DNA from: an uncultured Lachnospiraceae bacterium
Lineage (GTDB): Bacteria > Bacillota > Clostridia > Lachnospirales > Lachnospiraceae
Length of the DNA: 64,000 nucleotides
Reading direction: 5' to 3'
Assembly (NCBI GenBank): GCA_902779395.1
Contig: CACZBK010000009.1
Location: 62,001 to 126,000 of the forward strand
The translations under genes were made by a program, and so were the position numbers. Position 1 is the stretch's first letter. Each line of letters opens with the position of its first letter. Positions 1-64,000 of the stretch are shown piece after piece. Below the pieces are notes generated by a model. That model searched no databases. It had not been told where the DNA came from and worked only from the letters and a program-made list of their open reading frames with translations.

Positions 1-678
1 CGAAAGCTTTCCGTATTCAGTATCAAGTATCACGGTATAGATATCCTCAGGCTTAAACGCCCTTATCTGTGCTTCGCGTTCAACTACAAGTGCAAGCGTC
101 GGTGTCATGACACGGCCCACGTTAAGTGTAAGATCATAAAGTGTAGAGAAGAATCTCGTAGCGTTAATGCCTACCATCCAGTCTGCCCTTTCACGACAGA
201 GCGCTGCTTCATACAGCTTATCGTACTCACTGCCGTCCTTAAGGTTTTCAAAACCGTTAAGTATCGCTTCATCTTCCATCGAAGATATCCACAGCCTCTT
301 CATAGGCTTTCTGCATCCAGCCTTTTCATATACAAGGCGGAAGATGAGCTCACCTTCACGTCCGGCATCACAGGCATTTATAACACAGTCCACATCCTTA
401 CGGCAGAGCAGCTCTTTCAATACTTTAAACTGCTTCTTTGTCTGATTACCCACCTTATACTTAAAAGTATCAGGCAGTATTGGAAGGTCTTCCCTCCTCC
501 ATGTTTCATATTTCCCGTCATATTCCTCAGGCTCTGCCAGATCTACAAGGTGCCCTACGCACCAGCTGACGAGGTACCCATTACCTTCCAGGTAACCATC
601 CCGTCTGCCGGTGCATCCAAGCACTTTGGCGATCGACTGGGCCACAGAGGGCTTCTCAGCGATCACCAGCTTATACAT
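1..678 (-). CDS. topB: DNA topoisomerase III (5' part, runs off the window)
   Basis: Type IA topoisomerase of the kind carried by Tn1549/CTn conjugative elements, thought to relax or decatenate DNA during transfer or element replication. The visible 226 residues begin MYKLVIAEKPSVAQSIAKVL, the TOPRIM signature with the catalytic Glu in AEKPS. They continue through the acidic DxD-like part (INACDAGREGELIFR) and reach LNVGRVMTPTLALV just before the edge. The active-site Tyr lies beyond position 1. The start overlaps the stop of the upstream 131-residue gene by 8 bp, so the two are probably translationally coupled. Family assignment is firm; the mobile-element type rather than a housekeeping copy is inferred from the neighbours. 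Confidence 0.93.
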   Translation of the reverse strand, partial: MYKLVIAEKPSVAQSIAKVLGCTGRRDGYLEGNGYLVSWCVGHLVDLAEPEEYDGKYETWRREDLPILPDTFKYKVGNQTKKQFKVLKELLCRKDVDCVINACDAGREGELIFRLVYEKAGCRKPMKRLWISSMEDEAILNGFENLKDGSEYDKLYEAALCRERADWMVGINATRFFSTLYDLTLNVGRVMTPTLALVVEREAQIRAFKPEDIYTVILDTEYGKLS

Positions 679-1066
679 TAAAAGTTCCCTCCTCCAGCTC
701 TTTTATGATCCTCTCAGCATACTCGCAGCACTTTTCCTCTGCGTCACACCCGGAGCATCCCTCATCTTCACCATCATTCAGGTCATCATCAAAGTCGAGA
801 TCATCATCGTCAAGATCATCGAAATAGAGATCATCAAGATCAAATCCCTTTGTCCTGATGTATGATTCCAATACTCTTTTCGAAAGATCCAGCGCATCCT
901 TCGCTTCCATAATATAACTCTCCGCCTCATCAGTGACATGTTTTGCAATGGCTATCTCTTCTTCCGCTTCACGGCACTTATCATTGCTCCTTTTGACGAT
1001 CCCTGCTACTACACCTGCTATCAGGCTTAAACCTCCTGCTACTGCAAATACTGTTATCTTCTTCAT
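671..1066 (-). CDS. Small membrane-anchored acidic protein of the ICE
   Basis: A 131-residue protein with a single N-terminal hydrophobic segment (residues 4-23, ITVFAVAGGLSLIAGVVAGI) followed by a charged, probably helical region. Then comes a very acidic stretch (about residues 75-100, runs of Asp) and a short Cys cluster (GCSGCDAEEKCCEYAER). It has a good Shine-Dalgarno (AAGGAGG) before its ATG. It sits between the ArdC-like gene and topB and is co-directional with both. I do not recognise the family. The Cys cluster near the C-terminus could bind metal, but nothing shows this directly. Confidence 0.75.
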   Translation of the reverse strand: MKKITVFAVAGGLSLIAGVVAGIVKRSNDKCREAEEEIAIAKHVTDEAESYIMEAKDALDLSKRVLESYIRTKGFDLDDLYFDDLDDDDLDFDDDLNDGEDEGCSGCDAEEKCCEYAERIIKELEEGTFNV

Positions 1067-1079
1067 CTTTCGTTCCTCC

Positions 1080-2447
1080 TTATTTGATTATTCCTTTTTT
1101 CTTTTTGATATTGGCATCATGAGCCTTGTTCTGTTCCTTTTTCTTTTCCTGCTTCTTTCCTTTGGCAAGCTTTTCTTTTATGGAAGTCTTCTTCTCTTCC
1201 TTTTTTTCATCAGCTTTATCCTCAGCTTTTTCGGCAGTTTTATCCTCCGCTTTCCCGGCAGCTTTTTCATCAGTATTCACTTCAGGTTTTTCTTCAGCTT
1301 TCACATCGGCACTTACTTCGGTTTTCTCCCCGGCAAACATATCCATCAGTACGTCAGCTGACTTTGACAGATCCTGCTCCTTCTGAAGATCGCTGAGTTC
1401 TACCGGAGGCTCCACCGTCATGAACCCTTCAGGCTGGTGAACCTCCGGCTGGTCAAAAGGGGCGCCTTCATCGGACACCTCCATGATCTGGCCGATGATG
1501 TCATCGAGCTCGTTTTCCTTATTCATCTCCTGCATCTTTTCATCGATCTTAGTGATCATCCATGATGCAGTGCTCCTGATAGTCTCCAGTGATGCCTTAA
1601 GCTCCGGCACCTCCTTATCTGCAGACCAGGTAGCCACATAAGGAAAAGAATACTCGGAAGTATCGATACCGTAATGCTGGCATACTACGTATGCTATGGA
1701 TTCAGCTTCGGTCTCCTGCTGGTTCTTTGATTTGGTTTCACCTGATGCTTCACGCGCTTCCTTTGAGTGCAGCGCCTGGTGGGATGCTTCATGCACCAGG
1801 GTCTTAACGGTCTGGGCTTCGCTCATGCCTTCCTGCACCACTATGCGGTTCTCTTCCAGGTGGTAGTATCCCTTTGCCCCGGAATCTATCTGTTCAAATG
1901 ATACCGGCACAGGGATCACTTCCTTCAAGGCATTTAACAGCGACTCATATCCTTCCACCGCTGCAGTGAGTTCATTTACTCCCACGGTGGGTACGGGATC
2001 ACCTTCAGTCTGGCTCACATCAAAAGTACTCACCGGCTTAAAAGCATTTACCGTGATCTCTACTTTTTCTTTCACGGGTTCTCCGTCCTTATCGACTACC
2101 ACCTTTCCGGATACATCCGTCTTCTCCTGCTCTTTCTGCATCTTATAAGGAGCAGGTGCAAAGATGCGGATGCCTTTCTCACCCTTGCGTACAAAGCGGT
2201 TCATATCCTTCCAGCCTGTATATGACTGGCACATGGTTGCCTCCGGCTTCTGCAGCATGATGAGTATCTGGTTGTTGATCGAATACCTGGGAAGCTTTGC
2301 ACAGAAGTCCAGGTACTTCTTAAAGTTGCCTGAAGCAAAGATATCCTTTACGCCCTTTTCAAGCTTTGAGGTCATCTGCTCCATCTCTGCCTTGCGTTCC
2401 TCAGCCGCAGCCTTGGGATCAAAGTCTTTCTTGTTAAAATCTGTCAT
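1080..2447 (-). CDS. ArdC-like antirestriction / ssDNA-binding zincin-domain protein
   Basis: 455 residues. The N-terminal about 130 residues match the ArdC-N type ssDNA-binding domain (FASGNFKKYLDFCAKLPRYS, then NNQILIMLQKP and GWKDMNRFVRKGEKGIRIFAP). A zincin-like domain follows with the HExxH-type motif in LVHEASHQALH and a downstream Glu region (ETEAESIAYVVCQHYGID). The last about 70 residues are a Lys/Glu/Ala-rich low-complexity tail with repeated KAEDK/TAEKAEDKA units. ArdC proteins protect incoming single-stranded DNA from restriction during conjugation. I chose the ATG at 2447 because GGGAGGG stands 8 bp before it; an ATG 24 bp upstream has no such site. It overlaps no coding base of the 56-residue gene that ends at 2449. 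Confidence 0.88.
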   Translation of the reverse strand: MTDFNKKDFDPKAAAEERKAEMEQMTSKLEKGVKDIFASGNFKKYLDFCAKLPRYSINNQILIMLQKPEATMCQSYTGWKDMNRFVRKGEKGIRIFAPAPYKMQKEQEKTDVSGKVVVDKDGEPVKEKVEITVNAFKPVSTFDVSQTEGDPVPTVGVNELTAAVEGYESLLNALKEVIPVPVSFEQIDSGAKGYYHLEENRIVVQEGMSEAQTVKTLVHEASHQALHSKEAREASGETKSKNQQETEAESIAYVVCQHYGIDTSEYSFPYVATWSADKEVPELKASLETIRSTASWMITKIDEKMQEMNKENELDDIIGQIMEVSDEGAPFDQPEVHQPEGFMTVEPPVELSDLQKEQDLSKSADVLMDMFAGEKTEVSADVKAEEKPEVNTDEKAAGKAEDKTAEKAEDKADEKKEEKKTSIKEKLAKGKKQEKKKEQNKAHDANIKKKKGIIK

Positions 2448-2448
2448 A

Positions 2449-2619
2449 TCAGTTTCCCTCCCCTGAATCATTCTTTTTCTTTTCTGCTTCTTTTGCTTTC
2501 TTCTTCATCTCGTTAAGACGCTCCAATACTGAACGCGTCTCAATGGCAGGCAGGACTATGCCGCCCTGCTCTGCCTTCATTCCGTTTACGTATCCCATGT
2601 ATCTTGATATCGTAGCCAT
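2449..2619 (-). CDS. 56-residue ICE peptide between DUF4366 and ArdC-like genes
   Basis: A short open frame beginning MATISRYMGYVNG and ending in a basic helical tail (NEMKKKAKEAEKKKNDSGEGN). A strong Shine-Dalgarno (GAGGAGG) lies about 7 bp before the ATG. The start is 2 bp from the stop of the DUF4366 gene, and its TGA is 1 bp from the ATG of the ArdC-like gene, so it fills the gap between two conjugation genes exactly. That fit and the binding site are the reasons to believe it is real. No function is recognised; the N-terminal half has few charges and could be a short interaction motif. Confidence 0.7.
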   Translation of the reverse strand: MATISRYMGYVNGMKAEQGGIVLPAIETRSVLERLNEMKKKAKEAEKKKNDSGEGN

Positions 2620-2621
2620 GA

Positions 2622-3488
2622 TCATTCCTCCTCTTCACTGGTATCGTTATCTGCTGCATCACTGCCGCTTCCCGGATCCATGTCATCATCCGGTTCCTTC
2701 GGCAGGCTCTCCAGGTAGTCTTCTTCACTCTCGTCATAATCCGCATCAGGATCTATATATTCCTGTCTGGGCTTCTGTTTCTTTTTCTTAGTGTAGAAGT
2801 AATACCCGGCTCCTGCGCCGATGCCGAGCAGCAGCAGTATGACTATCGCTCCGCCGCTCTTCTTTTCAGGCTCTGCTTCTTCCTTTGGAGCTTCCGTAGG
2901 TGTGGGCTCCTCTTTAACCTCCTTTTCCTTTTTTACAGATTTGCCTGCAGCGGATGCTTTTACTGCGATATATTCATTTACTTCATCTTCATCCATGAGG
3001 GACAAAAGATCCGATTCATCCACCTTGTTAAGGAAATGCACCGTTTCATCCCCGTTATCATCACGGTCGATGATGATATAAAAGACGTTGCCGTTCTTAG
3101 TGCTCACCGTTATGAACTGCTTACCGCTCTTAGAAGGTGCTCCGTAATCATCTATGAGCGTCATGTTGCCGGAAAGCGTGAGCGGTCCGTACTCAGGTTC
3201 CCTGGTGTTCTGCTTGGGAGCCTCTGTTGGCGTTACCGTCTCATCCGGTACTGCCGTGGTGATCTTCCCTTCCTTTGGATCCTCACTCTCTTCAGCCCAG
3301 CAGAGCTTATAATCCAGCCTGCACAGCGGGCAGTCGCAGTTAACATCGTTCTTTGTGCACTTATGGGTGCAGGTGCAGTCATACCCTCCGGCCTGTGCCT
3401 TGATGGGCATCAGTGCAAACAAAAAAGCTGCAACGATTGCTGCAGCTCCTATGAGTAATACTCCTTTATTCAGTTTAGTCTTCTTCAT
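2622..3488 (-). CDS. DUF4366-type mobile element membrane protein (CD1107-like)
   Basis: 288 residues. It begins with a hydrophobic signal-type segment (LNKGVLLIGAAAIVAAFLF), then a Cys-rich exposed region (YDCTCTHKC...CDCPLC), the DUF4366 core with GPLTLSGNMTLIDDYGAP and a YIIIDRDDNG motif, a Pro/Thr/Glu linker, a second membrane segment (IVILLLLGIGAGAGYYFYTK) and an acidic tail. This layout is standard for the CD1107 gene of Tn1549-like transfer regions. It probably sits at the cell surface as part of the mating apparatus; its exact role is unknown. The start at 3488 (MKKTKLNK) gives a normal signal sequence; the longer ORF begins with an odd Met/Lys-rich stretch. Confidence 0.85.
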   Translation of the reverse strand: MKKTKLNKGVLLIGAAAIVAAFLFALMPIKAQAGGYDCTCTHKCTKNDVNCDCPLCRLDYKLCWAEESEDPKEGKITTAVPDETVTPTEAPKQNTREPEYGPLTLSGNMTLIDDYGAPSKSGKQFITVSTKNGNVFYIIIDRDDNGDETVHFLNKVDESDLLSLMDEDEVNEYIAVKASAAGKSVKKEKEVKEEPTPTEAPKEEAEPEKKSGGAIVILLLLGIGAGAGYYFYTKKKKQKPRQEYIDPDADYDESEEDYLESLPKEPDDDMDPGSGSDAADNDTSEEEE

Positions 3489-3801
3489 CTGTTTCATCCT
3501 CACTTTCATCATAGTTTTCCAAATCCGGATCATCACCGGCCAGCTCTTCCTGTATCGCAGTGCTTATCTCCGGATCACCTACCGCATTGGGAGATGCTTC
3601 ACTCTTTCCGCCGGTGATCAGCTTAAGGAGCTCGTGAAGCTTTTCAGGTGTTAAGTTAAATGATCCCACCTGCTCAAGTATCGTTTCATCCTCCGCCTGC
3701 TTAAGCTTAAGATCCGCAGCCTTCCTTCTTTCGACGACATATGCTTCCCGCTTATGCCAGCGTTCTGACTCGGCGCGGAGTTTATTTAATTTTTCAAACA
3801 T
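3475..3801 (-). CDS. DUF4315-family ICE protein
   Basis: 108 residues beginning MFEKLNKLRAESERWHKREA, with a coiled-coil-like basic N-terminus, the conserved-looking core LTPEKLHELLKLITGG, and an acidic tail rich in Asp and Glu. DUF4315 proteins sit between the CD1108 and CD1107 genes in Tn916/Tn1549-family transfer modules, as here. AAGGAGG stands before the ATG at 3801, which I prefer to the ATG 27 bp upstream. Its end overlaps the start of the DUF4366 gene by 14 bp. Function is not known for the family. Confidence 0.82.
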   Translation of the reverse strand: MFEKLNKLRAESERWHKREAYVVERRKAADLKLKQAEDETILEQVGSFNLTPEKLHELLKLITGGKSEASPNAVGDPEISTAIQEELAGDDPDLENYDESEDETDEED

Positions 3802-3814
3802 GATCAGTCCCTCC

Positions 3815-5164
3815 TTAATCAAAGACATCCTCTTTGTTTCCTTTGGTTTCCAGTAATATCCTGTATCGCAGCAGCTGGTCCTCTGTAAGCCCCAGGGCTT
3901 CTACCGCAGCATCGATACCGCCGTTAGTCAGCGTCACCTTTAAGATGTAATACTCGTATTCCACTTCAACCTCATAGGTCTCATACTCGTAATACACCGC
4001 TCCGGTACCGTCGACCTTTTTTACCCAGCGGCCTCTTGTCTCGGTCCTCGTCCTTATCTCCACTATGGTCTCATAAGTAAGCTCATACTGAAGCGAAAGA
4101 ATGGTCTTTAGCATCTCCTGTACTTCGCTTTCCGTATAATCCTCATAAAGGACGGTTAAGAGCGCCGCCAGTTCAAAAGGATCATGGCCGATCTCCGCAA
4201 GCTCATACTGATACTCATCATATCCGGGATAGTTGGATTCCACGTTATCGATCTCATCCTGGATGCCGTCTTCAAGGGTTTTATAATCACCTTCCACCGC
4301 TCTTATATCTTCATCCTCAGCTGTATAGGAAGTAGTTATCACCACATCGTTCCCTCCTGCCCCGATCATCCCGCAGGAGCTTAAAGTTCCTGTAGATACG
4401 AGTACCACCAGCAGTATTGCTATCAGGATAAGTATCAGTACCGGATGTTCTTCAACAAACTCCTTTACAGCTTCGGCTATACGTCCTACCAGGTCCTCTG
4501 CTTCATCAGTCAGCTTCTTTGTGATACCGCCTGCAGCATTGGCGCTTTCCTTTGCGCTCTTTTTTGCTGCGTATGCTTCGATCTCCTTTTTCATCCTGCT
4601 GTGCTGCAGTTCCCTGGATCTTTTGTTTGAGTTGCCAGCTGCCTTTATCTGCTGGGCTTCCTTTATCTCCCTTGCCTGTTTCTTATCATGGAGTTTGTCG
4701 GAGTATCCTTTACCTTTTTCATCTGAAGATAACTTTTCACCATGAAGCTTTGCCGCATAGACATCTGATGTGTCTGCATCAGGAACATCTTCAGGTTTAT
4801 CCCTTCCGTATCTGCTCTTCTTTATCCTGTGCAGGCCTTCTTCTGCCATGCGGCTTTCAGCTTTCACCGCATCAATGCCTGCATTATCATCTTCATTGGC
4901 TTTATCCACCTGATGATCAAGCTGCGTGGATACGATCACCTCAGCGTTATGCTTTTTTGCTGCCTGTTTCATGATGCGCTTCTTATCCCCGGTCTCTACA
5001 GATACTGCGGTGTTCACTGCCCTGCCGGTACGGAACTTTTCTCCCATGGCTTTCTTCTGCGTTGCTTCGTTCCTAAGTTTGTTTCCATGTTTAAGTTCCT
5101 TTACCGGCTCACTGTTTTCCTCTTCGGACCTGCCCTTATCTCTAGTATATAAGCCTTCATCCAT
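3815..5164 (-). CDS. CD1108-like conjugation membrane protein lacking a hydrolase domain
   Basis: 449 residues. The first 220 are highly charged and probably helical, with many Lys/Arg/Glu (cytoplasmic side). A single membrane helix follows (VLILILIAILLVVLVSTG) and then an external domain of about 170 residues (AELAEIGHDPFELAALLTVLYEDYT ... TETRGRW region) that ends at LLETKGNKEDVFD. In CD1108-type proteins as I know them, this external part is followed by an NlpC/P60 or CHAP wall hydrolase domain with a DCSGF-type Cys motif. None is present here. The start at 5164 (MDEGLYTRDK) overlaps the virB4 stop and has GGAGAAGGA upstream. It probably anchors the transfer channel in the membrane. Confidence 0.72.
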   Translation of the reverse strand: MDEGLYTRDKGRSEEENSEPVKELKHGNKLRNEATQKKAMGEKFRTGRAVNTAVSVETGDKKRIMKQAAKKHNAEVIVSTQLDHQVDKANEDDNAGIDAVKAESRMAEEGLHRIKKSRYGRDKPEDVPDADTSDVYAAKLHGEKLSSDEKGKGYSDKLHDKKQAREIKEAQQIKAAGNSNKRSRELQHSRMKKEIEAYAAKKSAKESANAAGGITKKLTDEAEDLVGRIAEAVKEFVEEHPVLILILIAILLVVLVSTGTLSSCGMIGAGGNDVVITTSYTAEDEDIRAVEGDYKTLEDGIQDEIDNVESNYPGYDEYQYELAEIGHDPFELAALLTVLYEDYTESEVQEMLKTILSLQYELTYETIVEIRTRTETRGRWVKKVDGTGAVYYEYETYEVEVEYEYYILKVTLTNGGIDAAVEALGLTEDQLLRYRILLETKGNKEDVFD

Positions 5165-7613
5165 CTGTCTCTTCCTTCTCCTTTTCCTCATTCTTCGCTG
5201 CTGTTATCTCAGACAGCTTCGTGGTCATGATACGGTACAGTTCGATATCCGTAGGGAACCTGTCAACAAAAGGCAGTATCACGTTGCCGTAAAAGATAAG
5301 GCCTTCACCTGCACCGCTATGAGTCACATAGGATAACTGGTGGGGGCTGATGTTTAACTGCTTTGCCAGTATCTGTCTGTCACCCACTGCCTGGTTTAAC
5401 ATGTAGATGAAGTCAGAGTTCTCAAAGATGTTCTCCACTTCCTTCGATGCCAGCAGATCCTTAACGTTCTGGGTTATGCCTGTAGGTATACCGCCCCATT
5501 TCCTGAAACGCTTCCAGATCTCCACGGTATATGCTGCTGTCTGGTCCTCACGAAGGAGCAGGTGCATCTCATCCATGTAGTAGCGTGTGCTCCTTCCCTG
5601 GCTGCGGTTCTCCGTTACCCTTCCCCACACCTGGTCCTGCACTACCAGCATGCCTATCTTCTTAAGCTGCTTGCCAAGGTCTTTTATGTCATAGCAGACA
5701 AGCCTGTTCGTGATATCCACGTTGGTCCTGTGGTTGAACACGTTAAGGGAACCTTTTACATAGATCTCAAGTGCGGTAGCCACATGCTTAGCCTCCGCTT
5801 CATCCTGGGTGAGCAGTGCCTTATAAAGATCTTCGAGCAGCGGCATCTTTTCAGGTGCCGGATCCTCAAAGTACTTCTGGTATATCTTATGTATGCAGCG
5901 GTCGATGACTGTCTTTTCCACAGGCTTAAGGCCTTCCTTTCCGCCTACGATGAGCTCGCAGAGCGATAAGATAAAATCCGCCTTCAGTGCTATGGGGTTA
6001 TCATCATCAGAGTAGTTCATGTTTATATCCATAGGGTTGATATACTGTGTGCTGGTAGGGCTTATCTTTATCACCTGTCCTCCGAAGCGTTCCACCAACG
6101 GTGAATACTCAGACTCGGGATCCGATATGATCACGTCATCATCGGTGACAAGGAAAGCGTTGGCTATCTCCCTCTTTGCCGCAAAAGACTTTCCTGAACC
6201 GGGAGTACCCAGTATCAGGCCGTTAGGGTTCTTAAGGAGCTTGCGGTCCACCATGATCAGGTTGTTTGATAATGCGTTTAATCCATAGTAGAGACTCTCG
6301 TCACCTGACTGGAACAGTTCCTGTGTGGTAAAGGGTACAAAGATCGCCGTTGAGCTGGTAGTCATGCCCCTGTGTATCTCGATCAGATTCTGCGCCAAAG
6401 GAAGTGAGCTCATAAGCCCCTGCTCCTGCTGGAAATCCAGACGGACAAGGTTACAGTTATGTTTCTGCGCGATGGACTTTGCCTGGAACACGTTGTTCTC
6501 AAGCTCCTGCTCTGTACGGCCGGTGTTCATCACTAAAAACGTTAACAGGAACATCCTCTCGTTCTGGCTCTGCAGTTCCTTAAGGAGCGACTTAGCGTCA
6601 CGTCCGAATGTGGCAAGGTCTGAAGGTATGATATCCATGTCATAACCTGCCCTTACCGCTTTCTTCTGTTCCTCTATCTTGCTGCGGTCCAGTTCTGTTA
6701 TGGTATGCTTTACGGTCTTTATCGCTTCGTTCTGGTCCACCGACTGAAGGTGCATGGTGACTATCTGGCTGGATTCCATGTTCAAGAAATCTGCGAGCAT
6801 CCTGTCACTTATATCCGATGCATCGATGGATAAGAAGCTCATGGCTCCATACATGCTGCCGATCTTAAACTTCTTTCCGGTAGGAAAAGAAAAGCTGCTG
6901 GGAGCTATGAAGTCCTTTACATTAAGCCCGGAGTCTTTTACATACTTCCAGTCAAAGGAAAACTTCTCCTTATCACCCATATGGAACTGCTGGTGCATGA
7001 GCGCTAACCTCTCTTTTCCGTTTAACACCCTCGCCTGCACTCCAAGACGCTTAAAGTTATTGATGATATCCGTTTCGATATGGATGATCCTGGGCTTTGC
7101 CGCCTTCATGGAATCCGCATGGATACCGAAGGTCAGAAACTTGCTCTTCGTAAGCCCGTTATTGCCGGCTTCCATCTGATGGAAGAGCATGGTGCTGTAT
7201 TCATCCCTTACGCTATTAAAGCCATCGTTACGGTGCGGTATGGCGATCCCCGTCCTGAAATCCTCCATATCCGTCGCCATGTTCATGAAGGACAGTTCAA
7301 AGTGCACTGAGCTGTCAAAGAAGTTAAGGAACGCGCACCATTCCTCGAATATCTCCGTCTTATCCTCCTGCAGCGCCAGCTGGTAATTGATATCCTGGAA
7401 CTGTATCGTCTTTGTGTAATAGTCATTTCCCACACGGCATATGCCGTCCTGGAACATCCTGTCAAAAGGTATGCTCTGCTGGGCTGTGCGCGGTATGCCG
7501 TCATCATTCCTTGCTTTTTCGATGATCTCCTGCACCGTCTTCTTCTCTTCCGGTGTCAGGTTAGCAGGGATGTAATAATCCGTTTTTCTTTTTTTCCTGA
7601 AAATACTTATCAA
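5157..7613 (-). CDS. virB4: VirB4-type conjugation ATPase
   Basis: The energy-supplying ATPase of the type IV transfer channel. Walker A is LILGTPGSGKSFAAKREI (Lys about residue 475), Walker B-like residues are in TRYYMDEMHLLL, and GIPTGITQNVKDLL matches the VirB4/TraE C-terminal domain. The frame is open to an ATG at 7724, but the first 37 codons only overlap prgI and look unlike protein. AGGAGG precedes a TTG at 7613 by 9 bp, giving IFRKKRKTDYYIPANLTPEE, the usual start of this family. I therefore call TTG, 818 residues, overlapping prgI by 53 bp. It is followed directly by the CD1108-like gene. Confidence 0.92.
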   Translation of the reverse strand: MISIFRKKRKTDYYIPANLTPEEKKTVQEIIEKARNDDGIPRTAQQSIPFDRMFQDGICRVGNDYYTKTIQFQDINYQLALQEDKTEIFEEWCAFLNFFDSSVHFELSFMNMATDMEDFRTGIAIPHRNDGFNSVRDEYSTMLFHQMEAGNNGLTKSKFLTFGIHADSMKAAKPRIIHIETDIINNFKRLGVQARVLNGKERLALMHQQFHMGDKEKFSFDWKYVKDSGLNVKDFIAPSSFSFPTGKKFKIGSMYGAMSFLSIDASDISDRMLADFLNMESSQIVTMHLQSVDQNEAIKTVKHTITELDRSKIEEQKKAVRAGYDMDIIPSDLATFGRDAKSLLKELQSQNERMFLLTFLVMNTGRTEQELENNVFQAKSIAQKHNCNLVRLDFQQEQGLMSSLPLAQNLIEIHRGMTTSSTAIFVPFTTQELFQSGDESLYYGLNALSNNLIMVDRKLLKNPNGLILGTPGSGKSFAAKREIANAFLVTDDDVIISDPESEYSPLVERFGGQVIKISPTSTQYINPMDINMNYSDDDNPIALKADFILSLCELIVGGKEGLKPVEKTVIDRCIHKIYQKYFEDPAPEKMPLLEDLYKALLTQDEAEAKHVATALEIYVKGSLNVFNHRTNVDITNRLVCYDIKDLGKQLKKIGMLVVQDQVWGRVTENRSQGRSTRYYMDEMHLLLREDQTAAYTVEIWKRFRKWGGIPTGITQNVKDLLASKEVENIFENSDFIYMLNQAVGDRQILAKQLNISPHQLSYVTHSGAGEGLIFYGNVILPFVDRFPTDIELYRIMTTKLSEITAAKNEEKEKEETDG

Positions 7614-8034
7614 AATCGACTTCCTCCTTTCTTCCCTTATTTCTCTCCGGCTCCGTTGCCAGGTTATACATGATGATCTCCATGATCTCATCATTGGCCT
7701 GTGCGTATCTGTGGAGTGCGGCATAGTAGTTGTCCGTCTTATACGGCCTCTCCTTTGGCCTTACGAATGTCGCTTCGATAAAATGTCCCAGTATCACTTC
7801 CAGATGCTGTCCGTTCTTTTCATAAAGCGCCAGGAAGAACAATGGCATCATGATCACCATCATCCCTATGGCTGCCGTACTCGTTGCCGATACGGACTTT
7901 ATCAGAAAGAACGACGGCACCCCGAGGAGCGCCGCCACAGAAAAACAGATCAGCTGTCTTTTTGTTAAGTTGAACATCACCTTACTCTTTACCTTCGTAA
8001 GGTCACGGGGCACCGATATATATGATGCTGCCAT
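7561..8034 (-). CDS. prgI: PrgI-family membrane protein of the transfer channel
   Basis: 157 residues starting MAASYISVPRDLTKVKSKVM, the conserved PrgI opening, followed by two membrane helices (QLICFSVAALLGVPSFFLI and TAAIGMMVIMMPLFFLALY) and a soluble C-terminus with a RPKERPYKTDN motif. PrgI (VirB3-like) proteins are inner components of Gram-positive type IV secretion, usually encoded just before virB4. The C-terminal 17 codons overlap the virB4 start in another frame, which implies coupled translation. Confidence 0.88.
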   Translation of the reverse strand: MAASYISVPRDLTKVKSKVMFNLTKRQLICFSVAALLGVPSFFLIKSVSATSTAAIGMMVIMMPLFFLALYEKNGQHLEVILGHFIEATFVRPKERPYKTDNYYAALHRYAQANDEIMEIIMYNLATEPERNKGRKEEVDFDKYFQEKKKNGLLHPC

Positions 8035-8058
8035 AACTGTTTTTTCCTTTCTTTTTCT

Positions 8059-8925
8059 TTAATGTGCATGCAGTACTGCCTTTGCCACCGATCCTGTCTT
8101 AAAAAGCGTGAACACAAGCAGTATCGTAAAGTGTGTCACGTTCCACATCGATCCCACGATATCCGGCGACAATGCGATTGTCTTTATCAGTACCGCATAA
8201 ATGCCTACGCATATCATGATGAGAAAACCCTGGAATCCCAATGCAAAGAGCGACCTTAGATAATTCTGGCCTATCATGCTCTGCTCCCTGTTGCCGAATG
8301 TTGCAAAAGGTATCGGCGCCAGACTCACCATCAGGTATATCTCCACCATCCTTCCGTATATGATGACAAAGATCGCTGCGGATAAGATATATATCAGAAA
8401 ACTCACCACAAAGGTCTGCATGTATATCGATAAGAGCGTTCCAATATCCATCGCCTCAAGGTGTTCCTCAAGATCCTCAAGGTCTGAAGCATCTATCGCT
8501 GTTGAGTCCATGATCAGGCCTCCCGATTCATTCACCACGTGCTGGGCGACATCGAACACTGCCATCGTTATGTTCATCGTATTGCTTATGAGTGTTACAG
8601 CTATAAAGGTCTTTAAGACCCATTTAAAAAAGATCCAGGTCTCAAAGTTAGCCAGGTTGTTATGGCTGATCACCAGCTGTATCAGTTCATAGCATGCGAT
8701 GAACGTAAGTATTATCCCGGCGATGGGCATTATCACGTTCTCTGAAAGGCCCCGCACCATGTTGAACACTCCCGGTACAAAATCCTGCGGGTTCTCTCCT
8801 ACCTTTGCTGCTATCTGTCCTACCTGGAAGTTCACTGCATCAAAGGTATTTGATAAGCTCTCCATGATCGCTGCGATAAGCTGCTCTTTCAGCCATTCGG
8901 ATATCGCCTCTATCACTGTTTCCAC
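8059..8925 (-). CDS. VirB6/TrbL-like multi-spanning channel protein (CD1112-like)
   Basis: 288 residues with five or six hydrophobic segments (for example IMPIAGIILTFIACYELIQL, FVVSFLIYILSAAIFVIIY, and FALGFQGFLIMICVGIYAVL). The N-terminal amphipathic part has the motif SNTFDAVNFQVGQIAAKVG and LAPIPFATF lies in the loop before the last helices, both typical of the VirB6-like protein of Tn1549-type elements. It forms the polytopic core of the DNA channel in the membrane. The start codon is GTG (8925) with AAGGAGGTGG upstream. It lies between the Maff2-like gene and prgI. Confidence 0.88.
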   Translation of the reverse strand: METVIEAISEWLKEQLIAAIMESLSNTFDAVNFQVGQIAAKVGENPQDFVPGVFNMVRGLSENVIMPIAGIILTFIACYELIQLVISHNNLANFETWIFFKWVLKTFIAVTLISNTMNITMAVFDVAQHVVNESGGLIMDSTAIDASDLEDLEEHLEAMDIGTLLSIYMQTFVVSFLIYILSAAIFVIIYGRMVEIYLMVSLAPIPFATFGNREQSMIGQNYLRSLFALGFQGFLIMICVGIYAVLIKTIALSPDIVGSMWNVTHFTILLVFTLFKTGSVAKAVLHAH

Positions 8926-8988
8926 TTGTTAACCACCTCCTTCCCGGAGCCGGGAAGATCCCGGCCCCTGAATGATGCCGCACGCGTA

Positions 8989-9219
8989 TCAGAAAAGATT
9001 TGCAAGCAGGGGAACAAGCACGGTACCGATGAGGGCCATTCCGCCTCCGGCCATTATCTGCTTCATTCCCTGGCTCTTAGCGCCGGGGTTATCATTGCCA
9101 TAACCTTCCATGAGGTTTACGGCTCCCCATATGCCAAGACCTGCACCAAGTGCGACTACAAGTGTCTGAAGTACCTCTACTGCGCTAAATCCATAATTGT
9201 TGAAACCAAAATCGCAGAT
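8989..9219 (-). CDS. Maff2-family membrane peptide with no ordinary start codon
   Basis: The open frame encodes a clear Maff2-type peptide: two hydrophobic segments around QTLVVALGAGLGIWG and GGMALIGTVLVPLLANLF, joined by LMEGYGNDNPGAKSQGMKQ. The family sits before virB6 in these ICEs and is thought to be a small channel component. After an in-frame TAA at 9220-9222 there is no ATG, GTG or TTG until the internal ATG of LMEG, which is inside the conserved core. The nearest Shine-Dalgarno (AAGGAGG, about 9308) lies beyond a 91-bp inverted-repeat segment (9211-9301). Without that segment the frame would join the short ORF at 9291-9374. The feature is given as the open frame; the true start is unresolved. 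Confidence 0.75.
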   Translation of the reverse strand: MCDFGFNNYGFSAVEVLQTLVVALGAGLGIWGAVNLMEGYGNDNPGAKSQGMKQIMAGGGMALIGTVLVPLLANLF

Positions 9220-9301
9220 TTATTGTTCGTAGTGTTTATACAAAACCCGGATATAAAAGAGCTTTGTTCTTTATGAAAACCTTAGCTCTTTTAACTGCGA
9301 T
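9211..9301. repeat. 91-bp segment bounded by inverted repeats, interrupting the Maff2 frame
   Basis: The ends are ATCGCAG (9211-9217) and CTGCGAT (9295-9301), a perfect 7-bp inverted repeat. Inside lies a perfect 10-bp hairpin, TAAAAGAGCT (9254-9263) and AGCTCTTTTA (9284-9293), with a 20-nt loop. On the minus strand a GAT codon lies at each edge (9300-9302 and 9211-9213), 89 bp apart, like a 3-bp target duplication or a pair of matched codons. It could be a tiny non-autonomous insertion, a terminator-like structure, or a skipped segment; the sequence alone does not decide. Confidence 0.5.
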
Positions 9302-9374
9302 CCTGGTTATCCTCCTTCTTAATGTTTAAGTCTCTATCCGGGTCTCGCAGCTTTATCAGAGTTACAAGTTTCAT
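9291..9374 (-). CDS. 27-residue leader ORF before the Maff2 frame
   Basis: A short ORF starting at an ATG and reading MKLVTLIKLRDPDRDLNIKK then EDNQDRS and a TAA. It stops 2 codons after the GAT at 9300-9302. If the 89 bp between this GAT and the GAT at 9211-9213 were absent or skipped, the frame would run straight into the Maff2 core (EDNQ-D-FGFNNYGFSAVEVLQ), giving one 98-residue protein. Its own Shine-Dalgarno is weak (GAAAG). It may be the real amino terminus of Maff2, cut off by an insertion, or an unrelated leader peptide. Confidence 0.4.
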   Translation of the reverse strand: MKLVTLIKLRDPDRDLNIKKEDNQDRS

Positions 9375-9383
9375 AATCTTTCA

Positions 9384-9523
9384 GCTCATGCTATAATCTG
9401 CATGAGCCTCAGGGCTTGCCTGCATCCGGTGCTCATAGTTTGCCGACCATCTGCACCGGGTGCTCTTTAGACATAAGCTCTTATGAATTCCATATGCGGT
9501 TTTTATATCCTGATATGATCAGG
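9384..9523 (-). other. Hairpin-rich region between virD4 and maff2 (candidate structured RNA)
   Basis: This 140-bp stretch has no gene but several perfect stems: CCTGA/TCAGG (9509-9523), CATAAG/CTTATG (9472-9485), CCGGTGC/GCACCGG (9426-9432 with 9453-9459), and GCTCATGC/GCATGAGC (9384-9391 with 9400-9407). Three copies of GGTGCTC occur at 9428, 9459 and 9522. Being inside the transfer operon it should be transcribed with virD4. It may be an RNA element controlling the membrane genes downstream, or hold the nicking region; no known riboswitch class is recognised. Confidence 0.45.
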
Positions 9524-9537
9524 TGCTCTTATCCTGT

Positions 9538-11307
9538 TCATGTTCCCTCCTTTCCCATCTCTATCACTTCATATTGATCATCCGGCTTAAGTTTAAGCTT
9601 ATGATCCAGGTACTTACCCACATCGAACCAGTTCCTCTTATCGGCATCTGCCGTAAGATGGTAATTCGGATGCTGCGTCAGATCATACTTATCTGATAAA
9701 AACGGCCTTACGCCGCGGACCTGCACTATGCACTTACCGCCATCCATGACGGCAAGTTCATCGATGCTCATAAGATCATGTCCCAGGCGCTGGTAGTTAA
9801 GATTATAGCTCTGGCTTGTCCCCCTGGTCTCTCCCGTATTGTACATATCTATCGTCTCTTTACCAAGAGTGGCGTTGAGATCCTTAAGGGTAGTCTGCTC
9901 AGAGCCGCCAAGAAATATCTGACTGTCACAGTTTCCTATGATCGTATCAGCGTTATCCTTGTACAGCGCCTTTAACTGTGACTTCGCCTGCAGTACAAGC
10001 GCTGCAGATATCTCACGGCTTCGTATCGTTGCCATCAGCTTTTCCAGGTTAGGTATCTGCCCGATATTTGCCGCCTCATCTATAAGACAGCGCACATGCA
10101 CCGGAAGTCTGCCACCATAAAAATCATCCGCTTTTTCACACAATAGGTTGAACAGCTGCGTATACACCATACTTATCAGGAAGTTAAAGGTTGCATCTGT
10201 ATCCGACATTATCAGGAACAATGCCGTTTTCTTATCGCCAAGTGTATCAAGCTCCAGCTCGTCGTATGCCGTGATCTCTCTGAGCTCTTTTATATCAAAC
10301 GGAGCCAGTCTTGCACCGCAGCTAACAAGTATGCTTTTACTGGTCTTGCCCGCCGCTAGCTTAAATTTGACATACTGGCGCACAGCGAAATGATCGGGAT
10401 CCTTTTCAGCCAGCTCATCAAACATAAGATCAACGGCATTTTTGAACTCCTCGTCATCTTCCCTCACTTCCATCGCATTGATCATCTCAAGCAATGTAGA
10501 AAAGTTCTGCTCTTCCACCGGTGCTTCATAATGGATATATCCGATCAGGGCAGAATACAGCAGCCTCTCTGCTTTCTCCCAGAACTCGTCCCCGCTCTTT
10601 CCATCACCTTTCGTATTTGCAATCAGTGTGGTGACAAGTTTCAGGATATCCTTTTCATCATGTACATATGCGAACGGGTTGTAGTGCATGCTCTTCTTAA
10701 AATTGATCGTATTAAAGATCTTCAGTCTGTAATCATTCTTTAAAAGTGCTGCCGCAGTCTCATTCACAAGTGTACCTTTCGGATCAGTAACAACGATGCT
10801 GGTCGCCATCTGCAGGATGTTCGGTTTTATAAAAAAACGCGTCTTACCTGATCCGCTTCCTCCGACTACCAGCACGTTCTTGTTCCTGGCATACTTAGGA
10901 TTGTCCGGCCTGCTGTTCATCGTGATACGTTCTGTCTGTGACAATATCACATTATTCTTAAAGACAGGATCGATGAACGGTTCTATATCAGCATGCGTTC
11001 CCCATCTTGCTGATCCGTACTCCATGTTATGGCGGAACTTCTTTGCGTTCTTGCTCTTGATATATACCGCAAGCCTCAATACAGCTCCTATCAGGCCCCC
11101 TATAAAAAGATCCGCAGGATGAAAGCTGGGCAGGGGATCCGCAAACGCCGCGCCAAAACATCCGTCCAGGATAACATGCTGCACCTTTTCAGAAACGTTG
11201 CTGCCTGCAGCTATACGGAATGCCTCCCCGATATTGGTTGCTACAAGTCCCACGATAACATAAGGGATGTTAAGTATAAGGAGCTTCTTAAGTTTCTTCC
11301 TTTTCAT
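9538..11307 (-). CDS. virD4: VirD4/TraG-type conjugative coupling protein
   Basis: 589 residues. The coupling ATPase that links the relaxase-DNA complex to the channel. Two N-terminal membrane segments (LLILNIPYVIVGLVATNIG and LFIGGLIGAVLRLAVYI) precede the motor domain with Walker A (VLVVGGSGSGKTRFFIKPN, about residues 146-164) and Walker B-like CLIDEAANIGQIPNLEKL. TIRSREISAALVLQAKSQLK is the usual motif after it. It overlaps the pcfB stop by 4 bp. It ends at 9538, followed by the hairpin-rich region before maff2. Family assignment is secure. Confidence 0.95.
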   Translation of the reverse strand: MKRKKLKKLLILNIPYVIVGLVATNIGEAFRIAAGSNVSEKVQHVILDGCFGAAFADPLPSFHPADLFIGGLIGAVLRLAVYIKSKNAKKFRHNMEYGSARWGTHADIEPFIDPVFKNNVILSQTERITMNSRPDNPKYARNKNVLVVGGSGSGKTRFFIKPNILQMATSIVVTDPKGTLVNETAAALLKNDYRLKIFNTINFKKSMHYNPFAYVHDEKDILKLVTTLIANTKGDGKSGDEFWEKAERLLYSALIGYIHYEAPVEEQNFSTLLEMINAMEVREDDEEFKNAVDLMFDELAEKDPDHFAVRQYVKFKLAAGKTSKSILVSCGARLAPFDIKELREITAYDELELDTLGDKKTALFLIMSDTDATFNFLISMVYTQLFNLLCEKADDFYGGRLPVHVRCLIDEAANIGQIPNLEKLMATIRSREISAALVLQAKSQLKALYKDNADTIIGNCDSQIFLGGSEQTTLKDLNATLGKETIDMYNTGETRGTSQSYNLNYQRLGHDLMSIDELAVMDGGKCIVQVRGVRPFLSDKYDLTQHPNYHLTADADKRNWFDVGKYLDHKLKLKPDDQYEVIEMGKEGT

Positions 11308-11801
11308 CTCTCACGCTCCTTTTTCTTCTCCTTATCCCTGTGGATAAAGGATGCAGCTTTGATCTTGAACTCCTTAAGCTTCATAAGAACGCTGGGCTTC
11401 TCCATTGAGTTTTCGTTTTTCTTCAGTTTAGCCGCTTTTTCTTTCATGACCATGCTTATCGCATCCGCATCCTTTGCCTTAAAGAAAACAACGTACTTAG
11501 GCGGATCTTCCGACTTATCCTTTACTATGGCATAATCCACTCCATACTTCTTCGCAGCCTGGTTGAACTCACGTATACCTTCATCACCGATATCCATCTT
11601 TGATACGCCTTCGCCTTTTCCTATAAGCTGCTTGACCGTCTGCATTCCTTTTACGGTCTTTTCACCGGAGAGTTCTTTTATGCTGAGCTTTCTTTTGATA
11701 TGATCCTCGTAAGCCTTAAGCGCCCGCCATAATACTTTTGCAGTAACTACCGTGGTCTTTACAGCGAAATGCACTGTCTTATTTTCAACCTCTTCCTGCA
11801 T
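11304..11801 (-). CDS. pcfB: PcfB-family protein (DUF3801)
   Basis: 165 residues, starting MQEEVENKTVHFAVKTTVVTA, followed by an amphipathic helix LWRALKAYEDHIKRK and a basic C-terminal tail (HRDKEKKKERER). PcfB proteins accompany VirD4-type coupling proteins in Gram-positive conjugative plasmids and ICEs and are required for transfer in pCF10. The stop overlaps the virD4 start (ATGA type), and AAGGAGATGATCGC precedes its ATG. Assignment rests on the N-terminal motif, the size and the position. Confidence 0.85.
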   Translation of the reverse strand: MQEEVENKTVHFAVKTTVVTAKVLWRALKAYEDHIKRKLSIKELSGEKTVKGMQTVKQLIGKGEGVSKMDIGDEGIREFNQAAKKYGVDYAIVKDKSEDPPKYVVFFKAKDADAISMVMKEKAAKLKKNENSMEKPSVLMKLKEFKIKAASFIHRDKEKKKERER

Positions 11802-11831
11802 GCGATCATCTCCTTTCCCTGTCTATCTACA

Positions 11832-12167
11832 CTACTCACCGCATTCCAGTACTCCCTCCAGTGTCGTGGGGATCACCTTTGAATGCTTTGCCAGTGAGAT
11901 ATCCGCCTTTACGTCATCGTTGATCTTCTTACCGCATACTACGAGGAACCTGGCACGTCTTAAAAGATCTTCTGACATCTCCCGGCGTTTCTTCTCAGCA
12001 TCCGGATCGTCATCTGCTATGACTCCGCTGAATGCCAGTACAGGGCACAGCGGCAGATAACCGGCTTTTACCAGCTCACAGCAGTACTTCCTTGCCTGGT
12101 CCTCCGCATCTACTCTGTTCTTACTCCATGCTGCTGTTACATATGCTCTGGGTATAGTTCTGCTCAT
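11832..12167 (-). CDS. Small DUF4406/deoxyribosyltransferase-like ICE protein
   Basis: 111 residues. The sequence AYVTAAWSKNRVDAEDQARKYCCELVKAGYLPLCPVLAF has the shape of nucleoside 2-deoxyribosyltransferase-like folds (DUF4406/DUF7768 group), with RRARFLVVCGKKINDDVKADI as the second conserved part. Catalytic residues of true transferases are not clearly present, so an enzymatic role is doubtful. It lies between the 134-residue gene and pcfB, with GGAAAAATAG before the ATG. Such small proteins are common in Clostridia ICEs, with unknown roles. Confidence 0.65.
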   Translation of the reverse strand: MSRTIPRAYVTAAWSKNRVDAEDQARKYCCELVKAGYLPLCPVLAFSGVIADDDPDAEKKRREMSEDLLRRARFLVVCGKKINDDVKADISLAKHSKVIPTTLEGVLECGE

Positions 12168-12185
12168 CTATTTTTCCTCCTCAAC

Positions 12186-12590
12186 TTATAATTCATAGGC
12201 AGAGAATGCCTGCCCGTCACACATAACTGTTACAAGCCTGCTTTCAAATTCCTTCGCAGCCTTACTAAATTCATAAGAAGAGAGTGGTTTAAGCATTTTG
12301 TCTTCATCTCTTTTCACTATAAGCACTGTTCCTATAAAGAAATCACCATCTTCGGAATCTATGACTTTATCTACGTTATACAGCATAACAAACGGTGTGT
12401 TTCCAATCCTTTCGATCCCTGCTACATCAACCATATTTCCCATTAACTCCAACATATCAGTACCTACAACGCTCCTGCAACCGCCTGTAGTAGATATGAT
12501 AAGTCCGCCACGTCCCTTTCTTATGAAACTTTTTTCACTGACCACTGCTCCGTCATTTACCGGATCCAGCTTAATATCCAATTTCATCAT
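12186..12590 (-). CDS. Hypothetical ICE protein, 134 residues
   Basis: Starts MMKLDIKLDPVNDGAVV after GGAGGAAAATAAAG. No membrane segment or known motif is visible. The content is mixed, with a beta-rich look (GRGGLIISTTGGCRSVVGTD, FVMLYNVDKVIDSEDGDFFIGTVLIVKRDE) and a helical end (EFSKAAKEFESRLVTVMCDG). It lies between the repA-like gene and the small DUF4406-like gene in one transcription unit. I do not recognise the family. Confidence 0.65.
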   Translation of the reverse strand: MMKLDIKLDPVNDGAVVSEKSFIRKGRGGLIISTTGGCRSVVGTDMLELMGNMVDVAGIERIGNTPFVMLYNVDKVIDSEDGDFFIGTVLIVKRDEDKMLKPLSSYEFSKAAKEFESRLVTVMCDGQAFSAYEL

Positions 12591-12604
12591 CTTTATTTTC
12601 CTCC

Positions 12605-13501
12605 TTAAAATTTTCCATTTGCTGTGTCAAAATTTACTTTTGACTGATAGAAGCTGTGCATTGTAAGCGGTGCATTATATATGGCTGCCAGCAGATACTG
12701 CTTGATGTTACGAACCTTAGCATTATCATTCTTCATGCAGTCCAATACATATGCTATGTGCATATACTCCAGCTTCAAAAATTTTGATTTTACTACTTCA
12801 ACCGGTTTATCATCACCGGCAATACGGATGGTCTTTCTCTTTGAACACACCACATCCAGGATCAGCTCCATAATCTCATCCAGTATCTCCCTGTCATAAG
12901 GAAACTCATCATAAAGAATATCCATGCGCAGCTGTTCATAAAGGAAATCACTGTATGCAGCTCTTTCATCCGCATCCTTATCCGATCCGTTTTTTAAGTT
13001 ATCCACAATCTCTCCTGATAGGATAGGATAAGTCTTACTATCCTCAGTATTTATATACTCATTATTATTAGTTCCCTGTTTGGGGGACTCCTGAGTCACC
13101 TTTTCAGGGAGTCCGGTATCCCCATTTGGGTTACTCCGGAGTCCCTCTTTTGGGGAATGCGAACATTTCTTCAAGAAGATCTGCGCCGGCTTACATAAGC
13201 CCTGTTTCCTGCGTTCGATAAGCCCAAAATCCTCCAGTTCACGGAGAAGCCTGCATGCTTTGTTCTTCCCTCTCCGCAGCGCTTTCATGATGCTCTCCAT
13301 AGAATAATAAACATATACATGTCCTTCTTCATCGACCCAGCCATGCTCTCGGGATAATCCTATCCGATCAAGCAGCAGGCCATACAGCACCTTTGCATCC
13401 GTAGAAAGAGTCTCAAACCTTTCATCAGTGATCAGGCTCTTGGGGATGCGATAAAATATATAGCTCTCCGATTCTTCCACATAATAGTAGTCAAATCCCA
13501 T
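12605..13501 (-). CDS. RepA-type replication initiator with DUF6017-like C-terminus
   Basis: 298 residues. The N-terminal about 110 residues match the RepA_N winged-helix initiator domain (YYYVEESESYIFYRIPKSLI, then LSTDAKVLYGLLLDRIGLS and KACRLLRELEDFGLIERRKQG). A variable linker rich in Pro/Asn/Ser follows, then a C-terminal domain (YDEFPYDREILDEIMELILD ... AYVLDCMKNDNAKVRNIKQYL) of the DUF6017 type. In Tn916/Tn1549-like ICEs this protein may allow plasmid-like replication after excision. The iteron-like repeats at 15116-15156 are a possible binding site. The next gene upstream ends 5 bp before its ATG. Confidence 0.85.
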   Translation of the reverse strand: MGFDYYYVEESESYIFYRIPKSLITDERFETLSTDAKVLYGLLLDRIGLSREHGWVDEEGHVYVYYSMESIMKALRRGKNKACRLLRELEDFGLIERRKQGLCKPAQIFLKKCSHSPKEGLRSNPNGDTGLPEKVTQESPKQGTNNNEYINTEDSKTYPILSGEIVDNLKNGSDKDADERAAYSDFLYEQLRMDILYDEFPYDREILDEIMELILDVVCSKRKTIRIAGDDKPVEVVKSKFLKLEYMHIAYVLDCMKNDNAKVRNIKQYLLAAIYNAPLTMHSFYQSKVNFDTANGKF

Positions 13502-13506
13502 ATATC

Positions 13507-13716
13507 CTATCCTTCCGCAGCCATCTGGGCTTTCGCCGCCCTGCGTTCTTCCATGATCTTCTTGTAACAGGGAAAACAGTAACTCCGGTTATGACCGTAG
13601 GGACATTCATCCCTGCAGTTCTTCGGATGAGCAGCCGGAGGCTTCCTCCCGATCATCGAATCCTTTATCTTACCGACAACACCTATTGAATCTACTACGT
13701 TATATTTTTTGTTCAT
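13507..13716 (-). CDS. Small Cys-rich ICE protein
   Basis: 69 residues beginning MNKKYNVVDSIGVVGKIKDS. The second half carries CRDECPYGHNRSYCFPCYKK, a CxxxC...CxxC pattern that could bind zinc, followed by a basic helix. The ATG at 13716 has GGAAAGGAAAAG before it; the longer frame (to 13767) starts inside the terminator hairpin and is unlikely. It ends 5 bp before the repA-like gene. Because a hairpin terminator lies just upstream, its expression probably depends on readthrough or on a promoter I cannot place. Confidence 0.65.
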   Translation of the reverse strand: MNKKYNVVDSIGVVGKIKDSMIGRKPPAAHPKNCRDECPYGHNRSYCFPCYKKIMEERRAAKAQMAAEG

Positions 13717-13737
13717 CTCTTTTCCTTTCCCGGCATC

Positions 13738-13778
13738 AAAAAAGCGCCCGATGAGGTTTCCCCTCAAACGGACGCTTT
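13738..13778 (-). terminator. Rho-independent terminator or attenuator
   Basis: On the minus strand a stem formed by AAGCGTCCG and CGGGCGCTT, with an inner TTTGAGG/CCTCA pairing, is followed by six T (13743 to 13738). It follows the DUF5688 remnant and precedes the Cys-rich gene. Confidence 0.7.
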
Positions 13779-13807
13779 CAGCCGCTTAACTATTATTATT
13801 TTATTTA

Positions 13808-14104
13808 TCAGATTTCTTCGCCGCCCTTGGTCTTTACACCCTTATCTGGCTTTTCTTTTCTGGGAGTCTTTGCTGCTTCTTCTTTCTTAGTATTCAGGTC
13901 TCCGATAACGGAGGCTTTATCATCCTTCTCTTCAGAATGTTCAGCTTCCCTCTCAGCCATACGTGCAGCGAACTTCTCACCAAGCTCAAAGATCTTTTCT
14001 TTTGAATCATAGTGATATACGCTGTCGGTAAGCTTATCGGAAGGTGCCACCTCATTGGCATTTACTTCCTTTACCATCGATTCCAGGTCCTTAAGCTTGA
14101 CCAC
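13808..14104 (-). pseudogene. 3' fragment of a frameshifted DUF5688 gene
   Basis: 98 codons read from a GTG, with content VVKLKDLESMVKEVNANEVAP then DSVYHYDSKEKIFELGEKF and a Lys/Glu-rich tail. This is the C-terminal part normally found on DUF5688 proteins. Reading the same frame a little upstream gives VLIVPDDGVVKL, the family's usual bridge, immediately after the point where the upstream frame ends (YILPSYS then stop). The two parts therefore belong to one gene split by a small deletion or sequencing error around 14117-14128. No Shine-Dalgarno suits an independent start. Confidence 0.7.
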
Positions 14105-14118
14105 TCCGTCATCAGGGA

Positions 14119-14877
14119 CTATGAGTACGAAGGCAGGATATAGAAATCACCGCCGGCTCTCTCTGCTGCTTTCTCCATGAAGTCCTGATAAGCAAGTACT
14201 CCGGCACCGTGTACCTTATCCGGTACTGTCGCCACATACATCTGCTCATCTTCAGGAGCTACAGGAAAGATCCCCATCATCTCTGCCCTTTCGAAGCCCA
14301 TCATCTCCGCCATCACTTCACTCATGCCTTTGATCTGGAGCGGCTTTATCTGAGGCGCATTCTCCATCGCATCAGCATGGAGCTGTTCAGGAGTGACACC
14401 CATGGTCTCAAGTATCTGGTTGGTCACCAGGATGGATGCATGCGAATCATCCTCAGGGTCAAGTATAAAACGGTAAACAACCGCCATATCCTCGATGTTC
14501 TGATGAGGAACGTTATCAAGCACTTCCTTATTTGCTTCCGCAGAAACGACCTCCATAGCAAGCTTTTCCTTCATCTGATTGTAATCAGTGATCGATGCCA
14601 CATCAAATTCAGGACTTTTCTCGATGCCGTTCTTTGCTACATCTACAGCCTTATCAACAACCGCATCATAAGCTGCGCCATCTTCAACCGCCTGGAAGAA
14701 CTTATCAACCGGAAGGTTCACTCCGATGTTTGCTCCCTCAGGGGTTATCGTCACCGCATCATAACTGTCGTTGACCTTTTTGATCTCATGCATTGAAACG
14801 TTTACATCCAGGCCTTTATCCGAAAGCCTGTCTTTCACATCCTGCATAAACTGCTCTTTGAAATTTTCATAATCCAT
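14119..14877 (-). pseudogene. 5' part of a frameshifted DUF5688 gene
   Basis: 252 residues from the ATG at 14877 (MDYENFKEQFMQDVKDRLSD), including NVSMHEIKKVNDSYDAVTI, then VYRFILDPEDDSHASILVTN and GGDFYILPS. These are the conserved features of DUF5688 proteins, frequent in Lachnospiraceae ICEs and of unknown function. The frame stops at 14119 just where the family continues into an S-x-HEV-IVPDDG segment, which here lies in another frame (see the 13808-14104 fragment). The protein may still be made as a truncated form. The terminator at 14943-14989 lies upstream. Confidence 0.75.
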
Positions 14878-14942
14878 TTGTAATTTTTCCTTTCTTTTGT
14901 TTATCTCACGGATCGTCATCCGGTTTTACGGTTACCGGGCAA

Positions 14943-14989
14943 AAGAAAAGCGCCTGACTGATGACTTATCACTGTCACCAGCTGGCGCT
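14943..14989 (-). terminator. Hairpin terminator or attenuator
   Basis: On the minus strand AGCGCC and GGCGCT form the base of a hairpin with a TGAC/GTCA inner pairing, followed by TTTTCTTTTG. It stands between the repeat region and the DUF5688 gene, so it may act as an attenuator for that gene. Confidence 0.55.
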
Positions 14990-15115
14990 ACATCTTACCC
15001 TGTATTCTTTTGCAAAAGAAAAATGGACTTAAGTTTCAGGTAAGCGTTTTGCTTTTCCGTTCGCTTTGTCCATTGTAATAATAACACAGCTAAAAAGGCC
15101 TTTCAAGAGACAAAA

Positions 15116-15156
15116 GGTGGACAAAAAGGGGACAATTGGTGGACAAAAAGGGGACA
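15116..15156. repeat. Two perfect 19-bp direct repeats at 22-bp period (iteron-like)
   Basis: GGTGGACAAAAAGGGGACA occurs at 15116-15134 and again at 15138-15156; a weaker copy (GAGACAAAAGG) lies just upstream at about 15107. The 22-bp spacing is two helical turns, as in plasmid iterons. The region has no gene and sits between parB and the repA-like gene, so a replication origin or partition site is plausible but unproven. Confidence 0.6.
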
Positions 15157-15193
15157 GTGCCACAGTCTGTATAACAGATTTTAGGCCATATAC

Positions 15194-15239
15194 AAAAAAA
15201 GAGCCAGACATAGCATATGCTATTATCCGGCTCTTTTTC
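15194..15239. terminator. Bidirectional hairpin terminator
   Basis: AAAAAAAGAGCC pairs with GGCTCTTTTT, and an inner AGCATATGCT palindrome extends the stem. A- and T-runs on both sides suit termination in both directions. It ends the parB/membrane-protein transcription unit before the repeat region. Confidence 0.8.
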
Positions 15240-15278
15240 GTAAACTGATCATCTTATAACTGTATCACCCTGAAATCT

Positions 15279-15554
15279 CTATATCCTTCTTAAACCATCA
15301 CGTAGATCCTCTATCAAACCTGATAAAATTACTTCCACAAACATAAAGGCTACTATGCATAGAAACAGCATCGCTAATATGACTAACTGCCTCCATAATC
15401 CGTTTGCTATAACATGAACAGCACATAAGATCAGAAACCAAACCGCTATCCCTATGACAACGCTCTCCAATTTCATAACAGTTTTAAGGAGCAGATCCGC
15501 AATACAGAGCATCACCCTTACCGGGAACACTGCTATTCTGAGTATTATCTTCAT
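15279..15554 (-). CDS. Small two-helix membrane protein next to parB
   Basis: 91 residues with at least two hydrophobic segments (VVIGIAVWFLILCAVHVIA and LVILAMLFLCIVAFMFVEVIL) after an amphipathic start (MKIILRIAVFPVRVMLCIAD). It begins 3 bp after the parB stop, so it is co-transcribed with parB. The bidirectional terminator at 15194-15239 follows. No family is recognised. Similar short membrane proteins often accompany parB in ICEs, which suggests an accessory role only. Confidence 0.7.
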   Translation of the reverse strand: MKIILRIAVFPVRVMLCIADLLLKTVMKLESVVIGIAVWFLILCAVHVIANGLWRQLVILAMLFLCIVAFMFVEVILSGLIEDLRDGLRRI

Positions 15555-15557
15555 CCT

Positions 15558-16463
15558 TTATTCCTCCACGATAACGCTTTCCTGACAGTTTTCTTCTTTC
15601 CATTTTTTAAGAAGCTCTATTATTATCCGTTCCCTTTTTGCTGCCGAATACTCTTCCGGAAAAATACTGTTCAATTTTCTACCTGTAAGATCCAGCTTCT
15701 TTGAAACCGGTTTATTAACTGCTGCCTGCTTCATTATTGTCATAGCAGTATACGGTGTCAGATTCTCAGGATTCGATAACTTCTTAAGTGCATCTATCTG
15801 TGTTGGTTCAATTCTTCCGTTTTTCTTTATATACTCCAAAAGGTATTCCTGTACCTCTTTTGCAAAACGTGATATCTCAACCCCGTTCACAAGCGACAGT
15901 TCTTTTCTGTCCACCATATCCAGAAGCTCTGGAACCAAAGCAGTAAGACATATATATCTGTGAACACTCCTGGCTGCAAGACCGCTCTCTTTTCCCACTA
16001 TGGCAGCTGACTTTTTGTCTGCCCTGGATAAGTTGTCGCCATTATGGCGACATACACCCTGATGCCTTAATGCGTCCATCTTCATCTTAAGCGAAAAAGC
16101 TCTTTCGCTCGGAAGAATCTCTTCCCTGTGTAGATTAGAATCAACCATGATTATAGTTGCTTCATCATCAGTAAGATCAGAAATAACTATCCCCGGAATA
16201 GTCTTTAAACCAATCTTTTCTGCCGCATGAAGACGCCGGTGTCCAGAGATCATTTCAAACGTTCCATTTACAGCCTGGCGTACCAGTACCGGTGATAATA
16301 TTCCCTGCTTTGAGATACTCTCGATAAGTTCCTTCATACTGTCATCATCAAGTACTTTGAAAGGATGCTTTTTAAAAGGATGAATCCTTTCTATATCAAT
16401 CTCAACCGGAGTGCTGCACACAAACTTTTCTCTTAAGTCTTCTACATTCACGACTTCCCACAT
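15558..16463 (-). CDS. parB: ParB/Spo0J-family partition protein of the ICE
   Basis: 301 residues. The ParB nuclease-like domain is clear: IERIHPFKKHPFKV, ESISKQGILSPVLVR, EMISGHRRLHAAEKIGL, and the ENxxR-like helix region with NLHREEILPSERAFSLKMKM. A helix-turn-helix follows (SGLAARSVHRYICLTAL). The motif GHRR is the CTP-binding box of this family. No parA is visible in the window, so this may be a solo ParB acting as a regulator or stabiliser of the excised element. The ATG has AGGAGG 6 bp upstream and overlaps the preceding gene by 16 bp. Confidence 0.9.
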   Translation of the reverse strand: MWEVVNVEDLREKFVCSTPVEIDIERIHPFKKHPFKVLDDDSMKELIESISKQGILSPVLVRQAVNGTFEMISGHRRLHAAEKIGLKTIPGIVISDLTDDEATIIMVDSNLHREEILPSERAFSLKMKMDALRHQGVCRHNGDNLSRADKKSAAIVGKESGLAARSVHRYICLTALVPELLDMVDRKELSLVNGVEISRFAKEVQEYLLEYIKKNGRIEPTQIDALKKLSNPENLTPYTAMTIMKQAAVNKPVSKKLDLTGRKLNSIFPEEYSAAKRERIIIELLKKWKEENCQESVIVEE

Positions 16464-16708
16464 AATTTTCCTCCTATCCTCGGAACGCGTCTCTGTTCTC
16501 TTAAATATGCGTCAAAACGATTCCGGTTTATACGTGCCATCTTTCCTATCTTATAAAACGCCCCTGCATCTTTAGCCATCCTTATCAGAGGTCTCTCGCT
16601 GAAACCGTAATACTCTATCCCCATGCTTACCGTGATATACTCATGCTGCAGAAAAACCAGATCTCTTTCATCCAGCTCCCCTGAATATTTCCATGCCTGT
16701 CCAGCCAT
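16448..16708 (-). CDS. Excisionase-like helix-turn-helix protein (second copy)
   Basis: 86 residues. The core (YGFSERPLIRMAKDAGAFYKIGKMARINRNRFDAYLR) is the MerR/excisionase-type winged helix, in which a short recognition helix precedes an INRNRF-like strand. It resembles the DUF6462 proteins of Clostridia ICEs. A good Shine-Dalgarno (TGGAGG) precedes the ATG. The 3' end overlaps parB, so it is translated from the same message. A role in excision or in controlling parB is inferred from size, fold and position at the element end. Confidence 0.7.
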   Translation of the reverse strand: MAGQAWKYSGELDERDLVFLQHEYITVSMGIEYYGFSERPLIRMAKDAGAFYKIGKMARINRNRFDAYLREQRRVPRIGGKLCGKS

Positions 16709-16724
16709 ATGATCACCTCCATTT

Positions 16725-16979
16725 TCAGATTTTTATATCCGTTCTTGCCGGCATCCTGAACTGTTCAAGAAATTCATCAAGTATCTCTCTATTAATCAGG
16801 ACATTCACATCATTGAACCGATATACAGCTCCTGCAGCTTCTGCGAGATCACGGAGCTTTCTATGTGATATACTGTATATCACCTCCGCCTGTTCATATG
16901 TAAGAAACTTTCTCCGGAACATCCTGGCATCTTCCTTTATAGCCGTCCTTCTCTCGATATCATAATACTGTTCACTCAT
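16725..16979 (-). CDS. DUF6462-type excisionase-like protein (first copy)
   Basis: 84 residues: FLTYEQAEVIYSISHRKLRDLAEAAGAVYRF then NVLINREILDEFLEQFR, the same excisionase-type fold as the next gene, and clearly its relative (both have SxRxLxxLAxxAGAxY-like spacing). AAAGGAGAAAAATATT precedes the ATG. It is the first ICE gene after the lysS terminator, so it is the outermost gene at this end. These proteins are typical of the right end of Tn1549-like elements. Confidence 0.75.
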   Translation of the reverse strand: MSEQYYDIERRTAIKEDARMFRRKFLTYEQAEVIYSISHRKLRDLAEAAGAVYRFNDVNVLINREILDEFLEQFRMPARTDIKI

Positions 16980-17030
16980 AATATTTTTCTCCTTTTCATT
17001 TTTGAATTTGTACGAAACGCCTTGTAATGC

Positions 17031-17070
17031 AAAAAAGCCACTTTCTCGAAATTTCTTTCAAGAAAGTGGC
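17031..17070 (-). terminator. Strong hairpin terminator downstream of lysS
   Basis: On the minus strand GCCACTTTCT (17037-17046 region) and its partner AGAAAGTGGC (17061-17070) form a perfect 10-bp stem, followed by six T. It stops lysS transcription from entering the ICE, or belongs to the element end itself. Confidence 0.85.
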
Positions 17071-17140
17071 CTTATCTGGGTCCAGATTTACTATGCCGTT
17101 TTTTTGCCTAACAACTTAACATCCTTCGTCATTAATCGAC

Positions 17141-17183
17141 ATCGTATACGAAATTGTTGTCAATTTGTTGTCAAATCGTATAT
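17141..17183. other. Candidate ICE end / recombinase arm sites
   Basis: Two tandem copies of a TTGTTGTCAA unit (17153-17175) are framed by TCGTATACGA and ATCGTATA. The region lies between the last ICE gene and the lysS stop, where the att site must be. Repeats of this kind often bind tyrosine recombinases, but no integrase or second att copy is visible, so the exact boundary is not fixed. Confidence 0.35.
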
Positions 17184-17217
17184 CTACCGCTTGAAACCCG
17201 CATAAACATTGACTTTT

Positions 17218-18861
17218 TTAGGTCAAACTTTTAAGTGTCGGGAAGAGCAGCACGTCCCTTATCGCAGGGCTGTTCGTGAGCAGCATTACCAGACGGTCTA
17301 TGCCATAGCCGATTCCCCCGGTGGGCGGCATGCCTATTTCAAGCGCATTTAAGAAGTCCTCATCGGTGTGCTCTGCTTCGTCGTCGCCTGCTGCCGCATT
17401 GGCATCCTGCGCTGCAAAACGCTCTCTCTGGTCGATGGGATCGTTAAGCTCGGAATAAGCGTTGCACATCTCCCAGCCGTTGATGAAGAGCTCAAAACGC
17501 TCCACATGACCTTCATAGCCGGGCTTCTTCTTGGTGAGCGGTGATACCTCGATGGGATGATCCATTACGAAGGTAGGCTGCACCATGTGTTCCTCGCAGA
17601 ACTCTTCAAAGAAGAGATTGAGGATATCGCCCTTTTTGTGACGCTCCTCGTACTCCACGCCCTTTTCCTTTGCGATCTTTTTAGCTGCCGCGTCGTCAGA
17701 CACCTGCGCGGGATCGTCAAAGTCTATTCCTGTATACTGCTTAACGGCGTCGGCCATGCGCAGTCTCGCAAAAGGCTTGCCGAAATCAAGCTCTATATCG
17801 CCATACTTAAACCTGGTGGTACCCAGCACGCTCTGAGCCAGATGACGGAACATCTCCTCTGTCAGGTCCATCATGCCGTTGTAATCGGTATACGCCTGAT
17901 ACAGCTCCATCAGCGTAAACTCGGGATTATGTCTGGTATCCACGCCTTCGTTACGGAACACGCGGCCTATCTCGAACACTCTCTCAAGACCGCCTACGAT
18001 AAGTCTCTTAAGATAAAGCTCAAGTGATATACGCAGCTTAAGATCCTCATCCAGTGCATTGAAGTGTGTCATGAAAGGCCTGGCTGCCGCTCCGCCGGCA
18101 TTTGCCACCAGCATGGGTGTCTCAACCTCCATGAAATCCTTCTCAGCCAGGAAGTTACGGATCTCTCGGATAATCTTTGAACGCTTGATGAACACATCAC
18201 GCGAATCCAGGTTCATTACCAGATCCACATAGCGCTGACGGTAACGAGTATCCGTATCGGTCAGTCCGTGGAACTTCTCCGGAAGTACCTGCAATGACTT
18301 GCACAGCAGCGTCATTTCGGTAGCGTGTATGGAGATCTCTCCTGTCATGGTGCGGAAAACAAATCCCTTAACGCCGTAGATATCGCCTATATCAGATTTC
18401 TTAAAGCCTGCATACGCCTCATCACCCAATGCATCCTTTGATACATATACCTGCACGTCGCCCTGACGGTCGCGGATGTTTGCAAATGAAGCCTTGCCCA
18501 TCACGCGCTTGAACATCATACGTCCGGCTATCGAAACCTTCGGCGCATTTTTATCCAGCACTTCGCGGCGCGCATTATATGCTTCCTTCTTTGCGCTGCG
18601 GTATGCTGCCACCACATCATCGGCCGCGCCTTCTGCGGGCTCAGGAGGCAGTTCGGGCTCTTTATAGTCCTTCAGTACCTCTTTCTCGTAAGCCTCGTAG
18701 AGGCTCTTGACCTCATCGGTATGATGGGTCTGATCATATTTAGTGATCACAAAAGGATCCTCTCCGGCCTGCTGCAGCTCGGAGAGCTTTTCCCTTCTTA
18801 CTTTTCTTAACTGGTTAATGTCCTGTTCAACAGGAACCTTGTTCTGCTTTTCTTCAGCCAT
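17218..18861 (-). CDS. lysS: Lysyl-tRNA synthetase (class II)
   Basis: 547 residues. Charges tRNA-Lys in the cytoplasm. The OB-fold anticodon domain (VSIAGRMMFKRVMGKASFANIRD) is followed by the class II catalytic core with motif 2 (FEIGRVFRNEGVDTRHNPEFT) and motif 3 (GGIGYGIDRLVML). The N-terminal helix is followed by an unusual insert of about 45 residues rich in Pro, Glu and Ala (residues 68-108, between EAYEKEV and the OB fold), which accounts for the extra length over typical LysS of about 500 residues. It starts 1 bp after the greA stop, so greA and lysS form one transcript. The ICE lies directly downstream. Confidence 0.96.
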   Translation of the reverse strand: MAEEKQNKVPVEQDINQLRKVRREKLSELQQAGEDPFVITKYDQTHHTDEVKSLYEAYEKEVLKDYKEPELPPEPAEGAADDVVAAYRSAKKEAYNARREVLDKNAPKVSIAGRMMFKRVMGKASFANIRDRQGDVQVYVSKDALGDEAYAGFKKSDIGDIYGVKGFVFRTMTGEISIHATEMTLLCKSLQVLPEKFHGLTDTDTRYRQRYVDLVMNLDSRDVFIKRSKIIREIRNFLAEKDFMEVETPMLVANAGGAAARPFMTHFNALDEDLKLRISLELYLKRLIVGGLERVFEIGRVFRNEGVDTRHNPEFTLMELYQAYTDYNGMMDLTEEMFRHLAQSVLGTTRFKYGDIELDFGKPFARLRMADAVKQYTGIDFDDPAQVSDDAAAKKIAKEKGVEYEERHKKGDILNLFFEEFCEEHMVQPTFVMDHPIEVSPLTKKKPGYEGHVERFELFINGWEMCNAYSELNDPIDQRERFAAQDANAAAGDDEAEHTDEDFLNALEIGMPPTGGIGYGIDRLVMLLTNSPAIRDVLLFPTLKSLT

Positions 18862-18862
18862 A

Positions 18863-19351
18863 TCAGCCTCTCACCTCAATACCCAGCACTTCATATTCCA
18901 TAAGTCCGGCAGGAGCTTCCACCTTAACTACCTCACCCTTCTTTGCTCCTATCAGCGCAAGTCCAAGAGGAGACTCGTTGGAGATTATATGCTTGAGCAC
19001 GTTTGCTTCCGTGCCGCCCCTGATGGTATATTCAACCTCTTTGTTCTTCTTGATATCTCTAAGCTGAACAGTACAGCCGAATGATACCGCATCTATCTCG
19101 CCATCATGCTGCTCGACATCAACTATAACAACATTCTTCAGTATATTCTCCAGCTCTTCGATACGTGCTTCCACATCACGCTGCTCATCGCGGGCTGCAT
19201 CATACTCTGCATTCTCGGAAAGGTCGCCCTGTTCCCTGGCTTCCTTGATCTTCTGTGAGATCTCCTTTCTGCGCACCGATTTTAAATGCTGCAGTTCATC
19301 CTCATACTTACGTAAGCCTTCTCTTGTCAGATAATTTTTCTTCTCTGCCAT
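18863..19351 (-). CDS. greA: Transcription elongation factor GreA
   Basis: 162 residues, the standard GreA length. The coiled-coil N-terminal arm is clear (LTREGLRKYEDELQHLKSV ... GDLSENAEYDAARDEQRDVEARI); its acidic tip residues stimulate transcript cleavage by backtracked RNA polymerase. The FKBP-like C-terminal domain follows (NESPLGLALIGAKKGEVV). It is transcribed with lysS. AT-rich sequence before it may hold a promoter but no good boxes are obvious. Confidence 0.96.
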   Translation of the reverse strand: MAEKKNYLTREGLRKYEDELQHLKSVRRKEISQKIKEAREQGDLSENAEYDAARDEQRDVEARIEELENILKNVVIVDVEQHDGEIDAVSFGCTVQLRDIKKNKEVEYTIRGGTEANVLKHIISNESPLGLALIGAKKGEVVKVEAPAGLMEYEVLGIEVRG

Positions 19352-19423
19352 TTTGTGACGCCTCTTTTCTTTCTATATTAATATACAACAACAAGGGCTT
19401 CATCAGCCCAAAACATCAAGGTA

Positions 19424-20398
19424 TTATACATTATTCTTCTCGTTTGTGTCAAGCTGTGCAAGCAGTCCCTCCAGGTCTTTAATGCTCTCCATCTCACAGG
19501 CTGCCTTGCGTAACCTGGCCGCATGCGGAAAGCCTGCAAGATACCAGGCCGTATGCTTTCGCATCTCACGTATGCCTATGTACTCGCCTTTAACCTGTAA
19601 CTGCAGAGCCGCATGTTCACGTATCATCTCCATTACTTCGATGCGTGACGGCTTATCGGGAATCTTCCCGGTCTTTAAATACTCCTTTATATCCCTGAAT
19701 ATCCAGGGATTTCCCTGTGCCGCTCTTCCTATCATAAGCGCCCTGCATCCTGTCTCTTCCCTGCAGCGTTTCGCAGCTTCCACGCTGTCTATATCCCCGT
19801 TGGCTATTACGGGTATACTTACCGCTTCTCTCACCTGCCTTATGATATCCCAGTCAGCCTTACCGCTGTAGTACTGCTCCCTGGTCCTGCCATGTACCGC
19901 TATTGCCGCAGCTCCGGCATCCTCCAGTCGTTTTGCCATCTCCACTGCATTGACATGAGCATCATCAAAACCTTTTCGAATCTTTACCGTCACCGGTTTT
20001 TCTATTGCTGAAGATACCGCCTTTACTATCCTTGCTGCCAGCTCAGGATCCTTCATCAGTGCAGATCCCTCACCGTTATTGACCACCTTAGGGACCGGGC
20101 AGCCCATGTTGATATCCAGTATATCAAAAGGCCTCTCCTCTATGCTCTTTGCCACCTCCGCCATCAGCTCCGGCTCGGATCCGAAAAGCTGGAGTGATAC
20201 GGGCCTTTCCGCCTCATCTATCGCCATAAGGGCCTCTGTATTCTTATTACGGTAATGAATGGCCTTTGCGCTCACCATCTCCATACACAAAAGATCTGCC
20301 CCCATCCTCTTGCACAGGATACGGAAGGGCAGATCGGTCACCCCGGCCATGGGGGCCAGGATAAGAGGATCGCTTATCTCAAGAACCCCTATCTTCAT
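19424..20398 (-). CDS. dusB: tRNA-dihydrouridine synthase DusB
   Basis: 324 residues. FMN-dependent reductase of uridines in tRNA. Seen: [21 protein letters not shown], the active-site region [20 protein letters not shown] with its catalytic Cys, [25 protein letters not shown] and NGDIDS. These define the DusB/YhdG-like TIM barrel. Its ATG overlaps the coaX stop by 4 bp. In many Firmicutes dusB lies near coaX and lysS, as here. Confidence 0.94.
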
Positions 20399-21165
20399 TT
20401 CTTATTTTTATCGTAAATGATACGAAGACCGTCGAGAGTAAGGGTGCGGTCGTAAACCTCGATCGCATCCGTCTCATCGGCTATTATGGATCCAAGACCA
20501 CCTGTTGCAACGACCTTCATCTCACTTAAGCCGGCTTCTTCCTTCACCTTATTGACTATATATTCGGTCTGGCCTATCTGACCGTATACCAGCCCGGCCT
20601 GCATACTGGTGACTGTATTCTGTGCCAGTATGGAATCGGGTTTCTTTATTTCCACCTCCGGAAGCTTTGCCGTATCTTCCCACAATGCCTTAGCGCTGAT
20701 CTTGATACCGGGTGCAGTGATGCCGGCAATGAATTCACCTTTTTCATTTACCAGATCGTACGTGGTGGCAGTACCGAAATCCAGCACCAGTACCGGTCCG
20801 CCGTACTTCTCATATGCTCCCACAGCATCCACGATACGGTCGGGACCTATCTCCTTGGGATTCTCCGTTACTATATGAATGCCGGTCTTAAGGCCGGGCC
20901 CAACTATCATGGGATGTATTTCCAGGAAACGCTCTATAGCCCCTGTTAGCGAGTGCATCACATTCGGCACGACCGAAGATATGATAACGCCTTCTACCTT
21001 CTTTGTCTCAACCTTATTGTATTTGAGCATCTCAAGTATTGCCGCACCGTATTCATCCGAAGTGCGCGGTGTACCCGTCATCAGGCGGAAACTGCCGGTG
21101 AGTTCCTTTTTATCATATAATCCGAAAGTAATATTTGTATTGCCTACATCGACTACTAGTAACAT
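20395..21165 (-). CDS. coaX: Type III pantothenate kinase
   Basis: 256 residues. Phosphorylates pantothenate, the first step of coenzyme A synthesis. Start motif [18 protein letters not shown] (phosphate 1 loop with DxGNT), then [31 protein letters not shown] (adenosine loop) and GGLGSII complete the acetate/sugar kinase-like fold. I chose the ATG at 21165, which has AAAGGAG upstream; the open frame extends to 21240 only because it reads through a repeat remnant. dusB follows with a 4-bp overlap. Confidence 0.95.
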
Positions 21166-21236
21166 GGTTTGTTCTCCTTTTTTATGATCCTTCGGGCAGG
21201 ATGACAATTGAGTGGCACTCGGGATGACAGGTGGGG
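21166..21236. repeat. Probable intergenic repeat remnant
   Basis: The gap before coaX contains GATCCTTCGGGCAGGATGAC and a second GGGATGAC, resembling the dispersed GTCATCC...GAAGGATC intergenic repeats of many bacterial genomes. Only one copy is in this window, so the identification is by resemblance. Confidence 0.3.
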
Positions 21237-21572
21237 TCACACTACAGCTTCCTTTAATACAAATGTGCGGTAGTAGAGACTGAGCTGCTCGAAGAGCTCG
21301 CGCTTTTTGGTGCGGATCTGTCCGATAAGAAGGCCTGCTGAGACCTCATCATAAAGATAGTCCTCTTCCGCTGCCTGCGTATCCATGGACACGCTGCCGT
21401 CTTCTTCAAAAACTATGGTAAAGATGCCCCCCACCTCTTCGGTGAAAAGGACACAGAGTATGTGCAGTTCATCCTGAATGGATGAGGGCAGGTTGCCATA
21501 CTCATCCTTGTTAAAGTAGTACTTCTGCTCGTATGCGTTAGCGCCGCAGAGAACGCTTCTTTTCTCAGACAT
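21237..21572 (-). CDS. DUF6145-type hypothetical protein
   Basis: 111 residues beginning [20 protein letters not shown]. Visible parts are [20 protein letters not shown], then [13 protein letters not shown] and a helical C-terminus [19 protein letters not shown]. It matches what I know of DUF6145, a small Lachnospiraceae family of unknown function. The start at 21572 overlaps the birA stop by 8 bp and has GGGGGATA upstream. Position between birA and coaX suggests a cofactor-linked transcript, but no role can be read from the sequence. Confidence 0.75.
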
Positions 21573-22560
21573 AACCGTATATCCCCCGTACACTCACTTC
21601 ACCCGACGCAACCGTAACAGCCGTACCGTCTTCTTTATTTATGATAAGTTCTCCTTTATCATTAATGCCCTCTGCCACACCGGTGTACTCACCTTTGGGA
21701 TCGAGCACCTTTACTTCCCGTCCTTTATTTACCAGATAGCTGTCATAGATATGTACAAAATCCGAAACATCCCCGCGTTCGCAAAAGATCCCGTAATAAT
21801 ATTCAAAATATTCCATTACCATTACAATTATCTGCGCACGGTCTATCATCTCGCCATGGCACAGGCGAAGAGATGTAGCTGTCTCCTCCACTTCCGGAGG
21901 AAAGCTGTTCTGGTTAACATTGATCCCCACGCCTATCACCACATGATGTATATAATCAGGCTCTGCACTCATCTCTGTCAGTATCCCGCAGACTTTCCTC
22001 TCCTGTACCAGCACATCATTCGGCCACTTGATCTTCACATCAAGATCGGGGTACAGACCGTGTATCACTTCAGCAACGCTTATCGCCATCAGAAGGGTGA
22101 GCATTGAAGCCTGATCCGGTGAGAAATCCGGGCGCAGCAAAAGGCTCATATATACCGCTTCTCCCGGCGGCGATACCCAGCTCCTGCCACGGCGGCCCTT
22201 ACCTGCGGTCTGACAGTCTGCCACAACAAGAGATCCGTGATCCATGCCTTCTTCAGCCAGGTATTTAGCATCATCGTTGGTAGACTCGGTCTCTTTGTGG
22301 AAATATACTTTCTGGCCTGCCCACTTGGTAGTAAGGCGGCTCATTATCTCGCTGCCCGATAAGATATTCGGATACGAGAGTAATTTATAACCCTTATTTG
22401 TAACAGCCTCTATATCATATCCCTCTGCCTGAAGCTGCTTTATCACCTTCCATACGGCAGTACGTGATACGCCCAGCTTATCGCAGAGTTCCTGTCCGGA
22501 AACGTGATCCGTCCCGTTCCTTATCTCTTTTAATACTGCGGCCTTTATGCTCGTAGCCAT
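21565..22560 (-). CDS. birA: Bifunctional biotin-protein ligase / biotin repressor BirA
   Basis: 331 residues. The N-terminal winged helix (SGQELCDKLGVSRTAVWKVIKQL, residues 19-41) precedes the ligase domain with STNDDAKYLAEEG, the adenylate loop GKGRRGRSWVSPPGEAVYMS, KIKWPNDVLVQERKVCGIL and GVGINVNQ. The C-terminal SH3-like domain follows. It attaches biotin to carboxylase carriers and, having the HTH, may repress biotin genes. It begins 3 bp after the argF stop. Confidence 0.95.
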   Translation of the reverse strand: MATSIKAAVLKEIRNGTDHVSGQELCDKLGVSRTAVWKVIKQLQAEGYDIEAVTNKGYKLLSYPNILSGSEIMSRLTTKWAGQKVYFHKETESTNDDAKYLAEEGMDHGSLVVADCQTAGKGRRGRSWVSPPGEAVYMSLLLRPDFSPDQASMLTLLMAISVAEVIHGLYPDLDVKIKWPNDVLVQERKVCGILTEMSAEPDYIHHVVIGVGINVNQNSFPPEVEETATSLRLCHGEMIDRAQIIVMVMEYFEYYYGIFCERGDVSDFVHIYDSYLVNKGREVKVLDPKGEYTGVAEGINDKGELIINKEDGTAVTVASGEVSVRGIYGYV

Positions 22561-22562
22561 TC

Positions 22563-23555
22563 TTATGCCCCCAGAGTAGCAGCCATAACAGCCTTTATTG
22601 TATGCATGCGGTTCTCAGCCTCCTGAAATACCTTCGACTGAGGACCTTCGAATACCTCATCCGTAACTTCCATATCGATGATCCCGAACTGCGCGCCCTT
22701 TTCCTTAGCGGTCTCGGTCTTCAGATCATGGAATGCAGGCAGGCAGTGCAGGAAGATAGCGCTGTCTTTAGCACAGCTCATAAGTTCCTTAGTCACCTTA
22801 TAAGGTGAAAGCTCCCTGATCCTCTCTTCCCATACTTCATCCGGCTCTCCCATGGACACCCACACATCGGTATATATGACATCGGCATCCTTTGCCGCTT
22901 CCTTTGCATCCTCGGTAAGAGTAATGCTTCCTCCGCTCTCCTTTGCCCACGCCTCACAGGTTGCTACCAGCGCAGGATCGGGGAAATACTTCTTCGGTGC
23001 TGCAGCTGCAAAATGCATCCCCATCTTGCTGCACAATAGCATGAGGGAATTGCCGGTATTATAGCGGGCATCACCCATGTATGCCAGCTTGCGTCCCTTA
23101 TGGTCGCCAAACACTTCACGGATGGTAAGCAGATCGGCCAGCATCTGGGTAGGATGATACTCATTGGTAAGCCCGTTCCATACAGGCACTTTTGAATAAC
23201 GTGCCAGTTCTTCCACGATCTCCTGACCATAGCCACGGTATTCTATACCGTCAAACATTGAGGAAAGAACACGTGCGGTATCCGCAATGCTCTCCTTCTT
23301 GCCTATCTGTGAGCTTTTAGGATCCAGATAAGTGCAGCCCATGCCCAGATCGCGTGCAGCCACTTCAAAAGAGCAGCGCGTACGGGTACTGGTCTTTTCA
23401 AATATAAGTGCTACATTCCTGCCTCTCATAGAGTCTACCGGAACGTGTTCTTTTTTCTTTCTTTTAAGTTCAACAGCCAGATCGATAAGATAGCTTATCT
23501 CCTCTGCCGTAAAATCCTTTAATGTCAGAAAATCCCTGCCTTTAAGATCGACCAT
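22563..23555 (-). CDS. argF: Ornithine carbamoyltransferase
   Basis: 330 residues. Makes citrulline from ornithine and carbamoyl phosphate. The carbamoyl-phosphate loop is [20 protein letters not shown], followed by [26 protein letters not shown] and the ornithine/Cys motif [10 protein letters not shown]. Length is standard. It has its own promoter (23591-23620) and GGGAGG before the ATG, and leads into birA. It may serve arginine synthesis or the reverse direction of the deiminase pathway; neighbours do not tell. Confidence 0.95.
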
Positions 23556-23590
23556 GATGTATACCTCCCTTTTTGGAAAAAACTGTTTCT

Positions 23591-23620
23591 ATGATACACT
23601 ATCCTGCCCGCATTTGTAAA
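23591..23620 (-). promoter_or_regulatory. Promoter of argF
   Basis: On the minus strand TTTACA (23615-23620) and TATCAT (23591-23596) are separated by 18 bp, about 35 bp before the argF ATG. It stands directly after the terminator of the upstream operon. Confidence 0.6.
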
Positions 23621-23623
23621 CAC

Positions 23624-23648
23624 AAAAAAGCCCCGGTCAGCCGGCTGC
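23624..23648 (-). terminator. Terminator of the six-gene operon
   Basis: On the minus strand AGCCGG-CTGA-CC...GGCT folds as a short GC hairpin followed by TTTTTTG, 35 to 60 bp after the stop of the last GNAT-like gene. Confidence 0.55.
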
Positions 23649-23682
23649 GTCAGGCCTCAATGCACTGCAGGGATAACAAATG

Positions 23683-24561
23683 TCATTTCACATTTTTCAG
23701 ATAGAAATACCCCCTTCGGGTTATATATGGCATGGCATCGGGAAAAAGCCTGGATATCAGCTGTGTACCGCGGTTATCATGAACTGCTATACGTACTATG
23801 GTATCTTCGGGATATCTCTCTACGGTGGCTTTCAGTGAACCTGCGACCATATCACGTATCCCGGCAGCTCCGGCATTACCGGGAGCCCTGAGCATAGCAG
23901 GGCTGAGAGAACCGTCTGCATTACGCCTTACCAGATAAAAGCCGGCAGGACGGTTTCCTTCAATAAGCGCCATGCTTGCATCAGGCTCATAATCATCTAT
24001 ATAAGGTGTAAGTTCATAATCGAAAAAAGCTTCATCCTTAACCAGCGATTCAAAGAAACGGTTAAACTCTCTGGGGCTTATCTGTTTAAGCGGCACAACA
24101 TTTTTACTTACCGGCTTCTTTAAAAATGCCAGATCACGTATCTCCTTAAGAGTTATTTCAGTAATAAAATTCTCCGAAAGTGCAAAATGGAAGCCGTAAT
24201 CCTCAAGAACATTACATAAAAGATTATATTCCTCATCAAACGGAACATCACAGCGAATGGCTTCAACATCTGTCTGCTCCAGTATCTTGATAAGTTCAGA
24301 AAAAAGATATGTTCCCACATAACTTCTTCTGGCTTCTTCCGCCACAAAAATATAACGCAACTCTGCCAAAGGATGGCTTTTCCCCTCATCATCCGCCTCG
24401 GCATCTGTTCTGAATATCAAAACCCCATCCGGCAATACATCCGCAGACTCTGTATAGCCTATACCAAAGCAGTCCGGGTCGTTCGCTACCATAAGGAGCT
24501 CTCTTTCAGGTACCAGTGCAGCAAAATTCTCTTTATTTTCTACAGTTACTTCAACAAGCAT
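23683..24561 (-). CDS. Two-domain GNAT-like protein (copy 1)
   Basis: 292 residues, last gene of the six-gene operon. The first half reads like a GNAT acetyltransferase: LAELRYIFVAEEARRSYVGTYLFSELI, where the R-x-x-x-x-G/A loop would hold acetyl-CoA, though the usual QxxGxG is degenerate. A bridge LKEIRDLAFLKKPVSKNVVPL joins to a second half with another GNAT-like fold (DASMALIEGNRPAGFYLVRR). The bridge closely resembles that of the 284-residue protein at 30694-31548, so they are paralogs. No substrate can be inferred. The ATG is 23 bp after the lipase-like gene. Confidence 0.7.
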   Translation of the reverse strand: MLVEVTVENKENFAALVPERELLMVANDPDCFGIGYTESADVLPDGVLIFRTDAEADDEGKSHPLAELRYIFVAEEARRSYVGTYLFSELIKILEQTDVEAIRCDVPFDEEYNLLCNVLEDYGFHFALSENFITEITLKEIRDLAFLKKPVSKNVVPLKQISPREFNRFFESLVKDEAFFDYELTPYIDDYEPDASMALIEGNRPAGFYLVRRNADGSLSPAMLRAPGNAGAAGIRDMVAGSLKATVERYPEDTIVRIAVHDNRGTQLISRLFPDAMPYITRRGYFYLKNVK

Positions 24562-24584
24562 CCCCCGTTCTCCTCCTTATCATT

Positions 24585-26255
24585 CTATGAAAACTGATTA
24601 TTCTTTATCCTGCTGAGTTCCGCTCTGAACTGTGAAAGTATGTCAGAAACCTTATCCATCCTTTCCTTTCCGCTTGGAGTATCCGGATTTTTTTTCAGCA
24701 TATATATCTTACAGGAAACGATGGCATTAACATAAACAGCTTCCTTTTCTTCTTTACTAAGATCAGCGTTCACACGGGCGGCCTGTACTTCTCTTATACC
24801 GTCTTTCACAGCTTTCATCTCATCACTGTCTCTGCCAGCCCAGCTGTTATCCAGCAGACTTTCCATAACCCCGTTAACCCTGACTTTTTCCTCAGCATAC
24901 TCAGTATCTGTTTCAGTCTCATCTACATACTCATTATCAATAAACCAGTTTTTAAGCATGGTATCAATAACATTCGCACGGGCAAGCTCGGATTTGTTAC
25001 CTGCCCGCACCGTTCTGTGTATCTGCCTTGCCTGGGCATACGAACGCATCCTCACCAATATTCCGTTTTCATCCTGCATGAAAACACCTTTGGGAAGCTC
25101 CGCCAGACCGGATCCGCGATAAGCTTCGCCTGTCTTAGAATCAAAATACGCCATCTTGTGAACCTTTATTTCACCATTTGCATCCTTCTGCGAAGCATCC
25201 GCACTATCCATACGGACACTGTGCTTTTCATTGCCCAGAATGATACGTGCCTGTCCTCTTACCTCCTGAGGAGTGAACTGCAATACATTATGTTCGGTAT
25301 ACATGGAACAGATCGTAGTCGCATTCACCTGATCGGAAAACTCACGCAGATCTACCTTATCCCCTGTAAAATTATCCGCCCCGGGAACAGGATCGAGCAG
25401 GAGCATATTGATCTTTATCCTATCCTTAAATTGAGGATAAGAACCCTCGATCCATTGCATCAGATCTTTTATTCCCAGAGAAACAGCAACTCCTCCCCTG
25501 CTATGTCCCTGGATATTAATATTCAGCATTGGCGGCGGATTTGCCCCACTCCAGCCGGAATCGGTAAAAGCTTTTTTCAGATAATCTGCCCCCAGATGAA
25601 ATACATAGTTCCTTATATCACTGACAGTAAAATCTCCCGCATCCAGACCATGAGGACCGGATAAATTATAGCGTTCAAGCTTTTTTCCGTCATCAAGTGT
25701 TCTTTCTTTTTTAAAGATACCTTTTTTAAAACGCCCTGCTATCTTATCACCAAAAACTTTACGAAACAGATCTGAATCAGGCGCCTTTCCCTTACCCTTA
25801 AAACCTTTATGCTGGCTTCTGAAATAGGTAAATCCCGATCCGGCACAATCTATCTTCAGAACACGTTCACCGTTTGCGGTAAGCTTGGTCCCCAGAGCAT
25901 GATGAAGCGGCACCTTACGCTCTGCTTCAACTGTTTTTCCGGTTATAGCATCATACTTGTCAAAGACATCCTGGCTTCGATATGATTTGAACACATCGCG
26001 GATCGTATCCCGGATACTTTTCAGTCCGTATTTGCGCTCATGTTCCGTAAGCATGTTTTCCGGGGCATTAGGATCATATTCAGGCACAGTATAGCTTTCC
26101 TGTTTTCGCGTCTTTTCCCTTAGATCTGTATTTTTATCGCTATAATATTCCTCAGTTGATTTTTCTATCTCTTTTGTTAAGTCTTTGGACACATCATTAA
26201 ACAGAAATGTTCTTTGTGCTTTAGTCTCTTGCCGGACCAGATCTTCCAATGACAT
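24585..26255 (-). CDS. Lipase-like alpha/beta hydrolase with GHSRG motif
   Basis: 556 residues. The nucleophile elbow INIQGHSRGGVAVSLG has Ser at about residue 252 (GxSxG), preceded by a hydrophobic strand. MLLLDPVPGADN about 36 residues later offers the acidic residue (about 288), and His 322 or 345 (YTEH or EKHS) could complete a triad. The GHSRG box followed by a DPV strand recalls the phospholipase effectors of the DUF2235/Tle type, but this is by resemblance. The first 100 residues are charged and probably helical with no signal peptide; the last 150 are helical. The ATG at 26255 has GGAGG upstream. It follows the kinase-like gene by 21 bp. Confidence 0.65.
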   Translation of the reverse strand: MSLEDLVRQETKAQRTFLFNDVSKDLTKEIEKSTEEYYSDKNTDLREKTRKQESYTVPEYDPNAPENMLTEHERKYGLKSIRDTIRDVFKSYRSQDVFDKYDAITGKTVEAERKVPLHHALGTKLTANGERVLKIDCAGSGFTYFRSQHKGFKGKGKAPDSDLFRKVFGDKIAGRFKKGIFKKERTLDDGKKLERYNLSGPHGLDAGDFTVSDIRNYVFHLGADYLKKAFTDSGWSGANPPPMLNINIQGHSRGGVAVSLGIKDLMQWIEGSYPQFKDRIKINMLLLDPVPGADNFTGDKVDLREFSDQVNATTICSMYTEHNVLQFTPQEVRGQARIILGNEKHSVRMDSADASQKDANGEIKVHKMAYFDSKTGEAYRGSGLAELPKGVFMQDENGILVRMRSYAQARQIHRTVRAGNKSELARANVIDTMLKNWFIDNEYVDETETDTEYAEEKVRVNGVMESLLDNSWAGRDSDEMKAVKDGIREVQAARVNADLSKEEKEAVYVNAIVSCKIYMLKKNPDTPSGKERMDKVSDILSQFRAELSRIKNNQFS

Positions 26256-26276
26256 AATCACACCTCCATGCTAAGC

Positions 26277-29200
26277 TTATAAAAGAAAATATTTTTTATT
26301 TAAATGATCACTTGCTTTTGCACTCATAAATCTGGAAATAACATCAGTCTCATCTGATACATCCGTAAATTTAGGATCCTCAGCCATTTTTTCCCGCAGG
26401 GTCTTCTTTACCCGCGCTATACGTGTATCCAATGCTCTAAGCTCATCATCTGTGAGAATATCGGAAAGCTGATGCGCAAGTACTGCGGGGTCCAGATCAA
26501 GGACACGCTGAACAAAATCCGGGGGAAGCGCCACCAGCTTATCTTTACCGATCATATCTGAATAATTATCTAGATTAAGATTACCAAAAGCCATATCGTT
26601 ATCAATACCGGTAATCCCGGTAACAGTATAGACTCCGCCATTCTCAGTATACTGACCGAAGAAATTATCACTTTTCCTGTCACCTTGAAGGCAGATAGCA
26701 TCAAACACCTGCAACATAGAAATCTGCAGAAGAGCCTTTGCGGTATATTCTACTCTTCCTTGTGTTTTCTTTGCCTTTTCATGGATATCCCCCATTTCCT
26801 TCCCCTGTGCCGCATCCATTGCAATTCCGGGTATAAGTTCTCCCCCCTTTTCAAGCACTGCCAGATCAGACTTTACGACAAGTTCTGAAATTCCCAATAC
26901 CTCTGCCGCTCGTGAAGTGGCTACATTTCGCATTGCAGCAGACTCATCTGTTCCTATACCAAAAATACTCATTATATTCCCCTGATTAAAAGTCAATATA
27001 CTGGGTTCCAGCATACGGATCACCCTGAGTTTATGCTCATCTTCAGTTTTATCATGAGTGCTTCTATATGCTCCAGTAACCTCATGCAGTCCAAGATTAT
27101 TATTCAAAAAATTATATATAGAATCTGCAAGATCCTGTGTAAGCTTCTTGCCACTCATAATATAGGCGCCCAAACCTACTGTTAGTAACTGAAAAAAATT
27201 ATTCGAACCCATGCGCAGCCGGCCATCATCATCATACAAAGGAAGGCTTTGTCCCGAAGGCAGGTTCTTCGCTCTTTCTCTTTCCTGCTCCCTGCGCTTT
27301 TCAAGTGCGGCAAGGATCGCACTGTACATCTTATGATCTTCCTCATCCATATTCTCCGGAACGTGACGTTTCATCACCTCAAACATATCTTTTCTATCAT
27401 ACAGCTCCTTTTCCGGTTTATAAAATACAGTTTTTCCTTCATGATCCAGCGGATATACATCGGACGTACCGGCTCCTTTATTTACCATCGTTGCCGTGGG
27501 TTTAAGGAATACAGTACGCATTTCTTTTAAAACATCGCCGAAACTGCCGCCTCCATGTGCCCTGAAGTGTTCCCACGCACGTGTAGAAAAAAAGATACGC
27601 TCTCGTTCTGCTCTTTCGCGGATATCATGAACCATCTTCTTACGTTCTTTTCCCAAAGTGGTCCGGGGATTACGTTTTTCTTCATATGTACGGCTGCTTT
27701 CGATCAGATCATCATATTCCTGCAATATCTCTCCCAAAACCGTCTTAAAGGATGCCTCATCCTCCGGGATCGCTGTTTTTAACCTTCTGTCCAGCTCCGT
27801 ATAACATGCTTTCACATCTTTCATCAGAGAGGATGTCGTCATAGGGTTTGCCGCAACAGAAAATCTCTGTTCTTTTAACACAGCCTTCGCCCTTTCGGAA
27901 TCATTCATAGCTTCCTGCTGCATTTTTTTATCTTTAAGTCTTTCTATAGTCTCGCTGAGTTTCACCGGTTGCTGCTGTTTTTGCTGCGGCAGAGCTTCAA
28001 CCTCTGCATCCCATTTCACTTCCGGACTCTCCTGCTCAAGTTTATCCAGGGTATGTAGTAAAGACAGATTACCATCAGATACTAATGCAGTTATTTCGCC
28101 GGAAATAACCTCCATCTGAAACTCCGTTGCTGCGGACGGAGCCCCATGACTAAAACACTTGCTCCAACATACTCCCGAGATGTATTCAGCAATCCTTACA
28201 ATCTCACGATCCTGCTCATTCTCGGGATCGTATAGTTCCGGAACTTTCTGCATCATTCTTGTAAAACTAACCATGATCTGTGCAGAACACAGATCATCCC
28301 GTATTTCTTCCTTGCGTTTCATGATCTCATTGAAACCGGCATTCTCATATAAATCCGGATATTTTTTTTCAAGATAAAATGCATGCTGGGCTAACAGTCT
28401 TTTATACTCCTTAAGGCCTGCAATATTCCTGCTCTTTACTGCAGCCACATCCTGTGCTGTCGCATTCCCGGCCGGGACTTCATAAATATTTTCAAGCATC
28501 GTTATTATCTGCTGCTGGGTCATGGATCTGATGCCCTTAAACCCTTCCAGAGCACGAGGGGTAGTGCGGCATATGCCCTCGCCCATATCTATACCTGTTC
28601 CCGCTATCACAGGATGCGTGGTGGTTTTCAGCTTTTGGTACAGATCCGGATGAGACTGGGCAAGGCCCTGAAAAAAAGCAAAATGAGGATCAGTCTGATC
28701 TGTATATGGATATGCTTTTTTAAACTCTGAATTGCTCCCTCCAATACGGGCGAACCCATCTATATACTTTTGGCTATTTGCGGAAACTTCCTCCGAATCA
28801 GTAACAACGCAACCGCCTGCGGGATCACGCCACTTAACCCCATTCTGATTATGAGTAGCTAAAGCTGTCTGTTTCCACAAAAGACGTGTGAGGCGCATCT
28901 GGGCCGGCGTGGCATCAGGATCATACTGTCTGGAAATCTCGGAATTGAAATGACTTCTGTAATACGGGTCCGTTGCGATCATTTTCGTGATCCGGTAATA
29001 AGATACCACCTGCATGGCATTTTGCTTTTGCGTCAGATAAGAATCTTTCAGTTTTCTGGGCAGCGAATCAAAAAATGCCTTGTTTTTAACTTCAATAAGA
29101 GCCATCCCCTCCAGACGTGAATTCAACGCCTCCAAAGAATCCGCGCCGCGGGCTATAGCATCCTCATCCGAAAGATCATATGCGGAAAGATCCAGACGAA

Positions 29201-29819
29201 GAAAATCTTCCAGGATCTGCGTTACAGCCTTTTCCTTTTGGGCTGATGTTCCGGCATAATCCTGCAGCAGTGCCTGATCATGTGCCAGAGTTCCGTTCAT
29301 TACTTTAGTAAGAGCTATGGCATCTTCTTCCTTAAGATCCAGTGAAAGCCCCGCTGATGCAGCTTCCAATAAAGCTATCTGCCTGTCTGTCTCTCCTGCC
29401 TTTACCGATTCGAACAATCTGGCAGTCTGTTCCTTTTTGTACAAAACATTTCGCGGATCCAATGCTTTTTTTGCACGTTTATTCGCAGAAATCTTCTGCT
29501 CCTTATACTTAGATCCGAATTCATTCTGCATGGATGCATCCATCAGCGTTCTCTTCGGAGCCGTAACATTCGCGAATCTGCTTACTGCTATCTGCTCTAA
29601 GTGGGAAAAACGGCTTGCCGTGGCCTGTTGAGGCCCCGTTGCCGATACGCTTACTGCCGCTGCAGATGCAGCCGTGATCACTCCGGGCACCGGTAACGGC
29701 GGCAATGGCGGAATCGCCGCATTCTTAGACTTTGTAACATCTGCCGTTACCGGTGCGGATACTTCTTTCTTAGTTTCCACAGCAGCCGGTGCTGCTCCAT
29801 CTTCTCCCTGTTTACCCAT
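26277..29819 (-). CDS. Large protein with PI3K-like kinase domain
   Basis: 1180 residues. An Ala/Pro-rich N-terminus (AAIPPLPPLPVPGV, about residues 34-47) leads into a long helical region (80-700). The C-terminal about 400 residues look like a PI3K/HipA-type kinase: VFYKPEKEL with a candidate ATP-binding Lys at 801, ATSRAAEVLGISELVVKSD, catalytic loop QGDRKSDNFFGQY (Asp 1047, Asn 1052) and metal motif GIDNDMAFG (Asp 1073/1075). PI3- and PI4-kinases carry GDRHxxN and a DFG-like motif at these places. Substrate may be lipid, protein or small molecule. No signal peptide or membrane helix is seen. AAGGAGG precedes the ATG, and the lipase-like gene follows directly. Confidence 0.65.
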   Translation of the reverse strand: MGKQGEDGAAPAAVETKKEVSAPVTADVTKSKNAAIPPLPPLPVPGVITAASAAAVSVSATGPQQATASRFSHLEQIAVSRFANVTAPKRTLMDASMQNEFGSKYKEQKISANKRAKKALDPRNVLYKKEQTARLFESVKAGETDRQIALLEAASAGLSLDLKEEDAIALTKVMNGTLAHDQALLQDYAGTSAQKEKAVTQILEDFLRLDLSAYDLSDEDAIARGADSLEALNSRLEGMALIEVKNKAFFDSLPRKLKDSYLTQKQNAMQVVSYYRITKMIATDPYYRSHFNSEISRQYDPDATPAQMRLTRLLWKQTALATHNQNGVKWRDPAGGCVVTDSEEVSANSQKYIDGFARIGGSNSEFKKAYPYTDQTDPHFAFFQGLAQSHPDLYQKLKTTTHPVIAGTGIDMGEGICRTTPRALEGFKGIRSMTQQQIITMLENIYEVPAGNATAQDVAAVKSRNIAGLKEYKRLLAQHAFYLEKKYPDLYENAGFNEIMKRKEEIRDDLCSAQIMVSFTRMMQKVPELYDPENEQDREIVRIAEYISGVCWSKCFSHGAPSAATEFQMEVISGEITALVSDGNLSLLHTLDKLEQESPEVKWDAEVEALPQQKQQQPVKLSETIERLKDKKMQQEAMNDSERAKAVLKEQRFSVAANPMTTSSLMKDVKACYTELDRRLKTAIPEDEASFKTVLGEILQEYDDLIESSRTYEEKRNPRTTLGKERKKMVHDIRERAERERIFFSTRAWEHFRAHGGGSFGDVLKEMRTVFLKPTATMVNKGAGTSDVYPLDHEGKTVFYKPEKELYDRKDMFEVMKRHVPENMDEEDHKMYSAILAALEKRREQERERAKNLPSGQSLPLYDDDGRLRMGSNNFFQLLTVGLGAYIMSGKKLTQDLADSIYNFLNNNLGLHEVTGAYRSTHDKTEDEHKLRVIRMLEPSILTFNQGNIMSIFGIGTDESAAMRNVATSRAAEVLGISELVVKSDLAVLEKGGELIPGIAMDAAQGKEMGDIHEKAKKTQGRVEYTAKALLQISMLQVFDAICLQGDRKSDNFFGQYTENGGVYTVTGITGIDNDMAFGNLNLDNYSDMIGKDKLVALPPDFVQRVLDLDPAVLAHQLSDILTDDELRALDTRIARVKKTLREKMAEDPKFTDVSDETDVISRFMSAKASDHLNKKYFLL

Positions 29820-29833
29820 GATATAACCCCTCC

Positions 29834-30664
29834 TTAAAATTCATATACCTGTATAACAGATATTCCCGTCTGTACAAGTTTGTTTCCAGATATACTTTCT
29901 GCCAGCTTATTTATTTTATCATTAACAGCACAAAAACTGAGTTTTGCTTCCGGTTTAACCTTCCCCTCCGCTCCATCTATAGCTGCTTGCAGTAATTCCA
30001 GCAGTTTTGAAACATCCCCCTTCTCTTTCGTACTCAGATGCTCCAGCACCAGATCATCTCCCGAACGGGATATCAGGATCAGTCCTGTGATATTCTTTTT
30101 TTCATCGGCCTGTACGATCGAAAGCTCAGGATCATACATAGCTTTATCCCCTATAGGCAGAACTTCGCTTCCTTCCTGCTCAGCAGTTTTATAGTATTCT
30201 GATACGTAATATGTCCAGCGTCCTTCATTCACCTCGGAAAGTTTTTCCGTCCTTACGGCCTTCTTCCCGCGGTACCGGTCATCTATGTCTCCATAGCAGA
30301 AACTGAACACCGGACGTGATTCCTCCGTAAGTTCCCGCATCTGCTGCTCTTCCAAAAAATCATGCAGAACCGCGGTATCGTCATTCAGAGTATAGATAGC
30401 CTGCATACTGTCTGCTCCGGCATCACGGAGTATATCTTTTGCTGCCCCCATAAGCAACGTACCTGCACCGCGCTGTCTGTATTCCTCCCTTACACAGATC
30501 CACATCAGCAGGAAAACATCTCCCTCTGCACGAAAAGCAGCAAGCCCGACAGGATCATCATCCTCCTGCACCGCAATAAACAGATCAGACCCTTTAACTA
30601 CCTGCTCAGGCAAACCTTCCGTATAATCCGCCCTGCGGTCTTCCCCCACTACAAATGCCTTCAT
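29834..30664 (-). CDS. Two-domain GNAT acetyltransferase (copy 2)
   Basis: 276 residues. The N-terminal half is a convincing GNAT domain: PVGLAAFRAEGDVFLLMWICVREEYRQRGAGTLLMGAAKDI, with the acetyl-CoA loop RQRGAG (Q/R-x-x-G-x-A/G), then AIYTLNDDTAVLHDFLEEQ. The second half repeats a weaker GNAT-like fold (YKTAEQEGSEV ... SIVQADEKKNITGLILISRSG). The bridge (GDIDDRYRGKKAVRTEKLSE) is placed like those of the other two copies. It is 14 bp upstream of the kinase-like gene, with AGGAGGAGG before its ATG. It is the copy most likely to be enzymatically active. Confidence 0.75.
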   Translation of the reverse strand: MKAFVVGEDRRADYTEGLPEQVVKGSDLFIAVQEDDDPVGLAAFRAEGDVFLLMWICVREEYRQRGAGTLLMGAAKDILRDAGADSMQAIYTLNDDTAVLHDFLEEQQMRELTEESRPVFSFCYGDIDDRYRGKKAVRTEKLSEVNEGRWTYYVSEYYKTAEQEGSEVLPIGDKAMYDPELSIVQADEKKNITGLILISRSGDDLVLEHLSTKEKGDVSKLLELLQAAIDGAEGKVKPEAKLSFCAVNDKINKLAESISGNKLVQTGISVIQVYEF

Positions 30665-30693
30665 CTCTTCCTCCTCCTTATATTATTATCTGC

Positions 30694-31548
30694 CTAAAGC
30701 CACAACACGCCCTCTATGAGCTCCCCGCGCTGCGCATCCGGAACCATATGCGTTACTATTTCAGCCGTTTTGTTTACAACGACCGGAACAAGTATCTTTT
30801 GCCCGGGTCCGTATTCATCCAAAAGCGCCATATAGGCATTTCCCAGTAATCCTGCAAGTGCCACAGGATCATCAACATAAGCACAGTCGATAACTATATA
30901 ATCTTTTTTCTCATACAAAAGAACTGCACCGTCAGGTTTTCCGCCCTTATGGCTTATAAAACTGACATCCTGAAGATAATCTGAGTATCCCGATACTAAA
31001 TTAAAAGGTACAGGACGGTCATCTGCCCGTATCAGACTTTCAAGACCTGACAGCAGCGTATCATCTGCCTCAGAAAGTTGTGTACATTTTATCCTTCCCG
31101 CAGCCTTTTTCAAAAAAGCAGCTTCCTTCACATCAGAAAGAGCAAACTCATAAATATTATTACCTGTAACTGCCGTTTCCATACCGGCCAGCCTTAATAC
31201 TCTTTTAAGTACCTGTACGTCCCTGACTTCCTGTATATGAACTTCGCAGAAAATCCCTTTCAAAGGATCCTTGATCCTTTCCTGTTCTGCGCGGAAGATA
31301 TAACGCAGAAGATCTGCCTTTGCCGACGGTGTGGAGTCTTCCTCCATAAAATATGTCCATACAAGTTCAATCCAGCCTGCAAAATGTCCGGTAACATATA
31401 TGACTTTAGTACGATCGACACCACCTACCGTATCCACGACCATACCGGCATATAAAGAATTCCCCCTTACCTGCAATATATAGTTATCGGGAATATATTC
31501 AGAATATTCGCTCAGATCTCTGGGATTGATCCGCTCACTGCTGAACAA
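30694..31548 (-). CDS. Two-domain GNAT-like protein (copy 3)
   Basis: 284 residues from a TTG start (31548) with AAAGGAG 8 bp upstream; the start overlaps the preceding gene by 14 bp. Its first half (VRGNSLYAGMVVDTVGGVDRTKVIYVTGHF ... LLRYIFRAEQERIKDPLKGIF) lacks an obvious acetyl-CoA loop. The bridge ALSDVKEAAFLKKAAGRIK clearly matches the bridge of the 292-residue copy. The second half includes ISHKGGKPDGAVLLYEKKDYI, again like a GNAT sheet. The protein may be a degenerate, non-catalytic partner of the other copies. Confidence 0.65.
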   Translation of the reverse strand: MFSSERINPRDLSEYSEYIPDNYILQVRGNSLYAGMVVDTVGGVDRTKVIYVTGHFAGWIELVWTYFMEEDSTPSAKADLLRYIFRAEQERIKDPLKGIFCEVHIQEVRDVQVLKRVLRLAGMETAVTGNNIYEFALSDVKEAAFLKKAAGRIKCTQLSEADDTLLSGLESLIRADDRPVPFNLVSGYSDYLQDVSFISHKGGKPDGAVLLYEKKDYIVIDCAYVDDPVALAGLLGNAYMALLDEYGPGQKILVPVVVNKTAEIVTHMVPDAQRGELIEGVLWL

Positions 31549-32998
31549 AACTGTTACTCCTTTCCATAACGATATCTCTGAGTACCTCTCTTACGATCTT
31601 TTCCTGTCCGGAATAGCTGATATACGGAAGTATACGGCGCAACGCCTCTGTAGTTTCCTCCACCGTGTTATACTGCCATTCATAAATGAACTCCAACGCC
31701 ATATACCCTACGCGGTTCATTACTTCCGACATTACCCATATCTCAAAAATATGCTCTCTCTCATCCTGAGGCCGCATAAAAAAGGCTTTTTCAGACGTCA
31801 ACTTATCCAGAGCCTGCATAAGACCATATGCTTTCGAAAGCACATCCGTCAGTTCATATGTATCCGTAGCAAGCGACAAAAGACTCTGGGCATCAAACTG
31901 TGACGGATGAGTATAAAGGTATTCCTTTAACTCTTCACCCGTACGGAAAATCTCCTCATCACCGTTAACATGAACATCCGCCTTTTCCACCGGTTCCACA
32001 AATCCGGATATGTCAGATAAACGTTTGCTTCCATCAATGATCCCGGGCCATTCCCCGTATTCTTTGAAAATCTTTTCAGCAATTATCTTATCAACAGGTT
32101 CCCATAAAAGAATCCATCTTAATCTGTAATATCCGGCTTCCTTGGCATAGAGTATTTCTCTTAAACGTTCATTAACCTCTACAGTATAGTCGGATATCGC
32201 TCTTATCAGCATCCTGTTCTTCCATTCCTGTTCCGGTCTTTCATAAAAAAGCTCTTTTGCACAGGATATTACCATATCACGTTCAGTCTTAAGCTTTCCT
32301 GCCTGGAAATCTGCCAGCCTGATCCTTTCCAGAATGACATCTGTATCTGTCTTTCTCAAAGCATACGCTATAGGCGCTCTGACGATCAGTTCCTCGCATT
32401 TCGGATCTTTGCGTATGTCACCACCCGTATATGCATGCTGTTCCCTGTCTCTTACAATACGCGCTATAAAACTCTGAACACCCTGCCGGTTCACCTCTTT
32501 GATCAGGTGTTCATATTCTGCACGGATCTCAAAGAAATCCTCTTCCGCCTGTTTTTTTAAAGCCCTGTTCTTAAAAGGCACTCCTTTCAGATCTGTTCCG
32601 CAGGCTGTAAAGAAAGTTTCAACCAGACGGTCTATCAATCCGCCCACCTTCTTTATCCCTTCAAGGTAGAGAGCATCTTCATTTAACTCATCATGTGCAC
32701 CGGTACTTTTAAGCGTTTTTATCTGTGCGGATACCTGCATCATACCGGCGACAGAACGTATAAAAGCCCTCTTTCCTGCTGCCGAAGGAGGTCTGTCTGC
32801 AAATTCATTCCCACTGAGGCTCGTAACCCCGGGTTTTTCTTTCTCATCCAAATAACGAAGTACGTCCAGAGCAGTATCGACGTTAAAGATATTTCCCCGC
32901 AATCCGCCTTTAGATTCTGCCGAATACACATAGCGACGGAACTTTCTCCAGAAACAGTCTCCCTTTTCGCGAGCACTTAAACTATCTATTTCTGACAT
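31535..32998 (-). CDS. Unrecognised helical protein, first gene of the six-gene operon
   Basis: 487 residues from the ATG at 32998 (MSEIDSLSAREKGDCFWRKF), which has AAGGTGGAG upstream; a GTG 12 bp before is less likely. The protein is charged and predominantly helical by composition, with many Leu/Glu/Lys/Arg heptad-like runs and no membrane segment or signal. Patches that might be useful for searching are FIRSVAGMMQVSAQIKTLK, KGVPFKNRALKKQAEEDFFE and LRWILLWEPVDKIIAEKIF. I do not recognise the family. As the promoter-proximal gene it may be a scaffold or chaperone for the lipase-like and kinase-like proteins. Confidence 0.65.
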   Translation of the reverse strand: MSEIDSLSAREKGDCFWRKFRRYVYSAESKGGLRGNIFNVDTALDVLRYLDEKEKPGVTSLSGNEFADRPPSAAGKRAFIRSVAGMMQVSAQIKTLKSTGAHDELNEDALYLEGIKKVGGLIDRLVETFFTACGTDLKGVPFKNRALKKQAEEDFFEIRAEYEHLIKEVNRQGVQSFIARIVRDREQHAYTGGDIRKDPKCEELIVRAPIAYALRKTDTDVILERIRLADFQAGKLKTERDMVISCAKELFYERPEQEWKNRMLIRAISDYTVEVNERLREILYAKEAGYYRLRWILLWEPVDKIIAEKIFKEYGEWPGIIDGSKRLSDISGFVEPVEKADVHVNGDEEIFRTGEELKEYLYTHPSQFDAQSLLSLATDTYELTDVLSKAYGLMQALDKLTSEKAFFMRPQDEREHIFEIWVMSEVMNRVGYMALEFIYEWQYNTVEETTEALRRILPYISYSGQEKIVREVLRDIVMERSNSFVQQ

Positions 32999-33042
32999 AC
33001 AATACTCCACCTTTGCCGATATTGTTTTGCTGTCGGGTATAT

Positions 33043-33054
33043 AGAGTTAACTCT
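33043..33054. promoter_or_regulatory. 12-bp palindrome upstream of the six-gene operon
   Basis: AGAGTTAACTCT is a perfect palindrome in AT-rich DNA (TATATA close on either side), 45 to 56 bp before the first ATG of the operon. It lies where a promoter must be and could be an operator; clear -35/-10 boxes are not certain. Confidence 0.4.
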
Positions 33055-33111
33055 TTATATAATAACACAAACAAAGGAAAACTGTCATCTGTTTTATTGT
33101 CCGTTGGTATA

Positions 33112-34566
33112 CTAACTCAGAAGCGTAAAATCGGCATAAGCCGGTATAGCCTTGGTGAATATAAAATAGAGGCAGAGCAGTATAAGAAGGACTGCGATGC
33201 CGTAAATAAGCGGGGTTTTTAATTTCTCATATTTCTTAAACTTCTCCGGCAGACTTATCCTGTCGTAGCCGCTGCAGATAAAGATAAACAGTGCCAGGGC
33301 GGACGGCAGTACATAGCGGCCCTGACGCTGGAAATCCATGGCATATGCATAAAACATCCAAAGACCGAAATTAAAGATGATACCGCAGATGAGCATAAGG
33401 CTGTAGGGAAGGCCTATACTGCCGGCTTTATCCGCAGCCGGCACAGACGATACATTTCCGGAAACCTTATCCGTTTTTCCTGCTTCCCGGCGACGGCATA
33501 CAGCTCCGGTCACATATGTGATGATAAGTGCCGCAAGGCCTGCCGCGAAAACAGCTGCAAACACCAGATAATACGGTTTCGTGGTATGCAGTATCGTGGC
33601 ACCGTAATCTGCCACAAAGGAAATGAACAGCCAGAAGAAAAGCCCCGGCGTAGCCAGAAACTCAAAGAATCCCACACCTTTATCCCGGGGCGCCGGCTCT
33701 ATCACAAGACCTACCCTTGCACGGTCTTTCAGCTGCTGCGCCTTTAAGCTGGCCAGCCCCAGGAAATCACCGTTGTTTAAGGCAGCAGAGCGTATGAACC
33801 ACCAGCCGGCCCCTATCAGGCAGATAAGCAGTATGAAACAGCCGTACTTCATCATATCCTTAAACTTAAGGCGGAGCTTTCCGTCTTTCTTTTCAACAAA
33901 AAGATAAATGAAATACAGCACACTGCCCGGAAATATGGCATAACAGTTGTAATATGAAAGCAGGCAGAACACCGCCCCGGCGGCAAAGCCCGCGCTGTTT
34001 TTAAAGCTTACCCCGTCCTGCCCCATAGCCAGCAGGAAGTAGCTCATTATCACTATGGACATGATGCCGCAGGCATCCAGATTAACATAGCTGAAGATGA
34101 ATATCATCTGCGGAAGGTACATGAACATCACCGGCAGCAGCTTAGCCGCAGGCCTGTCCTTAAACAGACGCTTAGCCAGCGCCCATACGAAAGATGCGCT
34201 CACCACTCCCATCAGGAGATTGACCATCCTGGCTGCAAATATATATCTGGTCTCAAGCTCCGTAAACAGGCTCGCAAACTTTATTGCCCAGCCCATGAAT
34301 ACATAGCTCAGTCCGGGCAGATAAGCATAAGAGCCGCCATAGCCGCTTATACCCACCTCATCTTCCCAGCCGAAAGGAAGACGTCCGTGTTCAAAGATAA
34401 AACGGGGGATAAGATACCTGTCCGCCTCATCGGGAGGACATAACATAGTATCCCAAAATATATAAGCCGGCTGGTGGACCACCAGCCGACTGCACAAAAA
34501 TACAAAACCGGATATGTAGAGCAGGAAAAATACCAGCTCTTTTATCTGCTTTTTCCTGTCGGTCAA
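33112..34566 (-). CDS. Membrane glycosyltransferase (GT-C, GT39/ArnT-like)
   Basis: 484 residues with 10 or more hydrophobic segments. The first external loop after helix 1 contains acidic residues (MLCPPDEADRYLIPRF), the hallmark position of the catalytic Asp/Glu in GT-C enzymes using lipid-linked sugars. Further segments include FIFSYVNLDACGIMSIVIMS and IFNFGLWMFYAYAMDFQRQG. It probably moves a sugar from a polyprenyl phosphate to a surface glycan or protein. It is the last gene of the pfkA-rRNA methyltransferase-proC transcript, starting 3 bp after the proC stop. Confidence 0.75.
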   Translation of the reverse strand: MTDRKKQIKELVFFLLYISGFVFLCSRLVVHQPAYIFWDTMLCPPDEADRYLIPRFIFEHGRLPFGWEDEVGISGYGGSYAYLPGLSYVFMGWAIKFASLFTELETRYIFAARMVNLLMGVVSASFVWALAKRLFKDRPAAKLLPVMFMYLPQMIFIFSYVNLDACGIMSIVIMSYFLLAMGQDGVSFKNSAGFAAGAVFCLLSYYNCYAIFPGSVLYFIYLFVEKKDGKLRLKFKDMMKYGCFILLICLIGAGWWFIRSAALNNGDFLGLASLKAQQLKDRARVGLVIEPAPRDKGVGFFEFLATPGLFFWLFISFVADYGATILHTTKPYYLVFAAVFAAGLAALIITYVTGAVCRRREAGKTDKVSGNVSSVPAADKAGSIGLPYSLMLICGIIFNFGLWMFYAYAMDFQRQGRYVLPSALALFIFICSGYDRISLPEKFKKYEKLKTPLIYGIAVLLILLCLYFIFTKAIPAYADFTLLS

Positions 34567-34569
34567 AGC

Positions 34570-35364
34570 TTACAGCTCCCGTGAGCGCTCTGCTGCGGCC
34601 TCCACCGCATCGATCACGGCCCCGCGGAATCCCTCCTGCTCCAGTACGCGCACGGCTGCGATGGTCGTGCCTGCAGGTGAGCATACCATGTCCTTAAGCT
34701 CTCCCGGGTGCTTGCCGGTATCCAGCATAAGCTTTGCACTGCCGTATACCGCCTGTGCCGCAAATTCATAGGCCTGCGCACGGGGCATGCCTTCTTCAAC
34801 AGCCGCATCAGCCATTGCTTCGATGAACATAAATACATAAGCGGGTGCCGAACCGCTCACACCCACAACCGCATCCATAAGATTCTCGGATACTACCGAT
34901 GCACGGCCGAACGCTCTTAAGATAGAAAGCGCCGTTTCCTTTTCTTCATCACTGACCAGCTCGTTGGGTGTGGCAGCTGTGATGGCTTCACCTACCAGTG
35001 CAGCGGTATTTGGCATGCAGCGAACGATCTTTCTGCTGCTGCCCAGCGCATCCTTAAGCCACGCCAGTGTCTTGCCTGCCATGATAGAGATGATCACCTG
35101 ATCGTCACGCAGCTTATCCTTAAATCCATCTATCGCAGCTGCAGCAAACTGCGGCTTAACAGCCAGGACCAGATAATCCGCGTTCTTTACCACCTCTGTA
35201 TTATCCGTTCCTGCGTTTATCTTAAACTCATCCGCACGCTTTTTTGCCATCCCGGCATTTACATCAGCTCCGTAAATATCGGCCGGTGCAACTATGCCTT
35301 TCTTTAACAGTCCGCCTATCATGGCTCCCGCCATATTTCCAAGTCCTATGAATCCAATCTTCAT
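34570..35364 (-). CDS. proC: Pyrroline-5-carboxylate reductase
   Basis: 264 residues. Last step of proline synthesis. The NAD(P)-binding start is MKIGFIGLGNMAGAMIGGLL; VKPQFAAAAIDGF and the dimer/substrate motif VSGSAPAYVFMFIEAMADA with EEGMPRAQAYEFAAQ follow. The C-terminus SPAGTTIAAVRVLEQEGFRG is also typical. Its ATG overlaps the stop of the upstream methyltransferase by 4 bp. Confidence 0.96.
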   Translation of the reverse strand: MKIGFIGLGNMAGAMIGGLLKKGIVAPADIYGADVNAGMAKKRADEFKINAGTDNTEVVKNADYLVLAVKPQFAAAAIDGFKDKLRDDQVIISIMAGKTLAWLKDALGSSRKIVRCMPNTAALVGEAITAATPNELVSDEEKETALSILRAFGRASVVSENLMDAVVGVSGSAPAYVFMFIEAMADAAVEEGMPRAQAYEFAAQAVYGSAKLMLDTGKHPGELKDMVCSPAGTTIAAVRVLEQEGFRGAVIDAVEAAAERSREL

Positions 35365-36164
35365 TTTACATATCCTCTCTGCCGTGCCGCCTCGTACATA
35401 AGCAGCGCAGCGCTCACCGAAGCATTAAGCGATTCCGTCTTTCCCGCCATGGGAATGAACACGCTGTCATCCGCTCCCTTTATGGTTTCTTCTTTTAATC
35501 CTTTTCCTTCATTGCCGATTATAAATGCTGTCCCGCCGGTATAATCCCTGCTGCTGAAGACCTCCGCACCTTCCATTGCCGCCGCGTGGATCTTTACCCC
35601 ATGCTGTCTGAGTACCGAAAAGCAGAAGCCCAGATCATTAAGCCGCATAAACGGCAGCCTGAATATCGCGCCCATGGTAGAACGCACAACTTTCGGATTA
35701 TAGATATCCGCAGTGCAGCCTCCCAGTATAACTCCGCTGGCACCGGCTGCTTCCGCCGTACGCAATACCGTTCCCAGGTTTCCGGGATCCTGTATATCTT
35801 CAAGTAGGATAAGCAGCGCCGGCTTTCCTGCAGGCAGCAGCTCTTCCCATTCATGCTTACGCCTTTTTACTACAGCCAGCACCCCCTGGGGCGTTACCAC
35901 ATCCGACATCTTCTCCATAACCGGAAGGCTTACCGTATCAGCCCTGCCGTCCCTTATGAGGAGCTCCGGATCACTGTGGCCGCGCTCTTTAAGGCTCTTT
36001 AATCCGTCTTCGGTAAAGTATGCTTCTTTAATATCCTGTAAAGGTATCTCTTCAAAAAGCCTTACCCCTTCAGCCACAAATACAGCTTCTTCCTCCCGGA
36101 GCGAAGCTTTTTTATTCAGAGCTGCTACATGCTTTACCTTTTCGTTTGAAGGTGAACTTATCAC
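35361..36164 (-). CDS. TrmH/SpoU-family RNA 2'-O-methyltransferase
   Basis: 267 residues. SAM-dependent SPOUT enzyme. A substrate-binding N-terminal domain (LNKKASLREEEAVFVAEGVRL) precedes motif 1 (LEDIQDPGNLGTVLRTAEAAG), motif 2 (AFIIGNEGKGLKEE) and motif 3 (IPMAGKTESLNASVSAALLMYEA), forming the knotted SAM site. It probably methylates 23S rRNA; which site cannot be told. It overlaps pfkA and proC by 4 bp on each side. Confidence 0.92.
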   Translation of the reverse strand: MISSPSNEKVKHVAALNKKASLREEEAVFVAEGVRLFEEIPLQDIKEAYFTEDGLKSLKERGHSDPELLIRDGRADTVSLPVMEKMSDVVTPQGVLAVVKRRKHEWEELLPAGKPALLILLEDIQDPGNLGTVLRTAEAAGASGVILGGCTADIYNPKVVRSTMGAIFRLPFMRLNDLGFCFSVLRQHGVKIHAAAMEGAEVFSSRDYTGGTAFIIGNEGKGLKEETIKGADDSVFIPMAGKTESLNASVSAALLMYEAARQRGYVK

Positions 36165-37135
36165 AGTATCTTGCTCACCTCATATTCATATTCCGGTATG
36201 CTCTTCTCCATTGCCAGGGCTTCATCTATATCAAAGTCCACAAACTTGCCGTTTTTCTGCGCTACCACACGATTGCTCTTTCCTTCACTCAGAAGATCCG
36301 CAGCAATGGCACCCATTATGGATGCGTAATAGCGGTCCTTACAGCTGGGCGATCCTCCGCGCTGCATGTATCCGAGGATGGTAGCCCTTGTCTCCATGCC
36401 GGTAGCAGCCTCGATACGCCTTGCCATGGAAGTGGAATGGCCTATACCTTCAGCATTGATGATGATATGATGTTTCTTGCCCTGCTTGCGGTTCTCGATT
36501 ATATGATTGATGATATTCTGCTCATTGTAATCATATTTTTCCGGAAGCAGTATATCCTCTGCGCCGTTCGCCACACCGCACCAGAGAGCTATGTATCCGG
36601 CACCGCGTCCCATAACCTCTATAATGGAGCAGCGCTCATGTGAGGATGATGTATCCCTTACCTTATCAATGGCTTCCATAGCGGTATTTATTGCAGTATC
36701 GAAACCTATCGTATAATCCGTACAGGCTATATCCAGATCGATGGTACCGGGAAGACCCACGGTATTTATGCCTTCATGCGAAAGCTTCTGGGCCCCCCTG
36801 TATGAACCGTCGCCGCCTATTACCACTATGCCGTCTATACCGTGCTTACGGCAGATCTCTGCACCCTTTTTCACGCCTTCATCAGTCTTGAATTCAAGGC
36901 AGCGTGCAGTACCCAGTATGGTTCCGCCCAGACCTATGATCTCCGATACGGACCTTCTGTCCATATCGATTATCTCTTCGTTAAGAAGGCCCTGATAGCC
37001 TTTCTTTATACCTTTTACACTAAGCCCGTTCGCAATGGCCTTTCTGACCACTGCCCTTATCGCAGCATTCATTCCCGGCGAATCCCCGCCGCTCGTGAGT
37101 ACAGCTATGGTCTTTACTTCCTTTTTCTTTGCCAT
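36161..37135 (-). CDS. pfkA: 6-phosphofructokinase
   Basis: 324 residues. Phosphorylates fructose 6-phosphate in glycolysis. GGDSPGMNAAIRAVVRKAI, the ATP loop GGDGSYRGAQKL, catalytic GTIDLDIACTDYTIGFDTA, MGRGAGYIAL and GYMQRGGSPSCKDR are present. The catalytic box normally reads TIDND; here it is TIDLD, both Asp kept but Asn replaced by Leu. Gly at the residue after GGDGS favours ATP over pyrophosphate as donor. It has its own promoter (37170-37198) and AAGGAGG. Confidence 0.94.
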   Translation of the reverse strand: MAKKKEVKTIAVLTSGGDSPGMNAAIRAVVRKAIANGLSVKGIKKGYQGLLNEEIIDMDRRSVSEIIGLGGTILGTARCLEFKTDEGVKKGAEICRKHGIDGIVVIGGDGSYRGAQKLSHEGINTVGLPGTIDLDIACTDYTIGFDTAINTAMEAIDKVRDTSSSHERCSIIEVMGRGAGYIALWCGVANGAEDILLPEKYDYNEQNIINHIIENRKQGKKHHIIINAEGIGHSTSMARRIEAATGMETRATILGYMQRGGSPSCKDRYYASIMGAIAADLLSEGKSNRVVAQKNGKFVDFDIDEALAMEKSIPEYEYEVSKIL

Positions 37136-37169
37136 CGCAAATGCCTCCTTACGATAAACTGTCTCCGAT

Positions 37170-37198
37170 ATTTTATCCTTTTACCGACTATTTTTCAA
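37170..37198 (-). promoter_or_regulatory. Promoter of the pfkA operon
   Basis: TTGAAA (37193-37198) and TAAAAT (37170-37175) on the minus strand, 17 bp apart, 35 bp before the pfkA ATG. Confidence 0.6.
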
Positions 37199-40100
37199 TA
37201 TCTTTTGAGGGCAGGCATCCTGTAAGTCACACGCACGTTTTCCTCACCGATGATCTCTGCCAGGGCTTTTCTGAGTTCCAGGCCTGCATGAATGCATATA
37301 TTATGCGGTATCTCCTCTATCTTTTTGGAATCGGTATAATACAGCTTTATCAAATCCGTTCCGTCGGAATCATCTATCAGCCTTTGTATCTTCCCCCACT
37401 TTCCGTTCTTTTCTTCTTCTGAACCAAACTGCAGCCAGAGAGTCCTCGGGATCTGGTCAAAACCGTATACCGTATCGGATATGAGCTTTCCGTCCTTATC
37501 CTCTTCAAGGCTCACCCGTCCGCTTATCATGACTCTGCTGCCTTCCGTAAGGAGCTGCTGGAACTGCCTGTATGTCTTCGGGAATATGACCACTTCCGCC
37601 TGTCCCACCATATCCTCCAGGGTCACAAAAGCCATCACATCACCCTTTTTCGTGTACTTGATGTTCACATTTTCTATCAGGCCTCCCAGACTTATCTTTT
37701 CCCCGTCATTGACCAGAGGCTCTTCGGATGCCTCTCCGTCTTCCGAAACATTAAGAGCCAGATCCGCTGTGGTATTCGTGATGACTTTATCCCATAACCC
37801 GCTGTACTCATCAAGCGGGTGTCCGCTTACATAGATCCCCAGCATCTCCTTTTCAAATGTGAGCAGCATTTCCCTTGAGTACTCTCCCATATTCTCAGGG
37901 ATCTTTATCCTGAAACTCTCCTTGTCTTCATCCGAGGCTATATCAAAAAGGCTCATCTGTCCGTTCATTGACTGTTTCAGCTTTTTGGCCGCTTCGTCCA
38001 TCATCATCTGGTATACGCCCATAAGGGTCTTGCGGCTGTAGCCAAAGCTGTCGAAGGCTCCGGCTTTTATCATGTTCTCCACTGCTCTTTTGTTTATATC
38101 CAGCCCCGCCGCACGCTCGACAAAGTCGTTAAGGTCTTTATACAGGCCATGCTTTTCGCGTTCTTCCACTATCTGCTGTATAACGCTGTGCCCCACTCCC
38201 TTTATGGCTGTAAGCGCATAAAGGATGCCTTCTTCGGATACGGCAAAGCCCACATCACCTTTATTGATATCGGGCGGCATGAGTTTAAGCCCCATCTGTC
38301 TGGCTATCTGATTATAAGCTGCGACTTTTCCCGAAAACTGTATAACGGAAGTCATCAGCGCCGCCATGTATTCCTTGGGATAATAGAGCTTGAGCCATGC
38401 CGTCTGGTAAGCCACTACCGCATAGCAGGCCGCATGGGACTTATTGAATCCGTATCTGGCGAAATCGATCATCATATCGTATACACTCTCCGCCACAGCT
38501 CTGTCGATCCCCTTGTTCACGCAGCCCGGAACCTCTTTAGGCCATTGATCCTCCGGCTTGCCCGAGGCTTTTGCCTCTTCCAGCTCTTTTGCATTTCCTT
38601 CAACGAAGATCTCACGCTCATATTCCATAACGGATTGTTTTTTCTTGCTCATGGCACGGCGGACGTTATCGGACCGCCCAAGGGTATAGCCGGCCAGTTC
38701 GCGCACTATCTGCATGACCTGTTCCTGGTATACTATACAGCCGTATGTTGGCGACAGGATAGGCTCCAGTTCCGCACAGGCGTAACTGACACTCTCCGGA
38801 TCCTCCTTGCTGGCTATATAGCGCGGGATCATTTCCATAGGCCCCGGGCGGTATAAGGAAATACCGGCGATGATATCCTCAAGGCTTCCCGGTTTAAGCT
38901 CCTTCATGAAGTTCTTCATGCCGCTGCTCTCCAGCTGGAATATGCCCTCACACTTTCCTGTGCTTATGTATGAAAAGACCTTCGGATCGTTATAATCAAG
39001 CCCCGAAATGTCTATATCTCTGCCTGTGCTCTTTTTGATATTTTCCACTGCATTCTGTATGACCTCAAGGTTCCTGAGCCCCAGGAAATCCATCTTCAGC
39101 AGGCCCAGCCTCTCCAGCGTTACCATGGTAAACTGGGTTGTCACGGGGCCGTCGGATCCGCTGCGGCTCAGAGGCACGAATTCATCAGCCGCTTCCGGGC
39201 AGATCACCACACCGGCTGCATGCATCGATGTATGCCTGGGAAGACCTTCCAGCTTCATGCAGGTATCGATAAGGCTGTGAACCTCATCATCGCCGTCATA
39301 CTGGGCTTTAAGATCCGGATTTATCTCCAGTGCTTTTTTAAGTGTCATCCCAAGCTCTGCAGGTACCATCTTTGCCAGCATGTCACAGCGGGCATAGGAT
39401 ATATCCATGGCCCGGCCCACATCCCTTATGACTCCTCTTGCCTGCAGGGTTCCGAAGGTCACTATCTGCACGACCTTCTCACGGCCGTATTTCTCACTCA
39501 CGTAATCTATGACTTCCTGACGGCGTTCCGGTCCGAAGTCAACGTCGATATCAGGCATGGATACGCGCTCGGGGTTCAGAAAACGTTCAAACAGAAGGCT
39601 GTAGCGGATGGGGTCTATATCGGTGATCTTCAGGCAGTACGAAACTATGCTGCCGGCAGCACTTCCGCGTCCCGGGCCAACGGGGATACCGTGTTCTTTC
39701 GCATAATTGATAAAATCCCATACTATAAGGAAATAGTCGACAAAGCCCATTTCCTTTATGACCGAAAGCTCGTAGCCGAGGCGTGCCCTAAGCTCCTCTT
39801 CCGAGTAACCCGGTGCCCTCTCCACTACCGTGATATCTTTCATCTGCTCCGGCAGACCATAAGCGTCCTCTCCCACATGATAACGTTCCTTTAAGCCTTT
39901 ATCGCACAGGAAGTTTAAATAGCTCCAGGAATCGTAGCCTTCAGGCACTTCAAAATGAGGAAGCTTGCTCTCTCCGAATACGATATCGACATTGCAGCGC
40001 TGCGCTATCTTTGCGGTGTTTTCTATGGCATCGGGAGCATAAGGAAAAAGACTGCGCATCTCCTCTTCGCTCTTAACATAAAACTGTCCGCCTTCGTAAC

Positions 40101-40809
40101 GCATGCGGTTCTCATCACTGACCTTTGCCTGTGTCTGTATGCACAGCAGCACATCATGCGATCCCGCATCTTCCGCATATGTGTAATGACAGTCGTTCGT
40201 GGCTGCCAGAGGGATATCCAGCTCCCTGCTTATAGTCATGAGCTCCATGTTTACAAGACGCTGTGCGGGGATACCGTGATCCTGAAGCTCCAGATAATAA
40301 TTCCCGGCGCCGAAAGTATCCTTAAACCATTGTGCCTCGGCTCTCGCATCGGCAAGCTGGCCGCGCTGTATCATGCGCGGAAGAGAACCTGCCAGACACG
40401 CAGATAAACAGATAAGCCCTTCATGGTAGCGCTCCAGCACCTCCTTATCCACACGCGGCTTATAATAGAAGCCCTCGGTGAAACCTGTGGAGACTATCTT
40501 CATCAGATTATGATAACCTGTCTGATCCTCTGCCAGCAGGATGAGGTGGTTATAACGTTCCTCGCCGCCTGTCAGCTCCTTATCGAAACGCGATCCCGGA
40601 GCAACATATACCTCACAGCCTATTATCGGCTTGATCCCCTCGCTCTTTGCCGCTTCATAAAAATCCACTACACCGTACATCACACCGTGATCGGTTATGG
40701 CTGCAGCATCCATCCCCAGCTCTTTTACACGTTTTACATATTCTTTTATCTTATTGGAACCATCCAGAAGACTGTATTCCGTATGAGTATGAAGATGAAC
40801 GAACGACAT
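37195..40809 (-). CDS. dnaE: DNA polymerase III alpha subunit (DnaE)
   Basis: 1204 residues. Replicative polymerase of the DnaE type. PHP domain at the start (FVHLHTHTEYSLLDGSNKI), polymerase core with GPGRGSAAGSIVSYCL and the catalytic PDIDVDFGPERR, thumb/fingers MHAAGVVICP and YRPGPMEMIPRYI, tandem helix-hairpin-helix (LTAIKGVGHSVIQQI), and the OB-fold domain near the C-terminus (IKYTKKGDVMAFVTLEDMVG). Length fits the single DnaE1 form. It has a near-consensus promoter immediately upstream of it that overlaps the metK terminator hairpin. Confidence 0.97.
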   Translation of the reverse strand: MSFVHLHTHTEYSLLDGSNKIKEYVKRVKELGMDAAAITDHGVMYGVVDFYEAAKSEGIKPIIGCEVYVAPGSRFDKELTGGEERYNHLILLAEDQTGYHNLMKIVSTGFTEGFYYKPRVDKEVLERYHEGLICLSACLAGSLPRMIQRGQLADARAEAQWFKDTFGAGNYYLELQDHGIPAQRLVNMELMTISRELDIPLAATNDCHYTYAEDAGSHDVLLCIQTQAKVSDENRMRYEGGQFYVKSEEEMRSLFPYAPDAIENTAKIAQRCNVDIVFGESKLPHFEVPEGYDSWSYLNFLCDKGLKERYHVGEDAYGLPEQMKDITVVERAPGYSEEELRARLGYELSVIKEMGFVDYFLIVWDFINYAKEHGIPVGPGRGSAAGSIVSYCLKITDIDPIRYSLLFERFLNPERVSMPDIDVDFGPERRQEVIDYVSEKYGREKVVQIVTFGTLQARGVIRDVGRAMDISYARCDMLAKMVPAELGMTLKKALEINPDLKAQYDGDDEVHSLIDTCMKLEGLPRHTSMHAAGVVICPEAADEFVPLSRSGSDGPVTTQFTMVTLERLGLLKMDFLGLRNLEVIQNAVENIKKSTGRDIDISGLDYNDPKVFSYISTGKCEGIFQLESSGMKNFMKELKPGSLEDIIAGISLYRPGPMEMIPRYIASKEDPESVSYACAELEPILSPTYGCIVYQEQVMQIVRELAGYTLGRSDNVRRAMSKKKQSVMEYEREIFVEGNAKELEEAKASGKPEDQWPKEVPGCVNKGIDRAVAESVYDMMIDFARYGFNKSHAACYAVVAYQTAWLKLYYPKEYMAALMTSVIQFSGKVAAYNQIARQMGLKLMPPDINKGDVGFAVSEEGILYALTAIKGVGHSVIQQIVEEREKHGLYKDLNDFVERAAGLDINKRAVENMIKAGAFDSFGYSRKTLMGVYQMMMDEAAKKLKQSMNGQMSLFDIASDEDKESFRIKIPENMGEYSREMLLTFEKEMLGIYVSGHPLDEYSGLWDKVITNTTADLALNVSEDGEASEEPLVNDGEKISLGGLIENVNIKYTKKGDVMAFVTLEDMVGQAEVVIFPKTYRQFQQLLTEGSRVMISGRVSLEEDKDGKLISDTVYGFDQIPRTLWLQFGSEEEKNGKWGKIQRLIDDSDGTDLIKLYYTDSKKIEEIPHNICIHAGLELRKALAEIIGEENVRVTYRMPALKRY

Positions 40810-40847
40810 ATAAGCGGCCCTCCATGGATATCGAACATACTTTCTGT

Positions 40848-40876
40848 ATTATACCAAAAAGGGAGGGCGCGTGCAA
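40848..40876 (-). promoter_or_regulatory. Promoter of dnaE
   Basis: TTGCAC (40871-40876) and TATAAT (40848-40853) on the minus strand, 17 bp apart, about 39 bp before the dnaE ATG. The boxes lie inside the long hairpin 40850-40900. Confidence 0.65.
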
Positions 40877-40900
40877 GACGGCCTTCCCGTTTTTGGTATA
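40850..40900. terminator. Long hairpin terminator after metK
   Basis: TATACCAAAAA (40850-40860) pairs perfectly with TTTTTGGTATA (40890-40900), extended by GGGAGGGC and GCCTTCCC with one mismatch. It ends the metK transcript and is symmetric enough to work both ways; it also contains the dnaE promoter. Confidence 0.75.
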
Positions 40901-40928
40901 ACATATTTTTTTGAACAGATCTAAACTA

Positions 40929-42116
40929 TTATAAGTACTTCTTCAGCGCCTCTGCCTTATCGGTAGCCTCCCAGGGGAGAGATACATCGTCACGCCCGAA
41001 GTGACCATAAGCTGCGGTGGGCTTGTAGATCGGCCTGCGAAGGTCGAGCATCTTTATTATACCTGCGGGACGCAGATCGAAGTTCTCACGGATGATCTCC
41101 AGGATCTTAGTCTCAGGCAGCCTGCCGGTGCCGAAGGTATCCACGCGTACGGAAGTGGGCTGTGCCACACCTATAGCATAGGAAAGCTGTATCTCGCACT
41201 TATCCGCAAGGCCTGCTGCCACTATGTTCTTTGCAACATAGCGTGCTGCATATGCAGCGCTGCGGTCCACCTTTGTGCAGTCCTTGCCGGAGAAAGCTCC
41301 GCCGCCGTGGCGTGCATATCCGCCGTAGGTGTCTACTATTATCTTACGGCCGGTAAGACCGGAATCACCGTTGGGTCCGCCTATAACGAAACGCCCGGTG
41401 GGATTGATGAATATCTTGGTGTCCGCATCCACCATATCTGCAGGCAGGATGGGATCGAGCACATACTTCTTTACGTCCTCATGGATCTGCTCCTGGGTAA
41501 CATCAGCAGCATGCTGTGTAGAGATGACTACGGCCTCAAGCCTCTTAGCCTTTCCGTTCTCATCATATTCAACGGATACCTGGCTCTTTCCATCGGGACG
41601 CAGATAGGAAAGTGTTCCGTCTTTGCGTACCTTTGTAAGCTGTCTGGTAAGCTTGTGTGCCAGAGAGATGGGATAAGGCATGAATTCCTTCGTCTCGTTG
41701 GTGGCAAAACCGAACATCATACCCTGATCGCCGGCGCCTATCGCCTCGATCTGCTCATCGCTCATCTTGTTTTCCTTAGCTTCCAGAGCCTTATCAACGC
41801 CCATAGCGATATCGGCACTCTGCTTATCCAGTGCAACGATAACTCCGCAGGTATCGCAGTCAAAGCCCTTGGATGAATCATCATAACCTATCTCCCTGAT
41901 GGTATCACGCACTATCTTCTGGATATCAACGTTTGCTTTGGTCGTTATCTCTCCCATTACCAGTACCAGACCGGTGGTGATGGCTGTCTCACAGGCTACA
42001 CGGCTCATGGGATCCTGCTCCATCAGCGCATCCAGTACGGCATCGGAGATGTTGTCACAGATCTTGTCGGGATGGCCTTCCGTCACCGACTCGGATGTAA
42101 ATAAGATTTTTTCCAT
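40929..42116 (-). CDS. metK: S-adenosylmethionine synthetase
   Basis: 395 residues. Makes SAM from methionine and ATP. Start [20 protein letters not shown] (ATP-binding HPDK), signature [15 protein letters not shown] and P-loop-like [16 protein letters not shown] are all present. The ATG at 42116 has AGGAGG 7 bp upstream; the longer frame lies in the leader. A SAM-I riboswitch with terminator (42178-42340) and a promoter control it, so it is switched off when SAM is plentiful. A hairpin terminator follows. Confidence 0.97.
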
Positions 42117-42177
42117 TACTTCTTTCCTCCTGTAAAAGGCTGGTGAAGTTCCCTGTTGCAAAGGGATCAAATATAGT

Positions 42178-42211
42178 AATAAAAAACCGCCTATTTAAAC
42201 ATAAGCGGATC
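42178..42211 (-). terminator. Riboswitch-controlled terminator of metK
   Basis: On the minus strand ATCCGCTTAT and ATAGGCGG form a stem with a short loop, followed by TTTTTTATT. It lies between the SAM aptamer and the metK ATG and is the expression platform. Confidence 0.8.
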
Positions 42212-42225
42212 ATACCTTACTGATC

Positions 42226-42340
42226 CTCTTATTGTTCGAAGACATTGACTGCCTTATCGCTCAGGTTGGCACCTTCCTTATCTGCAAGGGGTTGCCGTGG
42301 CTTCACAGGTCCTATGTACCTCCACCACTCTGAATAAGAG
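42226..42340 (-). promoter_or_regulatory. SAM-I (S-box) riboswitch aptamer
   Basis: On the minus strand the closing stem CTCTTATT...AATAAGAG, the core CAGAGTGGTGGAGG, the k-turn and pseudoknot block GAAGCCACGGCAACC, then GGTGCCAACCTG-AGCGATAAG match the SAM-I consensus in order. With the terminator downstream it would stop metK transcription when SAM binds. Confidence 0.93.
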
Positions 42341-42369
42341 AACTTCTCAATATTTTGTTTGCATTGAAC

Positions 42370-42398
42370 AGAATACTCTATATATTGAAGGCTGTCAA
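42370..42398 (-). promoter_or_regulatory. Promoter of the metK riboswitch transcript
   Basis: Consensus TTGACA (42393-42398) and TATTCT (42370-42375) on the minus strand, 17 bp apart, ending about 30 bp before the riboswitch. It is back to back with the murA promoter. Confidence 0.8.
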
Positions 42399-42416
42399 TA
42401 GGAAGCGAAAAAAATT

Positions 42417-42445
42417 TTGACAATTGACCGCTTGTGCATTATAAT
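42417..42445 (+). promoter_or_regulatory. Consensus promoter of murA
   Basis: TTGACA (42417-42422) and TATAAT (42440-42445) with a 17-bp spacer, a perfect sigma-70-type match, 30 bp before the murA ATG. Confidence 0.88.
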
Positions 42446-42475
42446 TACTGAGATTAAATCGGACTGAGGTTTGTT

Positions 42476-43768
42476 ATGGACAGGTATGCAATTTGGGGAG
42501 GACCGCATCTGCAGGGCGAAGTCCAGATCGGAGGAGCGAAGAATGCAGCTCTGGCGATACTGGCAGCCGCAGTAATGACGAACGACCCCGTACGCATTGA
42601 AAATGTACCCGCCGTGACCGATGTGAACGTACTGCTCACTGCCATGGAACAGATAGGTGTAAAGATAGAACGCCCTGACAGGCATACGGTCATAATCGAC
42701 GGCTCAAAAATAGAAAGCAATATAATAAACGACGAATATCTTAAGCGCATAAGAGCTTCTTATTATCTTGTGGGCGCACTCCTGGGAAAGAACAGACAGG
42801 CGCAGGTACCGCTTCCCGGTGGCTGCAATATAGGTGTGCGCGCTATTGACCAGCATATCAAGGGATTTTCCGCACTTGGTGCCAAGGTACGTATAATCCA
42901 CGGCTGCATCAGTGCCGAGGCTAAGGAGCTGCGCGGTAATCATATATTCCTGGACAAGGTTTCCGTAGGAGCCACCATCAATATCATGATGGCCTCTACC
43001 CTGGCTGCAGGAAAGACTATCATAGAGAATGCTGCCAAGGAGCCCCATGTGGTTGACCTGGCAAACTTCCTTAACAGCTGCGGCGCCAATATCAAAGGAG
43101 CCGGAACGGATGTTATCCGTATAAAGGGTGTTGAACGCCTTCACGGCACGGATTATGCCATCATCCCCGATCAGATAGAAGCAGGGACCTATATGCTGGC
43201 ATCTGCCGCCTGCCACGGTGACGTACTGGTGCGCGGCGTTATTCCCAGGCATCTGGAATGTATCACAGCCAAGCTCTGTGAGATCGGCTGTCACATCACC
43301 GAATATGACGATGCAGTAAGGGTTTCCGCTCCGGAGCCGCTTACTTCCACCCAGGTAAAGACGCTGCCCTACCCCGGCTTCCCCACAGATATGCAGCCGC
43401 AGATCACCGTGGCTCTGGGACTGGCACAGGGTACCAGCATCGTTACCGAGGGTATATTTGAGAACCGCTTTAAATATGTGGATGAACTCATCCGCATGGG
43501 AGCATCGATCAAAGTTGAGGGAAACATGGCCGTTATCACCGGAGTTAACCGTTATTACGGCGCAAGCATCACAGCTCCCGACCTGCGTGCCGGAGCAGCG
43601 CTGGTAATAGCCGCTCTTGCTGCCGAAGGCGAGACCATAGTTGAGGACACGCGTTTTGTAGAGCGCGGTTACGAAGATTTCGAATTAAAGCTTAAAGGGC
43701 TTGGTGCCAGGATAGAAAAAGTCAGCACCGACCGTGAACTTCAAAAGGCCAGACTGAAGCTGGCCTGA
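42476..43768 (+). CDS. murA: UDP-N-acetylglucosamine 1-carboxyvinyltransferase
   Basis: 430 residues, the only clear plus-strand gene. First committed step of peptidoglycan synthesis, transferring enolpyruvate to UDP-GlcNAc. IGGAKNAALAILAAA (substrate-binding Lys/Asn), RIRASYYLVGALLGK and the active-site Cys in LPGGCNIGVRAIDQH (fosfomycin target) are visible, with later PGFPTDMQPQ and DLRAGAALVIAALAAEG. Transcribed from a perfect consensus promoter. It ends only 3 bp from the stop of the convergent HD-GYP gene, and its 3' end contains that gene's terminator hairpin. Confidence 0.96.
   Translation: MDRYAIWGGPHLQGEVQIGGAKNAALAILAAAVMTNDPVRIENVPAVTDVNVLLTAMEQIGVKIERPDRHTVIIDGSKIESNIINDEYLKRIRASYYLVGALLGKNRQAQVPLPGGCNIGVRAIDQHIKGFSALGAKVRIIHGCISAEAKELRGNHIFLDKVSVGATINIMMASTLAAGKTIIENAAKEPHVVDLANFLNSCGANIKGAGTDVIRIKGVERLHGTDYAIIPDQIEAGTYMLASAACHGDVLVRGVIPRHLECITAKLCEIGCHITEYDDAVRVSAPEPLTSTQVKTLPYPGFPTDMQPQITVALGLAQGTSIVTEGIFENRFKYVDELIRMGASIKVEGNMAVITGVNRYYGASITAPDLRAGAALVIAALAAEGETIVEDTRFVERGYEDFELKLKGLGARIEKVSTDRELQKARLKLA
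43743..43766 (-). terminator. Terminator for the HD-GYP transcript inside the murA 3' end
   Basis: AGGCCAG (43746-43752) and CTGGCCT (43760-43766) form a 7-bp stem; on the minus strand TTTTG follows. It is a coding-overlapping terminator for the converging gene. Confidence 0.55.
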
Positions 43769-43771
43769 TGC

Positions 43772-44992
43772 TTATAATATTTTTATTATACTGAGTCCGG
43801 GCGTTTTCCCGAGTTCCAGAAATGTACCGTCTGCCATCTCCAGCATTGGTTTTGACAGACGCTGTTTATTTATCCAGCGTACCGTTCCGGTACGGCCGTC
43901 ATTGATCATTACCCTGTTATCGATATAGGTATTTACCACGTTCTCGAGGAACTTCATTATGTAAGGGATCTCGTATTTCTGTAATCCTTCTTCCTCAAAT
44001 ATCTCTATTACCTTAAACGGACACATGCCTTCACGATATACTCTGTTGGCAGTCATGGCATCATAAACATCCGCTATGGCCACTATCTTGGCAAAGCCGT
44101 CGATCTTATCCCTTATAAGGTTCATGGGATATCCGCTGCCATCACATTTTTCGTGATGTTCCAGAGCCGCCAGCTTGATATGTTCGCTTATCTGCTGATC
44201 CTTTAAGATATTATACCCCAGTACGGGATGTGATTTTATCAGATTATATTCCCTGTCCGTAAGCTTTCCCGGTTTTTTTATTATTTCATCCGGGATCTTT
44301 AACTTGCCTATATCGTGCATCATCCCGCAGGCGGTGGCAAGCTTTACATTTTCCTCATCCAGGCCCAGCCATCTCGAAAAAACGTTACATATCATAGCTA
44401 CGTTCATGCTGTGGGCATATGTCAGGTCATCGAAATCACGCATATTATGGAGCATGTCAAACACCCCGAAGGTATTGCCCTGATCACTGATGATGCGCAT
44501 GGTATCGCCTATCATATTATCCACATCTATGGGCGTATTCTTTTCGACTATTTCATTCAGATTTTTACGAAGCCCCTGAACATTCTCGGTGAAGGATTCC
44601 TTGAACGCCTGGAATTCCCGGCTGGCTTTCAGCTTTTCAAAATGCGAAGGTTCTTCCTGTTTCGATACACTGACCTGCGGCTTATCTTCTCCGACAAGAG
44701 ACTCATCAAGGCCTGTAAGAGCTGTCATCAGCGACTCGGTGGAAAAGGACATGATGGAGTCATCCACAGCAGGCATTTCCTCCGTATCAAGCTCCTCATC
44801 GGGTATCTCCTCAACTTCAATGCCTACGGGATCTTCTATACGGACATCCGTTATTCCGTAGGCTTCCAGTCTGCCAATAGCCTTCTCGGTAAGTACATAC
44901 CCTTTAGGGAATACCAGCTGATTGTTCCTGGCTATAACATCACTGGCTATGACCATTCCCGCCTGTAATATTTCCGTACGTACGTGTTTCAT
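43772..44992 (-). CDS. HD-GYP domain cyclic-di-GMP phosphodiesterase
   Basis: 406 residues. The C-terminal domain has all landmarks: LTYAHSMNVAMICNVFSR, the HD pair MMHDIGKLKIPDEII, SHPVLGYNIL, HHEKCDGSGYP (the GYP box) and IADVYDAMTANRVYREG. The first about 150 residues start like other Clostridia HD-GYP proteins (MKHVRTEILQAGMVIASDVI) and have an acidic linker. No sensory or membrane domain is visible, so it is cytoplasmic. It probably hydrolyses c-di-GMP, fitting a motile cell. It follows the M23 peptidase gene by 18 bp. Confidence 0.9.
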   Translation of the reverse strand: MKHVRTEILQAGMVIASDVIARNNQLVFPKGYVLTEKAIGRLEAYGITDVRIEDPVGIEVEEIPDEELDTEEMPAVDDSIMSFSTESLMTALTGLDESLVGEDKPQVSVSKQEEPSHFEKLKASREFQAFKESFTENVQGLRKNLNEIVEKNTPIDVDNMIGDTMRIISDQGNTFGVFDMLHNMRDFDDLTYAHSMNVAMICNVFSRWLGLDEENVKLATACGMMHDIGKLKIPDEIIKKPGKLTDREYNLIKSHPVLGYNILKDQQISEHIKLAALEHHEKCDGSGYPMNLIRDKIDGFAKIVAIADVYDAMTANRVYREGMCPFKVIEIFEEEGLQKYEIPYIMKFLENVVNTYIDNRVMINDGRTGTVRWINKQRLSKPMLEMADGTFLELGKTPGLSIIKIL

Positions 44993-45010
44993 AAGCGCCT
45001 CTAAGTATTT

Positions 45011-46600
45011 TTAGTATAGATTCACGTAATCCATCGGATTATATGCCACTCCGCCTATACGCATTTCAAAATGAAGATGAGGGCCGGTACTCTGTCCGGT
45101 GGATCCGCTGGCAGCTACCACCTGTCCCTGGCTTACATACTGTCCGACCGAAACATAGATCTTGCTCAGGTGCGCATACCTTGTCTGACGGCCGTCAGGA
45201 TGATTGATGCTAACCAGATATCCGTATCCACCGCACCATCCGGCAGTTACGACTACACCGCCTGACGAAGCCCATATCGGGGTTCCGGTAGGCGTGGCTA
45301 TATCAACACCTGCGTGGGAACTTGCCGCTCCTGTAAACGGCGACCTCCTTCCTCCAAAGCCGGAAGATATACGTCCGCCTGAAAGAGGTTTGATATATGT
45401 AGGAGGCACCATGGTACCAACCTCCACAACCTTTGCAACAGCCTCAACTCCCACTTCTTCGTAAAGCACCTCACGGGACTGCTCCTCATTATTCTTGCGC
45501 TTTATCTGGGATACGGTCTCATGATATCCCGCCGAGGGCTGCTGCAGCGTTTCCGATTTATTGGTAAACCATTCATCATTATAGATATATTCTGTAGGCA
45601 GATCGAAGACCTCATCATCCCTTGTCGTTTCGGTCCATATCACCGAAAGCTCCGGTTCCGGAACAGTGATGAGAAGTTCCTGATCCACATTGATTATCGA
45701 ATTTTCATTTTCAAGCGTATCGTTAAGGGCTATGATCTCATCAAGAGGAAGGCCCACTTCAAGTGCTATCTTTGAAAGCGTATCACCGGATTTGACTTTA
45801 TAGATCTGCTTAAGCTCCTGCAGATCCGTAAGCTGTGCCCTGGCTTCCTCATAATCTATGATGGAATCGTCCGGCAGATAAGCTTCCACGATCTCCACGT
45901 TCTCGGAAAAGCCCATTTCCTCTATGCCATATTCAAAGGAATCAAAGCCTGTCTTCTCATCCTCTATCTCCCAGTTTTCTTCGTCATCGGTTATCGCCGC
46001 ACCGCCGCCAAGCGAAAGGACAGGCGCATCCTCTTCGATCTCCTCGGCCTTCTGTACCCTGGGTATCAGAACGTTAAGCTCACGTGAATGATCCGCCACA
46101 AGGTCAACTTTAAAATCTCCCCCGGTATCATATTCGGATATCGTCTCCTGTAACAGCTTGGCAGCCTCATCGGCACCGGCTACACTCACCATGGTCTCAC
46201 CGACCTTGATGGAATAAGCCTTGGAATATCCTTCCGAGAGTTCCGCCGAGATCGCTGCTTTTATGGAATTCTTTACATCATTTTCCCTGTCTATGCTGCC
46301 TTGTATCAGCTCTTCGCCGGAGGTAGTGAGCTCCGGAAGCTGCATAAAACTCATCCCCTGCCATGCAAGAGCCAGCTCACGTCTTGCATCGCGATACATG
46401 GTCTCTGCCTTAGCGGCATCATCAACCGTCCCCATGGGATTTCCGTCAAGGTATACCATAAAACGGTTCTCTCCCTCCGGATGCCACCAGTGAACATCAG
46501 GCATAAACAAAAGGAAGAGGCCACATATGAATATGGCCACCCTTAAACGTGTAACACTGCGTATCTTATGAAGTCTTGAAGTAGTACCTTTGGAACGCAT
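45011..46600 (-). CDS. Cell-wall M23 endopeptidase with LysM domain
   Basis: 529 residues. A membrane anchor/signal (VAIFICGLFLLFMPDVHWW, about residues 22-40) leads into a region with a repeated-looking helical domain, a LysM domain (IYKVKSGDTLSKIALEVGLP, about 270-315) for peptidoglycan binding, and a C-terminal M23 zinc peptidase with SSHAGVDIATPTGTPI (first His and Asp) and STGPHLHFEMRIG (HxH). It likely cuts peptide cross-links outside the cell, perhaps in division or sporulation-type remodelling. The N-terminal part also resembles the SpoIIQ-like family layout. Confidence 0.88.
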   Translation of the reverse strand: MRSKGTTSRLHKIRSVTRLRVAIFICGLFLLFMPDVHWWHPEGENRFMVYLDGNPMGTVDDAAKAETMYRDARRELALAWQGMSFMQLPELTTSGEELIQGSIDRENDVKNSIKAAISAELSEGYSKAYSIKVGETMVSVAGADEAAKLLQETISEYDTGGDFKVDLVADHSRELNVLIPRVQKAEEIEEDAPVLSLGGGAAITDDEENWEIEDEKTGFDSFEYGIEEMGFSENVEIVEAYLPDDSIIDYEEARAQLTDLQELKQIYKVKSGDTLSKIALEVGLPLDEIIALNDTLENENSIINVDQELLITVPEPELSVIWTETTRDDEVFDLPTEYIYNDEWFTNKSETLQQPSAGYHETVSQIKRKNNEEQSREVLYEEVGVEAVAKVVEVGTMVPPTYIKPLSGGRISSGFGGRRSPFTGAASSHAGVDIATPTGTPIWASSGGVVVTAGWCGGYGYLVSINHPDGRQTRYAHLSKIYVSVGQYVSQGQVVAASGSTGQSTGPHLHFEMRIGGVAYNPMDYVNLY

Positions 46601-46606
46601 AGAATA

Positions 46607-48292
46607 TCAATGTGCCCCCAGGAAACCGAAAATATATAAGATGATGGTCGCAAGGTTGATCAGCGTAAATACCATATTTATCACTACAAGAGCCTTTACC
46701 TTGCCTACCCTCTTTTCAACGGAAAGATTAGCGTTCTCTACGCTCTCTTTCTGCTTGTCATTTTTCTCATTTATAACAGCCTGAACGTTACGGTAGACCT
46801 TAACGCTCTCCTTATGCATGAAATCTTCGGCAGCCTTAAAGCGCTCATCCAGAAGTTTGCGCTCTGCTTCTGCCTTTGAAGCTTCCTCAGCCTTCTTCTG
46901 CTCTTCCGCCTCTTCATCTTCGGTCTTCTTGATCAGATTTGCGTTCATACGCTGCAGGAATTCAACGATCTCCTTATTATCCTGCTTGAGGCCGTATATA
47001 CTGCTGTCTAAAGCCGATTTCAGTGTATTCTTATTCTCATCCGTAGCCTGCTTTAAATTCCTGATATTTGCGCTGACCTCGGTATTATTTGCCATAAGGT
47101 CGCTCAATGTCTTAACAAGCTCTTCCTCATTCCCGGATGACTCCGAACGTGATGCCACACCCGCCTTAAGCTCTGCCACATCCGACTTGGTAGCCTGAAG
47201 TACGTGGAAGATATCTTCCAGAGCACTCCTGTTCTCATCATTGGCAGTCTTTAACTCAGCCAGGCCGTTTTTGGCAGCCTCACCGGCATCTGCTGCAGCC
47301 TTTGCCGCTTCAAGCGAGCCATTGTTTCCTTCCTTAAGGTTTCCTACAGCTGTCTTTAACTCAGTGATCGAATCCTGTGTCTTTGAACCGGCCTGCGCCA
47401 GAGACGAAAGCGTCTCCTGGATAAGGCTGCTGAGCTGTGCCTGCTGCTTAAGCTCTTCTATTGAAGCACTTATCTTTTCCAGGATTTCATTATCATTACT
47501 GCTTTCTTCGGAAGGCATGCTCTTCATTCCTTCCATACGCTCAGAGATACCATCTAGCGTATCCCTCTGCATCCTGTCGAGCTGTTCACCAAGCTCCTTT
47601 ACGGCTGCCGCCATAGAGCTGATAGTTTCTTCAGTATTGCTGCCGGTCTGCTGGATCGCGAAAAGCTTATCCTGCATTCCGCCTATCTCATCTTTGACAC
47701 CGCCTATCTCTTCTTTGACACTGCCGACGCCGTCACTTAGCTGCTCAACACTTCCCTTCAGATTTTCCATGCCTGAAGTAACAAGCTCCATGCCGGCCGT
47801 CAGGTCTTCCATGCTGCTCTTGACCCTGTCAACGCCGCTGCGCATATCATCAGCAGAGCTCTGAACAGCCACTACCGAATTCTTAACATCCTCAGTGGAC
47901 TGACGCAGCTGATCCGCGGGCCGGACTAAAGCATCTTCAAGCGTACGGGTAAGGGAGCGGACCATGTTTTCATCCATATTGCTTACCGCTTCACTCATAG
48001 CACGGTTCACGGCATCCGTCATTTCTTTCGATACCTGTTCCGTATTGGCCCCGCCTTCTGCTTCTATCTGAAGAGTCCTTACCTTCTCTATGCTCTCATC
48101 AACAAGTGCATACATCTTTTCGGTAAGCTCGGTATTCTTATAATTCAGCTTACGCATTTCCTGCAGAACAGCCTCATATGCTTCTACCTGATCCTGCAGA
48201 TTCTGCATCTGGGCGCTTTCAGCCTGTGAATTTGCCCTTATCATATCCTGCGCATTATACTTCTCCGCAAGCTTATCCATAAAATTATCCAT
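46607..48292 (-). CDS. Tail-anchored coiled-coil protein
   Basis: 561 residues. Almost wholly coiled coil (residues 20-480) with heptads such as VKNSVVAVQSSADDMRSGVD and repeated GVGSVKEEIGGVKDEIGG units, then one C-terminal membrane helix (VVINMVFTLINLATIILYIFGFLG) and a 3-residue tail. The pattern recalls a chemoreceptor cytoplasmic domain, but no HAMP or conserved hairpin tip motif is seen. It may be a scaffold held on the inner membrane face. It lies upstream of the M23 gene with a 6-bp gap, so the two may act together. Not otherwise recognised. Confidence 0.7.
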   Translation of the reverse strand: MDNFMDKLAEKYNAQDMIRANSQAESAQMQNLQDQVEAYEAVLQEMRKLNYKNTELTEKMYALVDESIEKVRTLQIEAEGGANTEQVSKEMTDAVNRAMSEAVSNMDENMVRSLTRTLEDALVRPADQLRQSTEDVKNSVVAVQSSADDMRSGVDRVKSSMEDLTAGMELVTSGMENLKGSVEQLSDGVGSVKEEIGGVKDEIGGMQDKLFAIQQTGSNTEETISSMAAAVKELGEQLDRMQRDTLDGISERMEGMKSMPSEESSNDNEILEKISASIEELKQQAQLSSLIQETLSSLAQAGSKTQDSITELKTAVGNLKEGNNGSLEAAKAAADAGEAAKNGLAELKTANDENRSALEDIFHVLQATKSDVAELKAGVASRSESSGNEEELVKTLSDLMANNTEVSANIRNLKQATDENKNTLKSALDSSIYGLKQDNKEIVEFLQRMNANLIKKTEDEEAEEQKKAEEASKAEAERKLLDERFKAAEDFMHKESVKVYRNVQAVINEKNDKQKESVENANLSVEKRVGKVKALVVINMVFTLINLATIILYIFGFLGAH

Positions 48293-48332
48293 TATATACC
48301 TCCAACCCGGGCGCGTCCCACCGCCCTCAGTG

Positions 48333-48361
48333 TTTATAGTATCTGAATTATTTTATCAAAA
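48333..48361 (-). promoter_or_regulatory. Possible promoter of the coiled-coil/M23 operon
   Basis: TTTTGA (48356-48361) and TATAAA (48333-48338), 17 bp apart on the minus strand, 40 bp before the ATG. A second option, TTGTAA with TAAAAT, overlaps it just upstream. Confidence 0.4.
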
Positions 48362-48614
48362 GAGTCTGCTTTTTACAACACCAAAAAAGATTACACGAAC
48401 AAATAAATTTTATGCACGAATTAACATGAAATTAACTGCTTATTCATAATCTATTCATATTTAGCATGTACAATTTGACTTGTCAGATGGAAGATATCGG
48501 ATAAAAAAGAGTTTGATTGTTAGTTTGTTTGATTGTTTGATTTAGTCGGTTGTTTTGTTTTTTCATAGTTCGTATCCGGACAACCGGATACACCTCCTTT
48601 CTAGTTTTGCAATA

Positions 48615-48669
48615 TACGAAAAAGCCCCATAGCGCAACCTCCTCAATGCGCGGCAGGGGCTTTTTCGTA
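48615..48669. terminator. Bidirectional terminator of the suf operon
   Basis: TACGAAAAAGCCCC pairs with GGGGCTTTTTCGTA, with an inner GCGCA/TGCGC pairing. It follows the alarmone synthetase stop (48696). The rest of the 48,293-48,614 gap is AT-rich with short TTTGATTGT repeats and possible promoters for the coiled-coil gene; no gene is seen. Confidence 0.88.
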
Positions 48670-48695
48670 TGTCATTTCTGTTTTATCCGGGATGA

Positions 48696-49340
48696 TCATT
48701 CCGAATCCAGAAGCTTTTGTATCTCCTCATTAAGAGCCAGCATCTCCTGGTCAAGATCTGAGACCATGGACGCACACTGGATCAGCGCCTTCTGGATATG
48801 CTCCGGTGCTTCCTCGCCTTCATATTTGTAATAGATCTTATGCTCAAGGCTGGCCCAGAAATCCATGGCTACGGTACGTATCTGTATCTCCACCTTTACG
48901 TCGACCACACGGTTCGATAAGAATACCGGCACCTGTACCAGCATATGATATGATTTATATCCGCTGGGTTTGGGTGTTTTAAAATAATCCTTTACGGCAA
49001 GCACCGTCAGATCGTCCTGATCGGCGATCATTTCGGCAATACGGTATATGTCCGAAGTAAATGAGCATATGACTCTTACTCCGGCTATATCATTTACGTA
49101 TTCCACCATATTCTCAATGGTGGAATCCAGGCCTCTTTTCTTCAGCTTCTTGACTATGCTTTCGGAACTCTTGAGCCTTAACTTGATATGTTCTATCGGA
49201 TTGTATTTATGGACATGCTGAAACTCATCATTCAGTATCTCCAGTTTGGTCCCGATTTCCTTAAGAGCCGAATTATAGACCAGTGTAACTTCTTTCCAGC
49301 GGTCTACCTCTTCAGCATCCGGGGAGGGTCTGTATTCCAT
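48696..49340 (-). CDS. Small alarmone synthetase (RelA/SpoT domain, YjbM-like)
   Basis: 214 residues. Contains only the (p)ppGpp synthetase domain: NPIEHIKLRLKSSESIVKKL, VNDIAGVRVICSFTSDIYRI, KTPKPSGYKSYHMLVQVPV and VEIQIRTVAMDFWASLEHKI, followed by a helical C-terminus as in RelQ/YjbM. No HD hydrolase domain, so it only makes the alarmone. It is the last gene of the suf operon, 12 bp after sufU, with GGAG before the ATG. That links Fe-S cluster supply to the stringent signal, an inference from gene order. Confidence 0.9.
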   Translation of the reverse strand: MEYRPSPDAEEVDRWKEVTLVYNSALKEIGTKLEILNDEFQHVHKYNPIEHIKLRLKSSESIVKKLKKRGLDSTIENMVEYVNDIAGVRVICSFTSDIYRIAEMIADQDDLTVLAVKDYFKTPKPSGYKSYHMLVQVPVFLSNRVVDVKVEIQIRTVAMDFWASLEHKIYYKYEGEEAPEHIQKALIQCASMVSDLDQEMLALNEEIQKLLDSE

Positions 49341-49352
49341 GTTGCTGTTCTC

Positions 49353-49817
49353 CTATTCCTCTTTCTCTGTACAGGCTTTTCCGCCTTCTCCGTTCAGCAT
49401 TTTCTGCATGGTCTTCCAGCCAAGAGTGGCACATTTCACCCTGGCCGGCATATGGGCTATGCTCTCAAGTGCAGCTGCTTCATCAAGAGCCTCTATCTGT
49501 TCGGATGTGGCAGTACTGCGCACCATCGACATAAAGCCTTCTGCCAGCTTAAGCGCCTCATCCTTATCCTTACCGATTATCAGATCCAGCATCATATCCG
49601 TGGATGCCTGGGATATCGCACAGCCGGAGCCGTTAAACATCCCATCCGTTACCATACCGTTTTCATCCAGCTTAAGCTGCAGATAAATATCGTCTCCGCA
49701 GCTGGGATTTACCCCCTCCAGTATCATGTCCGGTTTTTCCATCTCTCCCTTATGAGCAGGATACAGATTATGCTCATTTACTATCTCTCTGTATAAATCC
49801 TTAATCTCCAAAACCAA
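49353..49817 (-). CDS. sufU: SUF scaffold/transfer protein SufU
   Basis: 154 residues. NifU-N-like zinc protein that takes sulfur from SufS. The three Cys regions are NPSCGDDIYLQL, GSGCAISQASTDMM and VKCATLGW, the normal zinc-site arrangement, and the 18-residue insert region between them is of SufU type. The start is TTG at 49817, overlapping the sufS stop by 17 bp, with AAGGAAG before it; another TTG two codons later is possible. The C-terminal MLNGEGGKACTEKEE carries one more Cys. Confidence 0.92.
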   Translation of the reverse strand: MVLEIKDLYREIVNEHNLYPAHKGEMEKPDMILEGVNPSCGDDIYLQLKLDENGMVTDGMFNGSGCAISQASTDMMLDLIIGKDKDEALKLAEGFMSMVRSTATSEQIEALDEAAALESIAHMPARVKCATLGWKTMQKMLNGEGGKACTEKEE

Positions 49818-51036
49818 GCCACTTCCTTACTTTTGATACCGCAGACACAAAGCGCTCTGCTTCTTCCTCAGTATTATAAAACGCCACGCTCGCCCTGGCG
49901 GCAGCCCGAAACTCCATGGCACATTTTTCCTGCATATATTCCATAAGAGGCTGCGCACAGTGATGACCCGCTCTTATGGCTATATTCTCCTCATCCAGAA
50001 CCGATGCTATATCGTGCGGATGACAGCCGTCTATATTAAAGGTCACTATGCCATGATGGCGCTTCGGATCCTCCGGGCCGTATACATGCACATGGGGGAG
50101 TTTTCTCATGCCGTCAAGGATCTTCGCCGTCACGGCATTCTCCTGCGCTTCCATCGCTTCATAGCCTATGGCATCTATATAATCGATAGCGGCAGCCAGT
50201 CCCACAGCATCAGCGGCATTGACCGTTCCCGCCTCAAATTTATGCGGAAGCTCCGCATAGGTTGCACTGTCTCTTTTAACATACTCGATCATCTCACCGC
50301 CGCGCATAAAAGGCTGCATGTCTTCCAGCAGCGCACGCTTTCCGTACAGGACGCCTATACCCATGGGTCCGGGAAGCTTGTGTCCTGAAAAAGCATAAAA
50401 ATCGCAGTCCATATCCCGCACATCGGTCTTAACATGCGGAAGCCCCTGAGCTCCGTCAACCAGTATCATCGCACCGTGCTCATGGGCTATGTGTGCCGCT
50501 TCCTTAACGGGATTGGCTGCACCCAGCACATTTGAAACCTGGCCCAGCGCCAGTATCGCGCACTTATCGGTGACAGCTTCTTTGATCATATCTGCAGTGA
50601 TGGTACCGTCCGTTTCCGGCTCTATATACTTAAGCACCGCTCCCCTTGCCTTTGCGACCATCTGCCAGGGCAGGATATTTGAGTGATGCTCCATAACGCT
50701 TATCACTATCTCATCACCGGCATTTACCTTTTCCATGCCGTAGCTGTATGCCGCAAGGTTAATGGCCTCGGTGGTGTTGCGCACGAAGATCACTTCCGCA
50801 TCATCCGCAGCGTTTATAAAACGCGCCACACGGCTCCTGGCATTTTCATACGCATCGGTGGCACCCACACTCCATGCATAGAGCCCCCTTAAAGGATTGG
50901 CATTTGTAGTGATGTAGAAATCTTCTACAGCCTTAAGTACCTGCACAGGTCTCTGGGCGGTAGCAGCATTGTCAAAATAGACGACATTATTGTTTTTTAT
51001 TATCGGGAAATCGTCCCGGACAGTGGAGATGTTCAT
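49801..51036 (-). CDS. sufS: Cysteine desulfurase SufS
   Basis: 411 residues. PLP enzyme giving sulfur for Fe-S clusters. NNVVYFDNAATAQRPVQVL at the start, VMEHHSNILPWQMVA, the PLP Lys in FSGHKLPGPMGIGVLYG and the catalytic Cys in RAGHHCAQPLME are typical of group II (SufS) desulfurases. It lies between sufD and sufU; the 31-bp gap after sufD holds a ribosome binding site only. Confidence 0.96.
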   Translation of the reverse strand: MNISTVRDDFPIIKNNNVVYFDNAATAQRPVQVLKAVEDFYITTNANPLRGLYAWSVGATDAYENARSRVARFINAADDAEVIFVRNTTEAINLAAYSYGMEKVNAGDEIVISVMEHHSNILPWQMVAKARGAVLKYIEPETDGTITADMIKEAVTDKCAILALGQVSNVLGAANPVKEAAHIAHEHGAMILVDGAQGLPHVKTDVRDMDCDFYAFSGHKLPGPMGIGVLYGKRALLEDMQPFMRGGEMIEYVKRDSATYAELPHKFEAGTVNAADAVGLAAAIDYIDAIGYEAMEAQENAVTAKILDGMRKLPHVHVYGPEDPKRHHGIVTFNIDGCHPHDIASVLDEENIAIRAGHHCAQPLMEYMQEKCAMEFRAAARASVAFYNTEEEAERFVSAVSKVRKWLGFGD

Positions 51037-51067
51037 TGTATTTTATCCTCAATATAAAATATAGTTC

Positions 51068-52234
51068 CTAACAGCAGGGAGCGACACAGTTTTCGCGATC
51101 GCAGTAAAGTCTGTCAAGGTAACGTTCAACAGCCTTCTTAAGCTCATCATCGGGGATCTGCGAAGCCAGATGCATGATACGCGAACGTACCATCAGTTCC
51201 TGTGCCTTGACTTCATCTATTCCCCTGCTCTGCATATAGAAGAGCATATCCTGTGAGAGCCTGCCCACCGATACGGCATGCCGGCCGCTGACATCCTCTT
51301 CCTCGCCAAGTATCATGGGATTTGCCTTATTTACCGCATCTTCTCCCAGTACCAGCAGGTCTTCCTCTTCATCGCCGTCGGCACCCGTACAGTACTGCCT
51401 GAAATCCAGCGTCTCTCTGGATACCTTTGTGGCGTTATCCATCAGAACTCCGTTAAAACGCATGACGCCCACGGATTTCTTACCTCTGAATGTATCAACA
51501 TAATTGTAGTCCAGAAAACTGTCCTTAAGGCCTATATAGCCCAGGCCTGCCCATAATTCCGACTCACAGCCCCACTGATCGAAGCATGCCCCCAGATAGT
51601 TCTTTAAGCTTCCCAGCTGGAGGCTTATATACTTAAGCCTGGCGCGGTCTTTAAGCCTGGCTCCGGCATCTTCAAAATACATAAAGCCGGGGGGAAGCAT
51701 CTGAAGCCTTATGATCGTGCATTTCACATCTTCTTCCAGAAGAAGCTTAAGCGAATGCCCCACACTCCCGCTGCCGCTTTCGCCGCTTATATTCAATATC
51801 AGCGTAAATTCACAGCCCCGGCGGACATGGACTATCATATTCTCCAGTATCGCGTCCCCATCGCTGTAGAAATAGTCAAAGCGCAGGGGCCTCTCGATAC
51901 TCCTGCTAACCTCGTAAAGTACTGCCGGAACATCTCTGTCCTTAAACAGCTTATCCACCTCTGCTCCCATACCCGTCGGGAAAGCCTGGACATCCGGCAT
52001 GGGATATTTCCCTGCCACCACAGCTTCCTTCACATACTCTATACCGTTATCTTTCAGCCACTCTTCATATGCTCCGGGATCTAACATGCCTTTAAAGGAT
52101 ACTCCTTCAGGAAGGTTATTGTCCCTGATGCCGCTCTCAGCCTTAAGGCCGTCGCTCACATCCATCTTCGCATGATTAAGATCCAGTTGATTCCAGGTGA
52201 GCACCGAAAGAGGGTTTACTCTAATCTCACTCAT
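51068..52234 (-). CDS. sufD: Fe-S assembly scaffold subunit SufD
   Basis: 388 residues. Partner of SufB in the SufBCD scaffold. The beta-helix core region RRGCEFTLILNISGESGSGSVG and the C-terminal part LGEEEDVSGRHAVSVGRLSQDMLFYMQSRGI (SufBD signature) are clear. The N-terminal 100 residues are divergent, as usual in SufD. It ends VAPCC with a double Cys at the C-terminus. Start and sufB stop overlap as ATGA. Confidence 0.9.
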   Translation of the reverse strand: MSEIRVNPLSVLTWNQLDLNHAKMDVSDGLKAESGIRDNNLPEGVSFKGMLDPGAYEEWLKDNGIEYVKEAVVAGKYPMPDVQAFPTGMGAEVDKLFKDRDVPAVLYEVSRSIERPLRFDYFYSDGDAILENMIVHVRRGCEFTLILNISGESGSGSVGHSLKLLLEEDVKCTIIRLQMLPPGFMYFEDAGARLKDRARLKYISLQLGSLKNYLGACFDQWGCESELWAGLGYIGLKDSFLDYNYVDTFRGKKSVGVMRFNGVLMDNATKVSRETLDFRQYCTGADGDEEEDLLVLGEDAVNKANPMILGEEEDVSGRHAVSVGRLSQDMLFYMQSRGIDEVKAQELMVRSRIMHLASQIPDDELKKAVERYLDRLYCDRENCVAPCC

Positions 52235-53682
52235 CAGCCCATCTCCATCTCAAGCTTTATCAGATTGTTCATCTCTGCAGCATATTCCAAAGGCAGCTCC
52301 TTGCTGACCGGATTGGCAAAGCCGCTTACTATCATGGCTCTGGCCTCCGCCTCGCTTACTCCGCGGCTCATCATATAGAATACCGCCTCATCGCTTATCC
52401 TGCCTATCTTTGCCTCGTGCCCGACATCCGCCTTATCGGTGCGTATATCCATGGCCGGTACAGTATCGGAACGTGATACGGAATCCAGCATAAGGGATCC
52501 GCAGTTGATAGATGCCTTTGAACCCTCGGCCTGTCTGCGTATCTCCACGCTGCTGCGGTAGGTGCTTATGCCACCGCTCTTGCAGATCGACTTTGTATCA
52601 ATAAAGGAAGAAGTATTCTTCCCCAGATGTATCATCTTGGCACCGGTATCCAGATTCTGACCCTTGCCGGCAAAGGTAACACCAGTGAACTCCGCATGGG
52701 AATGATCGCCCTTTAATACCGATGTGGGATACAGATAGGATACATGCGATCCGAAGGAACCGGATATCCATTCTATGGTACCGCCTTCCTCACAGATGGC
52801 GCGCTTGGTATTTAAGTTGTACATGTTCTTCGACCAGTTCTCTATAGTGGAATAACGCAGGTGTGCATTCTTTCCGACAAAGAGCTCCACGCAGCCCGCA
52901 TGCAGATTGGCCACGTTATATTTAGGCGCGGAACATCCTTCGATAAAATGCACGTCCGCTCCTTCATCGATTATTATCAGTGTATGTTCAAACTGTCCTG
53001 CGCCGGGAGCGTTGAGTCTGAAATAAGACTGCAGCGGTATCTCAACCTTTGCCCCCGGAGGTGCGTAAACAAATGAGCCGCCGCTCCATACCGCACCGTG
53101 AAGCGCCGCAAATTTATGATCCGTGGGAGGCACCAGCTTCATAAAATGACTGCGTACCATCTCCTCATATTCACCCGTAAGGGCGCTCTCCATATCGGTG
53201 TATACCACACCCTGGGCTTCCACATCCTTACGGACATTATGATAGACCAGCTCCGAATCATACTGTGCGCCCACACCGGCTAAAGCTTCACGCTCAGCCT
53301 GAGGTATACCCAGCTTTTCGAAAGCATTCTTTATATCCTCGGGTACCTCGTCCCAGCTGCCCTTCATACCGGTCTTCGGCTTTACATACGTTACGATATG
53401 CTTCATATCAAGCCCGTCGATAGGCGGTCCCCAGTCGGGTACCTTCAGTTCGTTATATATCTTAAGTGACTTAAGGCGAAAATCCAGCATCCACCCGGGA
53501 TCGTGTTTTTCTTCGGAGATACGGCGTACTATATCCTCCGTAAGGCCCTCATCTACCTTGTAGAAGTCCTCGTCGTTCTCCTCTTCCCTGAAGTCATAAA
53601 GCCCCCGCTCCACGTCGGCCAGGAGTTCTCCCTTTCTGTCCTCCGCTATATCAATGGGGCTGTCCTTTCTTGCCTCTGCCAT
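52234..53682 (-). CDS. sufB: Fe-S assembly scaffold SufB
   Basis: 482 residues. Core scaffold where clusters form. Conserved segments: DPGWMLDFRLKSLKIYNELK, VYTDMESALTGEYEEMVRSH, HALGAVW-type AALHGAVWSGGSFVYAPPGA, YNVANLHAGCVELFVGKNAHL, TICEEGGT-like RAICEEGGTIEWISGSFGSH and the SufBD C-terminus GHEAKIGRISDEAVFYMMSRG. Length is normal. It begins 2 bp after the sufC stop. Confidence 0.96.
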   Translation of the reverse strand: MAEARKDSPIDIAEDRKGELLADVERGLYDFREEENDEDFYKVDEGLTEDIVRRISEEKHDPGWMLDFRLKSLKIYNELKVPDWGPPIDGLDMKHIVTYVKPKTGMKGSWDEVPEDIKNAFEKLGIPQAEREALAGVGAQYDSELVYHNVRKDVEAQGVVYTDMESALTGEYEEMVRSHFMKLVPPTDHKFAALHGAVWSGGSFVYAPPGAKVEIPLQSYFRLNAPGAGQFEHTLIIIDEGADVHFIEGCSAPKYNVANLHAGCVELFVGKNAHLRYSTIENWSKNMYNLNTKRAICEEGGTIEWISGSFGSHVSYLYPTSVLKGDHSHAEFTGVTFAGKGQNLDTGAKMIHLGKNTSSFIDTKSICKSGGISTYRSSVEIRRQAEGSKASINCGSLMLDSVSRSDTVPAMDIRTDKADVGHEAKIGRISDEAVFYMMSRGVSEAEARAMIVSGFANPVSKELPLEYAAEMNNLIKLEMEMG

Positions 53683-53684
53683 CT

Positions 53685-54428
53685 TTATCCCTCAATATAT
53701 TTAGCAAAGCCGTCCGTATTGATCTCATCAACCAGGCCCGCATCTCCGCTCTTTACTATCCTGCCGTTTACCAGCACATGTGTCTTATCTACACTGAGCG
53801 CATCAAGTATACGTGTGGAATGCGTTATTATCAAAAGACTGCCGCCGCGCTGCTTGAAGATGTCTACGCCCTTTGATACGGTACGTACAGCATCCACATC
53901 CAGCCCGGAATCCGTCTCATCCAGTATAGCCAGCTTGGGCTCCAGTATCAGCAGCTGGAATATCTCTGCCTTCTTTTTTTCACCGCCGGAAAAGCCTACG
54001 TTCAGATCCCTGTCTACATATGAAGGATCCATTTCAAGGAGCTTACAGGTCTCCTCTATCTTTTTCTTAAAGGCAAATACCTTAACGGGCTTTCCTGTGC
54101 GCTCTCTTATGGCATTGCGAAGGAATGCCTCCATAGAAAGCCCCGGCACCTCAAGCGGATTCTGGAAGGATAAAAATATTCCCTTTTTGGCACGGCTGTC
54201 AACGGCATCATGAGTTATATCCTCACCGTCAAATGTGACGCTCCCCGCGCTCACATTATAAACCGGACTCCCCATGATCACATTGCCCAGCGTTGATTTG
54301 CCTGCACCGTTAGGTCCCATCAGCACATGTGTCTCACCTGCCGCGATGGAAAGGTCGAGGCCGTGCAGTATCTCCTCGCCTTCTATACCTGCATGCAGGC
54401 CTTCTATTTTAAGTATGTTTTCTGCCAT
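53685..54428 (-). CDS. sufC: SUF ATPase SufC
   Basis: 247 residues. ABC-type ATPase driving the SufBD scaffold. Walker A is MGPNGAGKSTLGNVIMG, the signature FSGGEKKKAEIFQLL, and Walker B LAILDETDSGLDVDAV. It is the first gene of the operon sufC-sufB-sufD-sufS-sufU-alarmone synthetase, transcribed from the promoter 54452-54480, whose spacer holds a palindrome. The RBS is GGAGG, 8 bp before the ATG. Confidence 0.96.
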   Translation of the reverse strand: MAENILKIEGLHAGIEGEEILHGLDLSIAAGETHVLMGPNGAGKSTLGNVIMGSPVYNVSAGSVTFDGEDITHDAVDSRAKKGIFLSFQNPLEVPGLSMEAFLRNAIRERTGKPVKVFAFKKKIEETCKLLEMDPSYVDRDLNVGFSGGEKKKAEIFQLLILEPKLAILDETDSGLDVDAVRTVSKGVDIFKQRGGSLLIITHSTRILDALSVDKTHVLVNGRIVKSGDAGLVDEINTDGFAKYIEG

Positions 54429-54451
54429 ATCTAAAAACCTCCGAACACGTC

Positions 54452-54480
54452 ATTATAACGTAACATTTGTTACGTGTCAA
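54452..54480 (-). promoter_or_regulatory. Promoter of the suf operon with operator-like palindrome
   Basis: Perfect TTGACA (54475-54480) and TATAAT (54452-54457), 17 bp apart on the minus strand. The spacer is almost exactly a palindrome, ACGTAACA-AA-TGTTACGT (54458-54475), where a repressor would block RNA polymerase. IscR/SufR-type regulators control suf operons in other bacteria; the actual regulator here is unknown. Confidence 0.85.
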
Positions 54481-54490
54481 GTACCGGGGT

Positions 54491-56104
54491 TCAGCCCCTG
54501 GGAGGGGTCAGTGCCGGTATCTCCGTCATCTGCAGATCATCACCTACACTTAAGTAGATCTCGCTGCCATACGGATCATAAGCATGTAGTACGCACTCAC
54601 CGCCAAGATCCATTATCTCCGTTGCATACCACCAGCCGGCATCGGAAAGATCCCTCTCTGTCGTGGTACCTGTGCTTACATCAACACGCACAAGCTTTTC
54701 TCCGTTCCCGGCTGTAAAATAGCAAAAGGTATCCTTAAAGAGCACGTTGTAGGTATCACTCATCCTGCCCTCATATTCATCTCCTACCATGCGCACATCC
54801 CCGGTCCATATATTCAGCGCCCATAAAGATATGCTGGTACGGTTATAATCATATGCTACGTAATAGATATAATCTTCGGTATGCTTGCTTATATCACATT
54901 CATAGCCGTATTCCAGACCGTTCACTATATATCCGTAATCCTCGCCGGTCTTTGCATCCAAAAGCTCCCAGGCATCACCGTCATAAAGGAATATCATATC
55001 ATCCGCAACTTCGTAACTGTATACGGTATAATCCCAAAGCAGCTCCGTACGTCCGTATTTATCCAGCCTGACCAGCTTATCATAATCGGTATAGTAGATG
55101 ATCCCGTCAGCAACACAGAAATCCTGTACCCTGTCTTTGACCAGACTGCTCACCAGGCCGTTTCCCATATCCATGAGCATCAGCTCCTCCGTATCATAGC
55201 CGCCGGAATATACCTTTCCCAGTCCGAAGATAAGGTCGTAGCCGTCGGTGCCGAAAACGGTTATATCCCTTCCGTCAGCCGGGATATACAAAGGCTCAGG
55301 ATCTTCCGTGCTCCCCATGGCTGTTACATAAAGGCCGATGACACCGTTATCACCTTCTCTTTTTAAAACTATACTGTTACCTATCTCTATCGCATTCCAG
55401 CTCTCTTTTATATTCTCGACTGTATTGAAATCCACATCTTCCCTGGAAAATACCGAAGGATCCCCTCCCGGGCCCCATACGTTCGCATTGGCGATCTGAT
55501 CGGAAGCAAAATGATCTTCCAGAGATGCCTGCAGGGGATATTCAACACGCTCCACATTTACGGTCTCGCCCCAGCCCGAATCATAGATATAAGCCTCATC
55601 ACCGTCTATCCCCATATAAAGGACATAACTGTATCCGCCCCTTCTGCTGCCGAAATACAGTTCCTCCAGCACCAGCGCATCTATCCTGAAATATTCGGCG
55701 ACGCTGTCCCCGGTGAGGACCGCCTCCCCTTCAGTACCCATAAGCTCCGCCGCACTTACCTTTTTTACGCTTACGGACCCGCGGATATAGTTTTCGGTCT
55801 TATCATTTATATAGAACAGCTCATCATTCTCCGGAGTGAAATAATAATCCCCTTCCGGCGAAGTCCATCCGCTGCCCGCAAGAGTATTCCCGTTTTCAAT
55901 GACCGGCACTGCCGGCTCCTCTTCTTCCTCCTGAAGCATTGCCATAGCCGCATCATATGTTAAACGTTCCGGTCCTTCTTTTGTCTCCAGCCATCCGCTG
56001 CATAAAGCCGCGAGCACAAGAAGATAAGCCGCCCCGGCCAGCACTATGGCTGTAAGAAGCGAAAACTCCGCGCCACCCTTGTTTCCTGACATCAGCGGTC
56101 TCAT
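54491..56104 (-). CDS. Membrane-anchored beta-propeller-like protein (DUF5050-type)
   Basis: 537 residues. One N-terminal membrane segment (LLTAIVLAGAAYLLVLAALCSG, residues 17-38), then an acidic Glu-rich stretch and a domain of repeated beta motifs such as YIYYVAYDYNRTSISLWALN, MIFLYDGDAWELLDAKTG and IIYYTDYDKLVRLDKYG. These look like the DUF5050/propeller repeats of Clostridia. Many Asp and Tyr suit an exposed binding surface. It follows mfd by 3 bp and is the last gene before the suf promoter. Function unknown. Confidence 0.75.
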   Translation of the reverse strand: MRPLMSGNKGGAEFSLLTAIVLAGAAYLLVLAALCSGWLETKEGPERLTYDAAMAMLQEEEEEPAVPVIENGNTLAGSGWTSPEGDYYFTPENDELFYINDKTENYIRGSVSVKKVSAAELMGTEGEAVLTGDSVAEYFRIDALVLEELYFGSRRGGYSYVLYMGIDGDEAYIYDSGWGETVNVERVEYPLQASLEDHFASDQIANANVWGPGGDPSVFSREDVDFNTVENIKESWNAIEIGNSIVLKREGDNGVIGLYVTAMGSTEDPEPLYIPADGRDITVFGTDGYDLIFGLGKVYSGGYDTEELMLMDMGNGLVSSLVKDRVQDFCVADGIIYYTDYDKLVRLDKYGRTELLWDYTVYSYEVADDMIFLYDGDAWELLDAKTGEDYGYIVNGLEYGYECDISKHTEDYIYYVAYDYNRTSISLWALNIWTGDVRMVGDEYEGRMSDTYNVLFKDTFCYFTAGNGEKLVRVDVSTGTTTERDLSDAGWWYATEIMDLGGECVLHAYDPYGSEIYLSVGDDLQMTEIPALTPPRG

Positions 56105-56107
56105 TCT

Positions 56108-59100
56108 CTAAGCATATCTCTCCGGATACAGCTGTTTGAAACTCTCTATCATCTTCTCTGTATTTTCAAGGAGCAGCGCTTCATCCGGTGCTGCCACTCC
56201 TACTATATCATAGGTATATATAAACTCAGGCACGGCTCCCGTTACAAGCTTCATTTCTCCCCTGTATTCATTGATCAGAAGCGGGATCGCCGTTGTCTCT
56301 ACCGGAGCATTTCTGTCCATCTTAACACGTATGCGTCCCACTCTTCCTCTTATCTCGGTAATGAACATGGACGAAGCGGTATTCTTCGCCAGGGCTATAC
56401 GAAGCAGATTCTGCGCTTCCTTCGGAATGGTGCCGAAGCGGTCCTTAAGCTCATCCCGCATGGCATCCGCATCGGCATTATCACTTATCTGTGCGATACG
56501 TTTATACAGATCCAGCTTCTGCATCTCGTTGACCACATATTCCGGAGGCAGGAACGCATCCACATCCAGATCGATGGTGCAGCTGCTTTCTGCTTCCTTT
56601 GTCTCACCCTTTTCCTCCCTGACGGCTTCTTCCAGCATCTTACAGTACAGATCATATCCGACACTCTCGATATGTCCGTGCTGCTGTTTGCCCAGAAGGG
56701 TACCTGCTCCGCGTATCTCAAGATCACGCATGGCTATCTTGAATCCGCTGCCCAGCTCCGTAAATTCCTTTATGGCAGTAAGACGCTTCTCTGCCACTTC
56801 CTTAAGGACCATGTTCCTGCGGTACATAAGAAAAGCGTAACTGCTGCGGTCGGACCTTCCCACGCGCCCTCTCAGCTGATAAAGCTGTGCAAGTCCCATC
56901 TTATCCGAATCGTGGATTATCATGGTATTGACATTCGGGATATCAAGCCCGGTCTCTATAATAGTGGTGGATACAAGGACGTCTATCTCCTTACGGATGA
57001 AAGCCATCATGATATCCTCAAGCTGCCTTTCATTCATCTGTCCGTGCGCAAAGGATACCCTGGCTTCGGGTACGAGCGATGCTACCTCGGCAGTCATCTC
57101 CTGTATCGTATCCACACGGTTATATACATAGTAAACCTGGCCTCCGCGGTTTAATTCCCTGCTTATGGCCTCACGCACCATCTCTTCATTGTACTCACAG
57201 ACAAAAGTCTGAATGGGCAGACGGTCGCGCGGTGCCTCCTCGAGAAGGCTCATATCCCTTATACCTACAAGGCTCATATGAAGGGTACGGGGGATGGGCG
57301 TGGCCGTGAGAGTCAGGACATCCACATTTTCTTTTATCTGCTTTATCTTCTCTTTATGGGATACTCCGAAGCGCTGCTCCTCATCTATGATAAGAAGCCC
57401 CAGATCCTTATACTCCACATCCTTTGAAAGCAGGCGGTGGGTACCTATCACTATATCCACCCTGCCTTCCTTAAGATCCTTAAGCGTCTCCCTTATCTGG
57501 GAAGCAGTCCTGAATCTGGAGAGCATGGCGATACGTACCGGATATGCAGCCATACGTTCGCAGAAAGTAGTAAAATGCTGCTCTGCCAGTATCGTGGTGG
57601 GCACCAGATATGCAACCTGTTTTCCGTCCTGGACTGCCTTGAACGCCGCTCTTATAGCCACCTCCGTCTTGCCGAAGCCCACATCACCGCATATGAGGCG
57701 GTCCATTATCTTGGTGCTCTCCATGTCATCCTTGGTCGCGATGATGGCCTGCATCTGATCATAGGTTTCTTCATAAGGGAAAAGTTCCTCAAATTCCCTC
57801 TGCCAGGGAGTATCTTCTCCGAACTCGTATCCCTTTCTTAAGCTGCGCTGCGCATAGAGGCTTACCAGATCCTTTGCCACACCGCTTACGGCAGCCCTGA
57901 CTTTCTCCTTTGTCTTATGCCATTCGCTGCCGCCCAGTTTATTAAGCCTGGGTTTCCTGGAATCCTTATCCGCATAGAGCTGCACACGGTCCAGTGAAGA
58001 AGCCAGCACATACAGGCTGCCTCCGTCACGGTATTCTATCTTCATATAGTCTTTAAGGACATGCTCTACTTCGATCTTTTCAATCCCGCGATATACGCCC
58101 ACACCGTGGTCCTCATGGATCACATAATCGCCCACATGCAGCTCACCGTATGAGCTTACTTTCTTACCGCCGCTGTATTTAGGGCGCTTGCGCCTGTTTT
58201 TATGTTCAGCGCCGAAGATATCCGTCTCGGCTATCACGGTGAATTTTATCTGCGGATATGTAAAACCTTTATGTATACGGCCGTATACCGTGACCACTTC
58301 ACCCGGAAGTATCCTTTTAGATTCATCCTCCGAAAAGCCCGCTTCAACGCCGTCCTCACGCAGGTCCGATGCAAGCCGCTCAGCGCGTGAACGTGATGCG
58401 GATACTATCACAATACGTCCGCCCTCTTTCTTTAAATTCTTGAGATTATCGGTAAGCGTGGAAAAACTGCCGTTATAGGAAGCCAGTGTGCGCGAGCTTA
58501 TCTGATAATCTTTTTCATCGCCGAAAAGCCCGTAAGCGGCATCAAGCGAACTTAAGGTCACACTTCCGTATCTGCGAAGTTCTCCAAGGCTTTCTTCAAA
58601 GGATCTCAATACGTCTGCCTGTGCGGGAAGCGCATATCCCTTTTCCAGGCGGTTTGACATACTCTCCGAAAACTCAGCCATTACTCCGTTTCCGTGCTCG
58701 GTAAGCCTTACCGGCTCATCCAGGAAGATAAGCGGCGCTTCTTTATACAGTTTTAATAAACTGCCGGTTTCCTCCCGGCTGTAGAAAAAGCGAAGGTAAC
58801 TGTCAAGATTTATGCTTCCGGTATTATATACCAGGTACTGTTCGAGCTCTTCCAGTGCAAGCGAAAGGCGCTGGGCCGCTTCAGGCTTTTTTGCATCCCG
58901 CATTATCTCTATCTGGGCAGAAGCCTCAAGCCTGATCTTCCTGTAGCCTTCGGCACGTTTAGCCTCACTCAAGATCATCTCGGTAGCAGGATAGACAGTA
59001 AGCTCCGACAGCTCCTCTATGGACCTCTGACTCTGGGCATCAAAACTCCGCAGGGATTCCACTTCATCCCCCCAAAGCTCTATACGGTAAGGATTTTCCG

Positions 59101-59650
59101 AACACAGATCGAAAACATCGATTATACCGCCCCTTACCGAAAACTGTCCGGGACTTTCGGCCTGATAATTCTTCTCATATCCCATCGATATGAGTTTGAT
59201 CGCTGCTGCTTCCTCATTCAGTATACTGCCTTTTGATACGGTGATCTGACTGTCCCTGTATACCCCGGCAGGAAGACAATCGGAAAAAAGCGCATCTATG
59301 GTGGTAACTACGGTACCTTTTTCTCCCGATATAATGCGTTTTAATACCCTGATACGTTCGGTAGCTGTTTCCCTGCCGTTGATATCGGCCTGATAAAAGA
59401 TAAGATCCTTGGCAGGATAGACCAGACATTCCCTGTCATAAAAACGGTATTCTTCCGCGATCTCCCTGGCACGGCGTTCGGAGTATGTCAGAATAAGAGT
59501 GCTGCCTTCGCCTTCCGAAAGCGCAGAAATAAGATGCAGCTTCGCAGGATCTGCACAGCCGCATAAAATACCGTGTCTTTTGTTTAAAAGGTCCTCTTTA
59601 AGCTTCGGGAAAAAATCCAGCTCTTTAAGAGGACTGTTAAGCATCTTCAT
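56108..59650 (-). CDS. mfd: Transcription-repair coupling factor Mfd
   Basis: 1180 residues. Removes RNA polymerase stalled at lesions and recruits UvrA. UvrB-like N-terminus (YPAKDLIFYQADINGRETATER), the CarD-like RNA polymerase interaction domain (HVGDYVIHEDHGVGVYRGIE), helicase motifs ICGDVGFGKTEVAIRAAFKA (Walker A), IGTHRLLSKDVEYK, LIIDEEQRFGVSHKEKIK and QLRGRVGRSDRSSYAFLMYR, and the TRCF C-terminal domain. Length matches the family. It has its own promoter (59708-59736). Confidence 0.97.
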   Translation of the reverse strand: MKMLNSPLKELDFFPKLKEDLLNKRHGILCGCADPAKLHLISALSEGEGSTLILTYSERRAREIAEEYRFYDRECLVYPAKDLIFYQADINGRETATERIRVLKRIISGEKGTVVTTIDALFSDCLPAGVYRDSQITVSKGSILNEEAAAIKLISMGYEKNYQAESPGQFSVRGGIIDVFDLCSENPYRIELWGDEVESLRSFDAQSQRSIEELSELTVYPATEMILSEAKRAEGYRKIRLEASAQIEIMRDAKKPEAAQRLSLALEELEQYLVYNTGSINLDSYLRFFYSREETGSLLKLYKEAPLIFLDEPVRLTEHGNGVMAEFSESMSNRLEKGYALPAQADVLRSFEESLGELRRYGSVTLSSLDAAYGLFGDEKDYQISSRTLASYNGSFSTLTDNLKNLKKEGGRIVIVSASRSRAERLASDLREDGVEAGFSEDESKRILPGEVVTVYGRIHKGFTYPQIKFTVIAETDIFGAEHKNRRKRPKYSGGKKVSSYGELHVGDYVIHEDHGVGVYRGIEKIEVEHVLKDYMKIEYRDGGSLYVLASSLDRVQLYADKDSRKPRLNKLGGSEWHKTKEKVRAAVSGVAKDLVSLYAQRSLRKGYEFGEDTPWQREFEELFPYEETYDQMQAIIATKDDMESTKIMDRLICGDVGFGKTEVAIRAAFKAVQDGKQVAYLVPTTILAEQHFTTFCERMAAYPVRIAMLSRFRTASQIRETLKDLKEGRVDIVIGTHRLLSKDVEYKDLGLLIIDEEQRFGVSHKEKIKQIKENVDVLTLTATPIPRTLHMSLVGIRDMSLLEEAPRDRLPIQTFVCEYNEEMVREAISRELNRGGQVYYVYNRVDTIQEMTAEVASLVPEARVSFAHGQMNERQLEDIMMAFIRKEIDVLVSTTIIETGLDIPNVNTMIIHDSDKMGLAQLYQLRGRVGRSDRSSYAFLMYRRNMVLKEVAEKRLTAIKEFTELGSGFKIAMRDLEIRGAGTLLGKQQHGHIESVGYDLYCKMLEEAVREEKGETKEAESSCTIDLDVDAFLPPEYVVNEMQKLDLYKRIAQISDNADADAMRDELKDRFGTIPKEAQNLLRIALAKNTASSMFITEIRGRVGRIRVKMDRNAPVETTAIPLLINEYRGEMKLVTGAVPEFIYTYDIVGVAAPDEALLLENTEKMIESFKQLYPERYA

Positions 59651-59707
59651 TTTCTTTCAGTTTATAATACAGCCCCGACAGCTGCGGGATCACAACATAA
59701 CACAGGT

Positions 59708-59736
59708 ATTTTACATTTTTTGTTATATTCCGTCAA
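59708..59736 (-). promoter_or_regulatory. Promoter of mfd
   Basis: TTGACG (59731-59736) and TAAAAT (59708-59713), 17 bp apart on the minus strand, at the very end of the upstream gene, about 58 bp before the mfd start. Confidence 0.65.
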
Positions 59737-61054
59737 TCTCGGAGGCGTCCCCATCCGTAAGCTCAAGAATATCCGCAAGCTCCGAAAAATCCCTTATGAC
59801 CGCTTCCGGTGCATCCGCGTCGCCAAAACCGTATGAAGCAAAAATGAACGGCACGCCCGCCTCATGCGAAGCGTCCTGATCTCCCTGTATATCACCCACA
59901 TATACCGGCAAGCCGTATCCGTTCCTGTTCTTCACAAGCTTTATATTTCCGGCCTTATAAAGCCCCGTATCCCCGTAGCACTCCTTATCGCTTATATATT
60001 CCGCGATACCGAGCTTGTTCATCACCAGTTCAATATAGCCCGACTGACAGTTGCTCACTATGCACACCGGCAGTTTCTCCGAAAGCTTTATTATCGTATC
60101 CTTTACTCCGTGAAAGCTGATATCCTTTTCATTCTCTTCAAGGATCTGCTGTTCATAGACTATGCATTTGTCCATGATCTCATCACGAACGGACCGGTCT
60201 ATATCCGGCAAAAGCTCCATGGCTATCACATCCATAGGTTTTCCGAACAGCTTCTTCAGCTCACCGGCCTGTACCACCCTGTCGATCCCGGTCTCTTTTA
60301 AGGCCCTTGTCCATGCTCCTGCCACAAGAGGAGTCGAGTCCCATAAAGTTCCGTCCACATCCAGAAAAACAGCATCCGCTTTTATCTTTTTAATCCCCTG
60401 TATCTCTTTCACTTCCAGCTGATCATCCTTTACGGTAAATCTTATATTCAATCCGGCATAACTTATTCCCCATATGCGTTCCTCATCATGTATATGTCTG
60501 GTACGCGGATCCTGAGAAAGCAGCTGTATAATGTTCTGCCGCATATTATCATCCAGCTGCCCCAGAAGCCTTTCGGGGATGTGTACCTTAAGCTCTTTAA
60601 ACTCTACGCTGTCGGTAAATCCGCCCTTTGCGTCCGGAAAAGAATCCGCATACGGCAGATAAGGTTTTATATCATAAACGGGTGTATTATCGAGCATATC
60701 AACACCGCTCACTATAAGGCTTCCGTCTTCATCAACGGCTTCCAGCTTCACACAGGAAAGCCCAAGGGGATTGGGCCTGAAAGGAGATCTGCTGGCAAAT
60801 ACTCCCACTCTCTTCCTGCCCCCAAGCCTTGGAGGTGCCACTGTAGCACTGAAATTGGCCTTATGGTTTTCCGAGAAATCCCAGATAAGCCACAGACGGC
60901 TGTATTCCTCAATGCCTCTTATGGCATCGGGATGGAAATATGCGGGTTCAAAAACTATCCTACCCATCGCCCCTTCGACAAGGCCGCTCTGTCTCGGTAT
61001 ACCGAATTTTTCAGGAAAATCCGTACGGATGTGCGCTATCGGTTCTATGTTCAT
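59723..61054 (-). CDS. Fusion of TrmO-like tRNA methyltransferase and HAD phosphatase
   Basis: 443 residues in two clear parts. Residues 1-230 are a TsaA/TrmO-type enzyme (NIEPIAHIRTDFPEKFGIPRQ, RLGGRKRVGVFASRSPFRPNP, VDMLDNTPVYDIKPYLPYAD), which methylates t6A at tRNA position 37 using SAM. Residues 230-443 are a HAD-like hydrolase with DVDGTLWDSTPLVAGAW (nucleophile Asp), VCIVSNCQSGY (motif II) and VYVGDIQGDQDASHEAG (motif IV). The fusion is odd: phosphatase and tRNA methylation have no obvious link. It overlaps the next gene by 4 bp. Confidence 0.85.
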   Translation of the reverse strand: MNIEPIAHIRTDFPEKFGIPRQSGLVEGAMGRIVFEPAYFHPDAIRGIEEYSRLWLIWDFSENHKANFSATVAPPRLGGRKRVGVFASRSPFRPNPLGLSCVKLEAVDEDGSLIVSGVDMLDNTPVYDIKPYLPYADSFPDAKGGFTDSVEFKELKVHIPERLLGQLDDNMRQNIIQLLSQDPRTRHIHDEERIWGISYAGLNIRFTVKDDQLEVKEIQGIKKIKADAVFLDVDGTLWDSTPLVAGAWTRALKETGIDRVVQAGELKKLFGKPMDVIAMELLPDIDRSVRDEIMDKCIVYEQQILEENEKDISFHGVKDTIIKLSEKLPVCIVSNCQSGYIELVMNKLGIAEYISDKECYGDTGLYKAGNIKLVKNRNGYGLPVYVGDIQGDQDASHEAGVPFIFASYGFGDADAPEAVIRDFSELADILELTDGDASEIDGI

Positions 61055-62571
61055 TTGCGCTTAAACCTTGAATATAACATGAATTTGGTATTGGTAACCA
61101 GATATCTTTTGAACAGACGCCTGGGATTCTGGAAAAGCCTGTAAAGCCACTCAAGACCTATTCCCTGAATAAGTTTGGGGGCACGATCCACAGTACCGGC
61201 ATGGAAATCAAACCCTGCCCCGACACCGAGCATCACAGCATTTATCCTGCCTTTATGGGCTGCCATCCATTTTTCCTGTTTGGGCGCACCCAGACCTATC
61301 CAGACCAGATCAGCCCCGCTGTCATTTATCATCTTTACCACCGCTTCATCTTCTTCTTCCGTAAGTTCCCGAAACGGCGGAGAATACATACCTGCGATAT
61401 TCATCCAGGGAAAACGCTCCTTAAGCTGTTCTTTTAAGCAGCCAAGGGTCTTTTCCGTTGATCCGTAGAAGAAATGCTTTTCGCCGCTCTCCATGCTCAG
61501 GCGGAATACTTCCTCCATGAAATCCGGCCCCGCAACACGCTCCGCCTCGGGATATCCTGATGCCGCTATCTTCGAAGCTATGGGATTTCCGTCCGGGAAG
61601 GTAAAGACACTTGAATTCAGTATATCACGGTAATCCCTGTTATCGCAGGCCATCACAGTGGTATGGACATTTGAAAAACATATATAGCCGCCCTTCAGCT
61701 CCTTAACATGATCGAGCACATAAGATGCAGCCTCGGTACGGCCTGCCGTAGTATACTCCACTCCAAGCACGGGAAGCCGGTTATGCATGTTGCTCATGAA
61801 AAGCGCTGCCGATCCGCCCTCATTTATGACCGCCCTTTCGGGAAGGGATCTTCCAAAGGCTTTCAGTCCTATACATACGGGTACTCCGGTAGAGCGAAGA
61901 TATTCGTTTTCCTTATCCGTAAGCTGTTCCGCGGCAGCAGCGGATACATAGATCATCTTACAGTTTTCGGGAATCTTCAGGCAGGCTTTTTTCACATCAG
62001 CCACATCCGCCATACCCGTCACATGGTCTATAACCCAGATATCTTTCCACTCGTTCAGATAGCCGTATCTTTCTATGCAGAATTTAAGCCTTTCGCTTTC
62101 GGCTTTAAGAGCTACCATCATGATATCCCTGTGCTTAACACCCGGGCCGTATTTTTTTACATACCACCTGGAATACTGTCTTCTTGCAAAGATGTCAAAT
62201 ACGATGCCCATCACAAAAAGGATGGCCACAACAGTTCTGGATATCCTTCTTCCCCAGCTGATGAAAAAAACAAAGATAAGTTCAAGAAACAGGAGTATCG
62301 TCTGGGATTTTATCACCTCGGAACTCTTTTCCCAGAAATCCATCTCCCAGGCATGCTTTATCCTGTTTCTCCTTAAAAAGAAAATAACCGAATAGGCGAG
62401 GAGCAGAAAAATAAAAAACATGCGATAAAACGCATACTCTCTCGTCTTATTCGGATAAAGGGGTTCCAGTATAAGATATCTGAAAAGGAGCGCTATAACA
62501 TAAGCGGCGGTCTCTCCCACAAGGCTCCATATCAGCATCACTATTTCGTGCGGATTCTTTCTTTCTCTCAT
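61051..62571 (-). CDS. WecG/TagA/CpsF glycosyltransferase fused to a membrane domain
   Basis: 506 residues. Residues 1-250 carry four hydrophobic helices (IVMLIWSLVGETAAYVIALL, MFFIFLLLAYSVIFFL, TILLFLELIFVFFISW, TVVAILFVMGIVFDIFAR) and the CoA-binding-like soluble domain found at the start of polyprenyl-phosphate sugar transferases, but the C-terminal transferase of that family is absent. Residues 255-506 are a GT26 enzyme: YICFSNVHTTVMACDNRDYR, FTFPDGNPIASKI, GSTEKTLGCLKEQLK, DLVWIGLGAPKQEKWMAAHK, and VGAGFDFHAGTVDRAPKLIQ. It likely adds a second sugar to lipid-linked glycan. Confidence 0.85.
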   Translation of the reverse strand: MRERKNPHEIVMLIWSLVGETAAYVIALLFRYLILEPLYPNKTREYAFYRMFFIFLLLAYSVIFFLRRNRIKHAWEMDFWEKSSEVIKSQTILLFLELIFVFFISWGRRISRTVVAILFVMGIVFDIFARRQYSRWYVKKYGPGVKHRDIMMVALKAESERLKFCIERYGYLNEWKDIWVIDHVTGMADVADVKKACLKIPENCKMIYVSAAAAEQLTDKENEYLRSTGVPVCIGLKAFGRSLPERAVINEGGSAALFMSNMHNRLPVLGVEYTTAGRTEAASYVLDHVKELKGGYICFSNVHTTVMACDNRDYRDILNSSVFTFPDGNPIASKIAASGYPEAERVAGPDFMEEVFRLSMESGEKHFFYGSTEKTLGCLKEQLKERFPWMNIAGMYSPPFRELTEEEDEAVVKMINDSGADLVWIGLGAPKQEKWMAAHKGRINAVMLGVGAGFDFHAGTVDRAPKLIQGIGLEWLYRLFQNPRRLFKRYLVTNTKFMLYSRFKRK

Positions 62572-62607
62572 AACCAGCAGATATTATAGCATTAATACCC
62601 GCCTGTT

Positions 62608-63672
62608 TCAAGCAATGGTGCCGCCTCCCACAACGACATCGCCGTCATAGAGCACCACAGCCTGTCCGCGGGTGATGGCTCTCTGCGGCTCATCAAAAAC
62701 GACCCTGATACTGTCTTCACCGGTCTGTTCCACCACCGCCGGCTGTTCCTGCTGCCGGTAACGCACCTTGGCTTTAACACGCATCCGGCCTTCTATATGA
62801 TCAACGGAAATAAGATTTACATCACGTGCCGTAAGAGTATCCGTAAACAGTTCCTTACCGTGGCTTAGGCACACCCTGTTATTCTCCACATCGATACCGC
62901 ATACATACCAGGGATATTCTGCCGCTATCCCCAGGCCTTTACGCTGGCCTATGGTATAGCGTATTACACCCTTATGACGTCCCAGCACATTACCTTCGGT
63001 ATCCACAAAGTCTCCTTCGGGATAACTTACGCCTGTCTGCTGTTCTATAAAAGAAGCATAATCGCCGTCCGGTACAAAACATATATCCTGTGATTCAGCC
63101 TTATCCGCATTTACAAAACCGTATTCTGCGGCTATCTGCCTGGTCTGTGTCTTACTCAGCTCTCCCAGAGGAAATCTGCAGTATTTAAGCTGTTCCTGAC
63201 TCAGATTAAACAGCACATAACTCTGATCCTTCGCGGGATCAAGCGCCTTTTTTAAGATATAGCGCCCGTTTTCTTCATTATATCCTGTCCGGGCATAATG
63301 CCCCGTGACTATCACATCACAGGCTCTTGAGAGACCGTATTCAAGCAGTTTTTCAAACTTGAGATATCTGTTACAGTCGATGCAGGGATTTGGCGTGCCG
63401 CCGTTCTGATAGGTCCGTATGAATTTATCTATGACCGCTTCGGAAAAATCAGCGGTATAATCCTTAACCTCATAAGGTATGGACAATAAAACAGCGACCC
63501 TGGCGGCATCATCCACATCCCTTACGGAACAGCAGCTTTTGGGGCTTAATCTCTGTTCCTCACTGTGGAAAAGCCGCATGGTCACTCCCATGCATTCATA
63601 TCCTTTATCCTTCATAAGAGCGGCAGCTACGGACGAATCCACGCCTCCGCTCATTGCTATAAGTGCTTTCAT
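62608..63672 (-). CDS. mnmA: tRNA-specific 2-thiouridylase MnmA
   Basis: 354 residues. Adds sulfur to U34 of Lys, Glu and Gln tRNAs. PP-loop MKALIAMSGGVDSSVAAALM, catalytic Cys in GGTPNPCIDCNRYLKFEKLL and the second Cys in YPWYVCGIDVENN are visible, with DKAESQDICFVPDGDYASFI. The stop lies 36 bp before the glycosyltransferase start. The fliS-like gene ends 2 bp before its ATG, so transcription probably continues from a flagellar gene. Confidence 0.96.
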   Translation of the reverse strand: MKALIAMSGGVDSSVAAALMKDKGYECMGVTMRLFHSEEQRLSPKSCCSVRDVDDAARVAVLLSIPYEVKDYTADFSEAVIDKFIRTYQNGGTPNPCIDCNRYLKFEKLLEYGLSRACDVIVTGHYARTGYNEENGRYILKKALDPAKDQSYVLFNLSQEQLKYCRFPLGELSKTQTRQIAAEYGFVNADKAESQDICFVPDGDYASFIEQQTGVSYPEGDFVDTEGNVLGRHKGVIRYTIGQRKGLGIAAEYPWYVCGIDVENNRVCLSHGKELFTDTLTARDVNLISVDHIEGRMRVKAKVRYRQQEQPAVVEQTGEDSIRVVFDEPQRAITRGQAVVLYDGDVVVGGGTIA

Positions 63673-63674
63673 AT

Positions 63675-64000
63675 CTATACTAAAAATCCGCGATTTGATC
63701 CCGCAGCGATGCTGCCGGTATTAATATCGTTTCTCCCATATGTCATTCCGGCATATACCACATCGGTATTCTTCATCACAGGAGCAGACGTATCGCTTTT
63801 TGCCGCCTCGGCGTATGCATCCCTTAAAGCGGTAATAAGCTTAAAACTTCTTGCGAGACCTTCCGTCTCACGACGCACGCCCGCAGTGATCAGCTGCCTG
63901 TCCACAAATCTGTATATCTCGTAAAAGTTCCTTGCAAGTTCGTATTTCATATCCAGGGATTCTATAAGTTCCCTTATGCAGCAGCGGCAGTTCCAGATCA
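63675..64000 (-). CDS. fliS: FliS-like flagellar export chaperone (3' part; 5' end off the window)
   Basis: The frame is open to the right edge, so the start lies beyond 64000. The visible about 108 residues include IRELIESLDMKYELARNFY, then RFVDRQLITAGVRRETEGLA and KLITALRDAYAEAAKSD, which have the heptad pattern and the L-D-x-K-x-x-x-A motif of FliS, the chaperone that keeps flagellin unfolded until export. The C-terminal tail (SAPVMKNTDVVYAGMTYGRN) is longer than usual. It implies a motile cell with more flagellar genes to the right. Confidence 0.7.
   Translation of the reverse strand, partial: IWNCRCCIRELIESLDMKYELARNFYEIYRFVDRQLITAGVRRETEGLARSFKLITALRDAYAEAAKSDTSAPVMKNTDVVYAGMTYGRNDINTGSIAAGSNRGFLV

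Follow-up and report, generated by a model that had tools for sequence, protein, structure and literature searches.

Payloads of contractile injection systems (CISs) of the eCIS type, as in PVC and Afp with their Pvc15-type AAA+ loader, are found largely by the nearness of their genes to the CIS operon, and their usual marker is DUF4157, which is common, but not universal. The payload pattern has been published (PMC11495950, PMC11297309 and PMC8213781), and the proteins injected by eCISs are largely unknown according to PMC11297309. PMC8213781 and PMC11297309 use neither the term "GNAT" nor "acetyltransferase" anywhere in their main text. In addition, no description of cassettes such as the one presented below was found in the open-licence full-text literature on contractile injection with Lachnospiraceae, Firmicutes, Butyrivibrio, rumen or GNAT/acetyltransferase. 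Here, we describe six genes of an uncultured Lachnospiraceae bacterium that probably form an unlinked ("orphan") payload cassette of the eCIS-like CIS of the same cell, and that are arranged as the pairs A+B, C+D and E+F.

Organization of the cassette

The cassette is located in a stretch of 64,000 nucleotides, referred to as the window, in which six minus-strand ORFs in a row were confirmed at positions 23683-32998. In the following, G denotes the tandem-GNAT partner family, to which B, C and F belong, and Dn the N-terminal helical module of D. The features are:

31535-32998, minus strand: A, 487 aa, helical; first gene of the operon, proposed cargo 1
30694-31548, minus strand: B, 284 aa, TTG start; tandem-GNAT family without acetyl-CoA motif, proposed partner of A
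29834-30664, minus strand: C, 276 aa; tandem GNAT that retains the acetyl-CoA motif (RQRGAGT); pairs with D
26277-29819, minus strand: D, 1180 aa, modular, with a PI4K-II/Fam20-like kinase domain
24585-26255, minus strand: E, 556 aa; GHSRG lipase/alpha-beta-hydrolase-like, proposed cargo 3
23683-24561, minus strand: F, 292 aa; tandem-GNAT family without acetyl-CoA motif, proposed partner of E
33043-33054: palindrome of 12 bp, AGAGTTAACTCT, located just ahead of the operon
33059-33088, minus strand: promoter-like site matching the consensus (ATGACA, 18 nt, TATTAT, with TG ahead of the second hexamer)

Genes A and B overlap by 14 bp and the remaining intergenic gaps measure 14-29 bp, which confirms the six co-directional genes, with gaps of this size or an overlap, that the initial annotation had reported. 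Its claim of a ribosome-binding site for each gene also holds, a purine-rich site being read by eye ahead of all six starts, and the 12-bp palindrome that it noticed is indeed present, where 0.10 matches at one mismatch or fewer are expected by chance. The promoter-like site (10/12 matches, read from 33088 to 33059) adjoins this palindrome; such sites are not enriched in the region (17 found versus 18.3 expected from shuffles). A role of AGAGTTAACTCT as an operator shared by the cassettes was rejected because, among 136 loci compared, the exact sequence is present in one, which is its own place in the window. Downstream of F lies a G+C-rich stretch, followed by six U. The hairpin terminator that had been proposed here appears weak, this stretch notwithstanding: the strand from 23682 to 23612 folds no better than its own shuffles (z +1.09), and the scan for promoters and terminators lists no terminator 3' of F. 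The absence of a clear signal peptide is consistent with the hydropathy values: none of the six proteins contains a 19-residue stretch with a mean hydropathy above 1.6, the highest value being 1.54 (D at 42). The possibility that the cassette is plasmid-borne was rejected, since D had no tblastn match among 72,556 plasmid records.

The tandem-GNAT partners and the large proteins

Protein C matches PF00583 with 42.3 bits (cut-off 20.7), contains the RQRGAGT motif and has a tandem GNAT fold. The score of F (20.3 bits) is just under this cut-off and B has no Pfam match, and both were placed in the family of C by an iterated profile; hence, the three GNAT-like paralogs of the initial annotation are supported by Pfam for C, and by the profile for B and F. 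The AcCoA motif RxxGxG/A is absent from residues 41-150 of B and F, and a loose pattern of the motif is matched by 49 of 77 G proteins. A same-strand G gene is immediately beside 25 of 31 Dn genes, compared with 29 of the 358 other genes that these loci contain. It can be found on either side of the cargo gene, more often upstream. The distances between G proteins and those between Dn modules are uncorrelated (rho 0.11, p 0.22, for 21 hand-chosen pairs from which ambiguous ones were left out), and co-evolution by direct contact is therefore not supported. Most likely, each G serves one particular cargo, which it either modifies by acylation or assists as a chaperone; it might be catalytic where the AcCoA motif is kept, as in C, and act by binding only where the motif is lost, as in B and F.

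The predicted model of D consists of a region of very low confidence (1-106), the all-helical Dn (~107-328), a helical middle part, and the kinase domain (~890-1160). According to a second look with VIA-align, the C-lobe of this domain has a PI4K-II/Fam20/CtkA-type fold, although Foldseek alone gives no match below E 0.001 and no Pfam family scores above its cut-off. D contains the motifs DRKSDN (DRHxxN-like) and IDND (DFG-like), as in the kinase family, and all 17 aligned kinases share the Asp, Arg and Asn of the loop as well as the two Asp of DND. GAGTSDVY and FYKPE of D align with the family in the region of the N-lobe lysine and the glycine-rich loop, but the model has low confidence in this part (767-810). 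The PI3K-like kinase of the initial annotation is thus borne out, and can be described more exactly as PI4K-II/Fam20/CtkA-like. No PDB profile matches Dn significantly (best E 0.06); since its fold was not queried alone, we do not claim a new fold. The closest relative of D, with 63% core identity, comes from sheep rumen (L092), where only G and D are found together.

D-type kinases are present in 15 of 250 same-family genomes, and 9 of these 15 have no long CIS sheath (completeness of the 9: 80-99%). A tree of 27 kinase domains, from which domains shorter than 150 residues and one kinase of the window's genome that was missed by the gene caller (on contig C38, see below) were left out, shows a single split, with 12 sequences on one side, which come from genomes with a CIS or from Dn-G loci, and 15 from sheath-less genomes on the other (support 0.87/0.82). 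All Dn- or G-linked kinases in the tree fall within the group of 12.

Proteins A and E do not contain a Dn module, and their assignment as cargo rests on the gene pairing and a hydrophilic N-terminus. A has no Pfam match above cut-off, and its single relative among the other genomes of the 250 (23% identity) is encoded in G180, where B-like and C-like genes and a gene for a 2668-aa protein come next, the A-B order being kept. Relatives of E are present in two other genomes, G002 and G150, one match being partial, and both genomes are without a sheath match. GHSRG, DPVPG and a His are common to E and its 946-aa relative in G002. For the lipase-like protein of the initial annotation, this means that the GHSRG motif is confirmed and conserved in the G002 relative, whereas there is no Pfam or PDB sequence match. 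In G002 (locus L053), a 1166-aa gene lies 17 bp from the gene of the E relative and 11 bp from a D-type kinase gene, and the genome contains runs of 1358-1922-aa genes without any sheath, G or WHD match (WHD being a Pfam family of the ATPases described below). This arrangement in a sheath-less genome indicates that the combination of kinase and lipase is not tied to a CIS.

The N-termini of the Dn proteins are hydrophilic: over the first 35 residues, their mean hydropathy is -1.16 (n=31), compared with -0.55 in 266 controls lacking a hydrophobic segment (p 3e-9), and they contain 23% Gln+Asn versus 9% in the controls. The corresponding hydropathy values are -0.88 for A, -0.88 for E and -0.54 for D, the last of which equals the control mean. 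Residues 1-50 of D have a mean pLDDT of ~31, which may partly stem from a thin alignment, and which falls under the value of <40 given as a criterion for eCIS signal peptides in section 3.1 of PMC11495950. DUF4157 was not matched in the six proteins or in the related large proteins that were scanned.

Pairs at CIS loci of related genomes and of the window's genome

The set of six as a conserved unit was rejected: it is not seen elsewhere among the 250 same-family genomes, and the recurring unit is the pair. That the six genes do not stay together had been missed by the initial annotation: among the other genomes of the 250, relatives of A appear only in G180 and those of E only in G002 and G150. 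The initial annotation had regarded such an absence, or matches of all genes to ordinary housekeeping families with independent neighbors, as speaking against its reading; the set of six is not found elsewhere, but the pairs turn up in many places and belong to no housekeeping family.

In G180, the cargo-partner genes begin 0.3 kb past the last conserved gene of a CIS operon with sheath, tube and Pvc16_N homologs, and the order 3' of the CIS is Dn, G, Dn, G, AAA+, a 1677-aa protein, AAA+, Dn, G, Dn. CIS baseplate homologs are present in L095 (Lachnospiraceae B55_55_CC_H), with Dn, AAA+, Dn, G, Dn located 1.4 kb past the last conserved gene, and also in G208, where they and two small genes are followed by a 2586-aa protein and a G. 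The Dn- or G-paired proteins carry diverse modules (ABC1/APH kinase-like, calpain-like protease, Ntox11, lipase-like).

G was matched in 8 of the 250 genomes, of which seven have a long CIS sheath and the eighth is marginal. A long sheath frame is found in 25 of the 250, including G143, whose match falls short of the curated cut-off and which the sheath tree places as an extreme outlier; seven of the eight G genomes are among these 25 (hypergeometric 3e-7), and all seven belong to one sheath clade of eight. Dn is strongly matched in four genomes, all with sheath, and marginally in one more without it. Of the 25 genomes with a long sheath, 18 have no detected G. As for the ATPases, their Pfam WHD was matched in 14 of the 250 genomes, but in only 4 of the 8 G genomes.

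The genome from which the window derives encodes sheath, gp19 tube, Pvc16_N, gp25, base_V and CIS_tube, by Pfam, on contig C17, which holds its sole sheath match; the cassette is on contig C9 and, therefore, not beside the CIS. Contig C38 starts with homologs of genes that are 3' of the CIS in G041 and G180, and next carries three AAA+ genes, with a D-like kinase between two of them, and a G-Dn pair. The WHD of the C38 AAA+ proteins was above cut-off in one protein scan and two genome matches, and sub-threshold (20.8 bits) in the 805-aa AAA+ gene. G matches in this genome number at least 15 and are spread over 12 contigs. The same-genus genome G004, with an estimated completeness of 100%, has no match for D, Dn, G, sheath or WHD.

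Discussion

What is observed is that pairs of a large protein and a tandem GNAT are encoded 3' of CIS structural operons, beside AAA+ genes of the Pvc15 kind, in related genomes; that the families co-occur with one CIS clade; and that the window's genome has this CIS, the ATPases and numerous G matches. We infer from this that the cargo of the window's cassette is delivered by the CIS, and that the AAA+ genes on C38 load it. The cargo would be made in the cytosol and held or modified by its own GNAT partner, after which an AAA+ ATPase would thread it into the CIS tube via the disordered N-terminus and perhaps the Dn module, for injection into a target cell. There, D might act as an atypical kinase on a phosphoinositide or a protein, and E might have lipase or esterase activity. 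Since several of the relatives were found in samples of rumen or gut, ciliates, fungi and rival bacteria are all possible targets. We hold this reading less firmly because the N-terminus of D is no more hydrophilic than those of the controls, and both other genomes with E relatives are sheath-less. The initial annotation was right to consider non-Sec export, and also an effector set with modifying enzymes, but did not see the connection with a contractile injection system or the pairing of the large genes with tandem GNATs.

Other explanations have to be weighed against CIS delivery. It is unlikely that the large proteins are toxins and that G, the tandem GNAT, provides immunity or silencing by acetylating or capping them in the producer. 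This would fit the tight adjacency of G and cargo genes, the AcCoA-motif pattern in the 49 G proteins, and the Ntox11 and protease-like cargo. However, immunity genes are usually 3' of the toxin gene, whereas G genes are on either side and more often upstream; many G proteins do not have the motif; and a single family, G, accompanies cargo of very different kinds, while usual immunity proteins vary as much as the toxins do. We consider it quite unlikely that the proteins are effectors of one or more other non-Sec routes, with the CIS link being a lineage correlation and the kinase and lipase families being general secreted or intracellular effectors of Lachnospiraceae. The sheath-less genomes argue for this, as they include nine of those with D-type kinases and both with other E relatives, and as G002 combines kinase and lipase relatives with its runs of large genes. 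Against it stand the single split of the kinase tree and the physical location of the pairs within the CIS clusters of several genomes.

A cytosolic lipid-modifying, signaling or defense cassette unrelated to delivery is very improbable. The six proteins have no Sec signal and include enzyme-like folds, and the operon is an ordinary one flanked by housekeeping genes; yet relatives cluster with CIS genes, and a hydrophilic, Gln/Asn-rich N-terminus is common to Dn proteins that otherwise differ. A defense system was rejected, with none of the six proteins matching PADLOC at E 0.01, and the stand-alone lipid-modifying or small-molecule signaling pathway inside the cell that the initial annotation had offered is not favored.

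If the cassette is CIS cargo, as we think probable, the tandem-GNAT partner and Dn mark likely payload genes anywhere in a genome, so that unlinked cargo can be found, and the finding points to a large Lachnospiraceae cargo set rich in kinase-like enzymes. A more speculative proposal, which we regard as rather unlikely, is that the members of this CIS clade, several of them from rumen or gut, have a large, dispersed and exchangeable payload arsenal, in which each cargo first has to be licensed by its own tandem GNAT, through acylation or capping, and is only then threaded into the tube by an AAA+ loader specific to it, and in which PI4K/Fam20-like kinases and lipases rewire the membranes of rumen eukaryotes. 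We know of no earlier case of enzyme-licensed cargo loading in contractile injection, and GNAT-licensed cargo would, if true, be the first.

Compared with the atypical kinases PI4K type II, Fam20, CtkA and HipA, D shows at most 19% identity, has Lys instead of the catalytic-loop His (DRKSDN), and is joined to Dn and to a long tail of low confidence. The identity to known tandem GNATs (the clavulanate tandem GNAT 2wpx, MAB_4324, mycothiol synthase and N-myristoyltransferase) is ~10%, and the proteins described here differ from them in being encoded beside a cargo gene and in the loss of the AcCoA motif in B and F. HlyC-type RTX toxin-activating acyltransferases are GNAT-fold enzymes encoded beside a large secreted toxin, which they acylate. 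Their likeness to G would concern the mode of action only, and C has two GNAT domains in tandem instead of one; RTX-type acyltransferases are absent among the 50 matches listed for C, which is no evidence against them, and Pfam detects no RTX repeat family in the cargo scanned. The eCIS payloads of PVC and Afp, with their Pvc15-type AAA+ loader, resemble the proteins described here in being large and diverse enzymes, many with hydrophilic N-termini, and in that related genomes encode the pairs 3' of the CIS core operon beside AAA+ ATPases. The window's set differs from these payloads in being unlinked to the CIS operon, in having no detected DUF4157 and several AAA+ paralogs, and in the tandem-GNAT neighbor that accompanies each cargo, with a Dn module common to many of them.

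A recurring gene pair

The unit that recurs is a pair, consisting of a large protein and one member of a tandem-GNAT-like family (G). The cassette proteins B, C and F were assigned to this family by iterated profile. The initial annotation asked whether the six genes (A to F, minus strand, 23683-32998) stay together elsewhere. Single-protein searches of 250 same-family genomes, own genome counted, yielded relatives of A in two genomes, of E in three, and of D in 15; by these searches, none of the other genomes combines A, D and E. Downstream of the A relative in genome G180 come a B-like gene, a C-like gene and a gene for a 2668-aa protein, and in G002 (locus L053) a D-type kinase and an E relative lie within one gene run.

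The kinase-like protein D is modular. Its N-terminal helical module (Dn), spanning about residues 90-320, is also present in proteins of 783-2241 aa without a kinase-profile match, and the kinase part likewise occurs in proteins that lack a Dn match. When a genome collection was scanned with a four-row Dn profile, 19 loci were returned, every one labelled Lachnospiraceae or Butyrivibrio; records very close to the window genome are possibly absent from these results. The rumen is named in four of the 19 titles, and the RUG and RUI names among these loci denote rumen collections. An immediate same-strand G neighbour (at most 200 bp away) was found for 25 of the 31 Dn genes versus 29 of the 358 other genes of the same loci, both counts being made after removal of three duplicate records of G041 and G180 and with the near-identical L103/L104 and L108/L109 retained. 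The Dn genes lacking an adjoining G are the first copy in L095, those of L096, L098, L100 (a contig fragment) and L105, and the second copy in L129. G and Dn distances showed no correlation, which lends no support to tight co-evolution.

Contractile injection system loci

AAA+ ATPases with a winged-helix domain (WHD) are among the genes surrounding Dn-G pairs, and in PVC, a known contractile injection system (CIS), the AAA+ ATPase Pvc15 loads the payload, according to one paper (PMC11495950). We therefore searched the 250 genomes for a phage-type sheath, which is present in 49; the frame is at least 560 aa ("long sheath") in 25, a number that includes G143, which is below the cut-off. In the own genome, a single long sheath lies on contig C17, clustered with a gp19 tube, Pvc16_N, gp25, base_V and two CIS_tube proteins.

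Downstream of the CIS operon in G180, beginning 0.3 kb past its last conserved gene, the order is Dn, G, Dn, G, AAA+, a 1677-aa protein, AAA+, Dn, G, Dn, then more G genes. At L095, small genes separate the baseplate homologs from a series Dn, AAA+, Dn, G and Dn, and in G208 two small genes stand between the baseplate homologs and a 2586-aa protein with G. Own-genome contig C38, which probably continues C17, starts with homologs of the post-CIS genes of G041 and G180, and also bears three AAA+ genes, a D-like kinase between two of these (search match and frame reading) and a G-Dn pair.

AAA+ paralogs in one probably CIS-linked cluster (own genome, C38)
L028:1741-4158, AAA+ ATPase
L028:6436-8805, AAA+ ATPase
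L028:9350-11539, AAA+ ATPase

SpoIIE-type phosphatase genes near putative CIS payload clusters (L028 called by Pfam PF07228, 7.6e-46; the remaining loci by sequence comparison or profile)
L028:12902-14686
L034, from 18194
L036:15320-16987
L099:4319-6100
L123:4025-5617

Co-occurrence across genomes

The Dn profile matched five of the 250 genomes. Four matches are strong, each in a genome with a long sheath, and the remaining one, in G079 (E 6e-5), comes from a genome without a sheath match. The G C-terminal profile matched eight, seven with a long sheath, the eighth being G023 (E 8e-5, 60% complete), without a sheath match. The hypergeometric probability of the G-sheath overlap is 3e-7 against the 25 long-sheath genomes and 5e-5 against all 49 sheath genomes. 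No G was thus detected in 18 of the 25 long-sheath genomes. A tree of the 25 sheaths groups the seven long-sheath G genomes with just one more, G233, in a single clade (split support 0.84; 0.998 without G208); G233 gave no G match. The WHD was found in 14 of the 250 genomes, four of them G genomes (G000, the own genome, and G041, G180 and G208), and profile searches also detected AAA+ homologs in G080 and G129. Genome G004, of the same genus and with an estimated completeness of 100%, gave no match for D, Dn, G, sheath or WHD.

Taken by itself, the D-type kinase tracks CIS less closely, the long sheath being absent in 9 of the 15 genomes that have the kinase. One split of the kinase tree has on one side 12 sequences drawn either from genomes that bear a CIS or from Dn-G loci, among them three collection-locus sequences whose genomes were unchecked for CIS, and on the other 15 of sheath-less genomes. 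E counts against the CIS link, because no sheath match was obtained in either of the two other E genomes, G002 and G150. G002, which has no G or WHD match either, carries on its contig C50 a run of genes for 1358-1922-aa proteins, one with a D-type kinase (L040:496-15962 and L061:143-11307), which may be a related large-protein array in another context.

Cargo-like neighbours

The own genome has at least 15 G matches over 12 contigs (15 scored of 28 first-look candidates). Within its fetched stretches, 12 of 19 G genes versus 44 of 284 other genes have a neighbour of at least 700 aa, counts that include non-cargo neighbours (AAA+ genes, a sensor kinase and a 707-aa protein). Neighbours of 2111 and 1975 aa each have an ABC1 kinase-like domain over the cut-off, and one of 2653 aa has a sub-threshold APH match. 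Proteins linked to G or Dn elsewhere have ABC1, Ntox11, a calpain-like protease or no recognised domain.

Several individual genes may be recorded. A 2413-aa protein of G041 (L034:10368-17609) has Ntox11 at its C-terminus and one G gene on each side, with a CIS sheath gene about 24 kb downstream. A Dn protein (L095:9728-13402), 1.4 kb past conserved CIS genes, has a C-terminal domain of the calpain protease family (PF00648, 5.8e-17). In G180, the final G of the putative payload array is followed by a gene (L036:11376-12332) resembling the phosphatidylglycerol lysyltransferase C-terminal domain (PF09924).

The cassette and its site

Re-reading of ORFs and start sites confirmed the six co-directional genes with the order, spacing and ribosome-binding sites originally described. 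The upstream palindrome is real and occurs once within the window; the proposed hairpin terminator after the cassette is weak. As to the three GNAT-like paralogs, Pfam recognised GNAT in C and borderline in F, B owing its place to the iterated G profile; A, B, D and E have no Pfam family over the cut-off, and the six proteins gave nothing over the cut-off in NCBIfam and no PADLOC match. The G+C content of the cassette is 44.3%, versus 47.4% for the window. In G004, the homologs of two window ORFs (34570-35364 and 22563-23555), which we take to be proC and ornithine carbamoyltransferase, enclose four ORFs, none matching the window; the corresponding interval of the window contains the cassette and an ORF of 484 aa. 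Window 22563-35364 is a variable site between two conserved flanking genes.

Discussion

The gene pairs and their association with CIS are shown here. In the mechanism that we propose, an AAA+ ATPase would load the cargo through its N-terminal tail, the CIS would inject it, and the cargo enzymes would act within the target. The N-termini of the Dn family are hydrophilic and Gln/Asn-rich compared with controls, although that of D itself is at control level; it was modelled with low confidence and is probably disordered, and the models show the folds of C and of the kinase part of D. G would be a cargo-specific partner. Indirectly, motif loss in some G proteins argues for binding, and motif retention in about two thirds of them argues for catalysis.

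The cassette is named here as a putative CIS payload, distinguished by the G partner family and the genomic layout; no description of either for such a payload was found in the open-licence full texts searched. The SpoIIE-type phosphatase is perhaps a regulator of the system. PVC has one Pvc15, whereas the C38 cluster of the own genome has three AAA+ paralogs, which are possibly cargo-specific loaders.
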